DNA from: a bacterium | Lineage (GTDB): Bacteria > Vulcanimicrobiota > Vulcanimicrobiia > Vulcanimicrobiales > Vulcanimicrobiaceae | Length of the DNA: 64,000 bases | Direction of reading: 5' to 3' | Assembly: GCA_021832345.1 (NCBI GenBank) | Contig: JAKBKY010000001.1 | Span: 86,385 to 150,384, forward strand | In this document: in pieces, positions 1 to 64,000 of the stretch | Position numbering within the stretch: the stretch's first letter is position 1 | Layout of the letters: each line of letters starts with the position of its first letter | The notes under the pieces: generated by a model | What the model saw: the letters and a program-made list of their open reading frames with translations, nothing else | Databases searched by the model: none | What the model was told of the DNA's origin: nothing | Made by a program: the position numbers and the translations under genes

Positions 1-431
1 ACCAAGCTCCGAATCGGAACCGGGCGCTTCTCGTCCAGATCCAACAGGTCCGCCCAGCTCATCACATCGGTGCGATCCGGTGCCAGTTTGCTGCGCAGTT
101 CCAGGAAGGCCTTGAGCGAATCGCCCTCCGGCTTGCTGCTCACCCACTGATGATTCCACTGCTCGATCTCACTCGGGCTCTTCTTTGCGATAAAGGCTTT
201 GGTGTACGCCTCGATCTCGGCATCGCTCTTAGCCTTCTTCACCACCTCAAGCAACGCTTCGTGGTCCATGCCGAGGAAGGCAAAAACCGCCTGATCCATC
301 CCGCAGTTGTAGCGGTACTCGCCGACGTTGCCGTGCGCCACGGCCTTGGCCTTGTCGATGGTGCGGCCGAGCTGGACGATGCCTTGCCACTTCGCGTGAA
401 CGCTGCGGGGATAGGTTTTCGTCAAATCCAT
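1..431 (-). CDS. DUF5069 family protein, C-terminus outside window
   Basis: The reading frame opens with ATG at 431 and stays open to the window edge, so about 143 residues are visible and the stop lies outside. It begins MDLTKTYPRS and contains LGRTIDKAKAVAHG and YRYNCGMDQAVFAFLG, which fit the DUF5069 family of small soluble proteins as I know it. No biochemical role is established for that family. About 100 bases separate it from lysS upstream. Identification rests on family resemblance by eye. Confidence 0.7.
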   Translation of the reverse strand, partial: MDLTKTYPRSVHAKWQGIVQLGRTIDKAKAVAHGNVGEYRYNCGMDQAVFAFLGMDHEALLEVVKKAKSDAEIEAYTKAFIAKKSPSEIEQWNHQWVSSKPEGDSLKAFLELRSKLAPDRTDVMSWADLLDLDEKRPVPIRSL

Positions 432-532
432 GCTGCTGCTCTTCTCCCTATAGTCGTGCGGTATGCAGCATCTAACCACACCTACTAATAATAAGTTTCA
501 GAGAGCGGCTGAGCAATCGCTCGGCGAGGCTC

Positions 533-2032
533 CTAGCCGTGCTGGCGCTGGAGCGGGAAGAGGATCACGTCGCGAACCGATACCTGCCCGGTCAGCAGCA
601 TGACCAGCCGGTCCATCCCGATCCCGATGCCGGCGGTCGGCGGCATGCCGTACTCGAGGGCGCGCACGTAGTCCCAATCGGGTTCGGGGATCTCCGTATC
701 GCCCTGCGCCCGCTCGGCCACTTGGGCTTCGAATCGTGCGCGTTGGTCGTCGGGGTCGTTGAGTTCGGTGAAGGCGTTGCTAACCTCCATCGAGGCGCAG
801 AAGAGTTCGTAGCGGTCCACCAACTCCGGGTCGCCGGCCTTGCGTTTGGCGAGCGGCGAGATGACGGCCGGATAATCGGTCACAAACGTGGGCTGCAGCA
901 GATGCGGCTCGAGCACCGCCTCAAAGATCTTATCGAGGGCATGGCCGTGCGTCGGCGAGGTGGGCAACCCAAGCTCCGCCGCGACCGCAGCCGCGCCCAC
1001 GGGGTCGAGCAGACGCTCGCGCGTGAATCGCCCATCGCTATAGCGCGCGATACCCTCAAGATAACCGATCCGCGCAAACGGGCGACGGAACGAGATGCTC
1101 TTCTCTCCAAGGCGCAGTTCGTCGGCGCCGCCGGTGACCATCTCCACCAGATGCGCGATCAGCGCTTCGTTAAACTCCCGCATGTCGTCGACGTTCCAAT
1201 ACGCTGCGTAGAGTTCCAGCATCGTGAACTCCGGGTTATGCGTCGTATCGATGCCTTCGTTGCGAAAGATGCGCCCGATCTCATAGACGCGCTCCATGCC
1301 GCCGACGATGAGCCGTTTGAGATTGAGTTCGGTTGCGATGCGTAGTTGGAGTTCTTGGTCCAGCGCATTGACGTGCGTCAGGAATGGCCGCGCACTCGCT
1401 CCGCCGGCAACGTGAAGCAGCGTCGGGGTTTCCACTTCGTAGAAACCGTGGCCGTCGATGAAGCGGCGCGTCTCGGCCAGAATGCGACTGCGCGCCATCA
1501 TCGTCTGCAGAACCTGGGGGTTGACGATGAGGTCGACGTAGCGCAGCCGGTAGCGCTTCTCGACATCCTGTAAGCCGTGCCACTTATCGGGCAGCGGCCG
1601 CAGCGCCTTGGCTAAAAGGGTGAACTCCGTCACGTGCAGCGTCAGCTCACCCAGCTTGGAGCGAAACATGAACCCTGCGACGCCGAGCAGGTCGCCGCGC
1701 TCGATGGCCTTCCAGTCGGCAAAACGCTCCTCGCCGAGTTCGTCTTTGCGCAGATAGAGTTGAATGCGCCCGGTGCGATCGTGCAGATCGGCAAAGATCG
1801 TCTTGCCCATCGTTCGCTTGAGCATGAGCCGCCCGGCCAGGTGCAGCGTCCGGCCGGCTGCGCGCTCTTCCGGCCCGAGATACGCGGACTGCGCCAGCAC
1901 GTCGGCGGCGCTTGCGTCTACGGAGTAACGCACCTGCACGAACGGATCGCGCCCGCACGAACGCAACGCGGCCAGGTCGTCACGTCTGGCCGCGATGAGG
2001 GCTGCTTCGCTCTTTCCGAGATCGTCGTGCAT
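533..2032 (-). CDS. lysS: Lysyl-tRNA synthetase, class II
   Basis: Charges tRNA-Lys with lysine in the cytoplasm. The product is 499 residues, the usual bacterial size. An N-terminal OB-fold anticodon-binding domain (about 55-165) precedes the class II catalytic core. Visible core motifs are IYEIGRIFRNEGID-type motif 2 (VYEIGRIFRNEG) and the C-terminal motif 3 GIGIGMDRLVMLLTG. The open frame extends further upstream, but that extension is arginine-rich and lies inside greA, so ATG at 2032 (MHDDLGKSE) was chosen. It lies 13 bases after greA, the frequent greA-lysS order, so the two are probably co-transcribed. Confidence 0.97.
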   Translation of the reverse strand: MHDDLGKSEAALIAARRDDLAALRSCGRDPFVQVRYSVDASAADVLAQSAYLGPEERAAGRTLHLAGRLMLKRTMGKTIFADLHDRTGRIQLYLRKDELGEERFADWKAIERGDLLGVAGFMFRSKLGELTLHVTEFTLLAKALRPLPDKWHGLQDVEKRYRLRYVDLIVNPQVLQTMMARSRILAETRRFIDGHGFYEVETPTLLHVAGGASARPFLTHVNALDQELQLRIATELNLKRLIVGGMERVYEIGRIFRNEGIDTTHNPEFTMLELYAAYWNVDDMREFNEALIAHLVEMVTGGADELRLGEKSISFRRPFARIGYLEGIARYSDGRFTRERLLDPVGAAAVAAELGLPTSPTHGHALDKIFEAVLEPHLLQPTFVTDYPAVISPLAKRKAGDPELVDRYELFCASMEVSNAFTELNDPDDQRARFEAQVAERAQGDTEIPEPDWDYVRALEYGMPPTAGIGIGMDRLVMLLTGQVSVRDVILFPLQRQHG

Positions 2033-2045
2033 CGACGCGCCCTGG

Positions 2046-2567
2046 TCAGGACGCCTTCTTGGTCGTCTTCTTGGCCGGGATCGAACTGCTCTTGATGGCG
2101 TCGATCTTATACTTGACCATGCCGCGCGGAGTCGTGACGTCGACCGTTTCGCCCTTCTTGTGCCCGATGAGCGAGCGGCCGAGCGGAGATTCGTTGCTGA
2201 TGCGACGCTTCGACGGATCGGCTTCGGTCGAACCAACGATCGAAAACTCGTAGTTCTCGCCGTTCTTGAGATCCTTGACCTTCACCGTGCAACCGAGATG
2301 GACTTCATCGGCCGCATACTCGGACTCATCGATGAGCTTGGCGTTACGAACCATGGACTCGAGCTTCATGATGCGGCCTTCGATAAAGGCTTGCTCTTGT
2401 TTCGCATCCTCATACTCGGCATTTTCGCTCAGATCACCATACTCTTTGGCCTGGCGAATACGGTCGTTGACCTCTCGACGGTGGACGGTCTTGAGCTCGT
2501 CCAGCTCATCTTGGAGCTTCGAGAGGCCTTCCGGAGTGAGAACAGTCTCTTTTTCGTTCAACACCAT
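2046..2567 (-). CDS. greA: Transcription elongation factor GreA
   Basis: Rescues backtracked RNA polymerase by stimulating transcript cleavage. The 173-residue product has the N-terminal coiled coil with LTPEGLSKLQDELDEL and the acidic tip segment GDLSENAEYEDAKQEQAF, followed by the FKBP-like C-terminal domain (SPLGRSLIGHKKGE). The lysine- and threonine-rich tail (PAKKTTKKAS) is slightly longer than in E. coli. An upstream in-frame start exists at 2606, but MVLNEKETVLTPEG at 2567 fits the family start. It precedes lysS in a likely operon. Confidence 0.97.
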   Translation of the reverse strand: MVLNEKETVLTPEGLSKLQDELDELKTVHRREVNDRIRQAKEYGDLSENAEYEDAKQEQAFIEGRIMKLESMVRNAKLIDESEYAADEVHLGCTVKVKDLKNGENYEFSIVGSTEADPSKRRISNESPLGRSLIGHKKGETVDVTTPRGMVKYKIDAIKSSSIPAKKTTKKAS

Positions 2568-2623
2568 AACCTCGGCAACGACTCCCACCACGCCCAAGGG
2601 CGTCAACGTATGAGTGGTGTAGG

Positions 2624-2643
2624 AAAGGCGCCTGGTCGGCGCC
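2624..2643 (-). terminator. Possible weak intrinsic terminator after the reductase operon
   Basis: On the minus strand two GGCGCC hexamers separated by GACCA can pair, and are followed by TTTCC. This hairpin lies between the end of the quinate-dehydrogenase-like gene and the greA start. The T tract is short, so termination is uncertain. Confidence 0.35.
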
Positions 2644-2703
2644 AGCGCGGGTTCTTCGGGGGCCCGGGTTTCTCACCTGCACCGGCGGGCCTAGAGGGGC
2701 GTC

Positions 2704-3609
2704 TTAGGCCAGCTCGACGACCCGGGGCGCCAGGTGCAGCTCCCGCAGGAGGCGGCCGTAGTCCTCGGCCGTCACCGCCTCCGGGCGCTTGCCGAGCAGG
2801 GCGAGCAGCGCCGCCTCGACGACATTGGTTCCAAACGAACGCCCGGCGAAGTCCGGGGTGGTGGTGACGAGCAGGCGCACCCCGCGCTCGCGAAGCTCCT
2901 GCACGTTGGCGGCGGTAACGGTGTTCGTCAGGACGATCTTGCCGTCCAAGCGGTCGGGCATGAACTGGCGCATGAAGTGGAAGTCGCCGGCGATGATCTC
3001 GGCCTGCTCGTAGTACTGCGGATACTTGGGCGTCGGCGGCGCCTCTTGCTTCTTGCCGGTCGGGTAGAAGAACTGGAACGGCAACTTGCACGCGTCGGGA
3101 AGATAGCGCTGCGCCAACGCCTCGAACTCCGCGAGACCCCGTACCGGCTTATCCAGGTCGAGCGCAAAGATGAAGTCGCCGAAGAGCACATCCGCACCGG
3201 CATCGACGAGAGCCTGCGCCATGCCGAAGCGATCCAAGGCGCTTACCATCAGCACCTGCTTGCCGGCCAGTTCGATGCCGAGATCCTCGCGCAGAAAGCG
3301 CACCGCTTCGCGTTCGAGCGTATTCTTGAGCCCGCTTCCGTCGACGACCGGCGTGCGTTTGGCGGCTTCGAGCAGGCGCAGCCCGTCGCGCAAGGCGTAG
3401 CGCGTGCTGCCGGCATAGAGATAGACGTCGATGCCGCCCAGACCGATCGCATCCACCGTGCCGTCAAGTTCGCGCACCTTCGCGATGGCGGCGTCGAGTT
3501 TGCCGTCCATGCCGATGCGCGAGATATCAAACTGTTCTCCGAACCACTCGACCTGCACGTGATGGTCCCGGGTGCTGGAACCGAGTGAGACCGAAACGAC
3601 GCGCTTCAC
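2704..3609 (-). CDS. 'Quinate 5-dehydrogenase'-type protein of unknown real substrate
   Basis: A 301-residue protein beginning MKRVVSVSLGSSTRDH. It resembles a family in Deinococcus/Thermus-type bacteria that automated annotation calls quinate 5-dehydrogenase; that name has little behind it. Conserved-looking stretches are DAIGLGGIDVYLYAG, VVDGSGLKNTLERE and LMVSALDRFGMAQAL. I do not see a clear glycine-rich dinucleotide motif at the N-terminus. Its ATG overlaps the stop of the acyl-ACP-reductase-like gene by 4 bases, so translation is coupled. Last gene of a four-gene run with an SRPBCC protein and a class III aminotransferase, which argues for a shared pathway rather than quinate use. Function unknown. 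Confidence 0.75.
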   Translation of the reverse strand: MKRVVSVSLGSSTRDHHVQVEWFGEQFDISRIGMDGKLDAAIAKVRELDGTVDAIGLGGIDVYLYAGSTRYALRDGLRLLEAAKRTPVVDGSGLKNTLEREAVRFLREDLGIELAGKQVLMVSALDRFGMAQALVDAGADVLFGDFIFALDLDKPVRGLAEFEALAQRYLPDACKLPFQFFYPTGKKQEAPPTPKYPQYYEQAEIIAGDFHFMRQFMPDRLDGKIVLTNTVTAANVQELRERGVRLLVTTTPDFAGRSFGTNVVEAALLALLGKRPEAVTAEDYGRLLRELHLAPRVVELA

Positions 3610-4730
3610 GCCACCACCTGCGAGCGGCGCTCCGCGGCCGCAGCCCGTGTCGCCGCGATCGTTTCGGGAGTGATCGCCATATCAAAGGCCCGCATATCGG
3701 CAAGCGTAAAGCCGCAGCGTGTCGCCATCTCGTCCATCTCGACCACCTTCGCGAGATCGATGCCGCGCCCCAGCGTGTAACACTCAAAACGACGCTCGAG
3801 CGCCAGCACCATGGTCTCGCTCATGCACGCAAGCGCGGTGCGCGGCGGAAGGTTGAGGTCGAAGTCGCCCTTCGGTTCTCGAACGCGTGCGAAGTGCGGC
3901 GCTCCGGGGAGCAGCATATTCCCGCCCTCGGTAACCAAGACGTCGGGCCGTTCGAGCGCGACCCGCCGGCTTACGTCGTGCGGCAGCGAAAGCTCACAGA
4001 CGACCGTCCCGGTCTGCAGATCGGCCGGCTCGACGATCTCCTTCGTCGAGGAGGTCGCGGTGAGCACCAACTGCGCTCCTCGTACGGCTGCAGCGAGGTC
4101 GGTGGTAAACGACGACGAGCATGGCAGCGTCGAAGCGACCTCTTCGTGGAACTTGCGCAACCGCGTCTCGTTGCGCGCGACGAGGATCAGGTGGCGAACC
4201 TTCGGCGCGATCAACTTCGCGCAGGCCGAACCGATCGAACCCGTCGCACCGATAATCACCGCGGTGGCCGAAGCGACGTCGATGCCCATCTCCTGCGCGC
4301 CGCGAAAGAGGCTCGCGATGCCCGCCGCGATCGTCAGCGAGTTGCCGGTCGTCACCGGAATCGGCGAGCGTTGCGCAACGGTGACGCCGCCGTCGCCGAC
4401 GACGCCGGTGAAGGCGCCTAAGCCCGCGATCTGCGCGCCGAGCTCCACGCCGATGTCGATGGCCCGCAGGATGCGCGTGTAGACCTCCTCGCGCGGGAAG
4501 CTCATCATCTGCTCGGGGAGGAGCGGCGTGCCGACAAACCAACCTTCGGTCTGCCGCCCGTCGGGCGTACGCACACCCGTCACGTGCGCCACCGACCATT
4601 CCGGCATCCACTCCAAAATCTTGCGCATGATCGGCTCGCCCTTCCCCTTGGCTCCGGGTTCGTAGCGCTCGATGTCCTTCAAGGAGAGCGGGTGCATCAC
4701 GAAACAGAACTTCGGCAACGTCGAGCTCAC
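3606..4730 (-). CDS. Long-chain acyl-ACP-reductase-like Rossmann protein
   Basis: A 374-residue protein. Residues about 150-180 contain a Rossmann nucleotide motif (AVIIGATGSIGSACAKLIAP). The preceding segment GLGAFTGVVGDG followed by PVTTGNSLT parallels the ALGGFSS/FTTGN segments of cyanobacterial acyl-ACP reductase, and FCFVMHPLS near the N-terminus fits the same family. The cyanobacterial enzyme makes fatty aldehydes using NADPH. Whether this homologue uses acyl-ACP, an amino-acyl substrate or something else cannot be read from sequence. Both ends overlap neighbours by 4 bases (SRPBCC upstream, quinate-dehydrogenase-like downstream). Confidence 0.7.
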   Translation of the reverse strand: MSSTLPKFCFVMHPLSLKDIERYEPGAKGKGEPIMRKILEWMPEWSVAHVTGVRTPDGRQTEGWFVGTPLLPEQMMSFPREEVYTRILRAIDIGVELGAQIAGLGAFTGVVGDGGVTVAQRSPIPVTTGNSLTIAAGIASLFRGAQEMGIDVASATAVIIGATGSIGSACAKLIAPKVRHLILVARNETRLRKFHEEVASTLPCSSSFTTDLAAAVRGAQLVLTATSSTKEIVEPADLQTGTVVCELSLPHDVSRRVALERPDVLVTEGGNMLLPGAPHFARVREPKGDFDLNLPPRTALACMSETMVLALERRFECYTLGRGIDLAKVVEMDEMATRCGFTLADMRAFDMAITPETIAATRAAAAERRSQVVA

Positions 4731-5164
4731 GCGCGTTCGGCTTCCACTTTGAGGGCGGCTAACATCATCTCGCTGTTCTCACGCACCTTCTTCTGCAACG
4801 TCGGCCCGATCAACTCGGCCAGCGTCGGCACGCCGAAATCGTATTCGACGCCGAGCACCACATGCGTCTGCCCGTCACGCTCCTCGAAGGTCCACGCCCC
4901 TTCGAAGGTCTCGAGATCGCCTTCGAGCAGCTTGTAGTCAATCCGCAGACGCTCGTCATCGAAGCGGTCTTCTTCGATCCACTCGATCGGGGCCTCCTCG
5001 ACCAGCGTCTTCCAGCGCGTCAGGAGGTGGTCGCTGTGGCGTTCCAGCACCACGACCGCCTCAACGTCCGGCATGAACTCGGGGAAGCGTTCCTGCTCCT
5101 TGGCAAGTTCGTAGACGGTGCGGGCGGGAGCGGAGATCGCGATGGAAGTCTCGACGTACGGCAT
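4727..5164 (-). CDS. SRPBCC (START/coenzyme-Q-binding-like) ligand-binding protein
   Basis: A 145-residue protein covering one helix-grip SRPBCC domain. It begins MPYVETSIAISAPARTVYELAKEQERFPEFMPDV, the typical family opening, and ends with the long C-terminal helix. Members bind hydrophobic ligands or act as cyclases or aromatases. No signal peptide or membrane segment is present, so it should be cytoplasmic. It starts 27 bases after the aminotransferase stop, and its stop overlaps the next start by 4 bases. The context suggests it presents or cyclises a product of the neighbouring enzymes; that is inference. Confidence 0.85.
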   Translation of the reverse strand: MPYVETSIAISAPARTVYELAKEQERFPEFMPDVEAVVVLERHSDHLLTRWKTLVEEAPIEWIEEDRFDDERLRIDYKLLEGDLETFEGAWTFEERDGQTHVVLGVEYDFGVPTLAELIGPTLQKKVRENSEMMLAALKVEAERA

Positions 5165-5191
5165 CGTGAAGGCGTGCAGAATCCTCGTGGT

Positions 5192-6523
5192 TTACAACAG
5201 TCGACCGAGGTTCTGTCGGGCGGTGGACACCCCTGCCCGCAGCGCCGCGAGCGCCACCTCGATCTGCGCGGCGTCGACGATCAGCGGCGGCTCCAGGCGG
5301 ATGACGCGCTGCTGATTGAGCGTCCAGGCCGCCGTGACGCCGGCTTTGAGCATCTCGGGGATGATCCAGCCTCCGTAGCCTTCGCTGGTCAACTCGACGC
5401 CCACCAGCAGCCCCAGACCCCGCGCTTCGGCGATCACCTCGGGAAACTCGGTGGCGATCTGCCGGCATCCATCCAGCAACTGCGCGCCGCGCAGGCGAGC
5501 GTTCTCGATGAGCCCTTCGTCTTCGAGCACCTCCATCGCCGCCAGCGCCGCGGCGCACGCCAACTGATTGCCGCCGAAGGTCGAAGTGTGGAGCAGCGGC
5601 GCCTTCGCGTAGGCCGCATTCCAGGCGTGCGGGCGAGCGATGAAGGCTCCGACCGGCACCACGCCGCCCGAGAGTCCCTTGGCCAGCGTCATCACATCCG
5701 GCACCACGCCGTCGCGATCGCAGGCAAAGCGGTAGCCACAACGTCCAAGACCGGTCTGCACTTCGTCTGCGATCAGCAGCGCTCCGGTGCGATCGCAGGC
5801 CTGCCGGGCCGCCTGCAGATAGCCTAGCGGCGGCACGTTCACGCCGCCCTCGCCCTGCACCGGCTCGACGATGAACGCCGCCGCGCCCTCGAGTGCGGCT
5901 TCGAGGCCGTCCGACCGGCCGTAGGGCAGGTGCACCACATCGGCCAGCAAGGGACGAAAGCGCTCCTGGAAGGATTGGCGCCCGCTGATGGTCAGCGCGC
6001 CGAGGGTCTTGCCGTGGTAGGCGTCCTGCGTCGCCACGAACGTTGCGCGGCCGGTCGCGGCGCGGGCCAGCTTGATCGCCCCTTCCACCGCCTCCGTACC
6101 GCTGTTGCACCAGAAGGAATACTGCAGATCGCCCGGAGCCAACTCCGCGAGGCGCTTGGCGACGCGGCCCAGCAGCGGATTGAACATCGTCTTGCCGGAG
6201 AGCGCCATCTCGTCGAGCTGGGCGCGCACCGCCGCAATCACGCGCGGATGGCGATGCCCCAGCGTAAAGACGCCGTAGCCGCCGGCAAAATCCAGGTAGG
6301 CCTTGCCGCGAGCATCCCAGATGGTACAGCCCTGCGCGCGCACCTCCACCGGCGAGCCGGACATCTTCATCACCCGCGCCAGCGGCGGATTCACGTACCG
6401 CCGATAGTTCTCATAGGTCTCTTCGACCAGGTGCTGCGCAGCGGCCGCATCGTCGCGTGGTTCCTGTGCTGAAACCGGCGCATTATGACCCTGCAGCGCA
6501 TCCGGGGCGCCGGCCTCAATCAT
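5192..6523 (-). CDS. Class III PLP-dependent aminotransferase (omega-amino-acid type)
   Basis: A 443-residue fold-type I aminotransferase of the acetylornithine/ornithine/putrescine group. Visible are the cofactor segment LLIADEVQTGLGRCG and the catalytic lysine in MTLAKGLSGGVVPVGAF. Family members move terminal or gamma amino groups to 2-oxoglutarate or pyruvate; the substrate here is unknown. The open frame runs about 300 bases further upstream through repeats and low-complexity sequence, so ATG at 6523 (MIEAGAPD) was chosen. It is first of the run aminotransferase-SRPBCC-reductase-like-quinate-dehydrogenase-like. Confidence 0.9.
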   Translation of the reverse strand: MIEAGAPDALQGHNAPVSAQEPRDDAAAAQHLVEETYENYRRYVNPPLARVMKMSGSPVEVRAQGCTIWDARGKAYLDFAGGYGVFTLGHRHPRVIAAVRAQLDEMALSGKTMFNPLLGRVAKRLAELAPGDLQYSFWCNSGTEAVEGAIKLARAATGRATFVATQDAYHGKTLGALTISGRQSFQERFRPLLADVVHLPYGRSDGLEAALEGAAAFIVEPVQGEGGVNVPPLGYLQAARQACDRTGALLIADEVQTGLGRCGYRFACDRDGVVPDVMTLAKGLSGGVVPVGAFIARPHAWNAAYAKAPLLHTSTFGGNQLACAAALAAMEVLEDEGLIENARLRGAQLLDGCRQIATEFPEVIAEARGLGLLVGVELTSEGYGGWIIPEMLKAGVTAAWTLNQQRVIRLEPPLIVDAAQIEVALAALRAGVSTARQNLGRLL

Positions 6524-6565
6524 GTTCGTCGACCATCGTGCTGCCTGCTTCGGCGTCGTACTCGC

Positions 6566-6657
6566 CCCACCCTGATGGGCGCTAGGCGCTCGTGACAGCC
6601 GTCGCATGCGCCGAGGTCCCCACGTCGCACCGGGCCCACCCTGATGGGCGCTAGGCG
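6566..6657. repeat. Pair of 23-bp direct repeats downstream of dusB
   Basis: The sequence cccaccctgatgggcgctag plus gcg occurs at 6566-6588 and 6635-6657, 69 bases apart. Each copy can fold as GCCCA-CCCTGA-TGGGC. The second copy contains the dusB stop codon, so the first looks like a duplicated gene end or a REP-like unit. Confidence 0.7.
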
Positions 6658-7655
6658 GCGGTCGAGGAGGATTCCAGCCGTGCGATCGTCTCTTCGAGGA
6701 CTGCCAGCGCCGCGTCGCCCGAGTCGATGTGCATGATCCGTTCGCGCAAGATCGCCGCACCCGGCATCCCTTTGAGATAGAGCGCGACGTGCTTGCGCAT
6801 CTGCGGCACCGCGCGCGCCTCGCCAAGCTCCTGCACCATCGTCCGATAGTGCACCATGCAGAACCGCAGGCGATCGGCCGACGACGGCAGCGGGGCGGCG
6901 GGGCGGCCTTCCATCAGATCTACGATCTGCGAGATCAGCCACGGGTTGCCAAGCGTCGCGCGCCCCAGCATGATAGCGTCGACGCCGGTGTCGCGCATGC
7001 GCTGCAGCGCCACCTGCGCGTCGTCGAGATCGCCGTTGCCGATCACGGGAATATCCACCGCACGTTTGAGTCGCGCGATATGCTCCCAATCGGCGCTGCC
7101 TTTATAGAACTGCCGCGCCGTGCGCGCATGCAAGGTCACCGCTTGGATGCCGGCCTCCTGCGCGCGCTTGGCGACCTCTTCGTACACCAGCGCGCCTTCA
7201 CTCCAACCCAAGCGCATCTTCATCATCACCGGGCAGTCGACGGCCGCAACCACGGCGCGCATGATCGCTTCGCAGCGCTGCGGGTCGCGCAGGCACGCGG
7301 AGCCGCCGTTGGTCTTGGTGACTTTCGGCGCCGGGCAACCGAAGTTGATGTCCACGATATCGGCACCGCATTCGCGCACGACGCGTGCGGCTTGCGCCAT
7401 CATCTCGGGATCGTCGCCCCAGAGCTGCGTCGCCACCGGCTTCTCCAGGCCGTGCTGATCGATCATCTCCATCGTGCGCTTGCTGCCGTAGGCCAGCGCA
7501 TTGCAGGAGACAAACTCGGTGACGGTGAGCCCGAGCCCAAAGGGTTTATAGAGCGCGCGCATCGTGCGGTTGGTGACGCCCGACATCGGCGCCAAGACCA
7601 ACGGCGGCCAGACCTGGATCCCGCCGATCTGCAGCGGCGCAACCTGCCTGCTCAT
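6651..7655 (-). CDS. dusB: tRNA-dihydrouridine synthase (DusB type)
   Basis: Reduces uridine to dihydrouridine in tRNA using FMN and NAD(P)H. The 334-residue product has the TIM-barrel opening PLVLAPMSGVTNRTMR, the signature DINFGCPAPKVTKTNGGSA followed by the catalytic cysteine in SACLRDP, and the FMN-phosphate segment IPVIGNGDL. A C-terminal helical domain follows. The open frame extends 48 bases upstream, but MSRQVAPLQIGG at 7655 matches the usual start. It ends inside a duplicated 23-bp repeat and lies 7 bases after hicA. Confidence 0.95.
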   Translation of the reverse strand: MSRQVAPLQIGGIQVWPPLVLAPMSGVTNRTMRALYKPFGLGLTVTEFVSCNALAYGSKRTMEMIDQHGLEKPVATQLWGDDPEMMAQAARVVRECGADIVDINFGCPAPKVTKTNGGSACLRDPQRCEAIMRAVVAAVDCPVMMKMRLGWSEGALVYEEVAKRAQEAGIQAVTLHARTARQFYKGSADWEHIARLKRAVDIPVIGNGDLDDAQVALQRMRDTGVDAIMLGRATLGNPWLISQIVDLMEGRPAAPLPSSADRLRFCMVHYRTMVQELGEARAVPQMRKHVALYLKGMPGAAILRERIMHIDSGDAALAVLEETIARLESSSTAA

Positions 7656-7662
7656 CGTTCGG

Positions 7663-7887
7663 CTAGAGCAATTCACACAGCGCGTCGACGGTGAGTTTTG
7701 CATCGGCTAAAATTGCGCGCAGCGTTCCGGGCGGAACGTCGCGGCGCGTGTGCATCGGCACGTTTGCGACCCCACCTTGCGGTCCGCGTAAGATCACGTG
7801 CGAGCCCGTCTGCCGAACAATCACAAAGCCTGCGCGTCGCAACGCCCGGACGAGCCGATCAGGTCGAACGTGTGGAAGATTTTTCAT
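7663..7887 (-). CDS. hicA: HicA-type mRNA interferase toxin
   Basis: A 74-residue YcfA/HicA protein with a double-stranded-RNA-binding-like fold. The core is RALRRAGFVIVRQTGSHVIL, where the histidine after GS is the expected catalytic residue, followed by RGPQGGVANVPMHTRRDVPPGTLRAIL with the usual P-x-H pattern. It cleaves mRNA when free of antitoxin. The antitoxin gene lies 48 bases upstream on the same strand, the less common B-before-A order. Confidence 0.9.
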   Translation of the reverse strand: MKNLPHVRPDRLVRALRRAGFVIVRQTGSHVILRGPQGGVANVPMHTRRDVPPGTLRAILADAKLTVDALCELL

Positions 7888-7935
7888 GCCCGCAGCATCT
7901 CACGGCGCGTGAGGAGCCCGGTACAGTTAAGCCCA

Positions 7936-8172
7936 CTAAGCGGCCGCGTTGACAGCGACCGATTCGAGCCGTGCGATTCCGGCGTCTGGGGCGGGGATTT
8001 CCAGGCCTTCCTCGCGTCGGTACGCGAGCGAAAGCTCGATAGCATCGCGTGCCATATCGAGCGCGTCTTGCACGTTCTCACCAAACGTGTGGATCTCGGG
8101 GAATGCTGGCACGATGACCTGCAACGCGCCGTCGTCGGGTTCCAAGATCACCGCATAGTGCAGATTAGGCAT
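7936..8172 (-). CDS. hicB: HicB-type antitoxin
   Basis: A 78-residue HicB domain protein with a partial RNase H-like fold. It reads MPNLHYAVILEPDDGA, then VIVPAFPEIHTFGENVQDAL and MARDAIELSLAYRREEG, the family pattern. No separate C-terminal DNA-binding domain is seen, so autoregulation may need the complex. It pairs with hicA just downstream. No -10 box is seen next to its ATG, unlike other TA modules in this window. Confidence 0.9.
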   Translation of the reverse strand: MPNLHYAVILEPDDGALQVIVPAFPEIHTFGENVQDALDMARDAIELSLAYRREEGLEIPAPDAGIARLESVAVNAAA

Positions 8173-8277
8173 GCAAGGAAGTTCGCTGGTGGCTCCCCTT
8201 TTTCCGGCCCCGCCAGCTAGTTTTGAGTCGCCCGAGCTCCCTTAGCGCGCCCCTCGGAGGCTGTCGGAGTTGAGCCG

Positions 8278-8300
8278 TTTCCGGCCCATTTTCGGGTGCA
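8278..8300. repeat. Short motif shared with the TA island at 20395-20418
   Basis: The 23-base string tttccggcccattttcgggt plus gca upstream of hicBA recurs at 20395-20418 next to a decaying DUF2442 gene, with one substitution and one added G. Only two copies were found by eye. Confidence 0.5.
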
Positions 8301-8393
8301 GACGGGCGTTGGTAAGGGGGCTCCATCGTTTTGAGCGCAGGCAAGCCACTGTCGATCCAACCGAATCCGAGTGCCTGGAGATCGAAGTGCCCG

Positions 8394-9167
8394 TTACGGG
8401 TTCCCGTGTCGTATGAACGCCTGGCGCAGCCCTTCGAGGCCGAGGTGCGGGTCGACGGAAGCGAAGAGATCGGTCTGGCGGCCGACCAGTTGCGCCAAAC
8501 CGCCGGTCGCGACCACCGGCGCTGCGACGCCTAGCTCCTGCCGAAAGCGGGCCACCAGCGCCTCGGTCTGGCCGACGAAGCCATAGACGATGCCCGCTTG
8601 CAGTGCTTCAACGGTAGTGCGGCCGAGGGCTCGCTCCGGGCGTTCGAGGGCAATCTGCGGCAACTTCGCCGTCTGACCCACCAACGCGTCGAGCGAGACG
8701 CCGATACCGGGCGCAATCGCGACGCCGACGTAGGCGCCGGCAGGCGAGATCGCCATGAAGACCGTCGCGGTGCCGTAGCTGACGACGATCAACGGCGCGC
8801 CGTAGCGCGTTCGCGCGCCGATCGCCGCGGCGATGAGATCCGCACCGACCTCCTCCGGGCGCTCCGTCTGCACCTCGATGATCTGCTGTTCGTCGGCACG
8901 CAGAAAGTAGGGGGCCACGCCGACCAACTCCACGCATGCGTCGGCCAGCACCGGATCGAGCTTCGGCACGACGCTGGCGATCGCAACGCAGCGAATCGCT
9001 TGACGATCGAGGTGCGCCAGCGACAAGAGCGCAGAGAAGATCACGCCGTACTCGTCGGCGGTACGCCGCACGTCGGTTGCCACGCGCCAGGTACGGCGCA
9101 GCTCGCCCTCCGGCGAAAAGCAGCCGAGCTTGGTCTCCGTATTACCGACATCGATGGCAAGCAACAT
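8394..9167 (-). CDS. coaX: Type III pantothenate kinase (CoaX), with unusual motif residues
   Basis: Should phosphorylate pantothenate, the first committed step of CoA synthesis. The 257-residue product has the N-terminal phosphate motif LAIDVGNTETKLG and the YGTAT segment of the ASKHA fold. Two usually conserved positions differ. The GxDR motif reads GADLIAAA, so Arg is replaced by Leu. The D-x-GTA motif reads VSYGTAT, so Asp is replaced by Ser. The size is normal. It is the last gene after panC and coaBC, 3 bases from coaBC, so the operon assignment is strong even if catalysis is uncertain. Confidence 0.88.
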   Translation of the reverse strand: MLLAIDVGNTETKLGCFSPEGELRRTWRVATDVRRTADEYGVIFSALLSLAHLDRQAIRCVAIASVVPKLDPVLADACVELVGVAPYFLRADEQQIIEVQTERPEEVGADLIAAAIGARTRYGAPLIVVSYGTATVFMAISPAGAYVGVAIAPGIGVSLDALVGQTAKLPQIALERPERALGRTTVEALQAGIVYGFVGQTEALVARFRQELGVAAPVVATGGLAQLVGRQTDLFASVDPHLGLEGLRQAFIRHGNP

Positions 9168-9170
9168 CGC

Positions 9171-10376
9171 TCAAGCCTCCCCGTGGCGCGCTGCCATCAA
9201 CACTCCAACTTCGTCGAGCAGCCTGGCCGCCAAGACGGGCTTGGAAGCCCGGCCGAGATCCAGCCGGCCATCCTGCCCCCATAGGAGCACAAGCGCATTC
9301 TCGCCGAGACCGAAGCCGCGTTCGCCCGAAACATCGTTGACGGCAATCGCATCGAGCCCCTTCTGCGCGCACTTCGCCCGCGCGGCAGGCTCGTGGTCGT
9401 CCGTTTCAGCGGCGAAGCCGACGACAAACGCCCGCCGGCGCGCTGCCAGAGCCGCCAGCACGTCGGGATTGCGCACCATGCGGACCACCAGATCCTCATC
9501 GCCCTTCTTGCGTTTGCTGGGACTCGTCTCCGCCGGGCGCCAATCGGCCACCGCTGCGGTCGCGATGATGAGATCGCTTTCGCCCTGCGCCAGCGCCGCG
9601 TCGTGCATCCGGCAGGCGGTCGTCACGCGCACGGTGGCGACGTCTCCCGGTGGTTCGAGCAGCGTCGGCCCTAAGATCAGCGTCACCTCCGCACCGCGCG
9701 CGCGCGCCTCACGCGCGAGCGCGATGCCCATCGCACCCGTGGACGCGTTGCTTATAAAACGTACCGGATCGAAGGCTTCGCGCGTGGGGCCGGCGGTAAT
9801 CAGCACGCGCTTGCCGGCGAGCGACCGGCTGCGAAGCAACGCGACATCCAGCGCGGCGAGGATCCGCTCTTCACCGGCCAGCCGGCCGGTGCCATACTCT
9901 CGTTCCGCCAGAAAACCGCGCTCCGGTTCGATCAGCTCGTACCCGCGCGCGCGCAGGATCGCCAGATTAGCCTGTGTCGCCGCATCCTCGTACATCGCTT
10001 CGTTCATCGCCGGCGCAATCAGCACCGGGATGCGCGCCGCCAGCAAGAGTGTCGAGACGAGATCGTCGGCGATGCCGTACGCGAGCTTGGCGATCATGTT
10101 CGCGGTTGCAGGCGCCAGGAGCGCCACCTGGGCTTGGCGCACCAGGCGGATATGCGGGATCTGCTCGGGCGCATCCCACAGCGTCGTATAGACCGGGCGC
10201 GCGGTGAGCGCCGAGAAGGTGAGCGCGGTGACGAAACGCTCGGCATGCGCGGTCATCGCGACGTCGACGACGGCGCCGCGTTGCACGAGCGTGCTGGTGA
10301 GCGCCGCGGCCTTGTACGCCGCGATGCCGCCGCTCACGCAGAGCAGCACACGTGCGCCGGTTACTTTTGAATCCAC
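9171..10376 (-). CDS. coaBC: Bifunctional phosphopantothenoylcysteine decarboxylase/synthetase
   Basis: Joins cysteine to 4'-phosphopantothenate and decarboxylates the product. The 401-residue protein has the N-terminal FMN-dependent CoaC domain (LLCVSGGIAAYKAAAL, then PAMNEAMYEDAAT near residue 115) and the C-terminal CoaB domain (VLITAGPTREAFDPVRFISN, STGAMGIALA, and KGLDAIAVNDVS). Its start overlaps the end of panC by 16 bases and its stop is 3 bases before coaX, so three of the CoA pathway steps form one transcription unit. Confidence 0.97.
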   Translation of the reverse strand: MDSKVTGARVLLCVSGGIAAYKAAALTSTLVQRGAVVDVAMTAHAERFVTALTFSALTARPVYTTLWDAPEQIPHIRLVRQAQVALLAPATANMIAKLAYGIADDLVSTLLLAARIPVLIAPAMNEAMYEDAATQANLAILRARGYELIEPERGFLAEREYGTGRLAGEERILAALDVALLRSRSLAGKRVLITAGPTREAFDPVRFISNASTGAMGIALAREARARGAEVTLILGPTLLEPPGDVATVRVTTACRMHDAALAQGESDLIIATAAVADWRPAETSPSKRKKGDEDLVVRMVRNPDVLAALAARRRAFVVGFAAETDDHEPAARAKCAQKGLDAIAVNDVSGERGFGLGENALVLLWGQDGRLDLGRASKPVLAARLLDEVGVLMAARHGEA

Positions 10377-11188
10377 AGGTTATCCAACAGGCGCGTCTGT
10401 CCGAAACGAGCTGCGCCGATGACGAACGCCGGCGGCCGTAGCGCATCGAGCGCATCGAAACTCTGCGCGTCAACGACATCGAGATACTCGAGCCTGGCAA
10501 GCGAACCCAGCTTTGCGCTTGCTTCTTCGATCGCCTCTGCCTTCGAAGCACCCTCCTGCAAACGATCGCGCAGCGTCACCAGCGCCCGGTGCAAGCTCAC
10601 CGCCTCGCGCCGCTCTTCGGCCGAGAGATAGACGTTACGGCTCGACATCGCCACGCCGTCGGCTTCCCGCACCGTCGGCACGATCTCGACCTGCGTGGCA
10701 AAGCCAAGATCCGTTACCATACGCCGCAGGATCGCCGTCTGCTGCGCATCCTTCTGGCCGAGGTACAATCGATCGGGAGTCACGATCGCCAACAGTTTGG
10801 CGACCACCGTCGCCACGCCGCGAAAGTGGGTCGGTCGCGCAACGCCTTCATAGCGGCCACCCATCGCCCCGACCTCGACGCTCGTCATAAAGCCGGGCGG
10901 ATACATCTGCGCGGCATCCGGTGCGAAGAGCAACGTCGTGCCGACCACTTCGAGTTTCGCGCAGTCGCCTGCGAGATCGCGCGGATAGCGAGCCAAGTCC
11001 TCATGCGGCGCAAACTGCAGTGGATTGACGAAGAGCGAGACAACGACGCTTGCGCATGCGCTGCGCGCGGCGCTCGCAAGTGCCAGGTGCCCGGCGTGCA
11101 ACGCGCCCATGGTCGGAACGAAGCCGATCGGCCGCGGCAGTGCTGCGATCCGGCGACGCATGCCGGCGATCTCGCTGATGATCTCCAT
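10361..11188 (-). CDS. panC: Pantoate-beta-alanine ligase
   Basis: Makes pantothenate from pantoate, beta-alanine and ATP. The 275-residue product has the nucleotide-binding HIGH-type segment PTMGALHAGHLALA, the central YLGQKDAQQTAIL and the KMSKS-like AMSSRNVYLSAEER. The length is typical. First in panC-coaBC-coaX; it starts 6 bases after the FHA gene stop, so the FHA gene may belong to the same unit. Confidence 0.97.
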   Translation of the reverse strand: MEIISEIAGMRRRIAALPRPIGFVPTMGALHAGHLALASAARSACASVVVSLFVNPLQFAPHEDLARYPRDLAGDCAKLEVVGTTLLFAPDAAQMYPPGFMTSVEVGAMGGRYEGVARPTHFRGVATVVAKLLAIVTPDRLYLGQKDAQQTAILRRMVTDLGFATQVEIVPTVREADGVAMSSRNVYLSAEERREAVSLHRALVTLRDRLQEGASKAEAIEEASAKLGSLARLEYLDVVDAQSFDALDALRPPAFVIGAARFGQTRLLDNLWIQK

Positions 11189-11194
11189 GCGAGG

Positions 11195-11488
11195 TTAAGC
11201 GCGCGTCACGCGCAGCACGGTGCGGCCCACCACGAAGGGTACGCCGAGCGCCAGGTCGATGTCGCCCGTGACCGCATTCCCGTGCAGCTTCGTCCCGTTG
11301 CGGCTCTGCAAGTCGGTTAAGACGAGGCCTGCTTGGTGTTCGTGCAGTCGCGCGTGCTTGCGCGAAATATAGCGATCCAGAGCGATGCAGGCATCGACCG
11401 CACCATCGTCGCGACCGATCATGATCTCCCGATCGAAACGCCAGGTCTTCCCGTCGAGCGGGCCGCTGAGAACCTCCAAGACATACAT
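11195..11488 (-). CDS. Small FHA-domain protein
   Basis: A 97-residue protein that is a single forkhead-associated domain. Residues about 25-70 show IMIGRDDGAVDACIAL, YISRKHARLH and LQSRNGTKLHGNAV, the GR, SxxH and NG motifs of phosphothreonine readers. No signal peptide or other domain is present. Its partner kinase is not in the window. Position directly upstream of panC suggests co-transcription but no functional link is evident. Confidence 0.9.
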   Translation of the reverse strand: MYVLEVLSGPLDGKTWRFDREIMIGRDDGAVDACIALDRYISRKHARLHEHQAGLVLTDLQSRNGTKLHGNAVTGDIDLALGVPFVVGRTVLRVTRA

Positions 11489-11579
11489 ACCGGAATGCCC
11501 TTCTCCGGCGGCCTGCGGCGGCTCCTGGTCGGCCGCTTGGGGCCTAACAAATCCACCGAACCGGACGATTACTCTTTAG

Positions 11580-11795
11580 GTGACGATGAACGACCGCCTG
11601 GACGAGCTCCTCCACCTCATTGAGGTCGAACCCGATGCCTTGCGCGAAGCAGAGTTTCTTCAGGCACAGGCAATTTTGGAGACCCTGCTGGGCAAAACCG
11701 TGACCGGGGCCGCACTCGAAGAGACCCGGATCGTCATTACGACCTCCGATGGAAGTCGCTACTTCTTCTACGGCTTCCTCGGCACCAACGGTTAA
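11580..11795 (+). CDS. Small conserved-looking protein of unknown function
   Basis: A 71-residue open frame with GTG at 11580 or ATG at 11586 as start. An acidic helical first half (DELLHLIEVEPDALREAEFL) is followed by a beta-rich end (IVITTSDGSRYFFYGFLG). The composition is that of a real soluble protein, and it lies between the divergent FHA gene and the convergent PilZ gene. AGGTGA just before the ATG may be a ribosome site. I do not recognise the family. Confidence 0.55.
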   Translation: MTMNDRLDELLHLIEVEPDALREAEFLQAQAILETLLGKTVTGAALEETRIVITTSDGSRYFFYGFLGTNG

Positions 11796-11808
11796 GCGAT
11801 AGCGCAGG

Positions 11809-12165
11809 CTAGCGCTGCGGCTGGGCCGCGAGCACATACGCGATGATGGCCGCGTGGTCAAGCCGCGTGAACTGCGTAAACGCGATTCCGTGCACATAGT
11901 GCTGCTTGGACGCATCATAGTATGAGAGTACGATGCGGCCATGCAGAAGCATATCGTGTGACGAATCGGGCAGAGAGAAACGCACCACGACCTTCTGCCC
12001 AGTCGGCAGATCTGCGGTGGTCGCTACGCGCATCCCGCCGGCACTCAAATCGAGCGCGCGAGCGGCCATAATAAGCTCGTGCCCCGGCACGATCACGGTG
12101 GCGGGGAGATCGACGGCCGCGCGTGCGAAACGCCGGTGCTGAGCTTGGTCGTCTTGGTTGCTCAC
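11809..12165 (-). CDS. PilZ-domain protein
   Basis: A 118-residue protein that is one PilZ domain, a cyclic-di-GMP receptor fold. RRFARAAVDLPATV provides the RxxxR-type N-terminal motif and LDLSAGGMRVAT the (D/N)-x-S-x-x-G motif, both needed for ligand binding. It converges on the small gene at 11580-11795 and lies 36 bases after the methionine-gamma-lyase-family gene. A second PilZ protein lies at 34.3-34.9 kb. Confidence 0.88.
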   Translation of the reverse strand: MSNQDDQAQHRRFARAAVDLPATVIVPGHELIMAARALDLSAGGMRVATTADLPTGQKVVVRFSLPDSSHDMLLHGRIVLSYYDASKQHYVHGIAFTQFTRLDHAAIIAYVLAAQPQR

Positions 12166-12201
12166 CGGGGAGAGTGCTTCTCTGCCATGTCGCGTCCGCC
12201 T

Positions 12202-13452
12202 TCAACCGAGCACGGCCTGCGCCGCGCAGAGTGCGCCGAGGTAGGCCTGCTCGGCAACGACGCCGCCCTGGAGATAGACCTCATAGGGCGCGCGCAACGG
12301 CGCATCGCACGAGAGTTCGATCGTGGCGCCGGCAACGAACGCGCCGCTGGACATAATGACCGGATCGGCATAGCCGGGGACACTGCCTGGTTCCGGCGCA
12401 AACCGCGCATTGATGGGCATGGCGCGCTGCAGCCCCCGTGCAAAGGCAACAACAAGCGCCGGCTCGCGCAACCCAATCGCTTGCACGATGTCGGTGCGCA
12501 CGGTTCCCGGCGCCGGGTCCACCGCAAAGCCCAGCTCATCGAAGAGCGCCGCCGCAAAATCCAGGCCGCGTAGCGCCTGTTCGACGACCAGCGGCGCGAG
12601 GAAGAGCCCTTGGATGAGCGCCCGGCCGAAGCCCAGCGTCGGGCCTACTGCATCGCCAAGGCCCGGCGCATAGAGCTGGGCCGCCACTGCCTCCAGCAGG
12701 TCGCTGCGCCCCACGACGTAGCCGCCGGTGGGGGCCAAGCCACCACCCAGGTTCTTGATGAGCGAACCCATCGCAAGGTCCGCACCGGCATGCGTCGGCT
12801 CCTGCGCTTCGACCAACTCCCCGTAGCAGTTGTCGACGAGGATGAGCGTCCGGGGGGAGCGCGCTTTCACGACAGCCACCAGGCCGGCAATCGCCGCGAC
12901 CGGCAGCGAACGCCGCGGCGCATAGCCGCGCGAGCGCTGCACGAAGACCACCGCAACGCCGTCCCCAAGTTCCCGGACGAGCGCACTTTCATCGATCCGC
13001 CCGTCCGCAGAGAGGGCGATCTCCCGGTAGCGCACACCTTCACGCACGAGCGCGTAGGGCGCATCGACGATCGCGTTACGCAACGTATCGTAGGGCGGCC
13101 CGCAGACGGAGAGCAACGTTTCGCCCGAACGCAGGCAGGCACGCAGCGCCGCCACGATCGCATGCGTTCCGCTCGCGAAGTTCAGCCGTGCCAGCGCCTT
13201 GGGCACACCGAAGATGCGCGCAAGGAGCGCTTCGTAGTGCATGCGCGCCGGATCGTCGTAGCCGTACCCCATCGAGACCGACAGATCGCTCTCGCTCACC
13301 CCTTCCTGCGCGAACGCCTGCAAGACGTTCGCCTTGACCTGCGTCTGCGCGTCGTAGGTGATGCCGGCAACGCGCGCATACGCCTGGAGCGCGGCGCGGC
13401 TCACACGCTCGTCGATGCCGAACTCACGGCACAGGATCTCTACCGGATTCAT
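12202..13452 (-). CDS. Methionine-gamma-lyase-family PLP enzyme
   Basis: A 416-residue fold-type I PLP protein of the YnbB-like methionine gamma-lyase family. It shows SMGYGYDDPARMHYEALLARI, LNFASGTHAIVAALRA, TLILVDNCYGELVE and GSLIKNLGGGLAPTGGYVVG, where the lysine after SLI is the expected PLP anchor. The exact reaction of this family is poorly defined (a C-S or related lyase). Its ATG overlaps the stop of the EIIC-like gene by 4 bases, so the two are coupled. Confidence 0.9.
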   Translation of the reverse strand: MNPVEILCREFGIDERVSRAALQAYARVAGITYDAQTQVKANVLQAFAQEGVSESDLSVSMGYGYDDPARMHYEALLARIFGVPKALARLNFASGTHAIVAALRACLRSGETLLSVCGPPYDTLRNAIVDAPYALVREGVRYREIALSADGRIDESALVRELGDGVAVVFVQRSRGYAPRRSLPVAAIAGLVAVVKARSPRTLILVDNCYGELVEAQEPTHAGADLAMGSLIKNLGGGLAPTGGYVVGRSDLLEAVAAQLYAPGLGDAVGPTLGFGRALIQGLFLAPLVVEQALRGLDFAAALFDELGFAVDPAPGTVRTDIVQAIGLREPALVVAFARGLQRAMPINARFAPEPGSVPGYADPVIMSSGAFVAGATIELSCDAPLRAPYEVYLQGGVVAEQAYLGALCAAQAVLG

Positions 13453-14687
13453 AACGCGTTACGCTCCAACTCATGCCGTTCGTAGACTCGCACAAAGGGG
13501 AAGTAGATCGCCGTTGCCAGCGCGATATTCACGGCCACCAAGACGACGGCACGCGGATCGAGCGTCGCAAGATACGTGGAAAGAAAGGTCGGCAGCGACG
13601 ACGGAATATAGAAGGCCGGCCGCGCGACCCAGCCCCATGCCACGGAGAAATACGTGGTGGTCGCCAGGACCACCGGCGCCAAAACAAACGGGATGGCCAG
13701 GAGCGGATCGAAGACGATCGGCAGGCCGAAGAGCAACGGCTCGTTGGTATTCAAGAGCGCGGGAATCACGACCAGACGCCCCAATCGTCGCAGACGCGGT
13801 ACGCGCGAGAACGCCAGCATGCAGGCCAGCGGCAACGTCGCTCCCGCCCCACCCGGGAAGACGAACAGGAAGAGCGAGACAACCACGATGTGCGGCAAGG
13901 GCTGGTGCGCCGCAAAGGCGCTCGAGTTCTGCACTTGGAGCGTCAAGTAGACCGGCGTAACGATCGCCGCCAACAGCGCCGGCCCGTGGATTCCCGCCAC
14001 CCACAGCATCGTCTCGACGATGACGATCACCAGCAGCGCCGCGTAACTATCGCCCATGCGCGCCAGCGGCGCCAGCAGCAGATCGAGTTCGCCGGAGAGG
14101 CTGACATGCGCCAGCGTCGGCAAGGTGGCCGCCAGGATGACGACGCCTGCGGCCAGTACGTCGGCGCTCACGCGGCGAGGCTTGGTTCGCCCGATCAACC
14201 GGCGCATCCACGTGAAGATGCCGGCGGCGGCCAGCCCGACGAGGATCGCGAGCAGCAAGCCGCTCTGGCCGATCAGCGCAAGATAGCCGATGAGCGGCTG
14301 CGCCCGGTGCGGCGGCAGCGACAACGCGAAGGCTGCCAACTCGGCGACGAGGAAGGCCGGCAGCGTAAAGCCGTGGCGTTTCGCCAGAGAGACCGCTAGG
14401 ACGACCGCGAGCACCAGCGCCATCACGGCAAAGGCCGGCAGCATCGCAAACGAGACGCGCCGCGCAAACTGCATCCACGGCGAGCCCGTGGTTGCCGGCG
14501 CTAGGAGCGCCAGCGGCACCAGGGCAACGATGAGCCCGAGGAAGCTCCAGGGCAGAGCCTGCCGGATCGCGACGACGGAGGGGCGGGCGCCGAAGGTGCG
14601 CAGCGGCGGAACGAGCCGCAGCTCGAACCACGCAAGGGCCTTAGAGCCGACGGATAACCGCCTCCACGCGCCCGACGAGTTCCACAT
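13449..14687 (-). CDS. Orphan PTS EIIC-like membrane protein (lactose/cellobiose family)
   Basis: A protein of up to 412 residues with about ten hydrophobic segments. TNEPLLFGLPIVFDPLLAIP near residue 310 matches the substrate-binding signature of PTS EIIC permeases of the lactose/cellobiose/diacetylchitobiose type. No EIIA, EIIB, HPr or EI gene is in the window. The first ATG (14687) overlaps lexA by 47 bases; no better in-frame start was found nearer the first membrane segment, so the start is uncertain. Coupling to the PLP-enzyme gene suggests it may carry that enzyme's substrate or product rather than a PTS sugar. Confidence 0.8.
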   Translation of the reverse strand: MWNSSGAWRRLSVGSKALAWFELRLVPPLRTFGARPSVVAIRQALPWSFLGLIVALVPLALLAPATTGSPWMQFARRVSFAMLPAFAVMALVLAVVLAVSLAKRHGFTLPAFLVAELAAFALSLPPHRAQPLIGYLALIGQSGLLLAILVGLAAAGIFTWMRRLIGRTKPRRVSADVLAAGVVILAATLPTLAHVSLSGELDLLLAPLARMGDSYAALLVIVIVETMLWVAGIHGPALLAAIVTPVYLTLQVQNSSAFAAHQPLPHIVVVSLFLFVFPGGAGATLPLACMLAFSRVPRLRRLGRLVVIPALLNTNEPLLFGLPIVFDPLLAIPFVLAPVVLATTTYFSVAWGWVARPAFYIPSSLPTFLSTYLATLDPRAVVLVAVNIALATAIYFPFVRVYERHELERNAL

Positions 14688-15255
14688 CGCTCGCGAAGAT
14701 TGGCGCCATCGTCCGATTCTCCGGCTGCAACCGGATGCGATCTGCTTCGCGGAAGAAGCGCTTGACCGTCGCCTCGCCGTCGAGCATGGCCACCACCACC
14801 TCGCCGTTGTCGGCAGTCTTCTGTGGCCGCACGCAGATGAGATCGCCGTCGAAGATCCCGGCCTCGATCATCGAGTCGCCCTGGACCCGCAGCATGAACC
14901 CGTCGCCCCCACGGCTCAGGAAGCTCGCCGGAAGCACAAACTCCCCTTCGATGTCCTCTTGCGCGGTGATCGGCACGCCGGCCGCCACCTTGCCGAGGAT
15001 CGGCAGGACGAGCGTCTCCGGGGCGGTGCTCGCCGGCCGGTGTGCGCTACGCAGCGCACGCGGCTTGGTTGGGTCACGAGAGATGTAGCCGCGCTTCTCC
15101 AGCGTCTTCAGATGGGCGTGGATGGTGGATGAGGACGAGAGGCCCACCCGTTCCCCGATATCGCGGACCGTGGGCGGGTAGCCACGTTCGTCCGTATAGG
15201 CCCGGATCGCATCGAGGATCGCTTGCTGTCGGTCGGTTGTCGGTAGCTGCTTCAT
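14641..15255 (-). CDS. lexA: LexA SOS repressor
   Basis: Represses DNA-damage genes and self-cleaves with RecA. The 204-residue product has an N-terminal winged helix (PTVRDIGERVGLSSSSTIHA), the cleavage site Ala-Gly in KVAAGVPI, the catalytic serine in VQGDSMIEAGIFDGD and the catalytic lysine in GEATVKRFF. The frame extends upstream, but ATG at 15255 follows CAGGAG and starts the canonical fold. Palindromes of Gram-positive SOS type lie in the divergent region, so it is probably self-regulated. Confidence 0.97.
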   Translation of the reverse strand: MKQLPTTDRQQAILDAIRAYTDERGYPPTVRDIGERVGLSSSSTIHAHLKTLEKRGYISRDPTKPRALRSAHRPASTAPETLVLPILGKVAAGVPITAQEDIEGEFVLPASFLSRGGDGFMLRVQGDSMIEAGIFDGDLICVRPQKTADNGEVVVAMLDGEATVKRFFREADRIRLQPENRTMAPIFASDVELVGRVEAVIRRL

Positions 15256-15341
15256 GGCTCTCCTGCTCTGCTCCCGGAGGAGACTGCCACCCATATGGCA
15301 CGGGCAACGGCTATACCCTACCACAGAACAGGCGTACGCGG

Positions 15342-15355
15342 CAAACATACGTTCG
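15342..15355. promoter_or_regulatory. SOS (LexA) box 1
   Basis: CAAACATACGTTCG matches the Bacillus-type consensus CGAACRNRYGTTYG at all positions but the second. It lies 87 bases upstream of lexA. A weaker match, AGAACAGGCGTACG with two mismatches, is at 15325-15338. Confidence 0.8.
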
Positions 15356-15362
15356 CAGAGGC

Positions 15363-15393
15363 TTGACAGGCACAGCACGGGGCGTGCTAGAAT
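15363..15393 (+). promoter_or_regulatory. Promoter of the YneA-like gene
   Basis: TTGACA at 15363-15368 and TAGAAT at 15388-15393 are separated by 19 bases. The expected start of transcription, near 15400, falls at the edge of the perfect SOS box at 15402-15415, so LexA binding should block it. Confidence 0.7.
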
Positions 15394-15401
15394 CTAGTGG
15401 A

Positions 15402-15415
15402 CGAACAGGCGTTTG
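15402..15415. promoter_or_regulatory. SOS (LexA) box 2, perfect consensus
   Basis: CGAACAGGCGTTTG matches CGAACRNRYGTTYG at every position. It sits on the predicted transcription start of the YneA-like gene. Confidence 0.88.
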
Positions 15416-15441
15416 GCCCAAGATATCGCCGGTCTCGTGCC

Positions 15442-15455
15442 CAAACGGACGTTCG
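15442..15455. promoter_or_regulatory. SOS (LexA) box 3
   Basis: CAAACGGACGTTCG differs from the consensus only at the second base. It lies in the leader of the YneA-like gene, 25 bases before its start codon. Confidence 0.8.
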
Positions 15456-15480
15456 ACACACTATAGGCGAAGGAGTAGAG

Positions 15481-15765
15481 ATGGTGCACAAGCGGAAGAA
15501 ACTGACCCTGATGCCGGCGATTACGCTCGCCGCTCTGAGCCTCGCCGTCACGCTCCCGGTGCTCTCAAGCACCCGGCTTCACGCGGCCACGCCCACGCAC
15601 TACACCACCGTCACCGTCCAATCGGGCGACACGCTCTGGTCGATCGCTGCGGCGCACATCGTCCCCGGGGCCGGCATTCAAGCGACCGTGGACCGCATCA
15701 CCGATGCCAACCATCTCACGTCGCCCTCGCTGCAACCCGGCGAAGAGCTCCGCGTTCCCGAGTAA
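15481..15765 (+). CDS. YneA-like SOS cell-division inhibitor (signal anchor plus LysM)
   Basis: A 94-residue protein with a basic N-terminus and hydrophobic segment (about residues 9-30), then one LysM domain from VTVQSGDTLWSIAAAH to LQPGEELRVPE. Start ATG at 15481 follows AAGGAG at 15470-15475. In Bacillus subtilis, yneA is divergent from lexA, has the same signal-anchor plus LysM layout and length, and blocks division during SOS. Here the gene is divergent from lexA with three to four SOS boxes between. The family role is established; the role here is inferred from architecture and control region. Export and peptidoglycan binding are expected. Confidence 0.8.
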   Translation: MVHKRKKLTLMPAITLAALSLAVTLPVLSSTRLHAATPTHYTTVTVQSGDTLWSIAAAHIVPGAGIQATVDRITDANHLTSPSLQPGEELRVPE

Positions 15766-15818
15766 CGCGCCGGTCTGCAGACCGTCGCGGGCGCGTCGAT
15801 GTCTGAGACGACGCCCAA

Positions 15819-15827
15819 TGGTATACT
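15819..15827 (+). promoter_or_regulatory. Extended -10 of the AbiE-like operon
   Basis: TGGTATACT is an extended -10 element. No good -35 is seen. The in-frame GTG at 15834 lies 6 bases downstream, so the mRNA may be leaderless. Confidence 0.55.
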
Positions 15828-16151
15828 GTGAGTGTGCTCTCCGAAGCCACACTCGATGACGAACGGCGCAATGTTCTTGCGCAACTCGCAAAGACGTATA
15901 TCTGGTGGAAATCTCCAGAAGAAGCGTTGCTCTTCCCTACGCGCATCGCCTCGCAGGTGATGAACATCGGTGATTGGGACGACGTAGCCCTCCTCGCTCA
16001 AACCCTTGGCGACGACGCCTTACGCGAAGTGCTGCAACATGCGAGCGCCGGCGAGTTCAATGCCCGGTCATGGCATTACTGGCATTACCGGCTGGGGCTG
16101 GCCTCACCCGAGCAACGCGTTCCGCCGTTGCCCAAGCGGCATCTCCCGTGA
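15828..16151 (+). CDS. Putative antitoxin partner of an AbiEii-type nucleotidyltransferase
   Basis: A 107-residue protein resembling the DUF6922-type partner often found before AbiEii-like nucleotidyltransferases. It shows YIWWKSPEEAL, ASQVMNIGDWDDVALLAQTL and a tryptophan-rich SWHYWHYRLGL end. Start could be GTG 15828 or the in-frame GTG 15834; the latter fits the -10 spacing better. Its TGA overlaps the GTG of the next gene in GTGA, giving coupled synthesis. The antitoxin role comes from position and family resemblance. Confidence 0.7.
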   Translation: MSVLSEATLDDERRNVLAQLAKTYIWWKSPEEALLFPTRIASQVMNIGDWDDVALLAQTLGDDALREVLQHASAGEFNARSWHYWHYRLGLASPEQRVPPLPKRHLP

Positions 16152-16828
16152 GCCATTTCAACGCGCACATCGAAGTTCTGCCACCCGCGCAACGGGCGCT
16201 CTGGCCATCCTTGCGCGCTGTAACCACCTTGAGCTTCGTACTCTACGGCGGCACCGCCGTTGGCCTGCGACTCGGGCATCGCGCGTCCATCGATTTTGAC
16301 TTTTTCAGCAACGCGCCGCTCGATCGTGACGCATTGAACGAAGCTCTTCCTTTCCTGGCGCAGGCGCAGGTGCTCCAAGATCACAGTCATACGCGCAGCG
16401 TCGTTGTTACGCTCATCGAGAACGCACCTGTCAAACTATCATTCTTTGGGAATCTCCATCTCGGACGGATCGGCATTCCAGAGCGTACGCATGATGATGT
16501 TCTCGACGTAGCCTCGCTCGAGGATCTCATGGCTTTTAAGCTCGCGGTTCTTTCCCAACGCGTTGAAGCAAAAGACTACGTCGATGTAGCCGCAATGGTT
16601 CGTGCGGGCGCCAGTCTTGAGCGCGGGCTCGCCGGCGCTCGAGCGATCTACGGATCGCAGTTTCAGCCGTGCGAAAGCCTCAAAGCCATGACCTACTTCG
16701 AAGAAGGTGACCTCACCACGCTATCGGAGGCCGACCGCGACACGCTACGCGTTGCCGCAAGCAAGGTCCGTGAGATTCCCTCCGTATCGCTCGCATCGCC
16801 ACATTTCGCCCTAGGTCCGCTCGGCTAA
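16148..16828 (+). CDS. AbiEii/AbiGii-family nucleotidyltransferase toxin
   Basis: A 226-residue protein. The nucleotidyltransferase core is FVLYGGTAVGLRLGHRASID followed by FDFFS, giving the GG-x-A and DxD-type catalytic pattern. AKDYVDVAAMVRAG near residue 145 matches the conserved K-D-x-x-D helix of the family. AbiEii toxins transfer nucleotides, to tRNA in the studied cases, and cause growth arrest or phage abortive infection. GTG at 16148 overlaps the upstream stop. The gene ends by overlapping the HEPN pseudogene by 18 bases, convergently. Confidence 0.85.
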   Translation: MSHFNAHIEVLPPAQRALWPSLRAVTTLSFVLYGGTAVGLRLGHRASIDFDFFSNAPLDRDALNEALPFLAQAQVLQDHSHTRSVVVTLIENAPVKLSFFGNLHLGRIGIPERTHDDVLDVASLEDLMAFKLAVLSQRVEAKDYVDVAAMVRAGASLERGLAGARAIYGSQFQPCESLKAMTYFEEGDLTTLSEADRDTLRVAASKVREIPSVSLASPHFALGPLG

Positions 16829-17180
16829 CTCGCGCCCCACGACCTCCAGCACGCTCTTCGCTCGCCCTATGCCAAGCGTGGCTTCTTCGAGTTGAAACGT
16901 CGTCGCCGGTACAGCCCCGCCGAGGGCATCGGGATACCGCGTCGACTGATAGTACGCGTCGAGCGCTGCCGCCCCACGGAGTTCGTCAGCAACCGCTGGA
17001 TCGGCACTGCGCAACTCGGCCAACAAGGCCGTAATCACGTGCGTCCGCGCAAAGTCCCCGCGTATCCAGATCAAGAGCCCTTTGAGCGCCTTTTCAGCGC
17101 TCTGTTGGCACAGGAAGAGGACCAGAGGCGCGGGCTTGCTCGAGCCAGCGCCGCGCCTGATCAAGCGGATGCTCTTGCAT
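16811..17180 (-). pseudogene. HEPN-domain toxin gene with internal deletion and frameshift
   Basis: The gene opens with ATG at 17180 as MQEHPLDQARRWLEQARA, a normal HEPN start, then hits a stop within ten codons. In another frame the rest of the domain continues as LFLCQQSAEKALKGLLIWIR and on to AKSVLEVVGRELAERT. The usual D-L-x-x-A helix between these parts is missing, so a short deletion probably removed it and shifted the frame. It follows the MNT gene with overlap, as in MNT-HEPN toxin pairs. Confidence 0.75.
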
Positions 17181-17544
17181 AGATCCAGCGGCCCTCCGCA
17201 ACGGCCTGAGCAACGAATGATCGCGTGGCGCGCAGGCGCTCGAACTCTTCCGGGGTGTAGACGATAGCGTCGATCGGGACGCCGGGCGGCAATCGCATAT
17301 AGAACTGCGCCGTGCGCTCGCCCTGCGGCAGCGACGATTCGGCGATGACGATGAGGTCCAAATCGCTCGTCGGCGCAACTTCTTGCCGGGCGTACGAGCC
17401 GAACGCCAGCACCCGCACGATGCCCGCATCCAGCGCGCAGGCCGCGCATACGGCCGCTACCGTCGCGTCGAGCGCTAGGCGCCGCTCACGCGCACGGCGG
17501 TGCCACCACTGAGGGTACGGACGCGTTGTCGCCATCAGGGGCAA
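17161..17544 (-). CDS. MNT-type nucleotidyltransferase (MNT-HEPN antitoxin)
   Basis: A protein of up to 127 residues with the minimal nucleotidyltransferase motif VLAFGSYARQEVAPTSDLDL, giving GS-x(9-10)-DxD. In MNT-HEPN modules this protein inactivates the HEPN RNase, in studied cases by AMPylation. Here the catalytic aspartates are intact, but the adjoining HEPN gene is broken. Likely starts are TTG 17544 or ATG 17535. A partial copy with the DxD removed lies at 21451-21630. Confidence 0.8.
   Translation of the reverse strand: MPLMATTRPYPQWWHRRARERRLALDATVAAVCAACALDAGIVRVLAFGSYARQEVAPTSDLDLIVIAESSLPQGERTAQFYMRLPPGVPIDAIVYTPEEFERLRATRSFVAQAVAEGRWIYARASA
17262..17457. repeat. Duplicated MNT segment (second copy 21477-21630)
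   Basis: 196 bases here correspond to 154 bases at 21477-21630. The second copy lacks a 6-base and a 36-base stretch, accounting for the whole length difference; the remaining sequence is nearly identical. A flanking segment near 17566-17622 also resembles 21649-21708. Confidence 0.85.
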
Positions 17545-17637
17545 GGGTTCGCCGCTGCCGCCTGCAGCTCCGGTCGAGCAGGCCGCGCTACCGATGATTT
17601 TCGAGTGCGGCGATCGAGACGGCCGCCGTCGCTCAAC

Positions 17638-18027
17638 TCAAAGAAACAGGTCTGCCGAGACGTTGAAAGCCTCCGAGAGTTTCTTGATGTGCGTTTTGCT
17701 CAAGGAACGCTTGCCCGACAATACCTCCGAGGCGATGCCGCTCGACCCAAGGAGCCGAGCGAGCGCGGCCTGCGACATGCCGCTAGCCGCCATGAGTTCC
17801 TTGAGTGCTTCCAGCGGCTCCGGGGCGGCGATAGGCTCGCGCTCCTCCTCGTAGCGTTCGATCAACACCGAGAGCAACTCGAGGTAACGATCCTCGGCCG
17901 TTGAGCGCTTTCTATTCAGAAGGCCCTCCACTCGTGCCAGATACTTACGATGCTCCTTCTCGTTATGGATCGCATGCGGGAGATCTTTGTCGAGCAAGTC
18001 CTTGTACGCAGTTTCAACGGCGGTCAT
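17638..18027 (-). CDS. XRE-family antitoxin-like regulator (HigA/COG5499 type)
   Basis: A 129-residue protein with an N-terminal helical region (AEDRYLELLSVLIERYEEE) and a C-terminal XRE helix-turn-helix (MSQAALARLLGSSGIASEVL, then GKRSLSKTHIKKLSEAFNVS). This type normally neutralises a HigB-like interferase, but no such gene adjoins. Instead its ATG overlaps the stop of the Fic gene by 4 bases, so it is probably co-translated with Fic. Its 3' two-thirds is duplicated at 20480-20694. Confidence 0.85.
   Translation of the reverse strand: MTAVETAYKDLLDKDLPHAIHNEKEHRKYLARVEGLLNRKRSTAEDRYLELLSVLIERYEEEREPIAAPEPLEALKELMAASGMSQAALARLLGSSGIASEVLSGKRSLSKTHIKKLSEAFNVSADLFL
17644..17858. repeat. Duplicated XRE-gene segment (second copy 20480-20694)
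   Basis: 215 bases align without gaps to 20480-20694, with about a dozen differences by eye. The second copy carries only the 3' part of the gene. Confidence 0.9.
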
Positions 18028-19313
18028 AGCCGCATTGTAGGCCGCCCGGGAACGGGACGCGTGGGTATCTCGATCTTCGTATCCCCGGCGGGTGACGCGA
18101 GTTGTCGTTCCAAATTGGTAAACGCCGCGATCACCTCGCGGGCCTCGAAGACTTGACCGCGTTGGCGAGCGGCTCGCGAGGGCGATAGAATCCCGACATT
18201 CACGAGCCGTTGTATTCCTTCGAGCGTACTCGGTAAGCTACGTCCGATAAGTTTCGACGCCGCCGCGACAGTCGTTACGGGAGCGCCGGGCAGTACGGAT
18301 AGAATCTTTAGTACAGAGGCATCCGCCCGCGTAGGCCCGAGTTTTGCGCGCCATGCTTGCTGAATCTGCGCGATTGTGTGTTCGAAAGCGGTGGCGTACG
18401 ATACTGCACGCGTACAGGCGGCGGCGAAGGTTCCCATCCAGCGATTGAGGCCCGCAACCGCTTGCGGGGATTCCGGTTCACCAACGTATGCCGTCGCGCG
18501 CAATCCCGCAACATAGTCGAGCGCGCGCGTAGCAAGCACAAGCGAGATAGGCGGGGTGACGACGCTCGTTAATCCGCGCCTGCGCAGGACAAGATGGATC
18601 AGCGCACGGCCAACGCGCCCGTTCCCGTCCGCAAAGGGATGAATCGTTTCGAACTGCGCGTGGGCGATTGCCGCTTGTGCGACCGCTGGAAGCACGTCCG
18701 TATTGCAAAATTCGCACAGGTCCCGCAGAAGGTCCTCGACGATCTCCGGTGGCGGAGGAACAAAGTTGGCTGCGCATGGGTTGTAGCTGCTGCCGCCAAT
18801 CCAATTCTGTGCCATGCGTATCTGACCGCCATATGAAGCCAAATCGCTCGCGGAGAGTAAGCGACGGTGTGTTTCCAACAGCATCGCGATAGAAATAGTC
18901 TCCTGGTCGCGTATGGCAGCAATGGCGTAGGCCATTGCGTCGATGTTCGCGAGCACCTCGGCAGCGGTAACGTCGGGCTGGGGCTCGCCGAACTGCATCG
19001 CTACGTCGGCTTCGAGCAGTCGCCGCGCCCCCACGACTAGCCCCTCTATCCTTGACGAGGCAACCGATTCGGCTCGCAGGAGCAAGCGAGCCAGGGCTTC
19101 GGTATCGGCAAGGGTGGACGTCCCCGCATCAAGCGTGGCAATAGCGCGTTCAGCGTCGGCAACATCGGCAGCCTCCTCGCCGCCAAGCACAAATGAGCGT
19201 CCAACGAGCCGGTCAGGGATGTAAACGCGGTAAGCACCGCCTTGCCGATCTCGGCGCGGCAGGCCCGACGAGGCGTGTGCTCCATCCCAATATCGTTCTT
19301 CGTAGGATGCCAC
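18024..19313 (-). CDS. Fic-domain AMP transferase with inhibitory helix
   Basis: A 429-residue protein with the catalytic Fic motif HPFADGNGRVGR near residue 220 and an N-terminal inhibitory-helix motif SSRIEG near residue 88, matching (S/T)xxxE(G/N). It is therefore a self-inhibited Fic enzyme that would transfer AMP to a protein hydroxyl. A winged-helix-like C-terminal part (SKLIGRSLPSTLEGIQRLVN) follows, common in Fic-HTH proteins. GTG at 19313 is the start, with a weak promoter (TTGTTT, 17 bases, TAAGGT) ending 7 bases before it. The downstream XRE gene overlaps by 4 bases. Confidence 0.92.
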   Translation of the reverse strand: MASYEERYWDGAHASSGLPRRDRQGGAYRVYIPDRLVGRSFVLGGEEAADVADAERAIATLDAGTSTLADTEALARLLLRAESVASSRIEGLVVGARRLLEADVAMQFGEPQPDVTAAEVLANIDAMAYAIAAIRDQETISIAMLLETHRRLLSASDLASYGGQIRMAQNWIGGSSYNPCAANFVPPPPEIVEDLLRDLCEFCNTDVLPAVAQAAIAHAQFETIHPFADGNGRVGRALIHLVLRRRGLTSVVTPPISLVLATRALDYVAGLRATAYVGEPESPQAVAGLNRWMGTFAAACTRAVSYATAFEHTIAQIQQAWRAKLGPTRADASVLKILSVLPGAPVTTVAAASKLIGRSLPSTLEGIQRLVNVGILSPSRAARQRGQVFEAREVIAAFTNLERQLASPAGDTKIEIPTRPVPGRPTMRL

Positions 19314-19337
19314 GAACGTAACCTTACCTCGTAAACC

Positions 19338-19757
19338 TTAATTAAACAAGCGGGGCGTTAGGGATGGGTCCGCCTTAACCCGGCGCCGACAGTTGCGCGA
19401 TCTCTGTCTGCTTTTTGCTTTCGTGCGATCGACCTGCGCATCAAGCGGCCGTTTTTTTAATGGCTTGAGTTTGGCGATTGCCTTAGCGGTGGGCGCGCGT
19501 AGCGCGTCCCACAAGTCGATTTGCTCCTGCTCGCGCAGCCACACGACCGCGCTCGTGCCGAGTACCAGGCCAAGGCGTAGAGCCGTGTCGGGAGTGACTC
19601 GCCGCTTGCCATTGATAATCTCATTCAGACGGTGTCGCGGTATCCCAAGCCTGTCGGCGAGTTGCTGCTGAGTGAGACCGTAGTCTACAAGCACGTCGGC
19701 CAAGAGTGCGCCGGGGTGCTGTGGACGGTGTTTCGGGAGTCCATCAATCGCGATCAT
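19338..19757 (-). CDS. higA: HigA-type antitoxin, module 1, with extended tail
   Basis: A 139-residue XRE antitoxin: HPGALLADVLVDYGLTQQQL, then LNEIINGKRRVTPDTALRLG and WLREQEQIDLWDAL. The family normally ends soon after IAKLKPLKK, but here a basic tail of about 40 residues follows. It begins 4 bases after the higB stop, the usual higB-higA order. It should bind its toxin and the promoter at 20061-20089. Confidence 0.92.
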   Translation of the reverse strand: MIAIDGLPKHRPQHPGALLADVLVDYGLTQQQLADRLGIPRHRLNEIINGKRRVTPDTALRLGLVLGTSAVVWLREQEQIDLWDALRAPTAKAIAKLKPLKKRPLDAQVDRTKAKSRQRSRNCRRRVKADPSLTPRLFN

Positions 19758-19760
19758 TAT

Positions 19761-20054
19761 TCACTCGTCCTTATCGTGAAAGTCAGCAGTTGTGATCCTC
19801 ACGGCTTCGCCGTTTTCCCAATCGAACCGAACGCGGTATTGCCCGTCGATCTGAAATTGGTATGTCTGCCGCCGTTGCAGCATTTTGAACCCTTTGAAGA
19901 TCGCGCAGTCGGTCGGCTTCGCGGCGAGCACTACCCGGTTTAGCTGCCGCTGTGCCTTTTCATGCAGATGCTGCGGAAGCAGTCGGCGCGTGGCCTTTGT
20001 CGCCTGGCCGTTCCATATTTGCCACGTTTCTTCGTCACCGAAGCGTTCTCGCAC
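19761..20054 (-). CDS. higB: HigB/RelE-type toxin, module 1
   Basis: A 97-residue RelE-superfamily ribosome-dependent mRNA interferase. It shows LLPQHLHEKAQRQLNRVVLA, FKGFKMLQRRQTYQFQIDGQ and YRVRFDWENGEAVRITTADF, the HigB ending. Start is GTG at 20054, 6 bases from a TATATT -10 box, so its mRNA may begin at the start codon. About half its positions match module 2 by eye, so it is a related but separate lineage. Confidence 0.92.
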   Translation of the reverse strand: MRERFGDEETWQIWNGQATKATRRLLPQHLHEKAQRQLNRVVLAAKPTDCAIFKGFKMLQRRQTYQFQIDGQYRVRFDWENGEAVRITTADFHDKDE

Positions 20055-20060
20055 ACCTGG

Positions 20061-20089
20061 AATATATCATGTGTCGGTACGCGATACAA
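20061..20089 (-). promoter_or_regulatory. Promoter of higBA module 1
   Basis: On the minus strand TTGTAT (20089-20084), 17 bases, TATATT (20066-20061). The GTG start is 6 bases further on, with no ribosome-binding site between. Confidence 0.7.
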
Positions 20090-20423
20090 GCCCGTGCGCC
20101 GCAAACCCGCATGAATCAAACGCCGGGGCCGCGACTTTGCGCGACCGTCCGCCTTTGCGCCCGTTTTTTCGTGAAGAGGCCCGCTTCGCATCAGTGCGCG
20201 CGCTCCCGCCGATCTTCCCGATCGCGCTCATCCATCGCCGGTTGCCGAAGACGCCGCGCAGGAGACCTTCCGATCCGGGACCAAGGATCGCGATCTGTGC
20301 AACGTCGACCGTCGCTGCGCCCTTCAAGCCTTGCAAAAGCGTACGCGGGATCGCGAGCTGGACGCCCGTAGAAAGTGCGATCACGAGCTTTAATTTTCTG
20401 GCCCATTTTCGGGGTGCAACCAC
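20067..20423 (-). pseudogene. Decaying DUF2442-type gene
   Basis: The open frame contains DUF2442 landmarks seen in the intact protein at 31615-32031: LVIALSTGVQLAIPRTLLQG, then IGKIGGSARTDAKRASSRKN and GRKGGRSRK. The middle, where the conserved LxWPxLD-type segment should be, is shortened, and an unrelated tail follows. The N-terminus has no convincing start. No DUF4160 partner is adjacent. A remnant of a second DUF4160/DUF2442-type module is the simplest reading. Confidence 0.65.
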
Positions 20424-20473
20424 ACGGCCGCCTGCAACGGCGATTGTGACGGCCGCCGTCGCTCGGCTGGGCT

Positions 20474-20694
20474 TTAGACAAACAGGTCTGCCGAGACGTT
20501 GAAAGCCTCCGAGAGTTTCTTGATGTGCGTCTTGCTCAAGGAACGCTTGCCCGAGAATACCTCCGAGGCGATGCCGCTCGACCCAAGCAATCGAGCGAGC
20601 GCGGCCTGCGATATGCCGTTAGCCGCCATGAGTTCCTTGAGCGCTTCCAGCGGCTCTGGGGCGGCGATAGGCTCGCGCTCTTCCTCGTAGCGTT
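20474..20694 (-). pseudogene. 5'-truncated duplicate of the XRE antitoxin gene
   Basis: The minus-strand frame carries the helix-turn-helix and C-terminus of the 17638-18027 protein, ending at TAA 20476-20474. A TGA codon lies just upstream of the homology end, and the first half is missing, so no full protein can be made. Homology stops abruptly at 20694, next to the promoter of higBA module 2. Confidence 0.85.
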
Positions 20695-20734
20695 GTCAGA
20701 ACCGCAACCGCAATAGAGCGGTGGAAGGCCGTTC

Positions 20735-20763
20735 TTGTAAAGCGTCGCTTGACAATATATAAT
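20735..20763 (+). promoter_or_regulatory. Promoter of higBA module 2
   Basis: TTGTAA (20735-20740), 17 bases, TATAAT (20758-20763). The higB ATG is 7 bases downstream, so the predicted transcript starts at the ATG. Confidence 0.75.
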
Positions 20764-20770
20764 CACTGAG

Positions 20771-21079
20771 ATGGAGCGGTTCGGGAGCGACGAGGCTCGC
20801 CTGATTTGGGAGGGTCGCCCAAACAAGGCTACTCGGCGAGTCGTTCCACCAAACCTGCACCGGAAGGCTGCCGGCCTGATGGACCGGATTATCAACACTG
20901 CCACGCTGAGGGACTGCTCCAACTACCCACCCGGATGGCACTTCAAGGAACTACATGGCAAACTGCGTGGTGCATATCAAATCCGAATCGATGGCCAATA
21001 CCGTATCCGCTTTCGTTGGGACCCACGTCGCGGGGCGGTTGGCATTACTGTCGGAGAGTTTCATGGAGAGGATAACTGA
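20771..21079 (+). CDS. higB: HigB-type toxin, module 2
   Basis: A 102-residue RelE/HigB protein: WEGRPNKATRRVVPPNLHRK, WHFKELHGKLRGAYQIRIDG and QYRIRFRWDPRRGAVGITVG. Complete and of normal length. Its TGA overlaps the higA ATG by one base (TGATG). It lies between two pseudogene fragments on the opposite strand, suggesting that the module inserted into an older decaying locus. Confidence 0.93.
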   Translation: MERFGSDEARLIWEGRPNKATRRVVPPNLHRKAAGLMDRIINTATLRDCSNYPPGWHFKELHGKLRGAYQIRIDGQYRIRFRWDPRRGAVGITVGEFHGEDN

Positions 21080-21405
21080 TGGGCAGAGAGGTCATGGTTC
21101 CAACGTATCGACGGCCGAGTACGCCTGGGGAGTTTATTCGCGACTATCTCGACGACGCAGAACTTAATCTCACGCAAGGAACGTTAGCAAATCGGCTGGG
21201 TGTCAGCCGAGGGAATCTGAATGCCATCATCAATGGCAAACGTGCCATCACGCCGGGTATGGCAATGCGGCTTGAACGTGTGCTTGGCGTGAGCATGCAG
21301 ACATGGCTCAACCTCCAAGCAGCCGTTGACGTGTACGATGCTCTGCATTCGCCGGAGGCCAAAGACATCGCGAGACTCAAACCGCTCCGCAAACCTGCTG
21401 CATAA
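21079..21405 (+). CDS. higA: HigA-type antitoxin, module 2
   Basis: A 108-residue XRE antitoxin with STPGEFIRDYLDDAELNLTQ, LNAIINGKRAITPGMAMRLE and the W-x-N-L-Q-x-x-D-x-Y-D ending typical of HigA. Normal family length, unlike the extended module 1 antitoxin. One-base overlap with higB. Confidence 0.93.
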   Translation: MGREVMVPTYRRPSTPGEFIRDYLDDAELNLTQGTLANRLGVSRGNLNAIINGKRAITPGMAMRLERVLGVSMQTWLNLQAAVDVYDALHSPEAKDIARLKPLRKPAA

Positions 21406-21450
21406 TACTCTGGGTCGCCGGCGATCGACCGCGAGCGGCCACTGCTCCGC

Positions 21451-21630
21451 TCATGACGCCACCTCCAGCAGCGCGTCGATAGCGTCGATCGGGACCGGCA
21501 ATCGCATATAGAGCTGCGCCGTGCGCTCGCCCTGCGGCAGCGACGATTCGACTTCTTGCCGGGCGTACGAGCCAAACGCCAGCACCCGCACGATGCCCGC
21601 ATCCAGCGCGCAGGCCGCGCATACGGCCGC
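21451..21630 (-). pseudogene. Remnant of a second MNT gene lacking its catalytic DxD
   Basis: The minus-strand frame reads through VLAFGSYARQEV directly into ESSLPQGERTAQLYMRLP and stops at 21451. Compared with the intact copy, 36 bases are missing in frame, exactly removing the twelve residues APTSDLDLIVIA, plus 6 bases near the end. No start codon exists before the in-frame TAG upstream, so expression is doubtful. Confidence 0.8.
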
Positions 21631-21672
21631 AACCGCGCGGCCGCTTATAGCTCCGGTCAGGCAGGCGAAACG

Positions 21673-21891
21673 CTAGCGATGCTTTTCGAGCGCGGCGATC
21701 GTGACGGCGTGGCCGTCGTGCGTCTCCAGAAACGCCAGGCCTTCGGCCATCCAGGAATCGAGCCCGCCGCTCGAGTGGCGAGCCACTTCGCGGACGACGT
21801 GGAGCCGATGCTTCAGCCACACCAACTCCGTGCGCGTCGTCGTGGGCGCAACGCCGGTGCCGCAGTCGTCGCAGTGGTAACCGTACCTCAT
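21673..21891 (-). CDS. Small protein with one CxxC motif, function unknown
   Basis: A 72-residue protein opening MRYGYHCDDCGTGVAPTT, with a single CxxC that resembles half of a zinc ribbon, followed by a histidine-rich helical part (WLKHRLHVVREVARHSSGG). The family is unrecognised. A decayed copy of its last codons appears beside the intact MNT gene near 17590-17622, so this gene and the MNT-HEPN genes probably once formed one locus. Confidence 0.6.
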   Translation of the reverse strand: MRYGYHCDDCGTGVAPTTTRTELVWLKHRLHVVREVARHSSGGLDSWMAEGLAFLETHDGHAVTIAALEKHR

Positions 21892-21917
21892 CGCCTCGGA
21901 GTTCGTAGATAACGAAA

Positions 21918-21943
21918 CGAGCCCCCGCTTTCGCGGGGGCTCG
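21918..21943 (-). terminator. Terminator of the TonB-receptor-like gene
   Basis: A perfect hairpin with arm CGAGCCCCCGC and loop near GAAA, followed on the minus strand by GTTTCGTT. It lies about 30 bases past the stop of the large receptor gene. Confidence 0.8.
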
Positions 21944-21974
21944 CTCGTGATGTTCTTCGAGGTTCTAGTCGAGA

Positions 21975-24900
21975 CTAGAGCTTGAAGTTCATCTGGAAGT
22001 ACGCTTGGAACGGTAGCGCACCATTGAGTGGATAGTAGGGTTGATTGAGGATGCCGGGATATCCCGCCGTTCCGTTGGCCGCATCCTGACCGCTTGCGCC
22101 GTAGTAGAATCCGCTGCCGGTTCCGCCGGGCGCCCCGATATACGAGCCGGTATTGGCTCCATATCCGCAGACGAATCCGTTGGCCGGGTACGCCTGCGAC
22201 CATGGGGCCGACGTACCGCCGAAGCAGCGGTTGTAGAGGTTGGCGAGAACAAGCGTGCCGCTCATCTTCGGCGTGAAGTCGTACTTGACTTGTGCGCCGA
22301 GATTGAGTTGCCATGGCTCGCGGTACTGCCCCAGGCCATCGAACGTCCCGGTGGTCGGGTTCGGAATCGCGAGTTCTCCAGCGCCCGTATAGGACGTGAT
22401 GAAGCAGCTCTGGTAGTCGGCATTGTTGGCGTACGGTCCCGCCGGAACGACACCGGCTCCAGCCGGCCCTTCGTTCTGACCGCAGGCGCGCGGGTCGATC
22501 CCGATGATCGAAACCGGAGAGCCGTACCGGGCGCCCTCATCCAGGGCGGCGTTCGGAGTGATGGTCAGCTTGTTCTTCTTGTAGGAGACGAACGCGCTGA
22601 ACTGGTTCGGGCCGAACGCCGTGAGCGAGGGATTGATGAGTGGATTGGCGGGCGGCTCGTTCGCGTAGGTGTTGTACCAGCCGTTAGGATCGAGCAGCGG
22701 CTGCGGCGCGGAGTTGTAGTAGGGGTTGGTGATGTAGCCTGAGCTACCCGGGCCGCCGCAAGTGACACCGGTGTTACCGGAGCCATTACCAGGCGAGTTG
22801 GGATCCGGCGCAGCCGGGTTATAACACGGGGCCGCCACAATGCCGTTGGTCGGCGTTGAGACCAGACCCGCAGCCATGCCCTGCGGGCACTGCGCTGAGG
22901 TCGGGTTAGAGGCACAGAACGAGGTCAGTCCGTTGTAGGCGCGGATGTAGCTGTTGAGGACGGTGATCGCGTTCGGCGCGCTGCCGATGGGGGCATACTT
23001 GATGCGCGCGTGCGCATAGGTCCACGAGAGCTGCCCGGACCAGCCGTTGCGGCTCGGGTCACCCTTTTGAAGTTGGAACTCGACGCCGGTGGTCTTCTCG
23101 GTGCCGACGTTAACGCCGGAGACAAAGGTCGGGCCGAGAGCCACGAACACCGACTGGTTCTGCGCGTAGCGGTAGAACGGCGTCAGGCGGAAGGTGATGT
23201 CGGTTCCCTTGAGGTGCTTCTCGAGCGAGATGTCGTAGTTGTTCGTGGTCTGCACCGGGTTGTCGTGGGCCGGCGTGTTGTAGCCGAGACCGTAGAAGTC
23301 CTTGAACTGCGTGATGCCCGCCTGCCGGCCGGAGCCGAAGGCGTACTGTTCAAACGCGGTCGCGGTCGGTTGCGCGAAGCGACCGGCAGCGAAGCGAATG
23401 ATCGTATCCGGGTTCACCGTGAAGGTGCCCGAGAGGCGCGGCTCGAGGAGACGCTTGGTGAGCGACGACGGGCCGATGTTCGTGAGGATCGGCACGCCCG
23501 GAGTCAAGCCGTTCGGATTGACGCCTCTCACTCCCGACGGACCCACCGGGCAGGTGTTGTTGTAACCCGTGGCCAGGGGCCAAGCGAACACAGGCGAATG
23601 CGGCGTTGCCACGGTCATCGGCAGCCCGGTCGCCGGATCGACGCAGAACGTGTTCTGCGCCTGAGCGAACCAGAAGTTGTACTCCGGGTTGTTCAGGTTC
23701 TGCAAGCCGTAGCCGAACTGGTCGAAGCGCAGGACGGCGCTGATGTTCCAGCGGCTGTTCGGCGTGATCTGATCGGCGAGCACGAGAGAGCCGAACTTCG
23801 CCCCCACGTGGTTGATGAAGCCGCCGGAGAGGCCCGGGACCGTGACGATGTAGCTTGCACCTGCGAGTGCCGCAGGCGAACCCGGCGGCGGAGCGACTCC
23901 CACCGGGGTACCGTAGGAGCCCGTCGTCGAGCCGCTATAGCAGGACGCCAGCGCGCCGGTGCCGCTATTGTAGCAGTTCGTGCCGTCGGAGAGGTTGGTG
24001 GCCGCGAAGCCGAGGCCTTGCGACCAGTTGGCACCACTGCCGCCGCCGTTGTAGTTACGCTGACTCTTCGCGACGGTGTAGTTCGCGGTGAGGGTGATGA
24101 GGTTCTTCGAGTTGATCTGGTTGGCGTAGGTCGCCTGGAGTCCACGCGTGTGGGTGCTCAACTCGTAGTCCGAGGCCGTAGGCTCGACGTTGTAGGACGG
24201 GAAGGCGAACGCCGTGGCGTAGCTCCCAGCCACACCCGACGCGGAGCCCATGAGCCAGTCGGAGTAGAACGTGTACCCGAAGACCCGGAGGTACGCGTTG
24301 CTGCCGATGTTCTTCTGGTACTGCGCCTTGAAGATCCCGATGTCGTTCCAGGCGCCGTCGGCGAAGTTCGGGCTGATGCCCGATGCGAAGCCGCGGTTCG
24401 TCGACGTGGAGGGGAAGTAGTAGGGTTGCGCGGTCGCCGTGGCGGCCGATTGCCCGAACTGCGTGCCCGGCGCGAAGATATAGCCGTCAACAAACGGGAT
24501 CGGCGAGCCGCCGGTCGTCGCGCACGAGTTTCCAAGGATACCCATGAAGGCGCAGAGGTTGTCGTACGGCCCACCCTGGCCGGAGTACGTAGTGGGGAAT
24601 GATCCAGGGCCATAATAGCCGTTATAGATATTCGAAAGATCCTGAAATTCCCCGTTCGGGCCGCCGTAACCGTAGAAGGCGTTATTCAGGTTGGCGAGGT
24701 TCCCTCCGGTCATCTGGTTCAGCGATGCCGCGGGGAGCGAGTGGTACGCGGAGCTTGAGTAGAGGAGTTGAACGTCATCGCGGCCGCCGCCGTGCTTGTG
24801 CGGAATGCCGAAGTGGAGGTTCACCACCGCTTCGCGGTCCTGCGTCATGTAGTAGTTGAACATGGAGACCGCATAGGGGTAGTAGAAGTTACACGCTCCA

Positions 24901-26033
24901 AGGGGGGTGTAAGGTAAACCTAGGCCCGCAAGGGCGCCACCAAGGCCGGCATTCGTGTCGACGGGTGTGGCTGAGTTGGGCGGCGGTGCGCCGTTGCTCA
25001 AACAGGTCGACCACGGGCCGTTGCCGTTGATGGTGGAGGAGTTCAGGTAGTACATCGAGTTGACCCCGACGCTCGACAGGCCGTTGGGGCCGCTGCCGTC
25101 CATGGGGATGTTGCCGCCGTTCTGGGCGTTGATGGTGTTGTAGACCTGATTCGTCCCCGAGAGACCGACATAGTACGAGAAGAGCCGGTTCGGCGAAGCG
25201 CCGCCGCCCTGAACCTTGAGGTTGTGGTAGAACCCGGGGGCACCGAGTCCAACCGTCACACTGCCGTAACCCGGATAGGTTCCGGTCTTGATGACTTGGT
25301 TGATGAAGCCGACCTGCGTGGCCGCTGCGGCGCCGGCCGGGCCGCTGCCGCTATAGACCTGCACTTCCTGCTGGCCGAGGTTCGAGAGCGTGTTCGCTTG
25401 GTAGTTATCGAACGCGCGGTTCACCGGAACGCCGTCGTACTCGAATCCGCTTTGGTCGTAGTTTGCGCCGCGGATGTAGAATACTTGGCCCCAGCCGTAG
25501 TTCCCGATAAACGAGGTGACGCCCGGCGTGTTGTAGATCGCCGAATAAGCGTTATTGAGGTTGTAACCGCCGCCGGAGCCTTGTACGGCCGCCTGCTGCG
25601 CGGGGTTCACGGAGTAGACGTTTGTCCCGCCGTTAGCGCTGAGCAGGTTGCTCGCCGTGGCGCGCGACGTAACGCGGGCGATGGTCTTGAGCGATTGGGT
25701 GCGAAGCGCCAGGCGCTGCACCTGATCTGCGAAGACGGTCACGCCGGTGAGCGTGACCGGTGCGTATCCCTTGGCTGACACCGACACGGTGTACGTATCG
25801 GGAGACAGCGAGAGGAATACGAAGTTCCCATGTGCGTCGGTCGTTGTCGACGCTATCTGAGACGGCGAGTTGACGGAGACCTTGGCGCCCGCGATCGGGG
25901 CACCTTTCTCGTTCACCACGCTGCCGCTCAAACCACCAGTCGTGCCTGCCAGTGCCCATGTTCCCTGGAACAGGAAAGCGACCAGTAGCACTAGCGCTAC
26001 TGAGACTCGACGGAGGGTACGTTGTACTGTCAT
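21975..26033 (-). CDS. TonB-dependent-receptor-like outer-membrane protein with CarboxypepD regulatory domain
   Basis: A 1352-residue protein. A signal peptide (RVSVALVLLVAFLFQGTWAL, then AG) is followed by a carboxypeptidase-regulatory-like beta domain (about 31-105: GSVVNEKGAPIAGAKVSV, then FVFLSLSPDTYTVSVSAKGY). A plug-like region follows (YNTPGVTSFIGNYGWGQVFY with IRGANYDQSGFEYDGVPVN) and then a long Gly/Asn/Tyr/Ser-rich beta-barrel ending YFQMNFKL. These receptors import bulky ligands across the outer membrane; the ligand here is unknown and no transport gene adjoins. ATG 26033 after a GGGCTAGGA-type site was preferred to TTG 26072. A strong terminator follows. Confidence 0.88.
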   Translation of the reverse strand: MTVQRTLRRVSVALVLLVAFLFQGTWALAGTTGGLSGSVVNEKGAPIAGAKVSVNSPSQIASTTTDAHGNFVFLSLSPDTYTVSVSAKGYAPVTLTGVTVFADQVQRLALRTQSLKTIARVTSRATASNLLSANGGTNVYSVNPAQQAAVQGSGGGYNLNNAYSAIYNTPGVTSFIGNYGWGQVFYIRGANYDQSGFEYDGVPVNRAFDNYQANTLSNLGQQEVQVYSGSGPAGAAAATQVGFINQVIKTGTYPGYGSVTVGLGAPGFYHNLKVQGGGASPNRLFSYYVGLSGTNQVYNTINAQNGGNIPMDGSGPNGLSSVGVNSMYYLNSSTINGNGPWSTCLSNGAPPPNSATPVDTNAGLGGALAGLGLPYTPLGACNFYYPYAVSMFNYYMTQDREAVVNLHFGIPHKHGGGRDDVQLLYSSSAYHSLPAASLNQMTGGNLANLNNAFYGYGGPNGEFQDLSNIYNGYYGPGSFPTTYSGQGGPYDNLCAFMGILGNSCATTGGSPIPFVDGYIFAPGTQFGQSAATATAQPYYFPSTSTNRGFASGISPNFADGAWNDIGIFKAQYQKNIGSNAYLRVFGYTFYSDWLMGSASGVAGSYATAFAFPSYNVEPTASDYELSTHTRGLQATYANQINSKNLITLTANYTVAKSQRNYNGGGSGANWSQGLGFAATNLSDGTNCYNSGTGALASCYSGSTTGSYGTPVGVAPPPGSPAALAGASYIVTVPGLSGGFINHVGAKFGSLVLADQITPNSRWNISAVLRFDQFGYGLQNLNNPEYNFWFAQAQNTFCVDPATGLPMTVATPHSPVFAWPLATGYNNTCPVGPSGVRGVNPNGLTPGVPILTNIGPSSLTKRLLEPRLSGTFTVNPDTIIRFAAGRFAQPTATAFEQYAFGSGRQAGITQFKDFYGLGYNTPAHDNPVQTTNNYDISLEKHLKGTDITFRLTPFYRYAQNQSVFVALGPTFVSGVNVGTEKTTGVEFQLQKGDPSRNGWSGQLSWTYAHARIKYAPIGSAPNAITVLNSYIRAYNGLTSFCASNPTSAQCPQGMAAGLVSTPTNGIVAAPCYNPAAPDPNSPGNGSGNTGVTCGGPGSSGYITNPYYNSAPQPLLDPNGWYNTYANEPPANPLINPSLTAFGPNQFSAFVSYKKNKLTITPNAALDEGARYGSPVSIIGIDPRACGQNEGPAGAGVVPAGPYANNADYQSCFITSYTGAGELAIPNPTTGTFDGLGQYREPWQLNLGAQVKYDFTPKMSGTLVLANLYNRCFGGTSAPWSQAYPANGFVCGYGANTGSYIGAPGGTGSGFYYGASGQDAANGTAGYPGILNQPYYPLNGALPFQAYFQMNFKL

Positions 26034-26163
26034 TCCTAGCCCTCTAGTCAAAGTGAGTGTCTTGCGACGCAAGGCGGGCCGATGGGCTCCTCGCCCACCG
26101 TTCCCACCTGGTATCGTTGCCGGGCGGATTCTCTCGACAAAGGTCGGTTCCTTTATCCTAGGT

Positions 26164-26196
26164 TAAAAAAATGAGGCTCCCGGTTTAGGAAGCCTC
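26164..26196 (-). terminator. Intrinsic terminator of sucCD
   Basis: On the minus strand the arms GAGGCT and AGCCTC flank a 12-base loop and are followed by ATTTTTTT. It begins about 25 bases past the sucD stop. Confidence 0.88.
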
Positions 26197-26221
26197 TGGA
26201 TCGGTTTGAAGCAAGCGAGCC

Positions 26222-27106
26222 TTAGTCGACCCCGGTCTCGCGCAGGCGCTGCGCCAAGAGCCGCGGGATCTCCGAGGGCCGGTCGGCGACCGGGACTCCG
26301 GCTTCTTGGAAGGCCGCGATCTTGCTCTGCGGCGTCCCGAAGGCGCCGGAGATGATCGCTCCGGCGTGGCCGAGCGACTTGCCCGGCGGGGCGTTGCGCC
26401 CACCGATGAAGGCCACGATGGGCATCGCCGCCAGGTGCGCCGCGATGAACGCGGCGGCCTCTTCTTCGTCCGAGCCGCCGATCTCGCCGCAGAGAACCAG
26501 GGCCTTGGTCTGCGAGTCGTTGGCGAACTCCCGGAGGCAATCGACGAAGGTGGTGCCGATGATCGGGTCGCCGCCCACGCCGACGCAGGTCGATTGGCCC
26601 ATCCCGGCGCGGGTCAGGAGATCGACGACCTCGTAGGTGAGCGTCCCGGAGCGGGACATCACGCCGACCGAGCCTTCTTGAAAGACGTGGCCGGGCATGA
26701 TGCCGACCGAAGCCTTGCCGGGCGAGATCAGGCCGGGGCAGTTGGGCCCGATGATCCGCATGCCCGCGGTCGCGCCGACGACCCGCAGGACGTCGTGGAC
26801 CGGCACCCCCTCGGTGATGCAGACGGCCATCCCGATCCCGGCCTCGTAGGCCTCGAAGAGCGCATCGGCGACGAAGGGCGGCGGCACAAAGATGCAGGTA
26901 TGGGTCGCCCCGGTGGCCTCGACCGCCTGCTTGACCGTATCGAAGACCGGCAGCCCGCGGCCGGTCGTCTGGCCGCCCTTGCCGGGCGTCACCCCGCCGA
27001 CGATCTGCGTTCCGTAGTCGAGCATGCGCCCGGTGTGGTAGGAGCCTTCGGCTCCGGTGATCCCCTGAACGATCACCTTGCTGTTCTTATCGAGAAAGAT
27101 CGACAT
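26222..27106 (-). CDS. sucD: Succinyl-CoA ligase, alpha subunit
   Basis: Works with SucC to interconvert succinyl-CoA and succinate with nucleotide synthesis in the TCA cycle. The 294-residue product has the CoA-binding Rossmann domain ([20 protein letters not shown]) and the phosphohistidine loop [14 protein letters not shown]. The length is normal. It starts 2 bases after the sucC stop, and an intrinsic terminator follows. Confidence 0.98.
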
Positions 27107-27108
27107 CG

Positions 27109-28278
27109 CTACTTCGCTGCTCCCGCAAGTTTGACGGCGGCGGCCGCGCCCTCGTCCATGGTTTCCACAGGGGTCATGCCGGCTTGCGCCAAGATGCGCC
27201 GCCCCTCGGCCTCGTTATTGCCGGTCAGGCGAATCACCATCGGGATCTTTCGCGAGGTCGTCTCACGCAACGCCTGCACGATGCCGCGCGCGACTTCGTC
27301 GCCACGCGTGATGCCGCCGAAGATGTTGATGAAGAACGACTTCGCGTTGGTGTGATTGACGACCAACTCGTAGCAGTTGCGCACGAGTTCGGCGTTGGCG
27401 CCGCCTCCGATATCGAGGAAGTTCGCGATCTTGCCGCCCGCGTTGTCCACGGCATCCATCGTCGCCATCGCCAGCCCCGCGCCGTTGGCCATCGTGCCCA
27501 CGAGCCCATCGAAGCGGCGGAAGTTACGGATGCCGAGCCCAGCGGCCGCGGCCAGCGTCTCGTCTTCATCCAGCGGCAGGCTCTTCTGCCACTGCGCAAA
27601 CTCCGGGTTGCGAAAGAGCGCGTCATCGTCGAGTTCGACCTTGGCATCCGAGGCGAAGACGCGACCGTCGCGCGTGAGCACCAGCGGGTTGATCTCGACG
27701 AGCTTCGCGCCGTAACGAAAGAACAGGTCGTAGATTCCGGCGACCACCCCGGGGAACGCCTTGCGGTAGCCCTCATCCAGCTTCGATGTAAACGCCAGCT
27801 CGCGCCCGATGAAGGGCGAGTAGCCGATCGCGGTATCGACGAAAAACTTGGCGATCGATTCGGGATGCTGCTCGGCAACCTCTTCGATATCCATGCCGCC
27901 GAACGGGCTCACCATGACGGCCGGCTTCTTCGTCGCACGGTCCACGGTGATGGCGCAGTAGGCTTCTTTCGCGATCGGCAGCCTCTCTTCAACGAGTAAC
28001 GACTTCACCGTCTCGCCTTGCGGATTCTGACGATTCTTAATCACCAGCCCCAGTATCTCGTTCGCGCGCGCGCGCCCTTCTTCGGGCGTCGACGCAAACT
28101 TAATGCCGCCGGCTTTGCCGCGCCCGCCGACTAAGACTTGCGCCTTGACCACCCACTCGCCCGGGTTGGCTGCGATAAAGCGCGCGACGTCTTCCGCCGT
28201 AGCGCAGTGCCGGCCACGCGGCACGGCAATGCCCACGCGGGCAAAGAGCTCTTTGCCCTGGTACTCCATCAGGTTCAT
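27109..28278 (-). CDS. sucC: Succinyl-CoA ligase, beta subunit
   Basis: ATP-grasp subunit of succinyl-CoA ligase, 389 residues. It begins MNLMEYQGKELFARVGIAVP, the normal family start, and contains VKAQVLVGGRGKAGGI, LVEINPLVLTRDGRVFASDA and FLDIGGGANAE. The open frame extends about 440 bases upstream into the acyl-CoA dehydrogenase gene, in a shadow frame. ATG 28278 was chosen over ATG 28269 by family alignment. Operon with sucD. Confidence 0.98.
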   Translation of the reverse strand: MNLMEYQGKELFARVGIAVPRGRHCATAEDVARFIAANPGEWVVKAQVLVGGRGKAGGIKFASTPEEGRARANEILGLVIKNRQNPQGETVKSLLVEERLPIAKEAYCAITVDRATKKPAVMVSPFGGMDIEEVAEQHPESIAKFFVDTAIGYSPFIGRELAFTSKLDEGYRKAFPGVVAGIYDLFFRYGAKLVEINPLVLTRDGRVFASDAKVELDDDALFRNPEFAQWQKSLPLDEDETLAAAAGLGIRNFRRFDGLVGTMANGAGLAMATMDAVDNAGGKIANFLDIGGGANAELVRNCYELVVNHTNAKSFFINIFGGITRGDEVARGIVQALRETTSRKIPMVIRLTGNNEAEGRRILAQAGMTPVETMDEGAAAAVKLAGAAK

Positions 28279-28337
28279 GCGTACCGGATTCGCTGCGCCC
28301 GCGGCTACGCCCCTTGCGTGAGAAGTCGCAATGGACC

Positions 28338-29510
28338 TCAGCGAAGTTTGCCGAGCAGCGAGCGCGCGACGATGATCTGCTGGATCTCCGAGGTGCCTTC
28401 GTAGATCTCGGTGATCTTGGCGTCGCGATAGTACCGTTCGACCGGGAACTCGGTCGTATAGCCGTACCCGCCATGCACCTGCACCGCTTCGGCCGCATGC
28501 AGCCGCGCCGCGGTGGACGCGAAGTACTTCGCCTTGCTCGCCTCCACCGCAAACGGCTTGCCTGCATCGCAGAGCGCCGCGGCGCGATAGGTCAAGAGGC
28601 GAGCCGCCTCCAGGTCCACGGCCATCCGCGCCACCTTGAACGAAACGCCTTCGAAGGCGCCGATGGCTTTGCCGAAGGCCATGCGTTGCTTGGCGAACGT
28701 CACCGATGCATCCAAACATGCGGCGAGGATGCCGCAGGCTTGCGCGGCGATGCCGATGCGCCCGCCCGAAAGCGCCGTCAGGGCGTTGCCGAAACCCTCG
28801 CCTTCACGCCCCAGCACCGCGTCGTCGTCGACGCGCACGTCATCGAAGGCCAGATCGCAGGTGTCGCTGGTGCGAACGCCGAGCTTCTCGGTGAGCCGCT
28901 CGACCACGATCCCGGGCGCCGTCGAATCGATCAGAAAGGCGCTCACGCCCGCCGCGCCTGCGCCGCCGGTCCGAAACATCCCCATCACCACCGCCGACTG
29001 ACTGCCGTTGGTGCACCACTGCTTGCGCCCGGAGAGCAGATAGCCGCCCTCAACGCGTCGCGCCACGGCGCGCAGATTCGCGGCATCCGATCCCACGTCG
29101 GGTTCGGTGAGCGCGAACGCCGCCAGCGCATTGCCGGAGGTCAAGCGCGGCAACCAGCGCCGCCGCTGCGCTTCGCTGCCGAGTTTGGAGATAGCGTTGC
29201 AGATCATCGTGTGGACGGAGAGCGTCACCGCCGTCCCCGCGTCGACGCGCGCGATCTCTTCGATGGCCAGCGCGTAGGAGACGTAATCGGCGCCGACGCC
29301 ACCGTAGGCTTCGGGCACCACGATGCCCATCAACCCGATCTCGTTGAGCTTGGCGTAGAGTTCGCGCGGGAAGGTATGGCTGCGGTCCCACTGCGCGATG
29401 AACGGCGCGATCTCTCGTTGAGCGAACTGCGCGGCGAGTGCGGCGATCTGGCGTTGCCCGCCGGTGAGCTCGAACTGCGCAGGCGTTTCGATGTCGCTCG
29501 CGCGCCTCAG
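28338..29510 (-). CDS. Acyl-CoA dehydrogenase, start codon unclear
   Basis: FAD enzyme introducing a double bond into acyl-CoA in fatty-acid or amino-acid breakdown. ALTEPDVGSDAANLRAVA, then WCTNGSQSAV and the C-terminal QVHGGYGYTTEFPVERYYRD are family signatures, with EIYEGTSEIQQIIVARSLL holding the catalytic glutamate region. Clear family sequence extends upstream of the first ATG/TTG (29333) as FELTGGQRQIAALAAQFAQR and beyond, but no ATG, GTG or TTG is available there. CTG at 29510 gives 390 residues, the family length, and overlaps the thiolase stop by 4 bases. Confidence 0.9.
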   Translation of the reverse strand: MRRASDIETPAQFELTGGQRQIAALAAQFAQREIAPFIAQWDRSHTFPRELYAKLNEIGLMGIVVPEAYGGVGADYVSYALAIEEIARVDAGTAVTLSVHTMICNAISKLGSEAQRRRWLPRLTSGNALAAFALTEPDVGSDAANLRAVARRVEGGYLLSGRKQWCTNGSQSAVVMGMFRTGGAGAAGVSAFLIDSTAPGIVVERLTEKLGVRTSDTCDLAFDDVRVDDDAVLGREGEGFGNALTALSGGRIGIAAQACGILAACLDASVTFAKQRMAFGKAIGAFEGVSFKVARMAVDLEAARLLTYRAAALCDAGKPFAVEASKAKYFASTAARLHAAEAVQVHGGYGYTTEFPVERYYRDAKITEIYEGTSEIQQIIVARSLLGKLR

Positions 29511-30838
29511 CCGACCTGCACGAGCATCGCGTCGCCCTGGCCGCCGCCCGAGCAGATCGTCGCGATGCCCAAGCCGCCGCCGCGCGCGCGCAGTTGATGG
29601 ATGACCGAGGCCAGGATGCGTGCGCCGGAGGCGCCGATAGGATGGCCCATCGCCACCGCTCCGCCGCGTTGATTGATCTGCGCGGGATCGAGCCCCAGCC
29701 TGCGCGCGGAGACGAGCGCCACCGCCGCAAACGCTTCGTTGATCTCCCAGACCGCGATGTCGCGCGTGGTGAGGTGGTGGCGATCGAGCAACGTCTGCGC
29801 GGCCATCGCCGGCGTGAGTGCGATGTAGGGCGAGTCCCAGGCCACGGTCGCGTGATCGACCAGCGTCGCCAGCGGCTGCAAGCCGTGTGCTTTGGCATAC
29901 GCCGCGTCGGCGACGAGCAACGCGGCCGCGCCGTCGTTGACGCCCGGTGCGTTGCCGGCCGTAATCGTGCCGTCACGCTCCAAGGGTTTGAGTTTCGCTA
30001 GCGTTTCAAGGGTGGAATCGGCACGAACCGCTTCGTCGCGATCGGCCGTCGCCGCCGGCACGTCACCGGTAACGAACGGCGCAAAGTTCGCGTAGTCAAA
30101 CGTAAACTCGGCCGACGGCTCATGCGTGAAGACGTCGCCGTGCGCACCGGCGGCCACCGGCACGCGCGTGCGGCCCTGGCGCGGCAGGTGATCGACCACG
30201 ATCTTGCCTCTGGCCTTGGTGGCGACGCGCACGGCAGCGATCTCGCTTGCCAACTCGCCGTTCTGCTGCGCGGCGTGCGCGCGGCGATGGCTCTCCAGCG
30301 CGAAGGCATCCTGTTCGGCGCGCGAGAGCCCGAGCTCCGTCGCAACCTTGGAGCCTTGCGTCGCCATCGTCATCGGAAAGTAGCAGTCCCAGAGGCCGTC
30401 ATTGACCATCGCATCGACCAGCGCACCGTTGCCGTACCGGTAGCCGAAGCGAGCATCCGGCAGCAGATAGGGGGCGTTGGACATCGACTCCATGCCGCCG
30501 GCGGCAACAACGCGGTTGGCGCCCGCGTTGATCAGGCGCATCGCGGTCGCGGCGGCCAGCATCCCGGAGGCGCAGACTTTGTTGACGGTCTCGGCGGTGA
30601 CGGTCTTGGCCAGCCCCGCCTTGAAGAGCACCTGGCGCGCCGGGTTCTGGCCGACGCCGGCCTGCAGCACCTCGCCGAAGACGACATGCTCGACCTCGCT
30701 TGGATCGATCTCCGCGCGCTCCAGGGCTGCGACGAGCGCCGCGGCGCCGAGGCTGGTTGCGGAGAGCGGAGCAAGCGCCCCGCCGAGCTTGCCGAACGGC
30801 GTTCGGGCAGAGGAAAGGACAACGGCATTGGAGTTCAT
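29507..30838 (-). CDS. Acetyl-CoA acetyltransferase (thiolase) with an inserted segment
   Basis: Condenses or cleaves acyl-CoA. Catalytic residues are visible: the nucleophilic cysteine in VNKVCASGMLAAA, the histidine in MGHPIGASGARIL, and the second cysteine in ATICSGGGQGDAML. At 443 residues it is about 45 longer than usual. The excess lies between IVVDHLP and DEAVRADSTLETLAKLKP, a loop-domain insertion. Start ATG 30838 (MNSNAVVLSS) chosen; ATG 30850 is four codons upstream. The acyl-CoA dehydrogenase follows with overlap. Confidence 0.95.
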   Translation of the reverse strand: MNSNAVVLSSARTPFGKLGGALAPLSATSLGAAALVAALERAEIDPSEVEHVVFGEVLQAGVGQNPARQVLFKAGLAKTVTAETVNKVCASGMLAAATAMRLINAGANRVVAAGGMESMSNAPYLLPDARFGYRYGNGALVDAMVNDGLWDCYFPMTMATQGSKVATELGLSRAEQDAFALESHRRAHAAQQNGELASEIAAVRVATKARGKIVVDHLPRQGRTRVPVAAGAHGDVFTHEPSAEFTFDYANFAPFVTGDVPAATADRDEAVRADSTLETLAKLKPLERDGTITAGNAPGVNDGAAALLVADAAYAKAHGLQPLATLVDHATVAWDSPYIALTPAMAAQTLLDRHHLTTRDIAVWEINEAFAAVALVSARRLGLDPAQINQRGGAVAMGHPIGASGARILASVIHQLRARGGGLGIATICSGGGQGDAMLVQVG

Positions 30839-30941
30839 GTCGCGATTCATAACCGCGTCTGGGTTCGCGTGGGTGCCAACCCGAACCTCGTCGCCCAGCA
30901 AGCGCCGGCCGCAGGTTTCGGGCGACGCTATTCGAGCGACG

Positions 30942-31541
30942 CTAGGCGAAGAGCGCTTTGAGGGCCAGCACGCCGAGCATCGCGCCAAATGTCGCAAGCG
31001 TCTTGCTCTCGGCGTCGACGATCACGCTCGGATCCCACTGCCCGGCACCGCCGGGAGCCGGTTGCGGCAGCGGAACGAGCGGCGGCACCCTCTCACAGTA
31101 GCGTTCGAACGCCGGCCCGAAGCGCTCGTGCAGATAGGCTTCTTCATGCGGAATGATGGTTGCGTAGACGGCCGCCATCGTCCCGAGCGACGCGGCGATG
31201 AGCGCCAAGCGATCGCCCGCGCGATTGCCGCCGGTAAACGCCAGCGCAAAGCCGGCCGCCGTGATGAAGTTGCCGAGGTAAAGCGGATTGCGCACGTGCG
31301 CGTACGGCCCTGCGCTCACCAACTGCGGCGCCGTCACGGTGTCGTCGCGCGTGGTGACGCCGGAGTAACCGACCGCCCAACACCGCACCAGCTCCCCCGC
31401 AAGCGCCATCGGCAGGCCGAGCGCAACGCTAAACGCGCTGGGCTTGCCGGCCACCGCCAGCAACAGCGCCGGCAGCGAAAGCAGTGCGCCGCGATTCTTA
31501 AAGACGAAGGAGCGCAGTTCGTCGTTGCTTGGACCGTTCAC
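30942..31541 (-). CDS. Isoprenylcysteine-carboxylmethyltransferase-family membrane protein
   Basis: A 199-residue protein with about four membrane segments. SAGPYAHVRNPLYLGNFITA and the later EEAYLHERFGPAFERYCERV are the SAM-binding signature of the ICMT/phospholipid-methyltransferase superfamily. Bacterial members methylate small or lipid substrates that are mostly unknown. GTG start at 31541. The C-terminus carries an extra hydrophobic segment. It is separated by about 100 bases from the thiolase. Confidence 0.85.
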   Translation of the reverse strand: MNGPSNDELRSFVFKNRGALLSLPALLLAVAGKPSAFSVALGLPMALAGELVRCWAVGYSGVTTRDDTVTAPQLVSAGPYAHVRNPLYLGNFITAAGFALAFTGGNRAGDRLALIAASLGTMAAVYATIIPHEEAYLHERFGPAFERYCERVPPLVPLPQPAPGGAGQWDPSVIVDAESKTLATFGAMLGVLALKALFA

Positions 31542-31614
31542 CGTGCGCCCTTCGACGCGACCGCCGTACTACGCCTTCCGTCGTATTCGTGTCGCCGCTG
31601 CGGGCAGCCGCGGT

Positions 31615-32031
31615 CTAGGCCGCCGATCGTTTGCGCGGCCGGCCGCCTTTGAGCCCGTTCTTGCGCGCAGCGACAGTTTTAGCGATTGAGCGCGCGCGAC
31701 CGCCGATTTTCCCAAGCGCACCGGCAAACGCATCGCCGAATAAATCGCGCAGAAGTCCCGGCACGTAAAACGCCTCACCAAACTCGCTAAAGATCAAGCC
31801 GTCGCCCATCGGTGACGCCTTCACGTCACGCAAGCGGGCGAGCGGGACGTTGGCGATTTCGTCAATCGCCTTAACGGGGATCGCTAGTTCGAGCCCGCTA
31901 CGGAACTGTAACCGCACAGTCTTCGCTCTTTCGTCAAGTTTCGCCGAAATGAGGGCGGTCGGCCGTTTCGCCTTCGCTTCGCCACGCCGTTCGGCGACTG
32001 CAAGTTGCGCATCGGTTGGAACCTTAGCCAT
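31615..32031 (-). CDS. DUF2442 protein (putative antitoxin)
   Basis: A 138-residue protein: an N-terminal helical part (AKVPTDAQLAVAERRGEAKA), a DUF2442 beta domain (LQFRSGLELAIPVKAIDEI) and a basic IGGRARSIAKTVAARKN-GLKGGRPRK tail that may bind DNA. It overlaps the end of the DUF4160 gene by 8 bases, the standard pairing for this presumed toxin-antitoxin type. The biochemical activity of either protein is not established. Confidence 0.85.
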   Translation of the reverse strand: MAKVPTDAQLAVAERRGEAKAKRPTALISAKLDERAKTVRLQFRSGLELAIPVKAIDEIANVPLARLRDVKASPMGDGLIFSEFGEAFYVPGLLRDLFGDAFAGALGKIGGRARSIAKTVAARKNGLKGGRPRKRSAA

Positions 32032-32257
32032 GATAGTGCCTCCAGAGTTCAAGCAGTTCGTCGCGGTGGTCGTCAACGACGCGAAGTGCTCGTCGTGACT
32101 CGCTGTTCTTCATGCCGCGTTTTTCACGAATACTGACAGGATCGAGCCACACGACGAGTTCACCGCTGTTGCCGAAGACATGGACGTGCGGCCGATGCCC
32201 GCGCTCGTCGCGGAGGTGAACATAGATTTCAAATCCGCCGATCACGCGCTTAGGCAT
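32024..32257 (-). CDS. DUF4160 protein (putative toxin)
   Basis: A 77-residue protein: VIGGFEIYVHLRDERGHRPH, then VHVFGNSGELVVWLDPVSIR and a C-terminal helix HRDELLELWRHY. The GHRPHVHV stretch is the DUF4160 hallmark. First gene of a pair with DUF2442. ATG 32257 lies 6 bases after a consensus TATAAT, with no ribosome-binding site. Confidence 0.87.
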   Translation of the reverse strand: MPKRVIGGFEIYVHLRDERGHRPHVHVFGNSGELVVWLDPVSIREKRGMKNSESRRALRVVDDHRDELLELWRHYHG

Positions 32258-32263
32258 ATCACG

Positions 32264-32292
32264 ATTATACCCAATCTGAATCGCTTTTGCAA
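32264..32292 (-). promoter_or_regulatory. Promoter of the DUF4160/DUF2442 pair
   Basis: On the minus strand TTGCAA (32292-32287), 17 bases, TATAAT (32269-32264). The start codon is 6 bases downstream. Confidence 0.75.
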
Positions 32293-32331
32293 GTGACGGC
32301 GCCGTGCTTGCGCCGCGGTGCGACCCGCCCG

Positions 32332-33276
32332 CTATGCCGGCGGTGCGGCGATGCGGACGCAGGCGTCGGCGTAGATATCGGCAAGCGTGGCGGCAAGCGG
32401 CGTGCGTGGGCGCCACCCGGTCTGCGTTGCCAGCTTTTCATAGGAGCCGAACGCCACCAACATCTCCACCGGCCGCATCCGCGCGGGATCGTTGCGCACC
32501 TCCACCGCGACGCCGGCGATGCGAATCAACTCACCGAGCATCTCGCGCAGCGACGTCGCGCGTCCGCTGCACACGTTGTAGACCTCGCCGCTGCACCCGG
32601 CGCTTGCAATCGCCAGATACGCCTGCGCCGCATCCCGCACATCGAGCATGTCGCGACGCACGTCGAGGTTGCCTACCGCCATCCGTGCCGGCGCGCCGGC
32701 GGCGATGCGCGCCAACTGCTCGGCAAACGAGGCGATCGCAAAGACGTCGCTCTGCCCGGGTCCGATCTGGTTGAAGCCGCGCGCCACCCGCACGTCCAAG
32801 TCGTAGGTGCGCGCTTCGGCAAGTGCGATCATCTCGGCGGCGGCTTTGCTCGCCGCATAGGGGTTGACCGGGCGCAAGGCCAGCTCTTCACGAAACGGCA
32901 GATCGCCCGGATCGCGCATGCCGTAGACATCGGCCGAACTTGCGAGCACCAGGCGCGGCGCCGGGTTGCCGGCGTCACGATAGCCGCGCACCGCGGCGAG
33001 CAATCGCGCCGTGCCGAGCGCATTGACATCGTAGCTGGCCAGCGGATCGGCGTTGGCTGCCGGCACGAAGGCCTGCCCCGCCAGATGGAAGACCACCTCC
33101 GGGCGTGCCAGATCCAGCGCCGCGCGCAGATTCTGCAGATCGGCAAGATCGAGCGGAAAGTACGCCCCTGCGTCCCGCGGGCCGCCGCAGGCAAACACTT
33201 CGTCGCCCGCAGCCTGCAGCGCCGTCAGCAGATGTGCGCCGACGAAGCCGCCGGCGCCGGTCAGCAGCGCGCGCAT
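32332..33276 (-). CDS. rmd: GDP-4-dehydro-6-deoxy-D-mannose reductase-like enzyme
   Basis: A 314-residue extended short-chain dehydrogenase with GAGGFVGAHLL at the N-terminus, the SSADVYG segment, the catalytic YAASKAA tyrosine-lysine pair and a C-terminal sugar-nucleotide domain. Directly downstream of gmd, it should reduce the keto intermediate to GDP-D-rhamnose. Another 4-ketoreductase specificity is possible. It starts 6 bases after gmd and ends the polysaccharide run. Confidence 0.88.
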   Translation of the reverse strand: MRALLTGAGGFVGAHLLTALQAAGDEVFACGGPRDAGAYFPLDLADLQNLRAALDLARPEVVFHLAGQAFVPAANADPLASYDVNALGTARLLAAVRGYRDAGNPAPRLVLASSADVYGMRDPGDLPFREELALRPVNPYAASKAAAEMIALAEARTYDLDVRVARGFNQIGPGQSDVFAIASFAEQLARIAAGAPARMAVGNLDVRRDMLDVRDAAQAYLAIASAGCSGEVYNVCSGRATSLREMLGELIRIAGVAVEVRNDPARMRPVEMLVAFGSYEKLATQTGWRPRTPLAATLADIYADACVRIAAPPA

Positions 33277-33282
33277 CGAACC

Positions 33283-34266
<984 letters not shown>

Positions 34267-34941
34267 TTAGTTCAGAATCTGGACGGTCTCGCCCTTGTCA
34301 TCGAAGAGGAAGCGCGTCTCGTAGAGTTCCGAGCCTTCCGTACTGACGACTTTGGACTGAATGGTGAGCCGATGCATGAGCACACCGTTGGTGCGCGCCA
34401 CCCCGGAGTAGAAGTACTGGACGAGCGGCGTAACGTTCTCGTGCAGCGGCGCCAACTTCCGGCGCTCCACGAGCATCTCCAGCAGCCGGCGCTGCAGGCG
34501 CCCCGGGAGTAACCGGTTGGCGTCATCCGGCGTCATCCGAACGGTGACCAACTCCTCTTGGGCCTTGTTCTCTTCGGTCACCGGCCTATCGGTGGTGAAG
34601 CGCACGATCGCATCCCAGTCGTCGGCCGAGATGCCGACAAAGCGCATGCCGTACCGCCAGACCGATTTGCCTTGGTGGTTGACGGTATCGTGCCAGGCGG
34701 TCTTGGCGCGAACCCGTACCACCCGCTGCTCGACGGTCGCGCGCACCTCGAACTCATCTCGTCCCGCCGGCTCCTGCGTGAGGATGCAGACACCCCCCGC
34801 GCTGATATCCAAGCCGATCGCCGCCTTCTGGGTGAGGCCGCCATCGAACGAGACGGTCGCCCGGTAGGGCTTGCGCTTCCTGGGATACTTGCGCCGGTTC
34901 GGGTCCGAGCCCGTGAACCACGCCAAGAGTTCTCCAAGCAT
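34267..34941 (-). CDS. PilZ-domain protein within the polysaccharide operon
   Basis: A 224-residue protein. The PilZ domain (about 15-120) has RRKYPRKRKPYRATVSFDGG and LDISAGGVCIL, retaining the arginine and D-x-SxxG motifs for cyclic-di-GMP. A C-terminal part of about 100 residues (LLPGRLQRRLLEMLVERRKL) is of unknown type. It lies 12 bases after kamE and 6 before gmd, so cyclic-di-GMP may influence this glycan pathway. That role is inferred from position only. Confidence 0.85.
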   Translation of the reverse strand: MLGELLAWFTGSDPNRRKYPRKRKPYRATVSFDGGLTQKAAIGLDISAGGVCILTQEPAGRDEFEVRATVEQRVVRVRAKTAWHDTVNHQGKSVWRYGMRFVGISADDWDAIVRFTTDRPVTEENKAQEELVTVRMTPDDANRLLPGRLQRRLLEMLVERRKLAPLHENVTPLVQYFYSGVARTNGVLMHRLTIQSKVVSTEGSELYETRFLFDDKGETVQILN

Positions 34942-34953
34942 GCTCGCTCTCTC

Positions 34954-35712
34954 TTAGACGCCTCCCCGAGCGACTACTGCGCGTTCGGCCAGGCGCGTCG
35001 CGATAAAGGCCGCCACTTCGCTCGGCAGCGTCCCCCGCCCAAAACCCGCATCGTAGCCCAGTTCTCCGGCCAGCAGGTTGGTCACCCGCGGCCCGCCGCA
35101 GCAGAGCACCACGCGATCGCGTATGCCTTCGGCCTCCAGCAGTTCGGCCAGCGCCGTAAAGTTGGTGATGTCGCTCCCCTTCTGGGTCACCACCTGGGAG
35201 GCCAGAAGCGCGTCGATCTCGCGCTCTTTGGCGAAACGCACGAACTCGTCGACCGCCACTTGACTGCCCAGGTTATGCACCTCGAACATCTGGTAGCGTT
35301 CGAGCCCGTAGTCGCCCTTATATCCCTTCATGTTGAGAATCGCATCGATGCCGACGGTATGCGCATCGGTGCCGATGCAGGCGCCCGCCACGCGCACCTT
35401 GCGCCCCAACCGCTCGCGCACGAAGGCATCGATCTCTTCCATCGACATCGCATGGATTTTGGCGGAGGGCGCTTTGACGCCGGCCATGTCGATCGACTGC
35501 GTCGTCGCGGCGTAGACGACGAAGAGCGAGAAGCCGGCAGCGATCGGCCGGCCATCGACGACCTGCACCTCGGTGAAGCCCATCTTGGCAACGAGTTGGC
35601 GCGCAGCTTCGTCTGCCGCTTCGCTCCACTCGACCGGCAGCGTAAACGAGAGCTGCACCTTGCCGTCGTTGCGCGTATCGCCGTAGGGGCGGATGACGGT
35701 TGACTCGTTCAT
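34954..35712 (-). CDS. kamE: Lysine 5,6-aminomutase, cobalamin-binding beta subunit
   Basis: A 252-residue subunit. The B12-binding D-x-H-x-x-G motif is GTDAHTVGIDAI (His118), and eleven residues later NMKGYKGDYGLE carries Lys129, equivalent by spacing to the PLP-binding lysine of the clostridial beta subunit. With KamD it moves the terminal amino group of lysine or beta-lysine to the neighbouring carbon by a radical mechanism using adenosylcobalamin and PLP. It overlaps the kamD stop by 4 bases. No kamA, kdd, kce or kal gene is in the window. Confidence 0.95.
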   Translation of the reverse strand: MNESTVIRPYGDTRNDGKVQLSFTLPVEWSEAADEAARQLVAKMGFTEVQVVDGRPIAAGFSLFVVYAATTQSIDMAGVKAPSAKIHAMSMEEIDAFVRERLGRKVRVAGACIGTDAHTVGIDAILNMKGYKGDYGLERYQMFEVHNLGSQVAVDEFVRFAKEREIDALLASQVVTQKGSDITNFTALAELLEAEGIRDRVVLCCGGPRVTNLLAGELGYDAGFGRGTLPSEVAAFIATRLAERAVVARGGV

Positions 35713-37271
35713 CGGGGCGAGCCCGCTGCCGGTACGGCGGCAAGCGCCGCCTCAAACGGATTATAGTAGTCGTCGGCGCGCGCGAAGACGCCGTCAAAAC
35801 CGCGGCCGCCGTCGGGCGGGCGCGACACGTCGGCAAAGACCGCGCCCTGGATCGCCGGCATCAAACCGCGAGCCGCCACGCGCTCGAGCAACGCCTCGGC
35901 ATTTGCCAACACCTCCTGCGCCCGCCGCTCGATCCGCCCACCCGGCGTAAAGCTGATCTCATCGCCAAAGTGCCGCGCCGTGTTCATCACGTAACGCGCG
36001 TTCTCGATGGAGAGCACGCGATCGCCCAAGAACGGCGTGTGAATAGCCTCGGTGAGCATGCCGCACAGGTGGATGCTCTGGCGCGTCATGACCGAGGTGA
36101 GGTTGAACATCGCGTCGATCAAGTGCCCCTTGAAGATGTCGCCGGTCATGTGTTTGGTCGGCGGCATGTACTTCAGCGGAGCGTTCGGGAAGACTTGACG
36201 GGCGAGCTGCGCCTGGGCCACTTGGAAGAGGAAGCCGTCTTCGAGATCCGGGTCGATTTCGTAGGCATCGCCGAGGCCGATCTGCTCGTCCGGCATCCCC
36301 GCGCGATGCGCGAACTCTTCGTTGATGAACTGCGAAGCGAGAACGGCCGGCGCCTGCTCTACCGCATCGGCGGTGGTGAGGTAGTTATCTTCACCCGTAT
36401 TGATGATGATTCCGGAGAACGCGTTGAGCATGCGGCTGAAGTGCTGATCGACGAAGGTGCGCTTCATGTTGATGTCGCGAAAGAGAATGCCGTACATCGA
36501 ATCGTTGAGCAGCATGTCGAGCCGTTCGAGCGCCGCCATCGTTGCGATCTCCGGCATGCACAGGCCGCTGGCGTAGTTGGTGAGCATGACGTAGCGCCCG
36601 AGCCGCTCCGAGACCTCGTCGAGCGCGCTGCGCATGATGCGGAAGTTCTCTTGCGTGGCGTAGGTGCCGCCGAAGCCTTCGGTCGTCGGGCCGAACGGCA
36701 CGAAGTCGAGCAAGGACTGTCCCGTCGAGCGGATCACCGCGATGATCTGGGCGCCGGCCTGCGCAGCGGCCACGGCCGCGGTGCGATCCTCATAGATGTT
36801 GCCGCTGGCCACGATGACGTAGAGCCACGGCGGCGGCGATTGCGGCAAGCGCGTGAGCCGTTCCAGACGCTCGGCGCGACGCTCCCGCAGCCGTGCCAGC
36901 GTGCGCTCGACGAACGGGCGCAGCGCGCCGCGCACGGCAGCGGCCGGAACGTCGATAAACTGCTCCAGCGAGTAGCGCCCGGCGCCTAGCGCCTCGGCGA
37001 GCGGTTGCGGTTCGAGCCCCGTCTCGGCCAAGGCCGCACCGAAGGCCGTCGCCACGCCGCGCGCGCGCATCCGGGGCGGCAGGCCGTCTACGAGCAGGTT
37101 GGGCAGGGGAATCTCGTCACGGCCGATGCCGTCCACCCCGAGCAGGCGCAGCACCGAACGCTCGACGGCGACCGTCGAGTGAGCGGCGATGAAGGTCGAG
37201 ACCGGGTCCACGATAGAGGCCGCCAAGCTCCGGCAGCGCTCAACCGCCGCGCGATCGATCCGCAGTTCCAT
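35709..37271 (-). CDS. kamD: Lysine 5,6-aminomutase, alpha subunit
   Basis: A 520-residue TIM-barrel subunit, the usual size. Recognisable stretches are IIAVIRSTGQSLLDFVPFGP, TEGFGGTYATQENFRIMR, NYASGLCMPEIATM and YMPPTKHMTGDIFKGHLIDA. It forms the aminomutase with KamE. It starts 52 bases after the flippase gene. A promoter-like TTGAGC-18-TAGAAT ends 9 bases before its ATG, so it may be transcribed both from there and by read-through. Confidence 0.95.
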   Translation of the reverse strand: MELRIDRAAVERCRSLAASIVDPVSTFIAAHSTVAVERSVLRLLGVDGIGRDEIPLPNLLVDGLPPRMRARGVATAFGAALAETGLEPQPLAEALGAGRYSLEQFIDVPAAAVRGALRPFVERTLARLRERRAERLERLTRLPQSPPPWLYVIVASGNIYEDRTAAVAAAQAGAQIIAVIRSTGQSLLDFVPFGPTTEGFGGTYATQENFRIMRSALDEVSERLGRYVMLTNYASGLCMPEIATMAALERLDMLLNDSMYGILFRDINMKRTFVDQHFSRMLNAFSGIIINTGEDNYLTTADAVEQAPAVLASQFINEEFAHRAGMPDEQIGLGDAYEIDPDLEDGFLFQVAQAQLARQVFPNAPLKYMPPTKHMTGDIFKGHLIDAMFNLTSVMTRQSIHLCGMLTEAIHTPFLGDRVLSIENARYVMNTARHFGDEISFTPGGRIERRAQEVLANAEALLERVAARGLMPAIQGAVFADVSRPPDGGRGFDGVFARADDYYNPFEAALAAVPAAGSPR

Positions 37272-37280
37272 AGATCTTCT

Positions 37281-37310
37281 ATTCTACGGGAGTACTCAAG
37301 CGCCGCTCAA
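37281..37310 (-). promoter_or_regulatory. Possible internal promoter before kamD
   Basis: On the minus strand TTGAGC (37310-37305), 18 bases, TAGAAT (37286-37281), 9 bases from the kamD ATG. An imperfect hairpin in the same gap lacks a T run. Confidence 0.5.
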
Positions 37311-37323
37311 GCGCTTTTGCCTG

Positions 37324-38631
37324 CTAGGCGGTGGCGCGCGAGGTAGCGCGCGATTGGTAGACGAGGCTGCCCGAGACGACCGCCAGGGTCACGGCGTTGC
37401 CCACCACCATCGTCAGCACCACATGGAAGAGCGTACCGTGGATGAGGACGATCGCGCCGAGGGTGCCAAGCGTGCCGAGCACGAGCGGAATCGCGAAGGC
37501 CATGCGATGAGTGGCAATCGAGTAGGAGCCGACCAGGCTCGTGATGGCGAGCAGCGTCATCGAGAGCCCGTACCACACGAGCAACCCCGACGCCGCCGCA
37601 AAGGCGCGGCCGACGAGTGCGCGCAGCACCAGCGGCCCAAAGAGCATGAAGCCGCCCAGGCCGACGCCGGCGAGCACCAGCGTCATGGCGAGCGCAAAGA
37701 CCAGCGGCTCGCGCGCGTTGAGGCCGCGCGCATGGCGGTTGGCGGCCGCCGACAGCAAGACCGTCGGCGCGAAGCCGACCAGGTAGAGCAGGATCTTGCC
37801 GCCTAGGGACGCGGCCGAGTAGAGCCCGGCCTGGTCGGCCGAAAAGTAGTGCTTGACGAGAATCACGTCGCCCGAACCCATCAGCGTGAGCGCCACGGTG
37901 AGCGCCGCGGCACCGCCGGTCGTTGCGGCGATGCGCCGCCAATCCAGTTGGAGCACCGCCGTCTTCGCCTTGCCGTAGCGCGACGCGAGGCGTATCGCGA
38001 TCAGCGTGCAGCCCACGAACACGCCCGCGAAGAAGCTGGCGATGCCGCCGAGCAGCCCAAAGCCGACGAAGGCGAGCGCGCCGACGACGAGCACCTTGAC
38101 CAAGCCTTCGCTCGCGGCGGAGATCGAGAAACCCAGAAAATCCTGCGTGCCTTGGCTGACCGCACGCAGGCTCGCCGAGAGCATCGCAACCGCACCCAGG
38201 ATCATCACCATCGGCACCGTCCAATCCGGCACGTGCATGAAGCGCGAGAGCGGTTCGTCAAAGACGAGCCCGGCCACGACGTAGACGCCGCCGAGCATGC
38301 CGACACCTTGGGCCACCCGGATGGTGAGCGCCCGCAGGTGCCCGTCGTCGTGGAGCGCGCTAAACTCTGCCGCGAAGCGCGCGATGACGGTGGTGGCGAT
38401 CGCGGCAGGCGTTCCCACCAAGGCGTAGGCGGAGATCAAGGCATAGAGCGCGCCGTACTCATCGACCCCCAGACGCCGGCTGGCGATCGCATGGAAGATG
38501 AAGGCGCAGAGATTCATGAACGTCATCGCGGCGAAGACGAGCGTCCCTTGGCCGACGAGTTCGCTGCCTCGAACGCGGCGCAGGAGATGGCGGGGATGCG
38601 CCGCCGCCGCGCGCAGATCGAGTCGAAGCAC
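37324..38631 (-). CDS. Polysaccharide flippase (Wzx/MOP-type)
   Basis: A 435-residue membrane protein with about twelve hydrophobic segments. The opening GSELVGQGTLVFAAMTFMNL and SRRLGVDEYGALYALISAYA fit the oligosaccharide flippase family of the MOP superfamily. It would move lipid-linked sugar units across the inner membrane. It follows rfbD by 9 bases and precedes kamD. Confidence 0.88.
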   Translation of the reverse strand: MLRLDLRAAAAHPRHLLRRVRGSELVGQGTLVFAAMTFMNLCAFIFHAIASRRLGVDEYGALYALISAYALVGTPAAIATTVIARFAAEFSALHDDGHLRALTIRVAQGVGMLGGVYVVAGLVFDEPLSRFMHVPDWTVPMVMILGAVAMLSASLRAVSQGTQDFLGFSISAASEGLVKVLVVGALAFVGFGLLGGIASFFAGVFVGCTLIAIRLASRYGKAKTAVLQLDWRRIAATTGGAAALTVALTLMGSGDVILVKHYFSADQAGLYSAASLGGKILLYLVGFAPTVLLSAAANRHARGLNAREPLVFALAMTLVLAGVGLGGFMLFGPLVLRALVGRAFAAASGLLVWYGLSMTLLAITSLVGSYSIATHRMAFAIPLVLGTLGTLGAIVLIHGTLFHVVLTMVVGNAVTLAVVSGSLVYQSRATSRATA

Positions 38632-38640
38632 GCTAGGCGC

Positions 38641-39525
38641 TTACGACGTCAGGCCGCGCGTCACCCGGTCGGTGAGGTAGTCGCAAAGTCCCTGCCGCCA
38701 ACTCGGCATCGCGATGCCGAGGCTCTGCAGCCGGCCGTTCGCCAACGCCGAGAAGCGCGGCCGGCGCGCCGGAGCCTTCCACGACGCCGAAGCGATCGCT
38801 TCGATCGGATGCGCGATGCCGGCCAGCTCCAACGCCGCCGAGGCGAACGCATGCCAGCTCACCGCGCCGGCGTTGGCGCAGTGGTAGAGCCCGTAGGCCT
38901 GCGTCGCAACGAGGGCGCGTAAGGCGCGCGCCAGATGCACCGCGTAGGTGGGTGAGGCAACCATATCGTCGACGACGCGAACCGGCTCGCCCGCGCGCGC
39001 CTGCGCGATGATGCGGTCGACGAACGTGTAGCCTTTGGTCGCGCTTGGGCGTACGCCGTAGAGCCCGCAGGTGCGCACCACAAACGCACGGCTGCGACGG
39101 CGCAGCACCAACTGTTCGCCCGCAAGCTTGGAAGCACCGTAGACGGAGATCGGCGCCGGGCAATCCGTTTCGATGTACGGCCGGCCCAGGTCGCCGTCGA
39201 AGACGTAGTCGGTACTCAAGGTGACGAAGACGCAGTCCCGCTGCGCGCAAGCACCGGCAAGGCGATCGACCGCCAGCGCATTCACGGCAAACGCCCGCTC
39301 CGGCTCCGCTTCGCACCGATCCACGTTATGAAACGCGGCGGCGTTCACGACGACGTCGGGCTGGATCCGCTCCAGTGCCTGCTCCAGCGCCGCGCCGTCT
39401 TCGAGCGGCAACTCCGTATGCGTCGGCGCCAGCACCCGGCAGTCGCTCCACTCGCGCACGATCTCGGCCCCAAGCTGCCCCGAACCGCCGATCAGCAGGA
39501 CGCGCAAGCGCTCACTATCGTTCAT
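38641..39525 (-). CDS. rfbD: dTDP-4-dehydrorhamnose reductase
   Basis: Last step of dTDP-L-rhamnose synthesis. The 294-residue product shows LLIGGSGQLGAEIVREWS, VNAAAFHNVDRCE, FVTLSTDYVFDGDLGRPYIE and the YGASKLAGE catalytic pair. ATG 39525 was chosen over an in-frame start 45 bases upstream. rfbC is 1.5 kb away on the opposite strand; rfbA and rfbB are not in the window. It heads the run to rmd. Confidence 0.95.
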   Translation of the reverse strand: MNDSERLRVLLIGGSGQLGAEIVREWSDCRVLAPTHTELPLEDGAALEQALERIQPDVVVNAAAFHNVDRCEAEPERAFAVNALAVDRLAGACAQRDCVFVTLSTDYVFDGDLGRPYIETDCPAPISVYGASKLAGEQLVLRRRSRAFVVRTCGLYGVRPSATKGYTFVDRIIAQARAGEPVRVVDDMVASPTYAVHLARALRALVATQAYGLYHCANAGAVSWHAFASAALELAGIAHPIEAIASASWKAPARRPRFSALANGRLQSLGIAMPSWRQGLCDYLTDRVTRGLTS

Positions 39526-39566
39526 CCGCTCAGCATACCATGACCTCGCGTTGGGCCGGCCCAGGC

Positions 39567-39911
39567 TCACAGGTCCAAGATTTCCCTCAGACCGCGGCTA
39601 ATCTTTTGCATGGTATCGCTCTCTAAGCGCCCGTTGAATCGTTGAAGCCGCAGGTGCGAAACGGTTCGGACTTGATTGCACAACACCAGGCTGTCTTTCT
39701 TGAGACCGCCTTCCCCTTTCGTAACTTTGACGGCGATGACCGAGCCCGTTGAACCTTGAGCGTCGCTCAGTGGGCAGACGATCGTAATGGGCGAGGCGGC
39801 GTTTGCCGCGTCTCGTTGAACGATGACGCACGGACGCGTTTTCGCCTGCTCGCTTCCGACGGTCGGGTCCAGCGCTACGTGCCAGACCTGCCCGCGCTTT
39901 ATCTCGGGCAT
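39567..39911 (-). CDS. mazF: MazF/PemK-type mRNA interferase
   Basis: A 114-residue toxin: IKRGQVWHVALDPTVGSEQA, then KTRPCVIVQRD, the classic MazF opening with the catalytic arginine, and LVLCNQVRTVSHLRLQR with the conserved threonine. It begins immediately after the antitoxin stop (TAG then ATG with no gap), so translation is probably coupled. Confidence 0.95.
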   Translation of the reverse strand: MPEIKRGQVWHVALDPTVGSEQAKTRPCVIVQRDAANAASPITIVCPLSDAQGSTGSVIAVKVTKGEGGLKKDSLVLCNQVRTVSHLRLQRFNGRLESDTMQKISRGLREILDL

Positions 39912-40136
39912 CTACTCCAGGCCATCCATCAGCGTGGGCGCAAACTCCGCGTCAACCGACGCGTCTACGCTCGCATTCTGCGAGCACCATTGTGCGATCT
40001 CTGCATCAAGGGCCTCGCGCTCTTTCAGCTTGGCAGCGTTCACTGCAGCACTGACCATGAATGCGCTGCGGTTTGCAGCGACGGAGTCGATCAGAGCGAG
40101 CGCCTCGTCCGGCACAAGTATGGATATTTTAGCCAT
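39912..40136 (-). CDS. mazE: Ribbon-helix-helix antitoxin of the MazF module
   Basis: A 74-residue protein. MAKISILVPDEALALIDSVA, then ANRSAFMVSAAVNAAK, is a ribbon-helix-helix DNA-binding domain, and the acidic C-terminus binds the toxin. ATG 40136 is 6 bases after the -10 box, with no ribosome-binding site. A perfect palindrome AGTATATACT on the -10 is a likely operator. Confidence 0.9.
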   Translation of the reverse strand: MAKISILVPDEALALIDSVAANRSAFMVSAAVNAAKLKEREALDAEIAQWCSQNASVDASVDAEFAPTLMDGLE

Positions 40137-40142
40137 ACTAAG

Positions 40143-40171
40143 AGTATATACTAATGGGCTATATCACGCAA
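40143..40171 (-). promoter_or_regulatory. Promoter and operator of mazEF
   Basis: On the minus strand TTGCGT (40171-40166), 17 bases, TATACT (40148-40143). AGTATATACT at 40143-40152 is a 10-base palindrome covering the -10 and is a candidate MazE site. Confidence 0.75.
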
Positions 40172-40265
40172 GCCGGCAAGCCCGCAAAATCTGCGCGGTG
40201 TTGCACGTGAGAAGCAGAAGCCGCGCTTGACGGAGAGCGGATTCGCAGGCTATCCTCTGGAAGGA

Positions 40266-40523
40266 ATGAAATCCAAGGAGTTCCGAGCAAGGCTCACCAG
40301 TAAGAACCAACTCACGCTGCCGGCCGGCGTCAGTAGGTTACTGCACGTCGGTCCCGGCGATAGCGTTCGCTTCGAGGTTACGAAAGACGGCGTCGTCGTC
40401 GCTCCGGTGCCGATTCGCGAACGCCTGGCGCCGCTCGTCGGCTGCCGGCGCCGAGGCGCTGGGAAAACGCGTCGAGAGATCGATGCCGAGGTTCGCGAGC
40501 TGCGCGGCCCTCGCGACGAGTGA
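40266..40523 (+). CDS. AbrB/MazE-type antitoxin of a PIN module
   Basis: An 85-residue SpoVT/AbrB swapped-hairpin protein: FRARLTSKNQLTLPAGVSRL and LHVGPGDSVRFEVTKDGVVV. The tail contacts the PIN toxin. ATG 40266 was chosen over an upstream in-frame start at 40227, which coincides with a -35 (TTGACG 40227-40232, TATCCT 40251-40256, 18-base spacer). AAGGA abuts the ATG, too close to act normally. GTGA overlap with the next gene. Confidence 0.87.
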   Translation: MKSKEFRARLTSKNQLTLPAGVSRLLHVGPGDSVRFEVTKDGVVVAPVPIRERLAPLVGCRRRGAGKTRREIDAEVRELRGPRDE

Positions 40524-40942
40524 CGGCGCTCGACACGAACGTCCTCATCGATCTCGAAGAGGGCGCTCCCGAGGTTGCGGAACAGGCGCTTGCGGCGATC
40601 GAGCGCGCCGCTGGACGCGGCGCCGTCGTGGTGTGCGGCATCGTCTACGCGGAGCTCTGTGCACGCCCATCCGGCAATGCGTCGGCGATCGCCGCGGAGC
40701 TGCATGCCGCCGGCGTGGTGATCGACGTGGAGCTCCCGATCGGCGTGTGGACGGAAGCGGGGATTGCCTATGCCGCTTTTCGACGCCGCCGCGAACGATC
40801 GGGGGGAGGCGCTCCGCGGCGAATCATTGCGGATTTCATCATCGGCGCGCATGCCGGTCGCGTGGGAGCGCTCGTAACCAGCGATGCGGCTTTCTATCGG
40901 CGAGCCTTTCCGAGCCTGCGTGTCATCGACGTTCGCAGCTAG
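40520..40942 (+). CDS. vapC: PIN-domain ribonuclease toxin (VapC type)
   Basis: A 140-residue PIN nuclease with the acidic site residues visible in TALDTNVLIDLE, VYAELCA, IIADFIIGAHA and LVTSDAAF. Such toxins cut tRNA or rRNA. GTG at 40520 overlaps the antitoxin stop by 4 bases. The partner is of AbrB type, so it is a VapBC-like module. Confidence 0.93.
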   Translation: MTALDTNVLIDLEEGAPEVAEQALAAIERAAGRGAVVVCGIVYAELCARPSGNASAIAAELHAAGVVIDVELPIGVWTEAGIAYAAFRRRRERSGGGAPRRIIADFIIGAHAGRVGALVTSDAAFYRRAFPSLRVIDVRS

Positions 40943-41039
40943 ACCGAGTCACGTTGCGTTGGCTGCGTCGCGAGGACCGGCGCTCAAGTCCCTCACGTTC
41001 ACAGTAACCGGAGACGCTACGTCGAAGCCGGGACGCCAT

Positions 41040-41588
41040 ATGAGCGACCACTTCGACGTTGTACGCACGCCCATCGACGGGGCGCTAGTTCTGCACCCGC
41101 GGGTCTTCTCCGATGAGCGCGGCTGCTTTCTGGAGATCTTCTCGCGCGATCGCTACCGCGAGGCCGGCATCGGCGAGCCGTTCGTCCAGGATAACCTCTC
41201 GTCGTCCAAGCGCGGCGTGCTGCGCGGGCTGCACGGCGATCCGCGGATGAGCAAGCTGGTGCAGAGCGTGGCGGGCGACGCCTACGACGTCATCGTGGAC
41301 CTGCGAGCGGGCAGCCCCACCTACCGGCGCTGGTTCGGCCTGACCTTGCGCGCAAGCGAGCGCACCCAGCTCTACGTGCCGGCAGGCTGCCTGCACGGCT
41401 TCCTCGCCCTCAGCGACGAGACGCTCTTCCTCTATAAGCAGAGCGCGCTCTACGATCCGGCCTGCGAGTTCGGCGTGGCGTGGAACGACCCTGATCTGGC
41501 GATCGAGTGGCCGGCGGCGGGCAGCCCGCCGGTCCTCTCGGCCAAAGATGCCGCCAACCCGACGCTGCGCGAGCTCGGGCGGCTGTAA
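41040..41588 (+). CDS. rfbC: dTDP-4-dehydrorhamnose 3,5-epimerase
   Basis: A 182-residue cupin epimerase: FSDERGCFLEIF, then FVQDNLSSSKRGVLRGLHGD with the catalytic histidine region, and LYVPAGCLHGFLALSDETLF. Third step of dTDP-L-rhamnose synthesis. ATG 41040 was chosen; the longer open frame upstream overlaps vapC and is not family sequence. It is apart from rfbD and on the other strand. Confidence 0.94.
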   Translation: MSDHFDVVRTPIDGALVLHPRVFSDERGCFLEIFSRDRYREAGIGEPFVQDNLSSSKRGVLRGLHGDPRMSKLVQSVAGDAYDVIVDLRAGSPTYRRWFGLTLRASERTQLYVPAGCLHGFLALSDETLFLYKQSALYDPACEFGVAWNDPDLAIEWPAAGSPPVLSAKDAANPTLRELGRL

Positions 41589-41640
41589 CTTGGCGGCCCA
41601 TCGGCGGTAAGACCCAACAGAAAGACCGAAACGAGAGGGG

Positions 41641-42279
41641 ATGGCTAGCGGGGTTCCAAGCGATGAAGCGTTGGTGCATGAGATCCGTGAAGGCGACCGC
41701 GAGCGGTTCGCAACGCTGGTCGACCGGTACAAGCGCGGGGTCGCAAACTTCATCGGGGGCAGCATTCGGGACTCGGCCGACGTGGCCGATCTCACGCAGG
41801 AGACATTCTTGCGAGCCTACGCCCACCTGGAGACCTTTAACCCCAACCTCGGCAAGTTTTCGACCTGGATCTACCAAATCGCACGCAACGTCGTTCGCAC
41901 GTATCTCGGCAAGAGCCAACGGCGACCGGCGACGCAAGAACTTCCAGATGAACAGACCCTCGAGAACTGCCTGCCCGATCTCTCGCCCGAGTCCGACCCA
42001 GCCGGGGGCATCCTCCGCCAGGAAGCCGAGCGCGATCTGCGCGCGGCACTCGAGGAGCTCCCCGAACGAACGAGGACGGTACTAGCGCTACGCTACTTCG
42101 ATAACATGGAATACCAAACGATTGCCAACACGACCGGGCTCTCGCTGGGCAACGTGAAGACGCTGATCCACCGCGGCAAGATTGCGCTCGCGCAGAAGAT
42201 GCACGAGCGCGAAGCGGGGCGCTTGCGCATGCCGACGGCTCCACCGAAGGGAGGCTCCCGTGCGTTGCTCTTCGTGTGA
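41641..42279 (+). CDS. ECF-type RNA polymerase sigma factor
   Basis: A 212-residue sigma factor. Region 2 reads ADVADLTQETFLRAYAHLET and FSTWIYQIARNVVRTYL; region 4 reads YQTIANTTGLSLGNVKTLIH. A GAGAGGGG site precedes ATG 41641. The last 20 bases overlap the anti-sigma gene, and a third membrane gene overlaps that, so the three form one unit. The signal is unknown but probably concerns the envelope. Confidence 0.95.
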   Translation: MASGVPSDEALVHEIREGDRERFATLVDRYKRGVANFIGGSIRDSADVADLTQETFLRAYAHLETFNPNLGKFSTWIYQIARNVVRTYLGKSQRRPATQELPDEQTLENCLPDLSPESDPAGGILRQEAERDLRAALEELPERTRTVLALRYFDNMEYQTIANTTGLSLGNVKTLIHRGKIALAQKMHEREAGRLRMPTAPPKGGSRALLFV

Positions 42280-42811
42280 ACCGCTGCTCGACCAGTACCG
42301 CGAAGGCACACTCTCGGCGCGCCGCACCATCGACGTCGCACATCACCTGCGCGGTTGCGCGAGCTGCACGACGCTCATCGCCGAACTCAAAGTCGTCGAT
42401 GCGCTGCTCGCGACCATCAAGCCGCTGGAGCCGGCACCCAACTTTACCTTTGCGGTGATGGCGGAGGTGCGCACACAACCGGCGCCGCGCCGCCGGCCGC
42501 GCTACCACTGGTTCGCGCTCTGCGCCTATGTGGCACTCGCCTGGGTCGCCGTGGCGCTGGTCGTCACCGGCGGCGAAGGCACGCGCGCCGCGCTCGACTC
42601 CCTGGCCGCAAGCCTGGCCATCCTCGCTGCGGGAGCGCAATCGGTGATGCACATCGCCGGCGCCACCGTCGCCTCGGTGCCCCTGGCGGCGGCCGCCGGG
42701 ACGGGGATACTGCTCGTCGACGCGTTCATCTGCGCCGGCATCGTCTACTTCTATCGCTCGGTGCGGCCGCGTTTGGCCGCGCATCTCTCGTCCAGCCCGG
42801 AGGCTTCATGA
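42260..42811 (+). CDS. Membrane anti-sigma factor with zinc-finger domain
   Basis: A 183-residue protein. The N-terminal ZAS domain has CSSCEPLLDQYREG and the H-x3-C-x2-C motif in HHLRGCASCTTL. Two or three membrane segments follow (about 85-105, 125-150, 155-170), and a short cytoplasmic tail. GTG 42260 is preceded by AGGGAGG at 42247-42253. It should hold the upstream sigma factor inactive at the membrane. Its stop overlaps the next start in ATGA. Confidence 0.9.
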   Translation: MRCSSCEPLLDQYREGTLSARRTIDVAHHLRGCASCTTLIAELKVVDALLATIKPLEPAPNFTFAVMAEVRTQPAPRRRPRYHWFALCAYVALAWVAVALVVTGGEGTRAALDSLAASLAILAAGAQSVMHIAGATVASVPLAAAAGTGILLVDAFICAGIVYFYRSVRPRLAAHLSSSPEAS

Positions 42812-43677
42812 AACATCGGATGTTGCTCGTGCTCGCCGTTGCGCTCGTCGCTTGCGCCGCCTTCGCGCGCCCGGCGCTCGCGCATACGCAAGCGATCGAC
42901 CACGGCGGCTCCTATATCGGCAACGTCATCGTGCGCCCGGGGCAAGTCGTCGACGGCAGCCTCAACGTCGTCTTCGGTGACGCGACCATCGCCGGCACCG
43001 TGAACGGTGACGTGAACGTGGTGGGCGGGAGCGTGATCGAAGAGCCGGGCGGCGTGGTCACCGGGCACATCAATACGCTCGGCAAGGACATGGCGCGCAC
43101 CGTCGTGCCGTGGCTGCCGCGCGCCCCGTGGAACATGTTGAACGTCGAGAACCTGCACATGCTCAACAGCCTGATGTGGGACGTCGTGGTGCTGGTCTTC
43201 TTCCTCATCTTCCCGTTGCGCACCAAGATCGCACTGGAGCGCCTGGAGCGCCATCCGGGGCTCTGCGCGGCGGTCGGGCTGCTGGGCTGGGTCGCGGTGA
43301 TTCCGCTGGCGCTGCTGCTGCTGGTGACGCTGATCTTGATTCCGCTGATCCCCGTGGAGATGCTGGCGGTCTTCGTCGGTGTGCTGATCGGCAAGGCGGC
43401 GCTGGCGCTGCTGGTCGGCCGGCGCCTGGCGGAGCTGGTCAGCCCCTCGACGACCACGCCGCCGCTGGCGGCGCTGGTGCTGGGCTTGGTGCTGCTCACG
43501 GCCGCAGAACTGGTGCCGCTGGTGGGCGGCCTCGTGACGGCGCTGATCTGGCTCGTCGGCCTGGGGGCAACGATTCTGGCCTTCGTACAGGAGCATATCT
43601 TCACCGGCGTGACCGGCGGCATAGCGACCGTCACGCCGCACGGCCCGATTAGCGGACCCCCGATGACGACTGCCTAA
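42808..43677 (+). CDS. Membrane protein with bactofilin-like N-terminal repeats
   Basis: A 289-residue protein. After a signal peptide (LLVLAVALVACAAFARPALA) come short beta repeats, including VIVRPGQVVDGSLNVVFGDA, TIAGTVNGDVNVVGGS and PGGVVTGHINTLG, resembling polymer-forming bactofilin domains. About five membrane segments follow (roughly 130-275). The repeat part would face outside the cytoplasm, unlike true bactofilins. Translationally coupled to the anti-sigma gene, it may be the sensor or main target of that system; this is inference. Confidence 0.8.
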   Translation: MKHRMLLVLAVALVACAAFARPALAHTQAIDHGGSYIGNVIVRPGQVVDGSLNVVFGDATIAGTVNGDVNVVGGSVIEEPGGVVTGHINTLGKDMARTVVPWLPRAPWNMLNVENLHMLNSLMWDVVVLVFFLIFPLRTKIALERLERHPGLCAAVGLLGWVAVIPLALLLLVTLILIPLIPVEMLAVFVGVLIGKAALALLVGRRLAELVSPSTTTPPLAALVLGLVLLTAAELVPLVGGLVTALIWLVGLGATILAFVQEHIFTGVTGGIATVTPHGPISGPPMTTA

Positions 43678-43686
43678 GTACGTGCC

Positions 43687-44895
43687 ATGAGCACGATCTC
43701 TCGTTCTGCCAAGTTCGCCGAGCGGACGAGCCGCCTTCGGGCCTCGACCATCCGCGAGATGCTGAAGGTGACGCAGCAGCCGAATGTCATCTCCTTCGGC
43801 GGTGGTCTGCCTGCACCGGAACTCTTTCCGGTGGCGGCAGTCGCCGAGTGTACCGCCGAGATCATGGAAGAGATCGGCGCCAGTGCCCTGCAGTACAGCG
43901 TGACGCAAGGCATCCCCGAGATGCGCACTTGGGTTGCGCAGCGATTAGCAACGCAGATGGCACGCGACGTGAGCGCCGACGACGTGCTGATCGTCAACGG
44001 CTCGCAGCAAGGGCTCGACCTGCTCGGCAAGATCTTCCTCGATCCGGGCGACCACGTGTTGCTCGAACGCCCGACGTATCTCGGCGCGATTCAAGCCTTC
44101 GATGCCTATCAGGCGCAGTACCTCAGCGTGGAGACCGACGAACACGGCATCGTGCCGGAGTCGCTCGAACGCATCATCGAGCGCGCCGATCCGCTGCCGA
44201 AGTTCCTCTACCTCGTGCCGACCTTTCAGAACCCGACCGGCCGCACGCTCTCCATCGAGCGGCGCGAGCGCATCGTGCGCATCTGCGAGCGCTTCGAGGT
44301 GCCGATCGTCGAGGACGACCCCTATCACGAGCTGCGCTTCGAGGGCGAACCGCTCCCGCCTCTGGTCAGCTTCGCGCGCAACGGCAGCGTGATCTACCTT
44401 GGGACGGGCAGCAAGATTGTGGCGCCGGGGCTGCGGATCGCGTGGCTGGTCGCAAGCGATCCGGAGGTGCGCGAAAAACTCATCCTGGCAAAGCAAGGAG
44501 CAGACCTGCACAGCGGCTCGCTGGCACAGTACATCTTCCACCGCTTCGTCAGCCGCCGCGAGGCGTTTGCGCGCCACCTCGAAGCGATCGTGGCGACCTA
44601 TCGCGGCCGGCGCGACGTCATGTACGCGGCGCTGGGCGAGTTCATGCCGGAGTCGGTGCGCTTCAATAAGCCTGAGGGCGGCATGTTCCTCTGGGCGAGC
44701 GTGGCAGGCATCGATACCACCGCGCTGCTCGAGCGCTCCAAAGAGGAGCGGGTGGTCTTTGTGCCCGGCGTGAGTTTTTATCCACAGCGCGACGTCGTCG
44801 AGAGCATGCGGCTCAACTTCTCCAACGCCGGAGAAGAGAAGATTCGGGTCGGCATCGAACGACTCGCTAGCGTCATCCGCTCGTCCGCCCGGTAG
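43687..44895 (+). CDS. Class I PLP aminotransferase, LysN/2-aminoadipate type
   Basis: A 402-residue aminotransferase: NVISFGGGLPAPELFPVAAV, LQYSVTQGIPEMRTWVAQRL, FLYLVPTFQNPTGRTLS and the PLP lysine in IYLGTGSKIVAPGLRIAW. The family includes LysN and 2-aminoadipate and branched-chain aminotransferases; specificity cannot be read. Its start lies 9 bases after the bactofilin-like gene, and it is followed at 10 bases by an unknown gene. Confidence 0.92.
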   Translation: MSTISRSAKFAERTSRLRASTIREMLKVTQQPNVISFGGGLPAPELFPVAAVAECTAEIMEEIGASALQYSVTQGIPEMRTWVAQRLATQMARDVSADDVLIVNGSQQGLDLLGKIFLDPGDHVLLERPTYLGAIQAFDAYQAQYLSVETDEHGIVPESLERIIERADPLPKFLYLVPTFQNPTGRTLSIERRERIVRICERFEVPIVEDDPYHELRFEGEPLPPLVSFARNGSVIYLGTGSKIVAPGLRIAWLVASDPEVREKLILAKQGADLHSGSLAQYIFHRFVSRREAFARHLEAIVATYRGRRDVMYAALGEFMPESVRFNKPEGGMFLWASVAGIDTTALLERSKEERVVFVPGVSFYPQRDVVESMRLNFSNAGEEKIRVGIERLASVIRSSAR

Positions 44896-44905
44896 GAGGT
44901 TTTTC

Positions 44906-45373
44906 ATGGCAGATCGCTTGGTCGTCGGCATCTTCTCGGAGTCGGATCCCAAGGCCCTTGAAGCGGCGCTGGCCGCACACGGCATCGATTTGCATGCCAT
45001 CAAGGTGCTCACCAAGGCCGCACCCGCGCAGCAGTACGACGATTCGATGATCAACTTCATCCATGTCTCGCAGAAAATGGAGGTCAACGACTTCTCGGAC
45101 GACATGACCCACGGCATGGGCATCATGTCGGATTCGGGCGGCACGGGTGTTCCCGGCATCGGCGGCGGGCCGAGCGTCTCCGCCCTTTCGCACCGCGCGA
45201 CAACAACCAACTACCTAGTCGGCTCCGGTATCCCGGTGGATCAAGTCGATAACTACAACGACGCCATCGAAGCCGGACGCATCGTCATCACGCGCCCGGT
45301 GGCCGAGACCGACGCAGCAGCCGTCGAGACGAAGTTCAAGGTCGCCGGCCTGCGTAACGTCCGCGTGTTCTAG
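44906..45373 (+). CDS. Unrecognised 155-residue protein with glycine-rich centre
   Basis: A soluble protein with a good TAGGAGG-type site before ATG 44906. The first half (VVGIFSESDPKALEAALAAH) looks like a beta-alpha-beta unit. The centre is rich in Gly, Met and Ser (HGMGIMSDSGGTGVPGIGGG). The end (GRIVITRPVAETDAAAVETK) looks like a second beta-alpha unit, so two related halves around a flexible linker are possible. It follows the aminotransferase closely. No family recognised. Confidence 0.75.
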   Translation: MADRLVVGIFSESDPKALEAALAAHGIDLHAIKVLTKAAPAQQYDDSMINFIHVSQKMEVNDFSDDMTHGMGIMSDSGGTGVPGIGGGPSVSALSHRATTTNYLVGSGIPVDQVDNYNDAIEAGRIVITRPVAETDAAAVETKFKVAGLRNVRVF

Positions 45374-45513
45374 CAGCTAGGCGGGGTCGTTGGGGCCATG
45401 AAGGTGCCCTTTGAACACCGTCTTGCTCTCGATGCCCGTGGTTCGCGATGATGGAGGAAACGTCCGTTACGTCGCGAGGTCTTCATGCCACGATCAAGAG
45501 CGCCGAAGCAGCG

Positions 45514-45838
45514 ATGAGCGTCGTGGCGACGAGCGTTCCGGCCGGAACGCGCATTTGGCTGGCTGCGGGCACGACGGACATGCGCAGCAGTCCGTTCTGC
45601 AGCCATCTCTTCGTGTTTCGCGAACGGCGCGGCGATCTGCTCAAGTCTCCCATAGCAGGACAGATGCTGGACCGGATTGGCGCGCTCTATGCCATCGAGC
45701 AAACGATTCGCGGTCGACCACCCGACGAGCGCCGTACGGTGCGGCAAGAACGCAGCCGCCCGTTGCTCAATGCCATGAGCGTGTGGTTACAAGAGACTCT
45801 TCAAACGCTCTCGCAGAGATCTGACTTATGCTCGCGCG
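45514..45838 (+). pseudogene. IS66-family remnant fusing TnpB and TnpC pieces
   Basis: The frame starts with TnpB-like sequence (VPAGTRIWLAAGTTDMRS, then HLFVFRERRGDLLK) and passes without a break into TnpC-like sequence (AGQMLDRIGALYAIEQTIRG, then RPPDERRTVRQERSRPLL). In IS66 elements these belong to two genes, and most of each is missing here. No DDE catalytic part or terminal repeats were found. A deletion-formed fossil abutting the end of murJ. Confidence 0.8.
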
Positions 45839-47407
45839 TCACGCAATTGGGACATCGCGAGTCTCGGGTGGGCTTAACACGTTGCGTTCAAATTTCTGCA
45901 AGATAAGTTTTGCGGCGAATTGGAGTTCGGTGACGTCGAAGAGGCGGGCGGCGGCGACGAAGACCAAGCCGCCGATGGCAATCTGGCCGAAGAGATACCA
46001 GGCGCGTGAAATAAGATTCGGATGCGGATGCACGCCGAGCGCAGCGATCCAGTGCAGCGTTGCCAGCATCACGGCCGATGCGCCGACGATCTTCATGAAC
46101 GACGCCCCCAACGTCCGAACGTCAACGGCATGCGTAAGGTGCCATACCAGCCCGAAGAGCAGCGCGGATTGTAACACTTGGCTGAGCGAGTTGGCAAGCA
46201 GTAAACCACGCGCGCCCAGGGTCGGCAGCCACAGAATCGAGAGCAGCACGTTGACGAGCACCGTGAGGACCGAGATCGCCACGGGCCAGGCGGTCTCCTT
46301 ACAGGCAAAGCAGCACCGCGTCAAGACGACATTTGCAGCAAGGGCAATCAAGCCGAGCGCCGCATAGGGCAGCAAACTTGCGGTGAGATTCACGGAGTTG
46401 GCCTCGAAGACGCCGCGCTCGAAGAGCGTCTGCACGATCGGACGACCCAACACCACGATGGCGACGGTCGCCGGAATCGTGATGAAGTTCACCAGGCGCA
46501 GCCCCGTCACCACGGTCGCTCCCACGCCCGCCCGGTTGGAGCGCGCGAACTGCGCGGCCAGGAGCGGAAAGATGACCGTGGCAATCGCCATCGCGAAGAT
46601 CTGCAGCGGGAAGTAGACGAGCTTGGTCGCGTAGTTCATGCCGGCGATATAGCCCGGCGCCAGCGTCGAGGCGAAGAACCGATCGAAGAAGAGCGCGATC
46701 TGCCCCGCCGCCGAGCCCACCACAATCGGGCCGAGCAGCGTCCACATGCGCCGCAGCCCCGGGTGGTGCAGATCGATCTGGAAGCGGAAACGGCCGATCG
46801 AGAGAAATGCCGGCAGTTGCACGCAGAGCTGCGCGATCAGCCCCCAGAGCGTTCCGTAGACGATCGCGAAGATGCCGATCTTGTATTCGAGCGCAAAGAC
46901 CGTGGCGATGGTCACGGCGTTGAGCGCGATGCCGGTGAGCGCTGCGGCGCGAAAGCGCTGGTAGGCATTGAGCATCGCGGTGAGCACGCCGGACAGGCTC
47001 ACGGCGATGATGCTGGGCATCAGCATGCGCGTCATCTGCACCGCCACACTCATCTGCGGCCCTGGGAAACCGTGCGCGATGAGCGGCACGTAGTAGGGCG
47101 CGAGGAACCAGCCGATCACCGCGCAGACGGTGAGGATGATCGCCAGCAGGTTCACGATGGTATTGGCAAGCTGCCAGGCAGCATCTTCTTCACCGTGCGC
47201 CAGATACTCGGAGAACGTGGGCACGAGCGCACTCACGAGCGCTCCGTTAAAGACGCCGAAGAGGATCGTCGGGATGGTCGCCGCGGCCAGGAAGGTATCC
47301 ATCTCCCACTGCGTGCCGAAGAACCGCGCGTTGACCACTTCGCGCATGAAGCCGAGCATCGTCGAGCCGAGTGTCGCCACCATGATGAATAGCGTCGAGC
47401 CGGTCAC
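45839..47407 (-). CDS. murJ: Lipid II flippase MurJ-type protein
   Basis: A 522-residue MOP-superfamily protein with about fourteen membrane segments. STMLGFMREVVNARFFGTQW, then PTILFGVFNGALVSALVPTF, is the MurJ/MviN opening. It should flip lipid-linked peptidoglycan precursor; given its sugar-transferase neighbour, a role in exopolysaccharide is an alternative. GTG 47407 is the start; the N-terminus is slightly short. The C-terminal basic tail ends at the IS66 remnant. Confidence 0.9.
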   Translation of the reverse strand: MTGSTLFIMVATLGSTMLGFMREVVNARFFGTQWEMDTFLAAATIPTILFGVFNGALVSALVPTFSEYLAHGEEDAAWQLANTIVNLLAIILTVCAVIGWFLAPYYVPLIAHGFPGPQMSVAVQMTRMLMPSIIAVSLSGVLTAMLNAYQRFRAAALTGIALNAVTIATVFALEYKIGIFAIVYGTLWGLIAQLCVQLPAFLSIGRFRFQIDLHHPGLRRMWTLLGPIVVGSAAGQIALFFDRFFASTLAPGYIAGMNYATKLVYFPLQIFAMAIATVIFPLLAAQFARSNRAGVGATVVTGLRLVNFITIPATVAIVVLGRPIVQTLFERGVFEANSVNLTASLLPYAALGLIALAANVVLTRCCFACKETAWPVAISVLTVLVNVLLSILWLPTLGARGLLLANSLSQVLQSALLFGLVWHLTHAVDVRTLGASFMKIVGASAVMLATLHWIAALGVHPHPNLISRAWYLFGQIAIGGLVFVAAARLFDVTELQFAAKLILQKFERNVLSPPETRDVPIA

Positions 47408-47459
47408 GCTTGGGCGCGGCTTGCGCAGATGGGGCGCAACCAGCCGCAGATGCGGTCGG

Positions 47460-48137
47460 CTAATGAGCCCCCTCCTTGCGGAGCACCGCCGGAATCGTCT
47501 TCACGAGAATCGCGAGGTCGCCTATGGGATTCCACTCATCGACATAACGATTATCGAGTTCCATCCACTCGTCGAACGAAACCTGGCTGCGCCCGTTGAT
47601 CTGCCACAGGCACGTGATCCCCTGCGGCACGCTGAGCCGCCGCTGCGCAAAGGCGTCGTAGTGTTCCACCTCGCAGGGCAGCGCCGGCCGCGGGCCGACC
47701 AGCGACATCTCGCCCCGCAAGACATTCAAGAGATTGGGCAGCTCGTCGATGCTGGTGCGCCGCAGCATCGCCCCCAGGGGATGCAAACGCGGATCGTTGC
47801 GAATCTTAAAGACCGGCCCGTCGACTTCGTTTAAGTGCAGGAGGTCTTCGCGCATCTCGTGCGCCCCGAGCACCATCGTCCGCAGCTTGAACATCCGAAA
47901 GCACCGGCCGTCCTTGCCGACCCGCTCCTGCGCGAAGAAGGGCGGCCCGCCGTCGACCAACATGATCGCGAGGCAAGCCGGCAGCACGACCGGCAGCGCC
48001 AGCAACGTGAAGAGAGCGCCCAGCGTCAGGTCGCCGAGGCGTTTGGCGAACCACCAGTGGTGAGGAACGCTTCGCGTACGCGCAACCACCGGTGCGTCCG
48101 TCACATGGAGCAGTCGCTCGTCCTTTGCGATGTGCAT
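47460..48137 (-). CDS. Polyprenyl-phosphate sugar-1-phosphate transferase (WbaP/WcaJ type)
   Basis: A 225-residue initiating transferase. FAKRLGDLTLGALFTLLALP is the membrane helix, then FFAQERVGKDGRCFRMFKLR with TM, LRRTSIDELPNLLNVLRGEM with SLVGPRP, and WQINGRSQVSFDEWMELDNR. It moves sugar-1-phosphate to undecaprenyl phosphate to begin a glycan. It lacks the N-terminal four-helix region of long forms. It lies 53 bases upstream of murJ on the same strand. Confidence 0.94.
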   Translation of the reverse strand: MHIAKDERLLHVTDAPVVARTRSVPHHWWFAKRLGDLTLGALFTLLALPVVLPACLAIMLVDGGPPFFAQERVGKDGRCFRMFKLRTMVLGAHEMREDLLHLNEVDGPVFKIRNDPRLHPLGAMLRRTSIDELPNLLNVLRGEMSLVGPRPALPCEVEHYDAFAQRRLSVPQGITCLWQINGRSQVSFDEWMELDNRYVDEWNPIGDLAILVKTIPAVLRKEGAH

Positions 48138-48148
48138 CGTCCCGTTAC

Positions 48149-49258
48149 TTACAGCGCGGCCGACACGGTACGGCCGACCAAGTCTAACCCTTCGATGATG
48201 CCCAACTCCGCCCCCGGTTCATCGCCGAAATCCAGAAAAGGCACATACTCGCGGGTATGGTCGCTCCCGGGAGCCGTCGGATCGCAGCCGTGGTCGGCGG
48301 TCAGGATGAAGCGGTCACCCGGCCGCAGGGCGGCTTCAAACTCCGGGATGGCCGCATCGAGCGCTTCGAGCGCCGCCGCGTACCCCCGTACGTCGCGCCG
48401 ATGGCCGTACTTGGAGTCGAAGTCGTTCAGGTTCGTGAAGACCAGCCCATGCTCGAGCCCGGCAAGCAACTCTCTCGTCTTGGCCATGGCATCGTGGTTG
48501 TCGACTACCCGCACCGCCGAGGCGATCCCATGCCCGCAGTAGATGTCGCAGATCTTGCCGACGGCATGCACCGGGATCCCGCGGCCGGCCAACTCGTCCA
48601 GCACGCTGAGCGGCGGCTCCACGGCGTAGTCGCGCCGGTTGGCGGTACGCACGAAGGCGCCCGGCTCGCCGCTAAATGGGCGCGCGATCACGCGGTTGAC
48701 TTCGTGGGGGGGCACCAGCATCGCCCGGGCGCGCTCGCACCAATCGTAGAGGGTGGGCAAGCCGACCACACCCTCGTGGGCCGCTACCTGGAAGACCGAA
48801 TCAGCGGAAGTGTAGAGGATTGGCTGTCCGCTCGTCAGGTGTTCCGCTCCAAGCTGCGCGATGATCTCCGTGCCGGAGGCCGTCCGGTTGCCCAGCGGCG
48901 GCTTACCTACGATCCGGGTGAACGCCTCGACGATCTCGCTTGGAAAGCCCTGCGGGTAGGTCGGGAACGGAGTGCCGGTGACGATCCCGGTCATCTCCCA
49001 GTGCCCGGTGATGGTATCTTTGCCTTTGCTGCGCTCGCGCAGCCGGCCGACCCGCGCCTGCGGCCGGCTGGCTGGCGGAACGCCGGCGATCTCGGTGAGG
49101 TTGCCCAGGCCCAAGCGCCCGAGGTTGGGCAGTCGCAAGCCCCCGACGCGGCGCGCGACGTTGCCCAGGGTGTTGCTGCCGGGAGCATCCTGGTACTGGG
49201 CAAAGTCCGGCAGAGCACCGACCCCTCCGGAGTCGATGACGAGAATGACGCAGCGCAT
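48149..49258 (-). CDS. deoB: Phosphopentomutase
   Basis: Interconverts ribose (or deoxyribose) 1- and 5-phosphate in nucleoside salvage. The 369-residue alkaline-phosphatase-fold enzyme shows VILVIDSGGVGALPDFAQYQ, the phospho-threonine region KGKDTITGHWEM, TNLNDFDSKYGHRRDVRGYA and LTADHGCDPTAPGSDHTREY with metal ligands. ATG 49258 was chosen; the upstream open frame is not family sequence. It is 11 bases from the sugar transferase gene. Confidence 0.96.
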   Translation of the reverse strand: MRCVILVIDSGGVGALPDFAQYQDAPGSNTLGNVARRVGGLRLPNLGRLGLGNLTEIAGVPPASRPQARVGRLRERSKGKDTITGHWEMTGIVTGTPFPTYPQGFPSEIVEAFTRIVGKPPLGNRTASGTEIIAQLGAEHLTSGQPILYTSADSVFQVAAHEGVVGLPTLYDWCERARAMLVPPHEVNRVIARPFSGEPGAFVRTANRRDYAVEPPLSVLDELAGRGIPVHAVGKICDIYCGHGIASAVRVVDNHDAMAKTRELLAGLEHGLVFTNLNDFDSKYGHRRDVRGYAAALEALDAAIPEFEAALRPGDRFILTADHGCDPTAPGSDHTREYVPFLDFGDEPGAELGIIEGLDLVGRTVSAAL

Positions 49259-49435
49259 AGCGAACCACGCCTTTCTGATCCTCCAAACGGCAAGCCTGCT
49301 GCGCCCAGGGTAGCGCAACAGGCACACCACCACCTTACACGTCAATGAGAAAGCCCGGGAAAGGGTATGGTGCACTCCAGCCCGCCTCGGCAGGGAGCGG
49401 GGGTGAAGAGCACCGCTGCTGCCGAACATCCCCAC

Positions 49436-49596
49436 ATGGCCGATCTGCGATATGCGGCGGCTATACCGTCACGGTGCCTGCTCTGCCGGAAATCGTCACT
49501 CAGGGCGACAATCTGGACGAGGCGCTTTTTATGGCGCGTGATGCGATCGAGCTGTCCATCGAATACCGGCGCGACGAAGGGCTTACGTCGTCTTGA
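49436..49596 (+). pseudogene. HicB antitoxin remnant with internal deletion
   Basis: ATG 49436 begins MADLRYA, a typical HicB start, but the remaining domain (YTVTVPALPEIVTQGDNLDE, then MARDAIELSIEYRRDEG) is in another frame. A short deletion of the usual acidic E-x-D-G turn explains both. No HicA gene adjoins. Confidence 0.7.
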
Positions 49597-50002
49597 TGCG
49601 CTTGCTCCGTCCAGTGGGAGGCGCGCTCCCGCGCATTGGTTCGAAACCGCCTTTCGAACGACGGGCTAGAATCGTCGTGTTGACGACACCGTTGGACTCT
49701 TCATCGACGAGATGCTCGACTAAATAATATGCGCCGCCAACGTGAACACGCGCTGCAGCCATGAAGCGCCGGTCGGGGCTCTTCGCAAAGGTCTCTAATT
49801 GCTCGATGAGCGCAACCCGTGTCGTCGGTTCGGTTCCTTCAAAGAGGCAATATTCCGTGCCGCGGGCTGCGGAGCGAATGCGGACGCTTCCCGCTGGGTC
49901 GGTCGTGTTACCGACTCGCAGATGCACGAGATTGCCGGCGCAGGAACGAAGAGCCGCGAGCAGTTCGGGCCAATGGAGACTCTCCGAGGGCTGTTGATAC
50001 AT
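49583..50002 (-). CDS. Unrecognised 139-residue protein
   Basis: A soluble, balanced protein with WPELLAALRSCAGNLVHLRV, a beta-rich middle (RSAARGTEYCLFEGTEPTTR) and YYLVEHLVDEESNGVVNTTI, ending in a basic tail. No signal peptide or familiar motif. The 3' end overlaps the HicB remnant by 14 bases. Length and composition support a real gene; function unknown. Confidence 0.55.
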   Translation of the reverse strand: MYQQPSESLHWPELLAALRSCAGNLVHLRVGNTTDPAGSVRIRSAARGTEYCLFEGTEPTTRVALIEQLETFAKSPDRRFMAAARVHVGGAYYLVEHLVDEESNGVVNTTILARRSKGGFEPMRGSAPPTGRSKRIKTT

Positions 50003-50083
50003 AATGGAAGAGCTTTCGCGCGACCCCCTCGCGCGACCTATGGAACATCCGATGCAGGTCTTGCGGTCAACCCAGACCCCGAA

Positions 50084-50599
50084 TCAGTCGCGGACCTTCG
50101 CGTAGAGGGCCATATCGGCGACTCTGCCGTCTTTCACGCAGGCGTTTCGCAGGATGCCTTCTCGCGTGAAGCCTGCCTTTTCGAGAACTCTGCACGAGGC
50201 CGGATTCCAGACGATCGGAACGGCGAAGAGCCGCGTGAACCGCAAGGCCGTCAACGCATGCTCTGAAAAGGCGCGCAACACCTCGGTCATGATGCCGCGC
50301 CCCCAGTACTCTTCGCCCAGCCAGTACCCGATTTCACTGCAGTATCGTTCGATGTCCCGGCCGGGTTTCAGGCCGATGCCGCCGATCGCGCCCCCGTCAA
50401 GCTCGATGACGAAACTCACCGGCGGCTGCTCGCTGGCGCAAGCCGCGATCCAGCCTACTGCATCATCGAGCGTGTACGGATGCGGGAACCCGTCGCGCAG
50501 ATTCAGCCAAACTGCGCGGTTATTGGCGTGTTTGGCGATGCCGGCGGCATCTGCTGCCGTCGGCCGTCGCACAACGCAGCGCTCGGTACGTACGATCAT
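50084..50599 (-). CDS. GNAT acetyltransferase (RimJ/RimL-like)
   Basis: A 171-residue GCN5-related acetyltransferase: VVRRPTAADAAGIAKHANNR at the start, GGIGLKPGRDIERYCSEIGY, WLGEEYWGRGIMTEVLRAFS with the acetyl-CoA R-G-x-x loop, and NPASCRVLEKAGFTREGILR. The family acetylates ribosomal-protein N-termini or small molecules; the substrate here is unknown. Confidence 0.92.
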   Translation of the reverse strand: MIVRTERCVVRRPTAADAAGIAKHANNRAVWLNLRDGFPHPYTLDDAVGWIAACASEQPPVSFVIELDGGAIGGIGLKPGRDIERYCSEIGYWLGEEYWGRGIMTEVLRAFSEHALTALRFTRLFAVPIVWNPASCRVLEKAGFTREGILRNACVKDGRVADMALYAKVRD

Positions 50600-50611
50600 C
50601 GCACCGGCGTG

Positions 50612-51091
50612 TTACCCGCCTGCGGACGAACGCGCCTGCTCATAATACTGCCCTTTCCGGCTCGAAGCGAAGACCGCTACCTGCGGCATCTCGCGCTGCA
50701 GCTCGGGATCGGCGATCCGGCGCCAATCAATCGACCGAATATACTCTCCATGTCGCGCCCCGCCCGGGGTCGCGCTGACAAGTTCCGCATAAAAACAGAT
50801 TTCAAGCGTCGCTTCCGCCCAGCGCTGTATGCGATACTCCTTGACGTATGCCACCTCCGTCGGCAGAATCTCGTAGCCGGTCTCTTCGCGCACTTCCCGA
50901 ACAACGGCTTCCTTCAAGGTTTCACCGTATTCAGGGGCGCCTCCAGGGAAAACAGAGCGCTCGCGACCGTGGTAGGATTCACGCACGATTAAAATCTCAT
51001 CGCCTGGCCGGCGAATGGCGGCACACGCGCGGATGTGATAGAGGCCGCCTTCCGCCATCTCTTCGGGTTGTCGATCGGGTTTCATAGACAT
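50612..51091 (-). CDS. Nudix hydrolase
   Basis: A 159-residue Nudix protein with a complete box: GAPEYGETLKEAVVREVREE followed by TGYE, matching Gx5Ex7REUxEExGU. It hydrolyses nucleoside diphosphates linked to some group; substrate unknown. ATG 51091 is preceded by AGGAG with 5-base spacing, better than ATG 51085. The long open frame upstream is not family sequence. It lies 12 bases before the GNAT gene. Confidence 0.93.
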   Translation of the reverse strand: MSMKPDRQPEEMAEGGLYHIRACAAIRRPGDEILIVRESYHGRERSVFPGGAPEYGETLKEAVVREVREETGYEILPTEVAYVKEYRIQRWAEATLEICFYAELVSATPGGARHGEYIRSIDWRRIADPELQREMPQVAVFASSRKGQYYEQARSSAGG

Positions 51092-51312
51092 AAAAGCTCC
51101 TACCTTAACGCATGACGCCGTCAGAAGGTAGAAGCCATTAGCCGCGAGCGGCGTTTCCCGGCGAGCCTCATCGCCGTAGGGTCTAAAAGAACGATTCTTA
51201 GCATGGACTTCGCTCACGCGAAGCGCTATCCTCCGCGTGCGGGGAGGCTCTACGCGATGCTCCGCAGAGGGCACCGACGAATGGCGCAAACTTCGACCAA
51301 GGAGCGAGAGCA

Positions 51313-51954
51313 ATGGCTTCATTCTACGTCTTGAGCGATTTCAACGGAACGGTCACCGAAGAAGATATGCTCGGCGTCCTCACCAGATCGATCCCGACCA
51401 GAACGCCTGCGATACACACCGGCACCATCAAAGAGTGGACGCTGCGCGAGCGCCTCCAAGCTCAGGCCGCAAGCCTTACCCTCACCATGGAAGAGGCGGA
51501 GTCCATTTTGGATCGCAGCCTAGCCATCGATCCGACATTCCATGATTTTGTCAACTTCTGTCGCGGCCATGCAACTCCGTTACTCGTCGTCAGTTCCGGC
51601 ATCACATCCCTGATCGCCGGATTTCTTGAACGCCACGGCATCGATAACCTTAGCGTCATAGCAAATGAGACGGAGTATCTCCCGACGGGATGGAGGCTTC
51701 GTTTTCAGGACGACTCTCCAAGCGGAAATGCCAAAACTCCGTATGTCATTCGCGCTCAGGAGCAAGGGTATCATGCGATCTTAATCGGCGATGACGAATC
51801 CGATTTTGACGCAAGCCTCGTTGCCGACGAACGCTTTGCCAAGCAGGGCAGCGTCTTAGCCCGCTTTCTTGCCGATCGCGACCTTACGTATCAGCCATTC
51901 TCCCAATTCGCAGAGATTCAGGCGAGCATCGCCGCTAGGTTGTCCACGGAGTAA
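51313..51954 (+). CDS. HAD-family MtnX-like phosphatase with variant motif I
   Basis: A 213-residue HAD-superfamily protein of the MtnX/phosphoserine-phosphatase group. Motif I reads VLSDFNGTVTEEDM, so the usual second aspartate (DxD) is Asn. Motif II is LLVVSSGIT and the acidic motif is LIGDDESDFDASL. The cap region holds about 80 residues. In MtnX the substrate is a methionine-salvage phosphate, but the Asn change makes that uncertain. GAGCGAGAGCA precedes ATG 51313. Confidence 0.82.
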   Translation: MASFYVLSDFNGTVTEEDMLGVLTRSIPTRTPAIHTGTIKEWTLRERLQAQAASLTLTMEEAESILDRSLAIDPTFHDFVNFCRGHATPLLVVSSGITSLIAGFLERHGIDNLSVIANETEYLPTGWRLRFQDDSPSGNAKTPYVIRAQEQGYHAILIGDDESDFDASLVADERFAKQGSVLARFLADRDLTYQPFSQFAEIQASIAARLSTE

Positions 51955-51965
51955 CGCTCTGAGCG

Positions 51966-52646
51966 TCACGGGGCCTCATTCACGAGCGAATATCGAGGTT
52001 GCGCAAAACATCGGCACGCCGGGTGAAACGGCGGTAGCCATTGGGGATCGCGCGGTCTCGTTCCCCAGCGGGCGCGGCATACGTCGCACGCCTCTTTCTG
52101 ACCCCAAACATCATAAGCTCGTGCCGTTTGATCCCGCTCGACGCGATCTGCCTGATCGAGAGCGTTCAACCAATGGGCATAGATTTGCACCAAGGTGAGA
52201 TCGACGGCAAGTTGCTCGGCGGAGGCGATCGGTTCCAGGTAGCGCTCTCGATCGCGAACGCCCATCAGAGGAGTCAGGTCGGCCAGTCCGCGTTCATAGC
52301 ACGACGCGCCAACGTCGTGGCGAAGCTCCCCCTCGCGCAAGAGCGACGGGGCAAAGAGCGCACCGGCCATGGCACGAACCAGGCGCGCTTCGTACGACAA
52401 GGCCAACCACGGCGCGGTGTCCCAATCTGCGGACGGCCCGTCCACATCGCGCCACAACGGAGGTCGCGGATGGCTCATGCGCGTTCGCCATTCAAGCACG
52501 GCACCTCGCAAGAGATCGTGCCCGAGCAGCACTGCCGTGGCCATCTGCGTACCGATGCTCGCCCGAGGCACATCAAGTAGAACGGCGCGCTCGCGTTTGG
52601 CGATCTCCGGAAAGTGCGTTCGCACAACCTGCTCGAGGCGTGTCAC
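51966..52646 (-). CDS. Unknown protein with a phage-head-morphogenesis-like C-terminus
   Basis: A 226-residue protein. The body is helical and alanine-rich without recognised motifs. The end carries CDVCRARWGTRPRDPQWLPP followed by FHPACRCF, resembling the zinc-binding end of Mu F/SPP1 gp7-type minor head proteins (C-x-x-C, PP-x-H-x-x-CRC). No other phage gene is nearby. GTG start. It could be a domesticated fragment or an independent zinc-binding protein. Confidence 0.6.
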   Translation of the reverse strand: MTRLEQVVRTHFPEIAKRERAVLLDVPRASIGTQMATAVLLGHDLLRGAVLEWRTRMSHPRPPLWRDVDGPSADWDTAPWLALSYEARLVRAMAGALFAPSLLREGELRHDVGASCYERGLADLTPLMGVRDRERYLEPIASAEQLAVDLTLVQIYAHWLNALDQADRVERDQTARAYDVWGQKEACDVCRARWGTRPRDPQWLPPFHPACRCFAQPRYSLVNEAP

Positions 52647-52775
52647 TCCGGTCGCACTTCGCGCCGTGGTGTGGCCTTCCTTGCGCTTGCACGGCGTCGT
52701 TTGGTCGCGCGTAATGATTCGGAAGCATCAGCGCGCGAGGACTTTTCGACGCTGGAGGGAACCCGAGCGTTTGTC

Positions 52776-54596
52776 TTGCCTAGGCTCATTCGACGTCTGT
52801 GCCACACCGCCGCGCTTGCGGTGGTGTTCGGCGTTGCGCTAAGTAGCACGGCGCAGGCCGCCGGTGCCCTGGCGCCGCCGCAGGTCGGTCAGATCATCCA
52901 CCTCCACGCCAAGCACATCGCCTTCTACTACAATCGCTTCGTTCTCACCGCGCAAGGCAACGTGCGCGTGCAGACCGGCGACGGCGCCACGGTCACCGGC
53001 CAAGTCTTCACGATGGACCTCAAACTCGACCGCTTTCTCGTAGCCGGGCACGTCACGGTCACCTGGAAAGGCGGCGTGTTGCACGGAGCGGCATTCAGTG
53101 ATTTTCTCGCCTTCCACCGCATCTACTTCGTTCCGCTCACCACCGAACCCGATCGCTGGACCTATAAGAACGGCGACTTCGCGCATCCACTTAAAGGGCG
53201 CCAGATGCCCGGCGACACGTTTGATTTTGCGCACACGGAAGGCCAGCGGCCGTTCCTCACCTCAAGCTCTGCAGTCATCGGCGCCGACTCCTACGTGCGC
53301 TTCGGGCCCTCGCGCATGCCGATCTTCGGCGTGCAGACGCCGCTGCCGTCGTTCTATATCGGCTTCTCCTCCAATCCGAATCTCTCGCAGAACTCACTTG
53401 CCGGCTCCAACGCCGACATTACCTACAACATCACCGGGAACGCCTACTCCACCACGGCCGTTCACCTGCGCTACGATACGCAGAACAAGTTCTACTACTC
53501 GTTTGAACAACACTTGGCCGACGCCAACAAGTATCTGGTCTTCTCGGTCAACCCGTTGTCTCTTCCATCCAAGTACTGGAACCTCGTCACCGGCGCTGCG
53601 CTATCGTCGCGCTTCCAGATCCACACCTTCAGCCAACTGCACACCTACCAGTACGGCTTCAGCCAACCGCTCGAAGTCCAACAAGCAAGCTACATTAACC
53701 TCACCCAAGCCTTTGCCGAATCCGCGGTGCAGGCCAACTTCCAGTTCGTCAACTACAGCCTGCTCGGCCAGCCGGCCAGCGGCTTCTATGGCCCCTCCAC
53801 GTCGCCGCACTATTGGATTCCAAACCATCCGAGCAGCCTGCAACTAGGCGCTACGACGTTCGATCATAAGATCGGCCGTTCACCTTTCCACTACACGCTC
53901 AACTACGGCATCGGTTTTAATCACAGCTCCTACGGCTTGCAGAACTTCGGCGGCGTCAACTACACCACGATCTGGAACCACTACGTCGGCGGCACGATCT
54001 ACCTGCCGTCGCTGAAGATCGGCGAACGCTACAACCCCTATAAGGCCTACTACCTCAACACCACGTTCAGCGCGCAGCGGCAATGGTTTAGCGTTCCGCA
54101 CCATGTCGACAGCACCGATCTGCTCACCTCCGTCAGCCGCATCTTCAATCAGCGCCTCTCAGCCTACGTCTCCTACGAAGTGCAGAACACCGGCGACTAC
54201 TATAACGCCGGCCAACAAGTCGCCTATTCACCCTACGTGCCGATCATCGGCGGGGTCAGTTACCCCGGTTACGCGGCCTTCAAGGGCGTCGCCACACTGC
54301 ACACGCTCAGCCTCGGCGCGACGTGGTCGCCCAATCCGAACTTCACGCTCTCGGTGCTCGCGCGCAAGCATACCGATTTCCCAAATCCTGAGCCTGGTCT
54401 CTTTGGCCTGCCGCCGACCAACGTTCTCGGCCAGTCGCTGGGCATGAGCTACCTGGGTCAGCCGCCCTACGATATCACCGGCGACGTGCGCGTACGGGTC
54501 TTGCCGCATCTCGTCCTCGACGTGCAACGCACCTACTTCTTCAACTTCGGTACGCTGCGCTGGAGCCCACAGTTCGTGGTACAACTAATACCGTGA
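52776..54596 (+). CDS. Outer-membrane OstA/LptD-like protein
   Basis: A 606-residue protein if TTG 52776 is used; the open frame reaches 52614, but 52776 gives a well-formed signal peptide (ending STAQA near residue 27). An OstA/LptA-like domain follows (IIHLHAKHIAFYYNRFVLTA to about residue 140), then a beta-barrel rich in Tyr, Asn and Ser. LptD inserts lipopolysaccharide into the outer membrane. This protein is shorter than LptD, so transport of another glycolipid is possible. The next gene overlaps by 4 bases. Confidence 0.75.
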   Translation: MPRLIRRLCHTAALAVVFGVALSSTAQAAGALAPPQVGQIIHLHAKHIAFYYNRFVLTAQGNVRVQTGDGATVTGQVFTMDLKLDRFLVAGHVTVTWKGGVLHGAAFSDFLAFHRIYFVPLTTEPDRWTYKNGDFAHPLKGRQMPGDTFDFAHTEGQRPFLTSSSAVIGADSYVRFGPSRMPIFGVQTPLPSFYIGFSSNPNLSQNSLAGSNADITYNITGNAYSTTAVHLRYDTQNKFYYSFEQHLADANKYLVFSVNPLSLPSKYWNLVTGAALSSRFQIHTFSQLHTYQYGFSQPLEVQQASYINLTQAFAESAVQANFQFVNYSLLGQPASGFYGPSTSPHYWIPNHPSSLQLGATTFDHKIGRSPFHYTLNYGIGFNHSSYGLQNFGGVNYTTIWNHYVGGTIYLPSLKIGERYNPYKAYYLNTTFSAQRQWFSVPHHVDSTDLLTSVSRIFNQRLSAYVSYEVQNTGDYYNAGQQVAYSPYVPIIGGVSYPGYAAFKGVATLHTLSLGATWSPNPNFTLSVLARKHTDFPNPEPGLFGLPPTNVLGQSLGMSYLGQPPYDITGDVRVRVLPHLVLDVQRTYFFNFGTLRWSPQFVVQLIP

Positions 54597-55414
54597 AACG
54601 ACATCGTTTCGGAGCCTTGCCGGTGATCGGCGCGCTGCTGGCCTGCGCGCTCGGCGCCGGTGCGCCCACGCCGCTTCGCATCACCGCACGCCTGCTCGAT
54701 TTTCAACAGGGTTTCGTCTTTACCACCAGCGGCGACGGCTTTCGCGTCTCGCCGCATCTGCGCATCCTCGATGCGAAGACCGGCAAGCCGACCGCCGAGC
54801 AACCCGCGCCTCGGCTCTACGCTCGCCTTACCTTCGATCCGAAGGGCGTCGTCACCGAACTCGATCTCTCGCGCACGAAGCTCCCGCCCGAAGGCAATCC
54901 CGCCGAAGTGCAGCAGTTTGCCGTGGCGCTCTCTCCCAGCTATCCCAATCCGGAGCTGGCGCCGCCCAAGGCCGTCAACGGCTTCACGCCCGTCTATACC
55001 GGCAAGAAGGTTCTCGTCGTCTTCACCGTGCGCGTTCCACCCACGACGCCGCTCACCGCAACCGTCTACATGACGACCGACCAGAGCGGCTGGAACCCGC
55101 AAGCGATCCCGATGAATCGCGTCGACGCGCTGCACTTCCAAGTATCGAGGGTCCTGCGCTCCGGCACGAAGTTGCGCTATCTCTACGACCGCGGCTCGAT
55201 TCAATCCATTGAATACGGGCGCAACGGGATGCAGCGTCCGCCGCGCCGGCTGCTCGTCAGCAATGCCGACGTGCGCGCCGTGCGCAACGTCGTCTACAAC
55301 TGGGCGGACAGCTCTCCCACGGGGCAGCTCCTGCAACCAAACGCCATCCCGACGCCGTATAATCCCGCGCCGTTCCCGAACCTGCCGCCAAGCCCACCGC
55401 CGCCGCCGCGCTAA
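54593..55414 (+). CDS. Exported protein with CBM20/48-like domain
   Basis: A 273-residue protein with a signal peptide (FGALPVIGALLACALGAGAP). An N-terminal beta domain of about 110 residues is followed by VVFTVRVPPTTPLTATVYMT, then TDQSGWNPQAIPMNRVD and LRYLYDRGSIQSIEYGRNGM. These resemble the starch-binding CBM20/48 immunoglobulin fold. A proline-rich tail ends it. GTG at 54593 overlaps the stop of the OstA-like gene, so the two are made together and probably meet in the periplasm. Confidence 0.72.
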   Translation: MKRHRFGALPVIGALLACALGAGAPTPLRITARLLDFQQGFVFTTSGDGFRVSPHLRILDAKTGKPTAEQPAPRLYARLTFDPKGVVTELDLSRTKLPPEGNPAEVQQFAVALSPSYPNPELAPPKAVNGFTPVYTGKKVLVVFTVRVPPTTPLTATVYMTTDQSGWNPQAIPMNRVDALHFQVSRVLRSGTKLRYLYDRGSIQSIEYGRNGMQRPPRRLLVSNADVRAVRNVVYNWADSSPTGQLLQPNAIPTPYNPAPFPNLPPSPPPPPR

Positions 55415-55420
55415 GAGCGC

Positions 55421-56071
55421 TTAACGCACGTAGATCGGAACGGCGCGCGTCGTAGAGGCGCCGGCAGCGTTGCGCGCGATGATCATCATCGTGTAGCTGT
55501 GACCGCGCAGAAAGAACGGAAGCTTGGGGACCGTGTAGCGGAGCGCAAAGTGGCCCTCACCGACCTTATTTGCGCCCATCTCGATGCCGTCGATCTCGAC
55601 GAGCACGGCGGCGACGTTTGACGAGGTGCGCACGCTGCCCGCAACGCTCTGCCCCGGATGGACGACGTGCCGGTCGATCGAGTAACTCAAGATGCGCGGC
55701 GGCGCGTTGGGCGCGAGCATCACGATCGGAGGTTTCGGTTGCACGCTCGCCCGCGGCGCGGGCGTCGGCGCGGGTGCGACCGTCGGCAACGCCATGGGGC
55801 TGCCGGTGGGGCTGGGCGCAAGCTCCGGCAACGGCGATGCCAACGTCGCCGGCGGTGAGGCAAGTGGTTGCGGTGCCGGTGTGGGTGCGGCCGCCGGACT
55901 CTGCGGCGAAGCCGTCGGTGGGGGGGATTGCGCGCTCTGTGCGACGATTGGACGGGTCGCAGCGGCGCTGGGTGTGGGACGAGTCTGCGGGGTCCGTTGC
56001 GGAGCAGCGCAACCGGTACAGGTAAGCAACGCGATGGTTCCCACCGCGAGCAGCGTCTTTTCAAACGGCAT
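55421..56071 (-). CDS. Proline-rich exported protein, probable lipoprotein
   Basis: A 216-residue protein. The N-terminus MPFEKTLLAVGTIALLTCTG followed by CAAP resembles a lipobox, though the -3 residue is Cys. A Pro/Ala/Ser/Thr-rich stretch (about 25-110) follows, then a C-terminal immunoglobulin-like domain (YSIDRHVVHPGQSVAGSVRT). The stretch would span the periplasm. Converges on the CBM-like gene and diverges from the GT2 gene. No family recognised. Confidence 0.7.
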   Translation of the reverse strand: MPFEKTLLAVGTIALLTCTGCAAPQRTPQTRPTPSAAATRPIVAQSAQSPPPTASPQSPAAAPTPAPQPLASPPATLASPLPELAPSPTGSPMALPTVAPAPTPAPRASVQPKPPIVMLAPNAPPRILSYSIDRHVVHPGQSVAGSVRTSSNVAAVLVEIDGIEMGANKVGEGHFALRYTVPKLPFFLRGHSYTMMIIARNAAGASTTRAVPIYVR

Positions 56072-56165
56072 AAGCGGAGTATTCCTTTCGCCGACAGCGC
56101 CGGTTCTCCGTCTGAGCCGGGACGCAGCAAGCGCCGGGCCTACGGGCGTCGAACCCTCGGCGGCC

Positions 56166-57137
56166 ATGAGTACTACCGCCCCGCCGACGCTGAGCGTCGT
56201 CGTCCCGCTCTACAATGAGGAAGGCAATGTTGCCGCCCTGATCGAGCGCATCGTCGGCATCCTGGAACGCCTCCCCGAGGCGCCCAGCTACGAAATCGTG
56301 CTCGTCAACGACGGCAGCACCGATGCCACGCCGGCGTGCATCCGGGCGGAGCTGCGCAACCGGGCCAACGTCGTGCTTATCAATCTCGCACGCAACTTCG
56401 GCCATCAACTCGCCGCGACCGCGGGCCTGGAGCTAGCGGCAGGGCAGGCGGTCGTGTTGATGGACGGCGATCTGCAAGACCCGCCGGAGCTGATCGCCGA
56501 GTTTGTGGCGCGCTGGCGCGCGGGCTACGATGTCGTCTACGCGGTGCGCCGCTCGCGCCGCGGCGAGAGCGCCTTTAAGGTCTGGACGGCGCGCTTCTTC
56601 TATCGCATCATCAAACGCCTCACGCGTGTCGCTATTCCGGTAGATACCGGTGACTTTCGTTTGATGAGCCGACGCGCCCTCACTGCGCTCCACCGCATGC
56701 CCGAACGCCATCGCTTTCTGCGCGGGATGGTGAGCTGGGTCGGCTTCAATCAGATCGGCGTCGAGTACGACCGCGCCGAGCGCAACTCCGGATCCACCAA
56801 GTACCCGCTGCCGACGATGCTGCGCTTCGCGGTGGACGGCATCACCTCGTTTTCGGATGTGCCGCTGCGCTTCACCTCGTACTTCGGCTTTGCCGCCAGC
56901 GGCATCGCCTTTCTCTATGCGCTGATCGTCATCGGCTTTAAACTCTTCAGCCTCCATCCACCCGGCTACACCAAAGGATGGGCCTCGACGATCGTGGCGA
57001 TTCTCTTTCTCGGCGGGGTGCAGCTCATTGGCCTAGGCATCCTCGGCGAGTACATCGGGCGCATCTACGATGAAGTGAAAGGGCGCCCACTCTACCTGAT
57101 CAGCGATATCGAACGCTCGGCCGAGCCTCACACCTAG
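56166..57137 (+). CDS. Family 2 glycosyltransferase, dolichol-phosphate-mannose-synthase-like
   Basis: A 323-residue GT2 protein: LSVVVPLYNEEGNVAALIER, VLVNDGSTDATPACI, VLMDGDLQDPPELIAEFVAR and DTGDFRLMSRRALTALHRMP, with two C-terminal membrane segments. Such enzymes move a sugar to polyprenyl phosphate. The O-antigen ligase and a membrane glycosyltransferase that may use this lipid-linked sugar follow directly. ATG 56166 chosen. Confidence 0.93.
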   Translation: MSTTAPPTLSVVVPLYNEEGNVAALIERIVGILERLPEAPSYEIVLVNDGSTDATPACIRAELRNRANVVLINLARNFGHQLAATAGLELAAGQAVVLMDGDLQDPPELIAEFVARWRAGYDVVYAVRRSRRGESAFKVWTARFFYRIIKRLTRVAIPVDTGDFRLMSRRALTALHRMPERHRFLRGMVSWVGFNQIGVEYDRAERNSGSTKYPLPTMLRFAVDGITSFSDVPLRFTSYFGFAASGIAFLYALIVIGFKLFSLHPPGYTKGWASTIVAILFLGGVQLIGLGILGEYIGRIYDEVKGRPLYLISDIERSAEPHT

Positions 57138-57148
57138 CAGAGCGCGCG

Positions 57149-58486
57149 ATGCATCTCTTCTCCGCGATCTCGCGCATCATCATTCCGATCCACCTCGATC
57201 CGCTGGCTGCAATTCTGTACGCCGCTGCATTCGCCGGCATCGCGATGGCCACGGCGCGCCGCCCGGTCTACGGCCTGGTCGCGCTCATCCTCGCCCAGCC
57301 GTTTGCCTTCGAACGCTACGTCTTCCATACGACGATCACGCTGCCGAAGGTGGCGTTGCTCGCCGTCATCTTGGGCCTCTCTACCTACGTCGGCATCTTC
57401 GGCTCGCTGCGAGAACGCCCGGCGCGCACGTTGCTGCTGGCCGGCGGCCTGGTTGCCGCAGCGATGGCGCTCTCCATCATCGTGGCCGCCTATCCGCTCG
57501 ATGCCGTACGCCAAGTGATGAAGGCGATCTGGTACGTCGCCATCTTTGCCGCCGGCTATGCGGCCTACCGCGCCGATCCGGATGAGTTCATCCTGCGCTA
57601 CGCCATCGTCGGAACGACGGTGCTTGTAGCTTGCAGCGCACTCGTGCAAGAAATCATCGGCGCACCCTCAGCGCTGCTCTTTCACGGGACAGTCATCCCG
57701 CGTATCGCGGGCGCACTCGATGGTCCAAATCAACTGGCAGGGTATCTGGAGATTTCGCTTGCGTTCCTGATTGCGCTCGCGATCACGACACGCTCGCGCG
57801 CGGTACCGGCGGCGATTGGCCTGGTGATCTTCACCGATGTGTTGACGTTCTCGCGCGGCGGGTGGCTGGGCGCCGCCGTCGCGACGCTCACCGTTGCCTG
57901 GATCTATCGCGAGCGCCTCCGCCTTGCAGAACTGCGCCTGCCGCTGGCGCTGATCGCCGGTACCGTGATCGTGGGCATCGGCGCGTGGGGCATCGATCTG
58001 CATTCGCTGGGATTCCTGCGCTTATTCAGCCTGCAGTCATCCTATGCAGGCGGCGTCGGTACGCGCCCGGAGCTTTGGCATGCGGCAGTCGTGCTGTGGT
58101 TGCGCCATCCGTGGCTAGGGGTGGGCGCGGGCAACTACCAGGATCTGCTCGGCCAGGTCGGCCTGCCCGGCATACGCACCCACGCGAACAGCTTGTACTT
58201 GCAGGCGATCGTCGAAGGCGGCCTACCGCTCTTGGCGGCGACGCTGTGGCTGACGTGGACCTCCATCGTGACCTTCTTACGCAGCGGATCGCGCGCGGTC
58301 TTCGTGGTGGCCGCCGGCGCCGCCAGCTTAGCGCTGGCGACTCACCAGATCGTCGATTATCTCACCTTCTACGCCGGCGTCGGCGGCTGGTGGTGGCTGG
58401 CGCTGGCGCTGGGTGCGGGGCAGCTCTCGCAGGCGCCGGTACAGGCAACGCTGCAGGCGCCGGTGCAGACGCCCGCGTGCGAGTAG
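57149..58486 (+). CDS. O-antigen ligase/polymerase family membrane protein
   Basis: A 445-residue protein with about eleven membrane segments. The Wzy_C/O-antigen ligase domain is marked by DGPNQLAGYLEISLAFLIAL, TFSRGGWLGAAVATL and HPWLGVGAGNYQDLLG, including the conserved H-x-x-x-G-x-G-x-x-x-Y loop. It joins or polymerises glycan at the periplasmic face. It lies 11 bases after the GT2 gene and overlaps the next. Confidence 0.88.
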   Translation: MHLFSAISRIIIPIHLDPLAAILYAAAFAGIAMATARRPVYGLVALILAQPFAFERYVFHTTITLPKVALLAVILGLSTYVGIFGSLRERPARTLLLAGGLVAAAMALSIIVAAYPLDAVRQVMKAIWYVAIFAAGYAAYRADPDEFILRYAIVGTTVLVACSALVQEIIGAPSALLFHGTVIPRIAGALDGPNQLAGYLEISLAFLIALAITTRSRAVPAAIGLVIFTDVLTFSRGGWLGAAVATLTVAWIYRERLRLAELRLPLALIAGTVIVGIGAWGIDLHSLGFLRLFSLQSSYAGGVGTRPELWHAAVVLWLRHPWLGVGAGNYQDLLGQVGLPGIRTHANSLYLQAIVEGGLPLLAATLWLTWTSIVTFLRSGSRAVFVVAAGAASLALATHQIVDYLTFYAGVGGWWWLALALGAGQLSQAPVQATLQAPVQTPACE

Positions 58487-59823
58487 GCCTGGCGATCGCC
58501 GCCGCCTTCGGCATCGGCGCGCTCGTCGAACGGGGGCTGCTCGCGCACGCCCCGGCCCGCATCGTGGTGGATCTGGCGCAACCGCTGCCGGTCGCCACCA
58601 CCTGGCACACCTTCGGGCTGCTCACCTGGCTTGGCCTCGCCGCCACGCTAGCGCTCGGCTTTGCCGCGTATGCCCTGCTGCAGCAGCACGTACTCGCCTT
58701 GCCGGATGAGCGCATCGGCCACCGGCAAGTCCTATCGCTCACCGCGCTCTGCGCGCTGGCGGCAGCGGCCGGTTGGGCCTGGCCGCTGCTCTTCTCAAGC
58801 GACGTCTATGCGTATGCGGCCTACGGTGAACTGGCGCGCCTCGGCCTCTCGCCCTACGGCCACGCTCTGCTCCCCACGCAGAATCCGCTCTTCGCGGCAG
58901 CCGTGTGGCAGTGGGGCAACCCGCCGCCGCTCTGCGTCTACGGCCCGCTCTTCGTTGCGCTGGCGAAGATCAGCCTGAGCCTGACCGCACCGCTTGGGCT
59001 CCTAGCGCAACTCAACAGCCTGCGGTTGCTCGCCTGCGCCGGACTCGTCGCCTGCGTACCCCTCGCCTACGCCGCCTTTGCGGGGCGGCGGCGCAGCGTT
59101 CGCCTCGCGGCAGCCGCAGCGATCGGGCTCAATCCGGTCGTACTCTGGAGCGCCGTCGAAGGACATAACGACGCGCTGGCGCTGGCGATGGTACTGGCCG
59201 GCGTAGCGCTGGCGCGCAGCCGCCTGCCGCTGCTCGGCGCCTTCACCGCGACGCTGGCGGCGCTGCTTAAGGCGCCGGCGCTCATTGCCGGCGTGGGGCT
59301 GGCCGTTGCAAGCTGGGCAAACGACCGGCGGCGCGCTCTGGCGATGCTGATCGGCGCGACGTTCGGCATCGCCCTCGTGCTCATGCTCTCCCTACCGCTG
59401 TTGGCCGGGGTGCGCAGCGCGATGCTCGCCGCTCACGCTCACCCGCATCCGCAGGCCTCGCTTGCGGGACTCCTCGGTCTCCCGCCGGCGCTGTTGATCG
59501 CAGGCCTCATCATCGTGCTAGGACTCGCCGCAGCGCTGCGCCGTAAACGCTGGGGCTGGGCGCTCATCGGCATCGGCGTGTGGCTGGCGATTCCCAATCC
59601 CTATCCGTGGTACGCCATCTGGGTGCTGCCGCTGGCCGCAATCTCGCCGCGTTCACTGCTTGCGCGAACGCTGGTGGCGCTCACCGCGCTGAGCGTGCTG
59701 CGCTACGTGCCGGACATCGTCGGCCCGCTAAGCTACGCGAACGACGTTGGACTCTCGGCGCTCACGCTCGTGCCGCTCGCCGTTGCCGCGATCGCCATCA
59801 CGCGCCAAAAACGCATCGCGTAG
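58477..59823 (+). CDS. Polytopic GT-C-type glycosyltransferase
   Basis: A 448-residue membrane protein with about twelve segments. FSSDVYAYAAYGELARLGLS and SAVEGHNDALALAMVLAGVA, as well as IPNPYPWYAIWVLPLAA, resemble the mannosyltransferase/GT87 group that uses polyprenyl-phosphate sugars; the first D-x-Y loop is the expected catalytic site. GTG 58477 overlaps the ligase gene by 10 bases. The open frame continues far upstream inside the ligase gene, but that part is a shadow. Confidence 0.83.
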   Translation: MRVGLAIAAAFGIGALVERGLLAHAPARIVVDLAQPLPVATTWHTFGLLTWLGLAATLALGFAAYALLQQHVLALPDERIGHRQVLSLTALCALAAAAGWAWPLLFSSDVYAYAAYGELARLGLSPYGHALLPTQNPLFAAAVWQWGNPPPLCVYGPLFVALAKISLSLTAPLGLLAQLNSLRLLACAGLVACVPLAYAAFAGRRRSVRLAAAAAIGLNPVVLWSAVEGHNDALALAMVLAGVALARSRLPLLGAFTATLAALLKAPALIAGVGLAVASWANDRRRALAMLIGATFGIALVLMLSLPLLAGVRSAMLAAHAHPHPQASLAGLLGLPPALLIAGLIIVLGLAAALRRKRWGWALIGIGVWLAIPNPYPWYAIWVLPLAAISPRSLLARTLVALTALSVLRYVPDIVGPLSYANDVGLSALTLVPLAVAAIAITRQKRIA

Positions 59824-59921
59824 TCACAACACGGCGACGAAACAAGGCCTCCGGCCGCTGGGTACCGCACACATGTGCGAACTCAACCCCAGGCTCTCCG
59901 CCCAAGGAGCGATCTCTCGAT

Positions 59922-60839
59922 GTGCATGCCGTTTCCAAGATGAAGATGACGACCACAGCGATCGGAACGCTCGCCGCGCCACAGGGTGCCGGCCCACATC
60001 CCGCGATCATGCTGATCGGCGGATCGGACGGCGGTGACGGGATGGCGCGTCTCGTGCCGCGCTTCGCGGAGTTGGGTTATGTGACGGCGACCGTGCCTTA
60101 CTTCCGGTACGCGGGCCTTCCCGGCGAACTCGTCGAGATTCCGGTCGAGCGCATCGGCCTCGCGCTCGAAGAACTCATCGCACGCCCCGACGTCGACGGC
60201 GAACGCCTTGCGGCATTCGGCATCTCCAAAGGTGGAGAGTTCGCTCTGCTTGCCGCGTCGCTCTTCCCCCGGATTCGAGCGGTCGTCGCCGGCGTCCCGA
60301 GCCCCTTCGCATGGCAAGGTATCCGCACCGGCGGCGGTTCGCCCAGATCGTCGTGGACGGTCGACGGAAAACCGCTCCCGTTCATTCCGTACACGTGGAA
60401 GATGGGAGCAATCTTCGCTGCCGGCTTTTTCACGAGGCGCGCGGTGGACGTGCGCAGCGGCTACGACCACGCTCTCGCGCGCCACGGCGATCGCGTTGAT
60501 GCGGCATTCTTCGCGCTCGAACGCATTCGCGGACCGGTTCTCTTACTTAGCGCCGGCGACGACCGGATTTGGAACTCGCAGGTGCAGTGTGAACTCGCAC
60601 TCGAGTATTTGCAAGAGCATCGTCATCCGTATGGCGATCGGCATCTCAATTTCTCCGAAGCGGGGCACCTGTTCTTAGTCGTCTCGCCGGAGTGGCCCGG
60701 ATTGGAGACACCATTCGGACCGTTCACGCTGCGTCACGGTGGAAGCGCTGCGGCAAACCAGGATGCGCACGATCGCGCCTGGCACGCGATCGTGCGATTT
60801 TTGGAAGACGCATGGACCGACGCGCCGTCCGGCGATTGA
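59922..60839 (+). CDS. Alpha/beta hydrolase of the BAAT/dienelactone type
   Basis: A protein of 305 residues from GTG 59922, or 299 from ATG 59940. It contains HPAIMLIGGSDGGDGMARLV (oxyanion-hole region), the nucleophile elbow AAFGISKGGEFALLAA (G-x-S-x-G), LLSAGDDRIWNS and AGHLFLV with the catalytic Asp and His. This matches the C-terminal half of acyl-CoA:amino-acid acyltransferase-like proteins; their N-terminal domain is absent. AAGGAG precedes the GTG by about 12 bases. Substrate unknown. Confidence 0.85.
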   Translation: MHAVSKMKMTTTAIGTLAAPQGAGPHPAIMLIGGSDGGDGMARLVPRFAELGYVTATVPYFRYAGLPGELVEIPVERIGLALEELIARPDVDGERLAAFGISKGGEFALLAASLFPRIRAVVAGVPSPFAWQGIRTGGGSPRSSWTVDGKPLPFIPYTWKMGAIFAAGFFTRRAVDVRSGYDHALARHGDRVDAAFFALERIRGPVLLLSAGDDRIWNSQVQCELALEYLQEHRHPYGDRHLNFSEAGHLFLVVSPEWPGLETPFGPFTLRHGGSAAANQDAHDRAWHAIVRFLEDAWTDAPSGD

Positions 60840-60919
60840 TGTCGGGGATATCATCATTGAGCGTTTTGGAAGTGCACAAGCAGAGATCTACGAGCACATC
60901 CTCTCCAAGGAGATCCGCG

Positions 60920-61993
60920 GTGAGGAATCTCGATCGTAACAAACGTTTGAGGACCAGCGGTAGGCATTTCGGCATCGCGACCATGAGCCTGGCGTTCGTT
61001 GTGCTGTTGGCCGCATGTTCCGGTAGATTTACCGAGTATCGAACAAGCAATTTCGCTGCGGTCCCATTTGCCATGACTGCGGGCCCGAATGGGAACATCT
61101 GGTTCACTGACGCTAACGGCAATAGGATCGGGGAAATCACGCTGACCGGGCATATCACCACGTATCCGCTTCCAACGGCTCAGGCTTTCCCACTCGGCAT
61201 CACGGACGGCCCAGACGGCAATCTCTGGTTCACCGAGTGTTGGACGAACAAGATTGGCAGGCTCACCCCACGCGGGCTGATACGCGAATACCCTGTGCCG
61301 GCGCCGTATGCGTGCCCGCGAAATATTACTGCGGGGCCAGATGCGGCCCTCTGGTTTACGGAAAATGACGGCATCGGCAAGATCACGACCAGCGGCGCTA
61401 TTACCGAGTATCCGGTTGGGAAGATGCCGCACCCTGTCGCCGAAGGGCGCGACCGGAACCTTACGTTAGAATACCAGCGCTACGCATATCAAGAACAACC
61501 ACGCAGTATTACGGCAGGTCCAGACGGGGACATCTGGTTTACGCAATCGTTCGGAAGCATGATTGGGAAAATCACGCCAAACGGCGTCATGACAGAGTAT
61601 CCGCTGCCGAGGGAACCGGGCAGGATGCCCACGGATCCCTATGCTATCATCGCAGGACGAGATGGGAATCTCTGGTTTACCGACTCGCGAAATGCTCTCG
61701 GCAAGATAACTCCAAACGGCGTGGTGACCATCGATGCGATACCTTTGGTAGATGGGGGGTTCGGACCGATCTTCGGAGGCATCATGCTTGGTCGGGGCGG
61801 AAACATCTGGGTTACTGAAAATGACGGTCTCGGCAGGATCACTCCGCACGGTACAGTTACCCAGTATGTACTCCCGACGAACTATGCGCCTCCAGCCGAG
61901 ATGACCGAAGACGCCCACGGTGACATCTGGTTCAGCGAAGATGACCCCTTGAACGGGAAAGGCGGCGGCAGAATCGGAGAGTTGACGCCATGA
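60920..61993 (+). CDS. Lipoprotein with streptogramin-lyase-like beta-propeller
   Basis: A 357-residue protein. A lipoprotein signal (MSLAFVVLLAACSG) is followed by about seven repeats of roughly 40 residues, each with an AGPDGNIWFT-like centre and an IGKITPNG-like end. This is the Vgb-type propeller. Vgb itself linearises streptogramin antibiotics, but many homologues are exported proteins without known activity, and the catalytic residues were not confirmed. GTG 60920 follows AAGGAG by 8 bases. Confidence 0.85.
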   Translation: MRNLDRNKRLRTSGRHFGIATMSLAFVVLLAACSGRFTEYRTSNFAAVPFAMTAGPNGNIWFTDANGNRIGEITLTGHITTYPLPTAQAFPLGITDGPDGNLWFTECWTNKIGRLTPRGLIREYPVPAPYACPRNITAGPDAALWFTENDGIGKITTSGAITEYPVGKMPHPVAEGRDRNLTLEYQRYAYQEQPRSITAGPDGDIWFTQSFGSMIGKITPNGVMTEYPLPREPGRMPTDPYAIIAGRDGNLWFTDSRNALGKITPNGVVTIDAIPLVDGGFGPIFGGIMLGRGGNIWVTENDGLGRITPHGTVTQYVLPTNYAPPAEMTEDAHGDIWFSEDDPLNGKGGGRIGELTP

Positions 61994-62006
61994 GCGCTTC
62001 TGCACG

Positions 62007-62043
62007 AACGGCCACCCGCAGCCGGAACTGCGAGGTGGCCGTT
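62007..62043. terminator. Bidirectional terminator-like hairpin
   Basis: AACGGCCACC pairs with GGTGGCCGTT, and inside it CGCAG pairs with CTGCG, with one bulged A and loop CCGGAA. It lies between convergent genes. The T runs are short on both sides. Confidence 0.65.
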
Positions 62044-62065
62044 TGAAGAACACCGTTACGAGAGC

Positions 62066-62458
62066 TTAGTTGTGGCTTTTGATCGCGATCTTCTTGGGTT
62101 GCGCTTTCGGGTGCAGCTTGAGCTGCAACGTCAGCATGCCGTGCTCGACGATCGCCTCGATGGCGTCGGCGTCGATCTCTTCCGGCAGCACGAGCGAACG
62201 CGTGAATGAACGCCTCTCGCTCTTGCCGGCGACGCTGAGCACACCGTCTTCAACGGTGACGTCGATCTCGTTGGGTTTGTATCCGGGAACCGGGACCTCG
62301 ACGGTGTAACCGGTTTCAGTACGCGCCACGTCGATCCCCGTACTCCCCGGCCAACCGCCGAAGAGCGACCGGAACGGATCCCAACCCAGCATATCGTAGG
62401 CGCTGCGAGGAACAACGCTCCGGACTGGAGCGCGCTCAACGGTCGATAGGTTGTTCAT
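62066..62458 (-). CDS. Hsp20/alpha-crystallin small heat-shock protein
   Basis: A 130-residue chaperone. The alpha-crystallin domain runs from GIDVARTETGYTVEVPVPGY through VTVEDGVLSVAGKSERRSFT to VEHGMLTLQLKLHP, with a C-terminal I-x-I motif (KKIAIK). It binds unfolding proteins without ATP. ATG 62458 follows AAGGAGG. A CIRCE-like palindrome lies 56 bases upstream, suggesting heat control by HrcA. Confidence 0.95.
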   Translation of the reverse strand: MNNLSTVERAPVRSVVPRSAYDMLGWDPFRSLFGGWPGSTGIDVARTETGYTVEVPVPGYKPNEIDVTVEDGVLSVAGKSERRSFTRSLVLPEEIDADAIEAIVEHGMLTLQLKLHPKAQPKKIAIKSHN

Positions 62459-62513
62459 ACGTGAAAGCCTCCTTCTTCTGGTATACTTAGCGGCCCGTGA
62501 ACTTCTGCCGCTC

Positions 62514-62540
62514 CTAGCACTCTCTGCCCGAGACTGCCAA
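62514..62540. promoter_or_regulatory. CIRCE-like inverted repeat
   Basis: CTAGCACTC, 9 bases, GACTGCCAA compares with the HrcA operator TTAGCACTC-N9-GAGTGCTAA at 8 of 9 and 7 of 9 positions, with exact spacing. It lies between hsp20 and mfd. Confidence 0.55.
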
Positions 62541-62587
62541 ACTTTACTACCGATCGCCCCCCGTAAAGGTTGCACTTTTCTATCGTG

Positions 62588-64000
62588 ATGACGACCCCGA
62601 GCGCCCCTCCAACCACCCCCCACCCGGTCACGTTGCGCGAGCTCATCGCCGCCCTCCCCGAGCTGCACCGCGGCTTCGGAGCGCTCCTGGAACGGCTGAG
62701 CCGTGGCCACGGCGCCGTGGCCGTTCATGAGACCATCGCCGCCGCGCGCCCCGCGCTGCTGGCCTCGCTCTACGCGCGGCTCGGCGGCGTGATGGTCGTC
62801 GTCCTGCCGACTCCGGATGCCGCCGAGCGCGCCTACGCCGATCTGCTGGCATATCTCGGCGAGGAGGATGGCCGCATCGCCCTGGTTCGTCCGCGCGACG
62901 AAAGCCTCGGGGCGCTCGAAAGCCCCTCTGAACGCAGCGCCCGCATGATGCTCTTGGCGGACCTTTCGGCAGGGCAGCCCCGCCTGGTGCTGGCCCCGGT
63001 CTCAGCGATGTGCCAAACCACGATGGCGCCACACCTGATGCAAGAGCTGCGCTTCACGCTGCGCGTCGGGCAGACACCCGGCTGGGAGGCGACCCTGGCG
63101 CGCCTGCATCGCCTAGGCTACGACCGTAGCGATGTCGTCGGCGCCGCGGGCGAATACGCGGTCCGCGGAGGAATTCTGGATATCTTCACGGCCGGCGGCC
63201 AGGCACCGACGCGCATCGAGTTCTTCGGCGACACCATCGAGAGCATCCGCACCTTCGCCATCGAATCGCAGCGCAGCAGCGCAGAGCTCGACGCCATCGA
63301 GATCGCCCCGTGGCGCGAGATCGTGCGCGACGAGGCCGTGCGCGCACGCATCCTCGAACGCCTGCAAGCACCGGCAAGCGTCGTCGCGGCGGTTGCCGCC
63401 TACACCGAACGCGGCAACGACATTCCCGATGCCTGGCTCTCCCTCGCGCAAGCAACGCAGGCCACGCTGCTGGATTACCTGCCGAACGACGCGCTCGTGG
63501 TGCTGGACGAACCCAGTATGCTCTCCATGTTCGAACGCTCGCTCGATGACGAACGCGAACGCGAACGCAGCGCGGTGCTCGCCGAGATCGACCGAGCACC
63601 GGACGAACTCTCCGTGGCCGGCGACGACGTCGAAGCCGCACTCCTGGCCGAAGTCTCGGCTCCGCATCCGCATCTGGCAGATCTTACCGCAGGGTTGCGC
63701 GCACGCACGGTACTCACGTTGCCCGGCGGCATCGAAAGCGAAGAGGCCACCACGTGGGTCCCCGAAATCGATTCAACGTTCGTCGTGGCGAGCCGGCCGA
63801 TCGATCACTTTAATCGCCAGATCGAGCTCTTTACGCGCACCTTGCGCGAGTGGGTTGGGGGCGGAGAGACGGTCGTTATCGCAACCTCGTCGATCGCGCG
63901 TATGCGCGATCTCTTGAGTGCGGCCGGCATCGAGGCAACGCAAACGTACTCCCCGCGCTCGCAGGCTCACGGCGGCGTCATCCTCGCGCAGGGTTCGCTC
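62588..64000 (+). CDS. mfd: Transcription-repair coupling factor Mfd, N-terminal part
   Basis: The frame runs from ATG 62588 past the window end, giving 471 residues of a protein normally about 1150. Visible is the UvrB-homology module: YDRSDVVGAAGEYAVRGGIL, then DIFTAGGQAPTRIEFFGDTI and ESIRTF. The RNA-polymerase-binding and translocase domains are outside the window. Mfd removes stalled RNA polymerase and recruits UvrA. The N-terminal 20 residues are Pro/Thr-rich. GTG 62585 is an alternative start. Confidence 0.93.
   Translation, partial: MTTPSAPPTTPHPVTLRELIAALPELHRGFGALLERLSRGHGAVAVHETIAAARPALLASLYARLGGVMVVVLPTPDAAERAYADLLAYLGEEDGRIALVRPRDESLGALESPSERSARMMLLADLSAGQPRLVLAPVSAMCQTTMAPHLMQELRFTLRVGQTPGWEATLARLHRLGYDRSDVVGAAGEYAVRGGILDIFTAGGQAPTRIEFFGDTIESIRTFAIESQRSSAELDAIEIAPWREIVRDEAVRARILERLQAPASVVAAVAAYTERGNDIPDAWLSLAQATQATLLDYLPNDALVVLDEPSMLSMFERSLDDERERERSAVLAEIDRAPDELSVAGDDVEAALLAEVSAPHPHLADLTAGLRARTVLTLPGGIESEEATTWVPEIDSTFVVASRPIDHFNRQIELFTRTLREWVGGGETVVIATSSIARMRDLLSAAGIEATQTYSPRSQAHGGVILAQGSL

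Follow-up and report, generated by a model that had tools for sequence, protein, structure and literature searches.

What reaction sequence is encoded by four closely coupled genes that place an aminotransferase beside an acyl-thioester reductase, a small SRPBCC protein and a 301-residue protein named 'quinate 5-dehydrogenase' in databases? The genes lie on the minus strand at positions 2704–6523 of the window, the whole 64,000-nucleotide stretch of DNA analysed here, which comes from the Eremiobacterota/Vulcanimicrobiota; not until 2022 was a cultivated member of this phylum first described (PMC9758169). We agree with the original prediction that four genes in such an arrangement match no textbook pathway. 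Our analysis suggests, with the balance tipping slightly in its favour, that the operon would be a housekeeping route from an acyl thioester through an aldehyde to a primary long-chain alkylamine for a membrane lipid. This reading is built on the operon itself, on homologies and active-site residues, and on the co-conservation and pairing of the genes, from which we infer the enzyme chemistry and the lipid product.

Organisation of the operon

An open reading frame check of the window recovered all four genes, which are transcribed in the order aminotransferase, SRPBCC protein, reductase and 301-residue protein. At both the SRPBCC/reductase and the reductase/301-residue junctions the genes overlap by 4 bases, with stop and start together reading GTGA, and a gap of 27 bases separates the aminotransferase gene from that of the SRPBCC protein. 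The tight coupling first proposed on these grounds was confirmed, and it extends to relatives: the same order of all four genes is kept in 15 of 20 long loci, the others reaching a contig edge or missing a gene within reach, and of the 40 loci counted, one of them being the window's own locus in a second copy, 24 have a reductase/301-residue overlap of exactly 4 bases. Since both the order and the exact overlap recur at these frequencies, the arrangement goes beyond chance. The operon also occupies a conserved position, between a putative dus gene and greA-lysS, that is near-universal in Eremiobacterota.

The reductase and aminotransferase correspond to a split PigE/TamH

The reductase (positions 3606–4730, minus strand; 374 residues, GTG start) is an unfused acyl-thioester reductase domain of the PigE/TamH type within the acyl-ACP reductase superfamily. 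It matches the N-terminal half of the PigE model NF053554 (1.2e-56, 192.6 bits) and, below the cut-off of 449.7, the cyanobacterial acyl-ACP reductase model TIGR04058 (1.5e-22, 80.4 bits); among solved structures it matches PigE (4ppm, 4.7e-33) and cyanobacterial AAR (6jzq, 2.3e-16). The earlier label of 'acyl-ACP-reductase-like' needed checking: by profile scores the protein is nearer to PigE than to the cyanobacterial enzyme. Its predicted catalytic residue, Cys302 (3825–3827, minus strand), is the counterpart of C294 in Synechococcus elongatus AAR and C296 in PigE, and is invariant across the aligned relatives; the catalytic role of this cysteine in AAR/PigE-type reductases is taken from published work (PMC8341465, PMC9594044). 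A Rossmann motif, GATGSIG, is encoded at 4230–4250 on the minus strand. A weak PF01488 match also falls in this protein, not in the 301-residue one.

The first gene encodes a class III PLP aminotransferase (5192–6523, minus strand; 443 residues; PF00202, 1.2e-96), with a predicted PLP-binding residue, Lys282 in the motif LAKGLSGG, at a computed position of 5678–5680 on the minus strand; PLP binding is the usual role of this lysine in class III aminotransferases. We used the start at 6523, which is uncertain because the reading frame stays open as far as 6826 and, counted from 6523, most relatives become similar only from about residue 24–35 onwards. The protein matches the C-terminal half of NF053554 (418.5 bits) as well as the PigE structure 4ppm; both this score and the 192.6 bits of the reductase lie under the 850-bit cut-off, which was set for the fused model. 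Its best NCBIfam model is the putrescine aminotransferase PRK11522 (NF008570; 433 bits, cut-off 612 not reached), and TIGR03372 ranks third (382 bits, cut-off 658.65 not reached). In a tree it groups with the Thermaceae aminotransferase, the PigE C-terminal half and Escherichia coli PatA, in a clade separated from ArgD/LysJ- and GABA-aminotransferase-like paralogues with support of 100/99. By profile scores and tree it is no nearer to PigE than to putrescine aminotransferase, and its identity to the PigE aminotransferase domain is at most 37%. That the reductase and aminotransferase together are a split PigE/TamH was missed in the earlier reading; the aldehyde intermediate that it suggested is likely.

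The SRPBCC and 301-residue proteins

The small SRPBCC/START-fold protein (4727–5164, minus strand; 145 residues; PF03364, 2.6e-19) has TTHA0849 of Thermus thermophilus as its best solved relative (2d4r, 1.6e-21) and is 30–34% identical to its Thermaceae counterparts. It is a possible carrier of a hydrophobic ligand. For the cyclic intermediate and cyclase role that had also been proposed, nothing was found in favour.

The 301-residue protein (2704–3609, minus strand; GTG start) belongs to a highly conserved, uncurated family that is slow-evolving and probably important. Profile searches matched it to no Pfam or NCBIfam family, matches to distant PDB relatives were at chance level only, and no relatives were found in plasmids or viral contigs. 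Homology to the neighbouring reductase was rejected (hhalign probability 0.6%), and a single-sequence AlphaFold model had a pLDDT of 41, too low for use. The original prediction had counted this protein as reductase-like, a description for which neither a family nor a fold that binds NAD(P) could be demonstrated, and had doubted the 'quinate' label, rightly so. The sole support for a true quinate/shikimate dehydrogenase, and hence for an operon in aromatic metabolism, is the database annotation (PMC9425974). The protein has no PF01488 or curated-family match and does not match E. coli YdiB or AroE, profile comparison with YdiB gave an E-value of 0.26 and an hhalign probability of 0.3%, and the weak PF01488 match sits in the reductase instead; we therefore regard this explanation as extremely improbable.

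Distribution across three phyla

A survey of gene neighbourhoods of the 301-residue family, as originally proposed, found its partner families co-occurring across three phyla, so the objection that these families rarely co-occur elsewhere fails. The 301-residue protein and the reductase form the tightest pair. Among good Eremiobacterota genomes they are present in 44/45 and 45/45, respectively, and in Deinococcota in 106 and 107 of 111, with both missing in two genomes. In the third phylum the 301-residue protein occurs in 42 of 43 genomes, and the reductase adjoins its gene in 18 of 20 loci, mostly in the opposite gene order. One genome, G007, is without the 301-residue gene, probably through a contig break and not a true absence, because the match to its reductase breaks off at residue 302.

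The Deinococcota reductase carries a fused N-terminal PlsY-like acyltransferase domain (PF02660, 1e-24 to 4e-31), which links it directly to phospholipid synthesis. In the tree it is joined to the Eremiobacterota reductases by a long branch, at ~30% identity. The 301-residue gene often lies upstream of efp-accB-accC in Deinococcota, efp being in reach in 24 and accC in 18 of 35 loci. Thermus genomes carry all four families; clustering of the four genes there was rejected, as the families are scattered, and Deinococcota have no such operon. These families are core genes in Thermus and its relatives and are linked to membrane lipids, a connection that the earlier reading missed. No orthologue of the aminotransferase was found in the Deinococcota genomes G075, G079, G143 and G160, which keep the reductase and the 301-residue protein, so that in these four a different transaminase would have to step in, or the pathway would end in something other than an amine. 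An orthologue was not found in G183 and G169 either.

A predicted route to membrane alkylamines

Phosphoglycolipids built on N-glyceroyl alkylamines are also reported for Moorella. Knowledge of those from Thermus and Deinococcus goes back to 1985 (references cited in PMC3398001), and N-glyceroyl alkylamines are among the Thermus lipids, attachment of the fatty amine being given merely as a probable pathway (PMC3398001, PMC9636437). In the literature searched we found no genes for the amine of these lipids. The genome paper of M. silvanus describes a phospholipid that co-migrates with the N-glyceroyl-alkylamine lipid (PMC3035272). Our families are present in these lipid producers: the 301-residue protein, the PlsY-fused reductase and the aminotransferase in Thermus and in the probable M. 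silvanus genome, G093, and the SRPBCC protein in Thermus. A check of 37 genomes from the three phyla found no phosphatidylserine decarboxylase; it is also missing in 8 of 14 control genomes, so its lack is common.

On the alkylamine reading, the reductase would load acyl-ACP or acyl-CoA onto Cys302 and, with NAD(P)H, release a fatty aldehyde; we infer this step from the strength of the homology and from the active site being intact. The aminotransferase would then convert the aldehyde to an alkylamine, as in PigE/TamH, possibly with channelling. More speculatively, the SRPBCC protein may hold or ferry the hydrophobic aldehyde or amine, and the 301-residue protein may catalyse the specific step that follows, perhaps by coupling the amine to a polar acid or by passing it on to lipid synthesis. 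The most economical product would be an N-acylated alkylamine membrane lipid like the N-glyceroyl-alkylamine phosphoglycolipid of Thermus and Deinococcus, and the operon is possibly the alkylamine branch of that synthesis. Against this reading stand the long branch between the Eremiobacterota and Deinococcota reductases, the changed Rossmann motif of the fused form, the dispersed genes and the missing aminotransferase orthologues in Deinococcota, and an aminotransferase that is as near to putrescine aminotransferase as to PigE. We offer only tentatively the wider proposal that the four families are this branch, that this lipid, or one closely related to it, is a main component of the membranes of Eremiobacterota and the third phylum, and that the 301-residue family is a new class of amine-using enzyme.

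Other fates of the aldehyde have to be weighed. It might end as an alcohol, an ether or vinyl-ether lipid or a hydrocarbon, with the 301-residue protein acting on it and the aminotransferase merely co-transcribed, as the pairing of reductase and 301-residue protein and the genomes that keep both while missing the aminotransferase orthologue would allow. We consider this unlikely, since the aminotransferase shares the operon in 15/20 Eremiobacterota loci, has orthologues in Thermus as well as in the probable M. silvanus genome, and accompanies a reductase nearer to the transaminase-feeding PigE domain than to cyanobacterial AAR. The putrescine-type models that rank first and third for the aminotransferase, and the position of PatA within its clade, would instead favour a polyamine or diamine pathway in which the reductase product is an omega-amino aldehyde. 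Both models fall well under their cut-offs, however, and the reductase is of the acyl-thioester type, its Deinococcota form being fused to PlsY, a lipid enzyme, so that we find a polyamine role improbable.

A specialised-metabolite operon, making an alkylpyrrole, a tambjamine-like compound or a polyketide with the SRPBCC protein as cyclase, would suit the origin of PigE and TamH in such clusters and the match of the SRPBCC protein to the polyketide cyclase family PF03364. Yet neither PigD nor a carrier protein or polyketide synthase was seen in the operon or its conserved neighbours, and the near-universal core position is unlike that of a metabolite cluster; such an operon seems to us quite improbable. 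If the alkylamine reading is correct, the operon supplies candidate genes for the alkylamine of the Thermus/Deinococcus phosphoglycolipids, gives the so-called 'quinate 5-dehydrogenase' family a suggested role and leads us to predict unusual amine lipids in Eremiobacterota.

Comparison with known systems

The closest known parallels are PigE of prodigiosin and TamH of tambjamine synthesis, for which acyl-thioester reduction and transamination have experimental support (PMC8341465, PMC9594044). Both combine a reductase domain bearing a catalytic cysteine with a class III aminotransferase, and the acyl chain is reduced and then transaminated within one fused chain. In the window, by contrast, these are separate genes with SRPBCC and 301-residue partners and a core-gene position throughout a phylum; the module may act in the manner of PigE, but we do not class it as PigE. 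Cyanobacterial AAR (6jzq) shares the sequence family, catalytic cysteine and Rossmann motif, whereas the partner here is an aminotransferase, and the operon contains no deformylating oxygenase.

The PlsY-AAR fusions of Deinococcota belong to the same superfamily, keep invariant AC and ET at the active site and come from genomes that share the 301-residue family, but differ in their extra N-terminal PlsY-like membrane domain, in a Rossmann motif of GANGVVA instead of GATGSIG, and in being ~30% identical. TTHA0849 retains W, E, D and N residues along the full length of the SRPBCC protein, although at ~30–34% identity and without adjoining the other genes in Thermus. As for the lipid, none from Eremiobacterota has a known structure, the polar lipids of V. 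alpinus being reported as unidentified (PMC9758169), whereas N-glyceroyl-alkylamine phosphoglycolipids are known from Thermus and Deinococcus; they require a fatty amine, and Thermus holds all four families, if scattered.

Genomic organization and conservation of the operon

ORF listing and translation placed four genes on the minus strand in the order class III aminotransferase (5192-6523; start position uncertain), SRPBCC protein (4727-5164), acyl-thioester reductase (3606-4730) and 301-residue protein (2704-3609). The aminotransferase and SRPBCC genes are 27 bases apart, and both gene overlaps are classical GTGA stop-start overlaps. By eye, from window translations only, a putative dus lies upstream of the operon and putative greA and lysS lie downstream. 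The putative dus-aminotransferase spacer carries an exact 21-base direct repeat, CACCCTGATGGGCGCTAGGCG (6568-6588 and 6637-6657; chance expectation none), one copy of which contains the putative dus stop codon.

Among 20 long loci from Eremiobacterota (Vulcanimicrobiota), the phylum of the window, 15 carry the complete four-gene set in identical order; the remaining loci reach a contig edge or have one or two genes without a match in reach. The 301-residue protein is found in 57/60 Eremiobacterota genomes (44/45 of good quality) and the reductase in 58/60 (45/45). The coupling of the four genes proposed in the original prediction is borne out, and the operon is real, conserved and core.

Deinococcota were sampled by searching genome contigs with Thermus thermophilus TTHA0849, which returned Thermus genomes and one other bacterium. 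All 15 genomes behind the matched loci encode the 301-residue protein, and 15/15 genomes searched with the window protein as query encode the reductase; Deinococcota-wide, the former is found in 106/111 genomes and the latter, with the fused Thermus protein as query, in 107/111. Neither was found in two Deinococcota genomes, G133 and G137. In 35 Deinococcota loci, efp (24/35) and accC (18/35) are in reach of the 301-residue protein gene. In the assembly of Thermus parvatiensis (L122:8974-10518) the reductase frame is broken near its end and the aminotransferase spans two frames, reflecting sequencing errors or decay.

In a third phylum, that of genome G074, the 301-residue protein occurs in 42/43 genomes, and an unfused reductase directly follows its gene in 18/20 loci, usually between coaX and greA (L222:5968-8085, L223:7354-9413 and L225:6834-8851). 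This order is the reverse of that in Eremiobacterota, which argues for a functional link between the pair rather than frozen synteny.

For the 301-residue protein and 23 aligned relatives we found no curated Pfam or NCBIfam family, and for the protein itself no PDB relative. No relation was found between it and either E. coli YdiB/AroE or the operon's reductase, and a weak Shikimate_DH match (PF01488) sits in the reductase instead. By name and distribution, rather than sequence comparison, we infer that it belongs to the functionally uncharacterised, low-variability 'quinate 5-dehydrogenase' family present in 33/33 Deinococcus genomes and shared with Thermus (PMC9425974).

Predicted chemistry of the operon

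The reductase matches the PigE model (1.2e-56, residues 34-367) and that of cyanobacterial acyl-ACP reductase (1.5e-22), although neither match reaches the curated cut-off of its model. The top PDB match of the protein is the PigE structure 4ppm (4.7e-33). Its Cys302, invariant in alignments across phyla, is the counterpart of the acyl-carrying cysteines C294 of SeAAR and C296 of PigE (PMC8341465, PMC9594044). The originally suggested aldehyde intermediate holds as likely, and a cyclase role in the operon is without support; the SRPBCC protein (PF03364; closest solved relative TTHA0849, 1.6e-21) may carry an insoluble intermediate.

In PigE and TamH, reduction of an acyl thioester to an aldehyde is followed by transamination of that aldehyde (PMC8341465, PMC9594044); TamH with a carrier partner converts a C12 acid to the C12 amine (PMC9594044). 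As both active sites are intact, the operon most likely performs this chemistry in two polypeptides, the reductase taking an acyl thioester to an aldehyde and the aminotransferase taking the aldehyde to an amine. A 4.2-kb gene on a Leisingera plasmid (L194:4594-8781) joins a PigE-like reductase region to a class III aminotransferase and adjoins genes for an MMPL transporter and a lipoprotein-sorting protein, possibly an undescribed cluster.

The aminotransferase (PF00202, 1.2e-96) scores similarly with models of the PigE C-half and putrescine aminotransferase. In the tree it groups with PigE, PatA and one protein each from the third phylum and Thermaceae (100/99), and the ArgD/LysJ- and GABA-AT-like paralogues lie outside this group. 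Since it is not separated from PatA, sequence does not fix its substrate, and it could use other amines. An orthologue (~45-49% identity) is present in Thermus- and Meiothermus-type genomes and was not found in several other Deinococcota genomes searched; lineages without one would have to rely on a different enzyme or else make something other than an amine.

A possible role in lipid biosynthesis

All five Deinococcota reductases tested begin with a PlsY-type domain (PF02660, E 1e-24 to 4e-31), and G074 aligns to the same fusion, which is near-universal in Deinococcota (L123:8365-10026, L126:8420-10207, L128:8197-9870, L129:3903-5651, L130:9258-10961 and L132:3773-5581). The PlsY loop (SAYNLGLEN and variants) and Rossmann motif (GANGVVA) of the fusion look unlike the usual ones. 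In Eremiobacterota PlsY is a separate gene elsewhere, with one full-length match in each of 31 genomes searched. The reductases of Eremiobacterota and Deinococcota are only distant relatives, and the Rossmann motif is altered in the fused form.

In the phosphoglycolipid of T. thermophilus, an amide bond joins an iso-branched alkylamine to glyceric acid (PMC3398001). Moorella, too, is reported to have N-glyceroyl alkylamines (PMC13274423), and a 2022 paper states that Thermus only 'probably' has a pathway for fatty amine attachment (PMC9636437). Phosphatidylserine decarboxylase was found in 0/37 genomes across the three phyla, an absence that is only permissive because 8/14 control genomes also lack it. 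We consider it slightly favoured that the operon would convert acyl groups to alkylamines for a membrane lipid, both activity and lipid being predicted; the more specific reading, a predicted N-glyceroyl-alkylamine lipid, is tentative and rather doubtful. Both are held at this level because of the ambiguous aminotransferase substrate, the lineages without an aminotransferase, the distance between the reductases and the changed Rossmann motif. The operon makes an open question of lipid biosynthesis testable. Compared with PigE and TamH, it probably works alike, and by neither fusion nor score is it a member of their group.

Follow-up and report, generated by a model that had tools for sequence, protein, structure and literature searches.

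The window analysed here is a 64,000-nucleotide stretch of a Vulcanimicrobiaceae contig, and it contains three forward-strand genes that overlap one another. The first gene (41641..42279, ATG start) encodes an ECF sigma factor of 212 amino acids, and the second (42260..42811, GTG start) encodes a membrane-bound zinc-type anti-sigma factor of 183 amino acids with the motif HLRGCASC and a short exoplasmic part. The third (42808..43677, ATG start) encodes a 289-amino-acid protein predicted to be an exported bactofilin-fold membrane protein, with a signal peptide, a beta-helix, five predicted membrane helices and a Pro-rich tail. The preliminary description of this DNA had reported a trio with overlaps of 20 and 4 bases, and both were exact in the sequence and its translations: the sigma and anti-sigma genes share 42260-42279, and the anti-sigma and third genes share 42808-42811 (ATGA). 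The 20-base overlap was kept in 57 of the 63 trios read and the 4-base overlap in 46 of 63, in tallies where the starts of some loci were script-chosen and may be off. Judged from this conservation, the 20-base overlap is more than chance. In one draft genome (L044, 1009-2322) the anti-sigma factor and the third protein form one open frame of 437 amino acids, which is either a natural fusion or a sequencing error.

The sigma protein matched only the Pfam sigma-70 regions 2 and 4 (r2 and r4/r4_2) over the cut-off, with E-values of 1.4e-17 for Sigma70_r2 and 8e-16 for Sigma70_r4_2, and it scored 104.8 bits against TIGR02937 (sigma70-ECF; cut-off 42.9). The anti-sigma factor, whose gene adjoins the ECF gene, matched zf-HC2 over the Pfam cut-off (6.1e-06), and the Hx3Cx2C motif was kept in all 64 anti-sigma relatives checked. 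By our reading of its sequence, the anti-sigma factor has two clear membrane stretches. Because only about 40 residues separate them, it appears to carry no evident outside sensor domain of its own.

The preliminary description had proposed a search for an ECF target promoter upstream of position 41641, and a candidate was located there. The predicted ECF-type promoter occupies 41584..41609 on the forward strand, with the -35 element TGTAAC at 41584-41589, where it shares bases with the stop codon of the preceding rfbC, and the -10 element GGTA at 41606-41609. In 56 of the 61 loci the stretch ahead of the sigma gene carried the same pattern, AAC followed after 16 to 18 bases by GTA, whereas 100 dinucleotide shuffles gave such a site in 2.1 loci on average and in 5 at most. 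GN preceded AAC in the best site of each of those 56 loci. We take this two-part AAC/GTA site to be the form of an ECF promoter. With such a promoter at its head, the operon very probably controls its own transcription. No second promoter target was convincing in the same genome, where a strict pattern gave 5 sites versus 3 for the reversed control, and no regulon was found; this pattern omitted the longer of the two spacings, which makes it a weak regulon search. An AAC/GTA site also preceded sigma in 7 of 9 Bacillota, 11 of 18 Acidobacteria and 2 of 7 Gemmatimonadetes loci, and in none of 13 Acetobacterium loci. The Acetobacterium loci that were inspected (within L275-L290) share the stretch CGTTATATA upstream of the sigma gene. 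At another locus (L020), the -35 region is tandemly duplicated upstream of the sigma gene.

Genes for surface sugars and the wall neighbour the trio in the window, namely rmlD, rmlC, a MurJ-family flippase and a sugar transferase, and the rmlC neighbour was conserved in 28 of the 67 loci read. A class I/II aminotransferase gene (43687..44895, forward strand; Pfam Aminotran_1_2, 4.7e-32) follows nine bases downstream of the third gene. An aminotransferase match was found in 35 of the 67 loci, the window's own included, and this conserved neighbour is perhaps co-transcribed with the trio. It was left out as a fourth part of the switch since it is conserved in part of the family only. Two small gene pairs at 39567-40942 resemble toxin-antitoxin pairs by look, one with a MazF-like protein and a small partner and the other with an AbrB-type and a PIN-type protein. 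The AbrB-type/PIN-type pair was present in one of the 67 loci, the window's own being among them.

The third protein had been called bactofilin-like, a term that the fold model and a profile search against PDB sequences support and that the Pfam score does not. The Pfam Bactofilin family (PF04519) matched the third protein with an E-value of 0.0086 and 16.7 bits, below the gathering cut-off of 27.9, and a PF04519 search of its own genome gave no match at E <= 0.001. Among 26 aligned members, seven matched at E <= 0.01, with a best value of 0.0013. Distant relatives scored over the bactofilin cut-off, including a stand-alone relative (L065, 42.2 bits) and the third protein of Acetobacterium tundrae (L196, 41.5 bits). 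When a profile of 13 diverse relatives was compared to PDB sequences, bactofilins came first (6ria, E 0.0058; 2n3d, E 0.2).

An AlphaFold2 model of the third protein was built from 26 sequences (pLDDT 82.6, pTM 0.60). It contained a signal helix, then beta strands at about residues 32-91 forming a short beta-helix, and helices at 111-134, 150-173, 180-211, 219-234 and 237-259, which we read as membrane-spanning. In a VIA-align comparison the Thermus bactofilin 6ria came top with Z 7.0 and an rmsd of 1.9 over 61 residues, ahead of a runner-up at Z 4.7; this alignment spans part of the core length, and its Z below 8 may, taken alone, mean a common arrangement. In Foldseek against the PDB, the 6ria chain ranked 25th with E 3.9, and nothing reached E < 0.001 for either this model or that of the Bacillota trio L092. 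In the third protein of L092 the beta-helix is longer, and its turns have 17 residues. Its model (pLDDT 72.7) superposed on the bactofilin filament 6rib with rmsd 1.4 over 95 of 101 residues, 26% identity and Z 11.9, and longer beta-helices from other families outranked the bactofilin by Z (an antifreeze protein at Z 16.9, GlmU and others). Polymer-type, as the preliminary description had called the repeats, is a term that applies to other members of the bactofilin family. The third protein may polymerise, and since the beta-helix in the window is short, this is less certain for this organism than that wording implied.

The placement of the repeats outside the cytoplasm and the presence of several membrane segments, both claimed earlier, agreed with prediction, which gave a signal peptide, a positive-inside bias and about five helices. 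A hydrophobic N-terminal start, read as a signal peptide, was present in 64 of 67 relatives. The mean K+R counts over 51 sequences were 3.57 and 2.53 for the predicted inner loops and 0 and 0 for the outer loops, and a second family of the same class (12 sequences) gave 2.58 and 2.42 for the inner loops and again 0 and 0 for the outer loops. Since the signal peptide and the positive-inside charge bias (63 relatives) agree, the beta-helix is predicted to lie outside the cytoplasm and the Pro-rich tail inside. A GPPM-like motif closes this predicted cytoplasmic tail in 57 of 67 relatives (window 43634-43677).

Bactofilins (PF04519; Thermus 6ria/6rib and Caulobacter BacA 2n3d) resemble the third protein in their beta-helix with turns of about 17 residues, and they were its best structural and profile match. 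What sets the third protein apart from them is a signal peptide, a predicted outside location where a bactofilin is expected in the cytoplasm, a C-terminal five-helix membrane domain, a short core and a score below the Pfam cut-off. In PMC12364344, known bactofilins are described as cytoskeletal proteins that are mostly membrane-bound via a short amphipathic peptide, and N-terminal membrane domains as limited to a subset of Gammaproteobacteria. Filing the third protein as a bactofilin was rejected, since the Pfam cut-off was missed and the predicted location is outside. The predictions support an exported protein with a bactofilin fold.

Absence of the trio elsewhere had been named in the preliminary description as grounds for refuting it; the trio is real and widespread, recurring in several phyla. 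Of 149 genomes of the window's phylum, 97 contained the third protein (E <= 0.001) and 92 a sigma orthologue (E <= 1e-50). A comparison of the two lists by hand gave 91 genomes with both and seven with only one of these. Sigma without the third gene was found in a single genome (G091), where by its coordinates it lies at a contig end. The third gene without a sigma orthologue was counted in six genomes, of which two are at contig ends (G102, G110), two contain a diverged trio (G056, G064) and two a stand-alone relative (G058, G066). The 67 loci read comprised 49 returned by searches and 18 hand-chosen places. Sigma, anti-sigma and third gene followed in the same order and on the same strand in 63 of them; the other four were two diverged trios and two stand-alone relatives, and L063 and L065 are stand-alone relatives without any sigma.

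Beyond the phylum, a DNA-pattern scan detected the trio in a Syntrophomonadaceae MAG (L092), where both junctions overlap by four bases, and in a Gemmatimonadetes MAG (L147/L272). A Myxococcaceae MAG (L273) also contains the sigma, zinc-type anti-sigma and third genes. In profile searches, the third family was detected in 87 of 249 genomes from the phylum of the Syntrophomonadaceae MAG (here called Bacillota), in 119 of 199 from the phylum of an Acidobacteria MAG, in 74 of 81 from that of the Gemmatimonadetes MAG and in 16 of 19 genomes of the genus of Acetobacterium tundrae; these counts also take in weak matches that cover just the beta region. Among the 30 best-scoring loci per phylum, which are not a random sample, a sigma gene stood upstream in 12 (Bacillota), 23 (Acidobacteria) and 17 (Gemmatimonadetes), and an anti-sigma factor was also recognised in 12, 14 and 15 of the 30, respectively.

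The linkage might in principle be chance or purely positional, joining an ordinary ECF pair to an unrelated membrane protein, and the partial conservation of the rmlC and aminotransferase neighbours fits this explanation. However, the trio is kept in other phyla, and in the control such a sigma gene stood upstream of 2 of 314 other long frames, one of which overlaps a trio itself. We therefore regard chance linkage as highly improbable.

Several relatives depart from the arrangement in the window. In the Acetobacterium genus a sigma gene stood upstream in 15 of 16 loci, and the 16th has only 213 bases upstream. The zinc motif was found in none of these 16 loci, and in A. tundrae (L196) a 128-amino-acid membrane protein without a Pfam match occupies the anti-sigma position. 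Acidobacteria third proteins (L238, L240, L242) carry an extra C-terminal membrane domain, presumably of RDD type by its look, and the Myxococcaceae third protein (L191, reverse strand) has an extra N-terminal stretch that we take to resemble a secretin/TonB short domain. Open frames of 468-737 amino acids in Acidobacteria hinted that anti-sigma and beta-helix might be fused there, a reading that was rejected because the frames run from stop to stop; the long frames inspected have a start and a signal-like stretch well inside the frame and lack an Hx3Cx2C motif. In the Gemmatimonadetes MAG the trio is followed by a gene for a LiaF-C/Toast_rack protein (L147, 4651-5787, reverse strand), which represents another beta-helix type with a link to envelope stress.

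Taken together, we give about an even chance to the reading that the operon encodes an autoregulated module of the envelope. In this reading the anti-sigma factor has the exported bactofilin-fold protein as its partner in the membrane, and that protein serves as both sensor and main product. The zinc-type anti-sigma factor, whose own outside stretch is short, would hold the ECF sigma factor at the membrane. The outside part that this factor lacks would come from the third protein, whose five membrane helices would anchor its beta-helix at the outer surface of the cytoplasmic membrane and whose Pro-rich tail would lie inside. If the beta-helix changed its state, through assembly or through contact with a wall or surface polymer, this change might then pass via the membrane helices to the anti-sigma factor. 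This signal would free the sigma factor, which would transcribe its own operon and so raise the amount of exported protein in a feedback loop. We infer the contact between the third protein and the anti-sigma factor, as well as the direction of the signal. A three-part switch is the simplest reading because the anti-sigma factor lacks an outside part and the third protein has one, because the genes overlap, and because sigma does not occur without the third gene in the phylum apart from one contig end.

A narrower role is also conceivable, with the third protein acting as a co-anti-sigma factor or stabiliser whose membrane domain keeps the anti-sigma factor in position and whose beta-helix is incidental. 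In favour of this, conservation of the third protein is strongest in the membrane domain, with most of the invariant residues from position 132 on, and in 46 of 63 trios its gene overlaps the anti-sigma gene by 4 bases. However, the beta region is kept in the aligned trios and is much longer in other phyla, as in L092, so that it is hardly incidental, and we consider a pure stabiliser quite unlikely.

The third family also occurs alone. In the Bacillota sample of best-scoring loci, 18 of 30 third-family loci have no sigma gene upstream; therefore, the family has a function of its own and can work without the switch. In five of these sigma-less loci (L212, L230, L232, L234, L236) the next gene downstream is CdaA-like. 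CdaA, the c-di-AMP synthase, was confirmed in the two that were tested (Pfam DAC 1.2e-48 and 7.6e-48), and the other three were assigned by look. Stand-alone third-gene relatives upstream of CdaA lie, for example, at 2408-3205 of L212 and at 596-1414 (reverse strand) of L230. The neighbour of these sigma-less third genes is again a membrane signalling protein.

Accordingly, the third protein may be the product of the switch rather than its sensor. It would then be an envelope scaffold supplied by an ECF switch that answers another cue, for example lipid or wall stress acting directly on the anti-sigma factor. The autoregulatory-type promoter would also serve the third gene, the strict genome pattern, with the longer spacing outside it, gave no other clear target site, stand-alone relatives without sigma exist, and the neighbours in the window are the surface-sugar and wall genes named above. 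Against this stand the near absence from the phylum of sigma without the third gene, seen at one contig end, and an anti-sigma factor that by our reading has almost no outside part of its own. A scaffold that is purely output is a fair possibility, and the three-part switch, with the third protein as sensor and main product, is the preferred reading by a modest margin.

The operon shares with ECF systems that have a class I zinc-type membrane anti-sigma factor a sigma factor of sigma2 and sigma4 only, the Hx3Cx2C motif, adjacent genes and an upstream ECF-type promoter. Unlike these usual pairs, it has a dedicated third gene for a predicted exported beta-helix. CnrYXH is an ECF switch with a separate outside partner, CnrX. 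CnrYXH and RseA-RseB resemble the trio in combining sigma, anti-sigma and a further outside-facing partner in a single operon. CnrX and RseB are not known to be beta-helices, and we know of no fold that the third protein has in common with them. RseB is presented as the separate outside partner of the RseA-RseB switch in PMC8103513, and class I anti-sigma domains are generally thought to be fused to further domains for stimulus perception, according to PMC7406223.

The nearest described idea is that of the Toastrack/LiaF modules of PSP-like stress systems, which combine a beta-helix with a membrane domain and occur in operons with transcription factors, including a linked sigma factor (PMC11237479). 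Toastrack is proposed to be intracellular, and the word bactofilin is absent from the main text of that paper (PMC11237479). The protein in the window differs in its predicted outside location, and its Pfam search gave no Toastrack/LiaF match at E <= 1. Our literature search returned no recognised description of an ECF operon with a bactofilin; the supplementary neighbourhood tables of the ECF classification, which were outside this search, could list one.

These results link the bactofilin fold, studied as an inside cytoskeleton, with ECF switches, a link not found in the literature searched. A further-reaching idea, which we hold to be doubtful, is that an outside bactofilin-fold scaffold exists in many phyla and that a dedicated ECF sigma/anti-sigma pair, in some Bacillota perhaps also the CdaA encoded next door, directly senses its state of assembly, so that the cell would measure and rebuild an outside skeleton. 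The outside sensors of ECF switches are often unknown, and the trio offers a concrete candidate for reading the state of the envelope. Furthermore, as the operon is widespread, a result from one cultured host would bear on many phyla.
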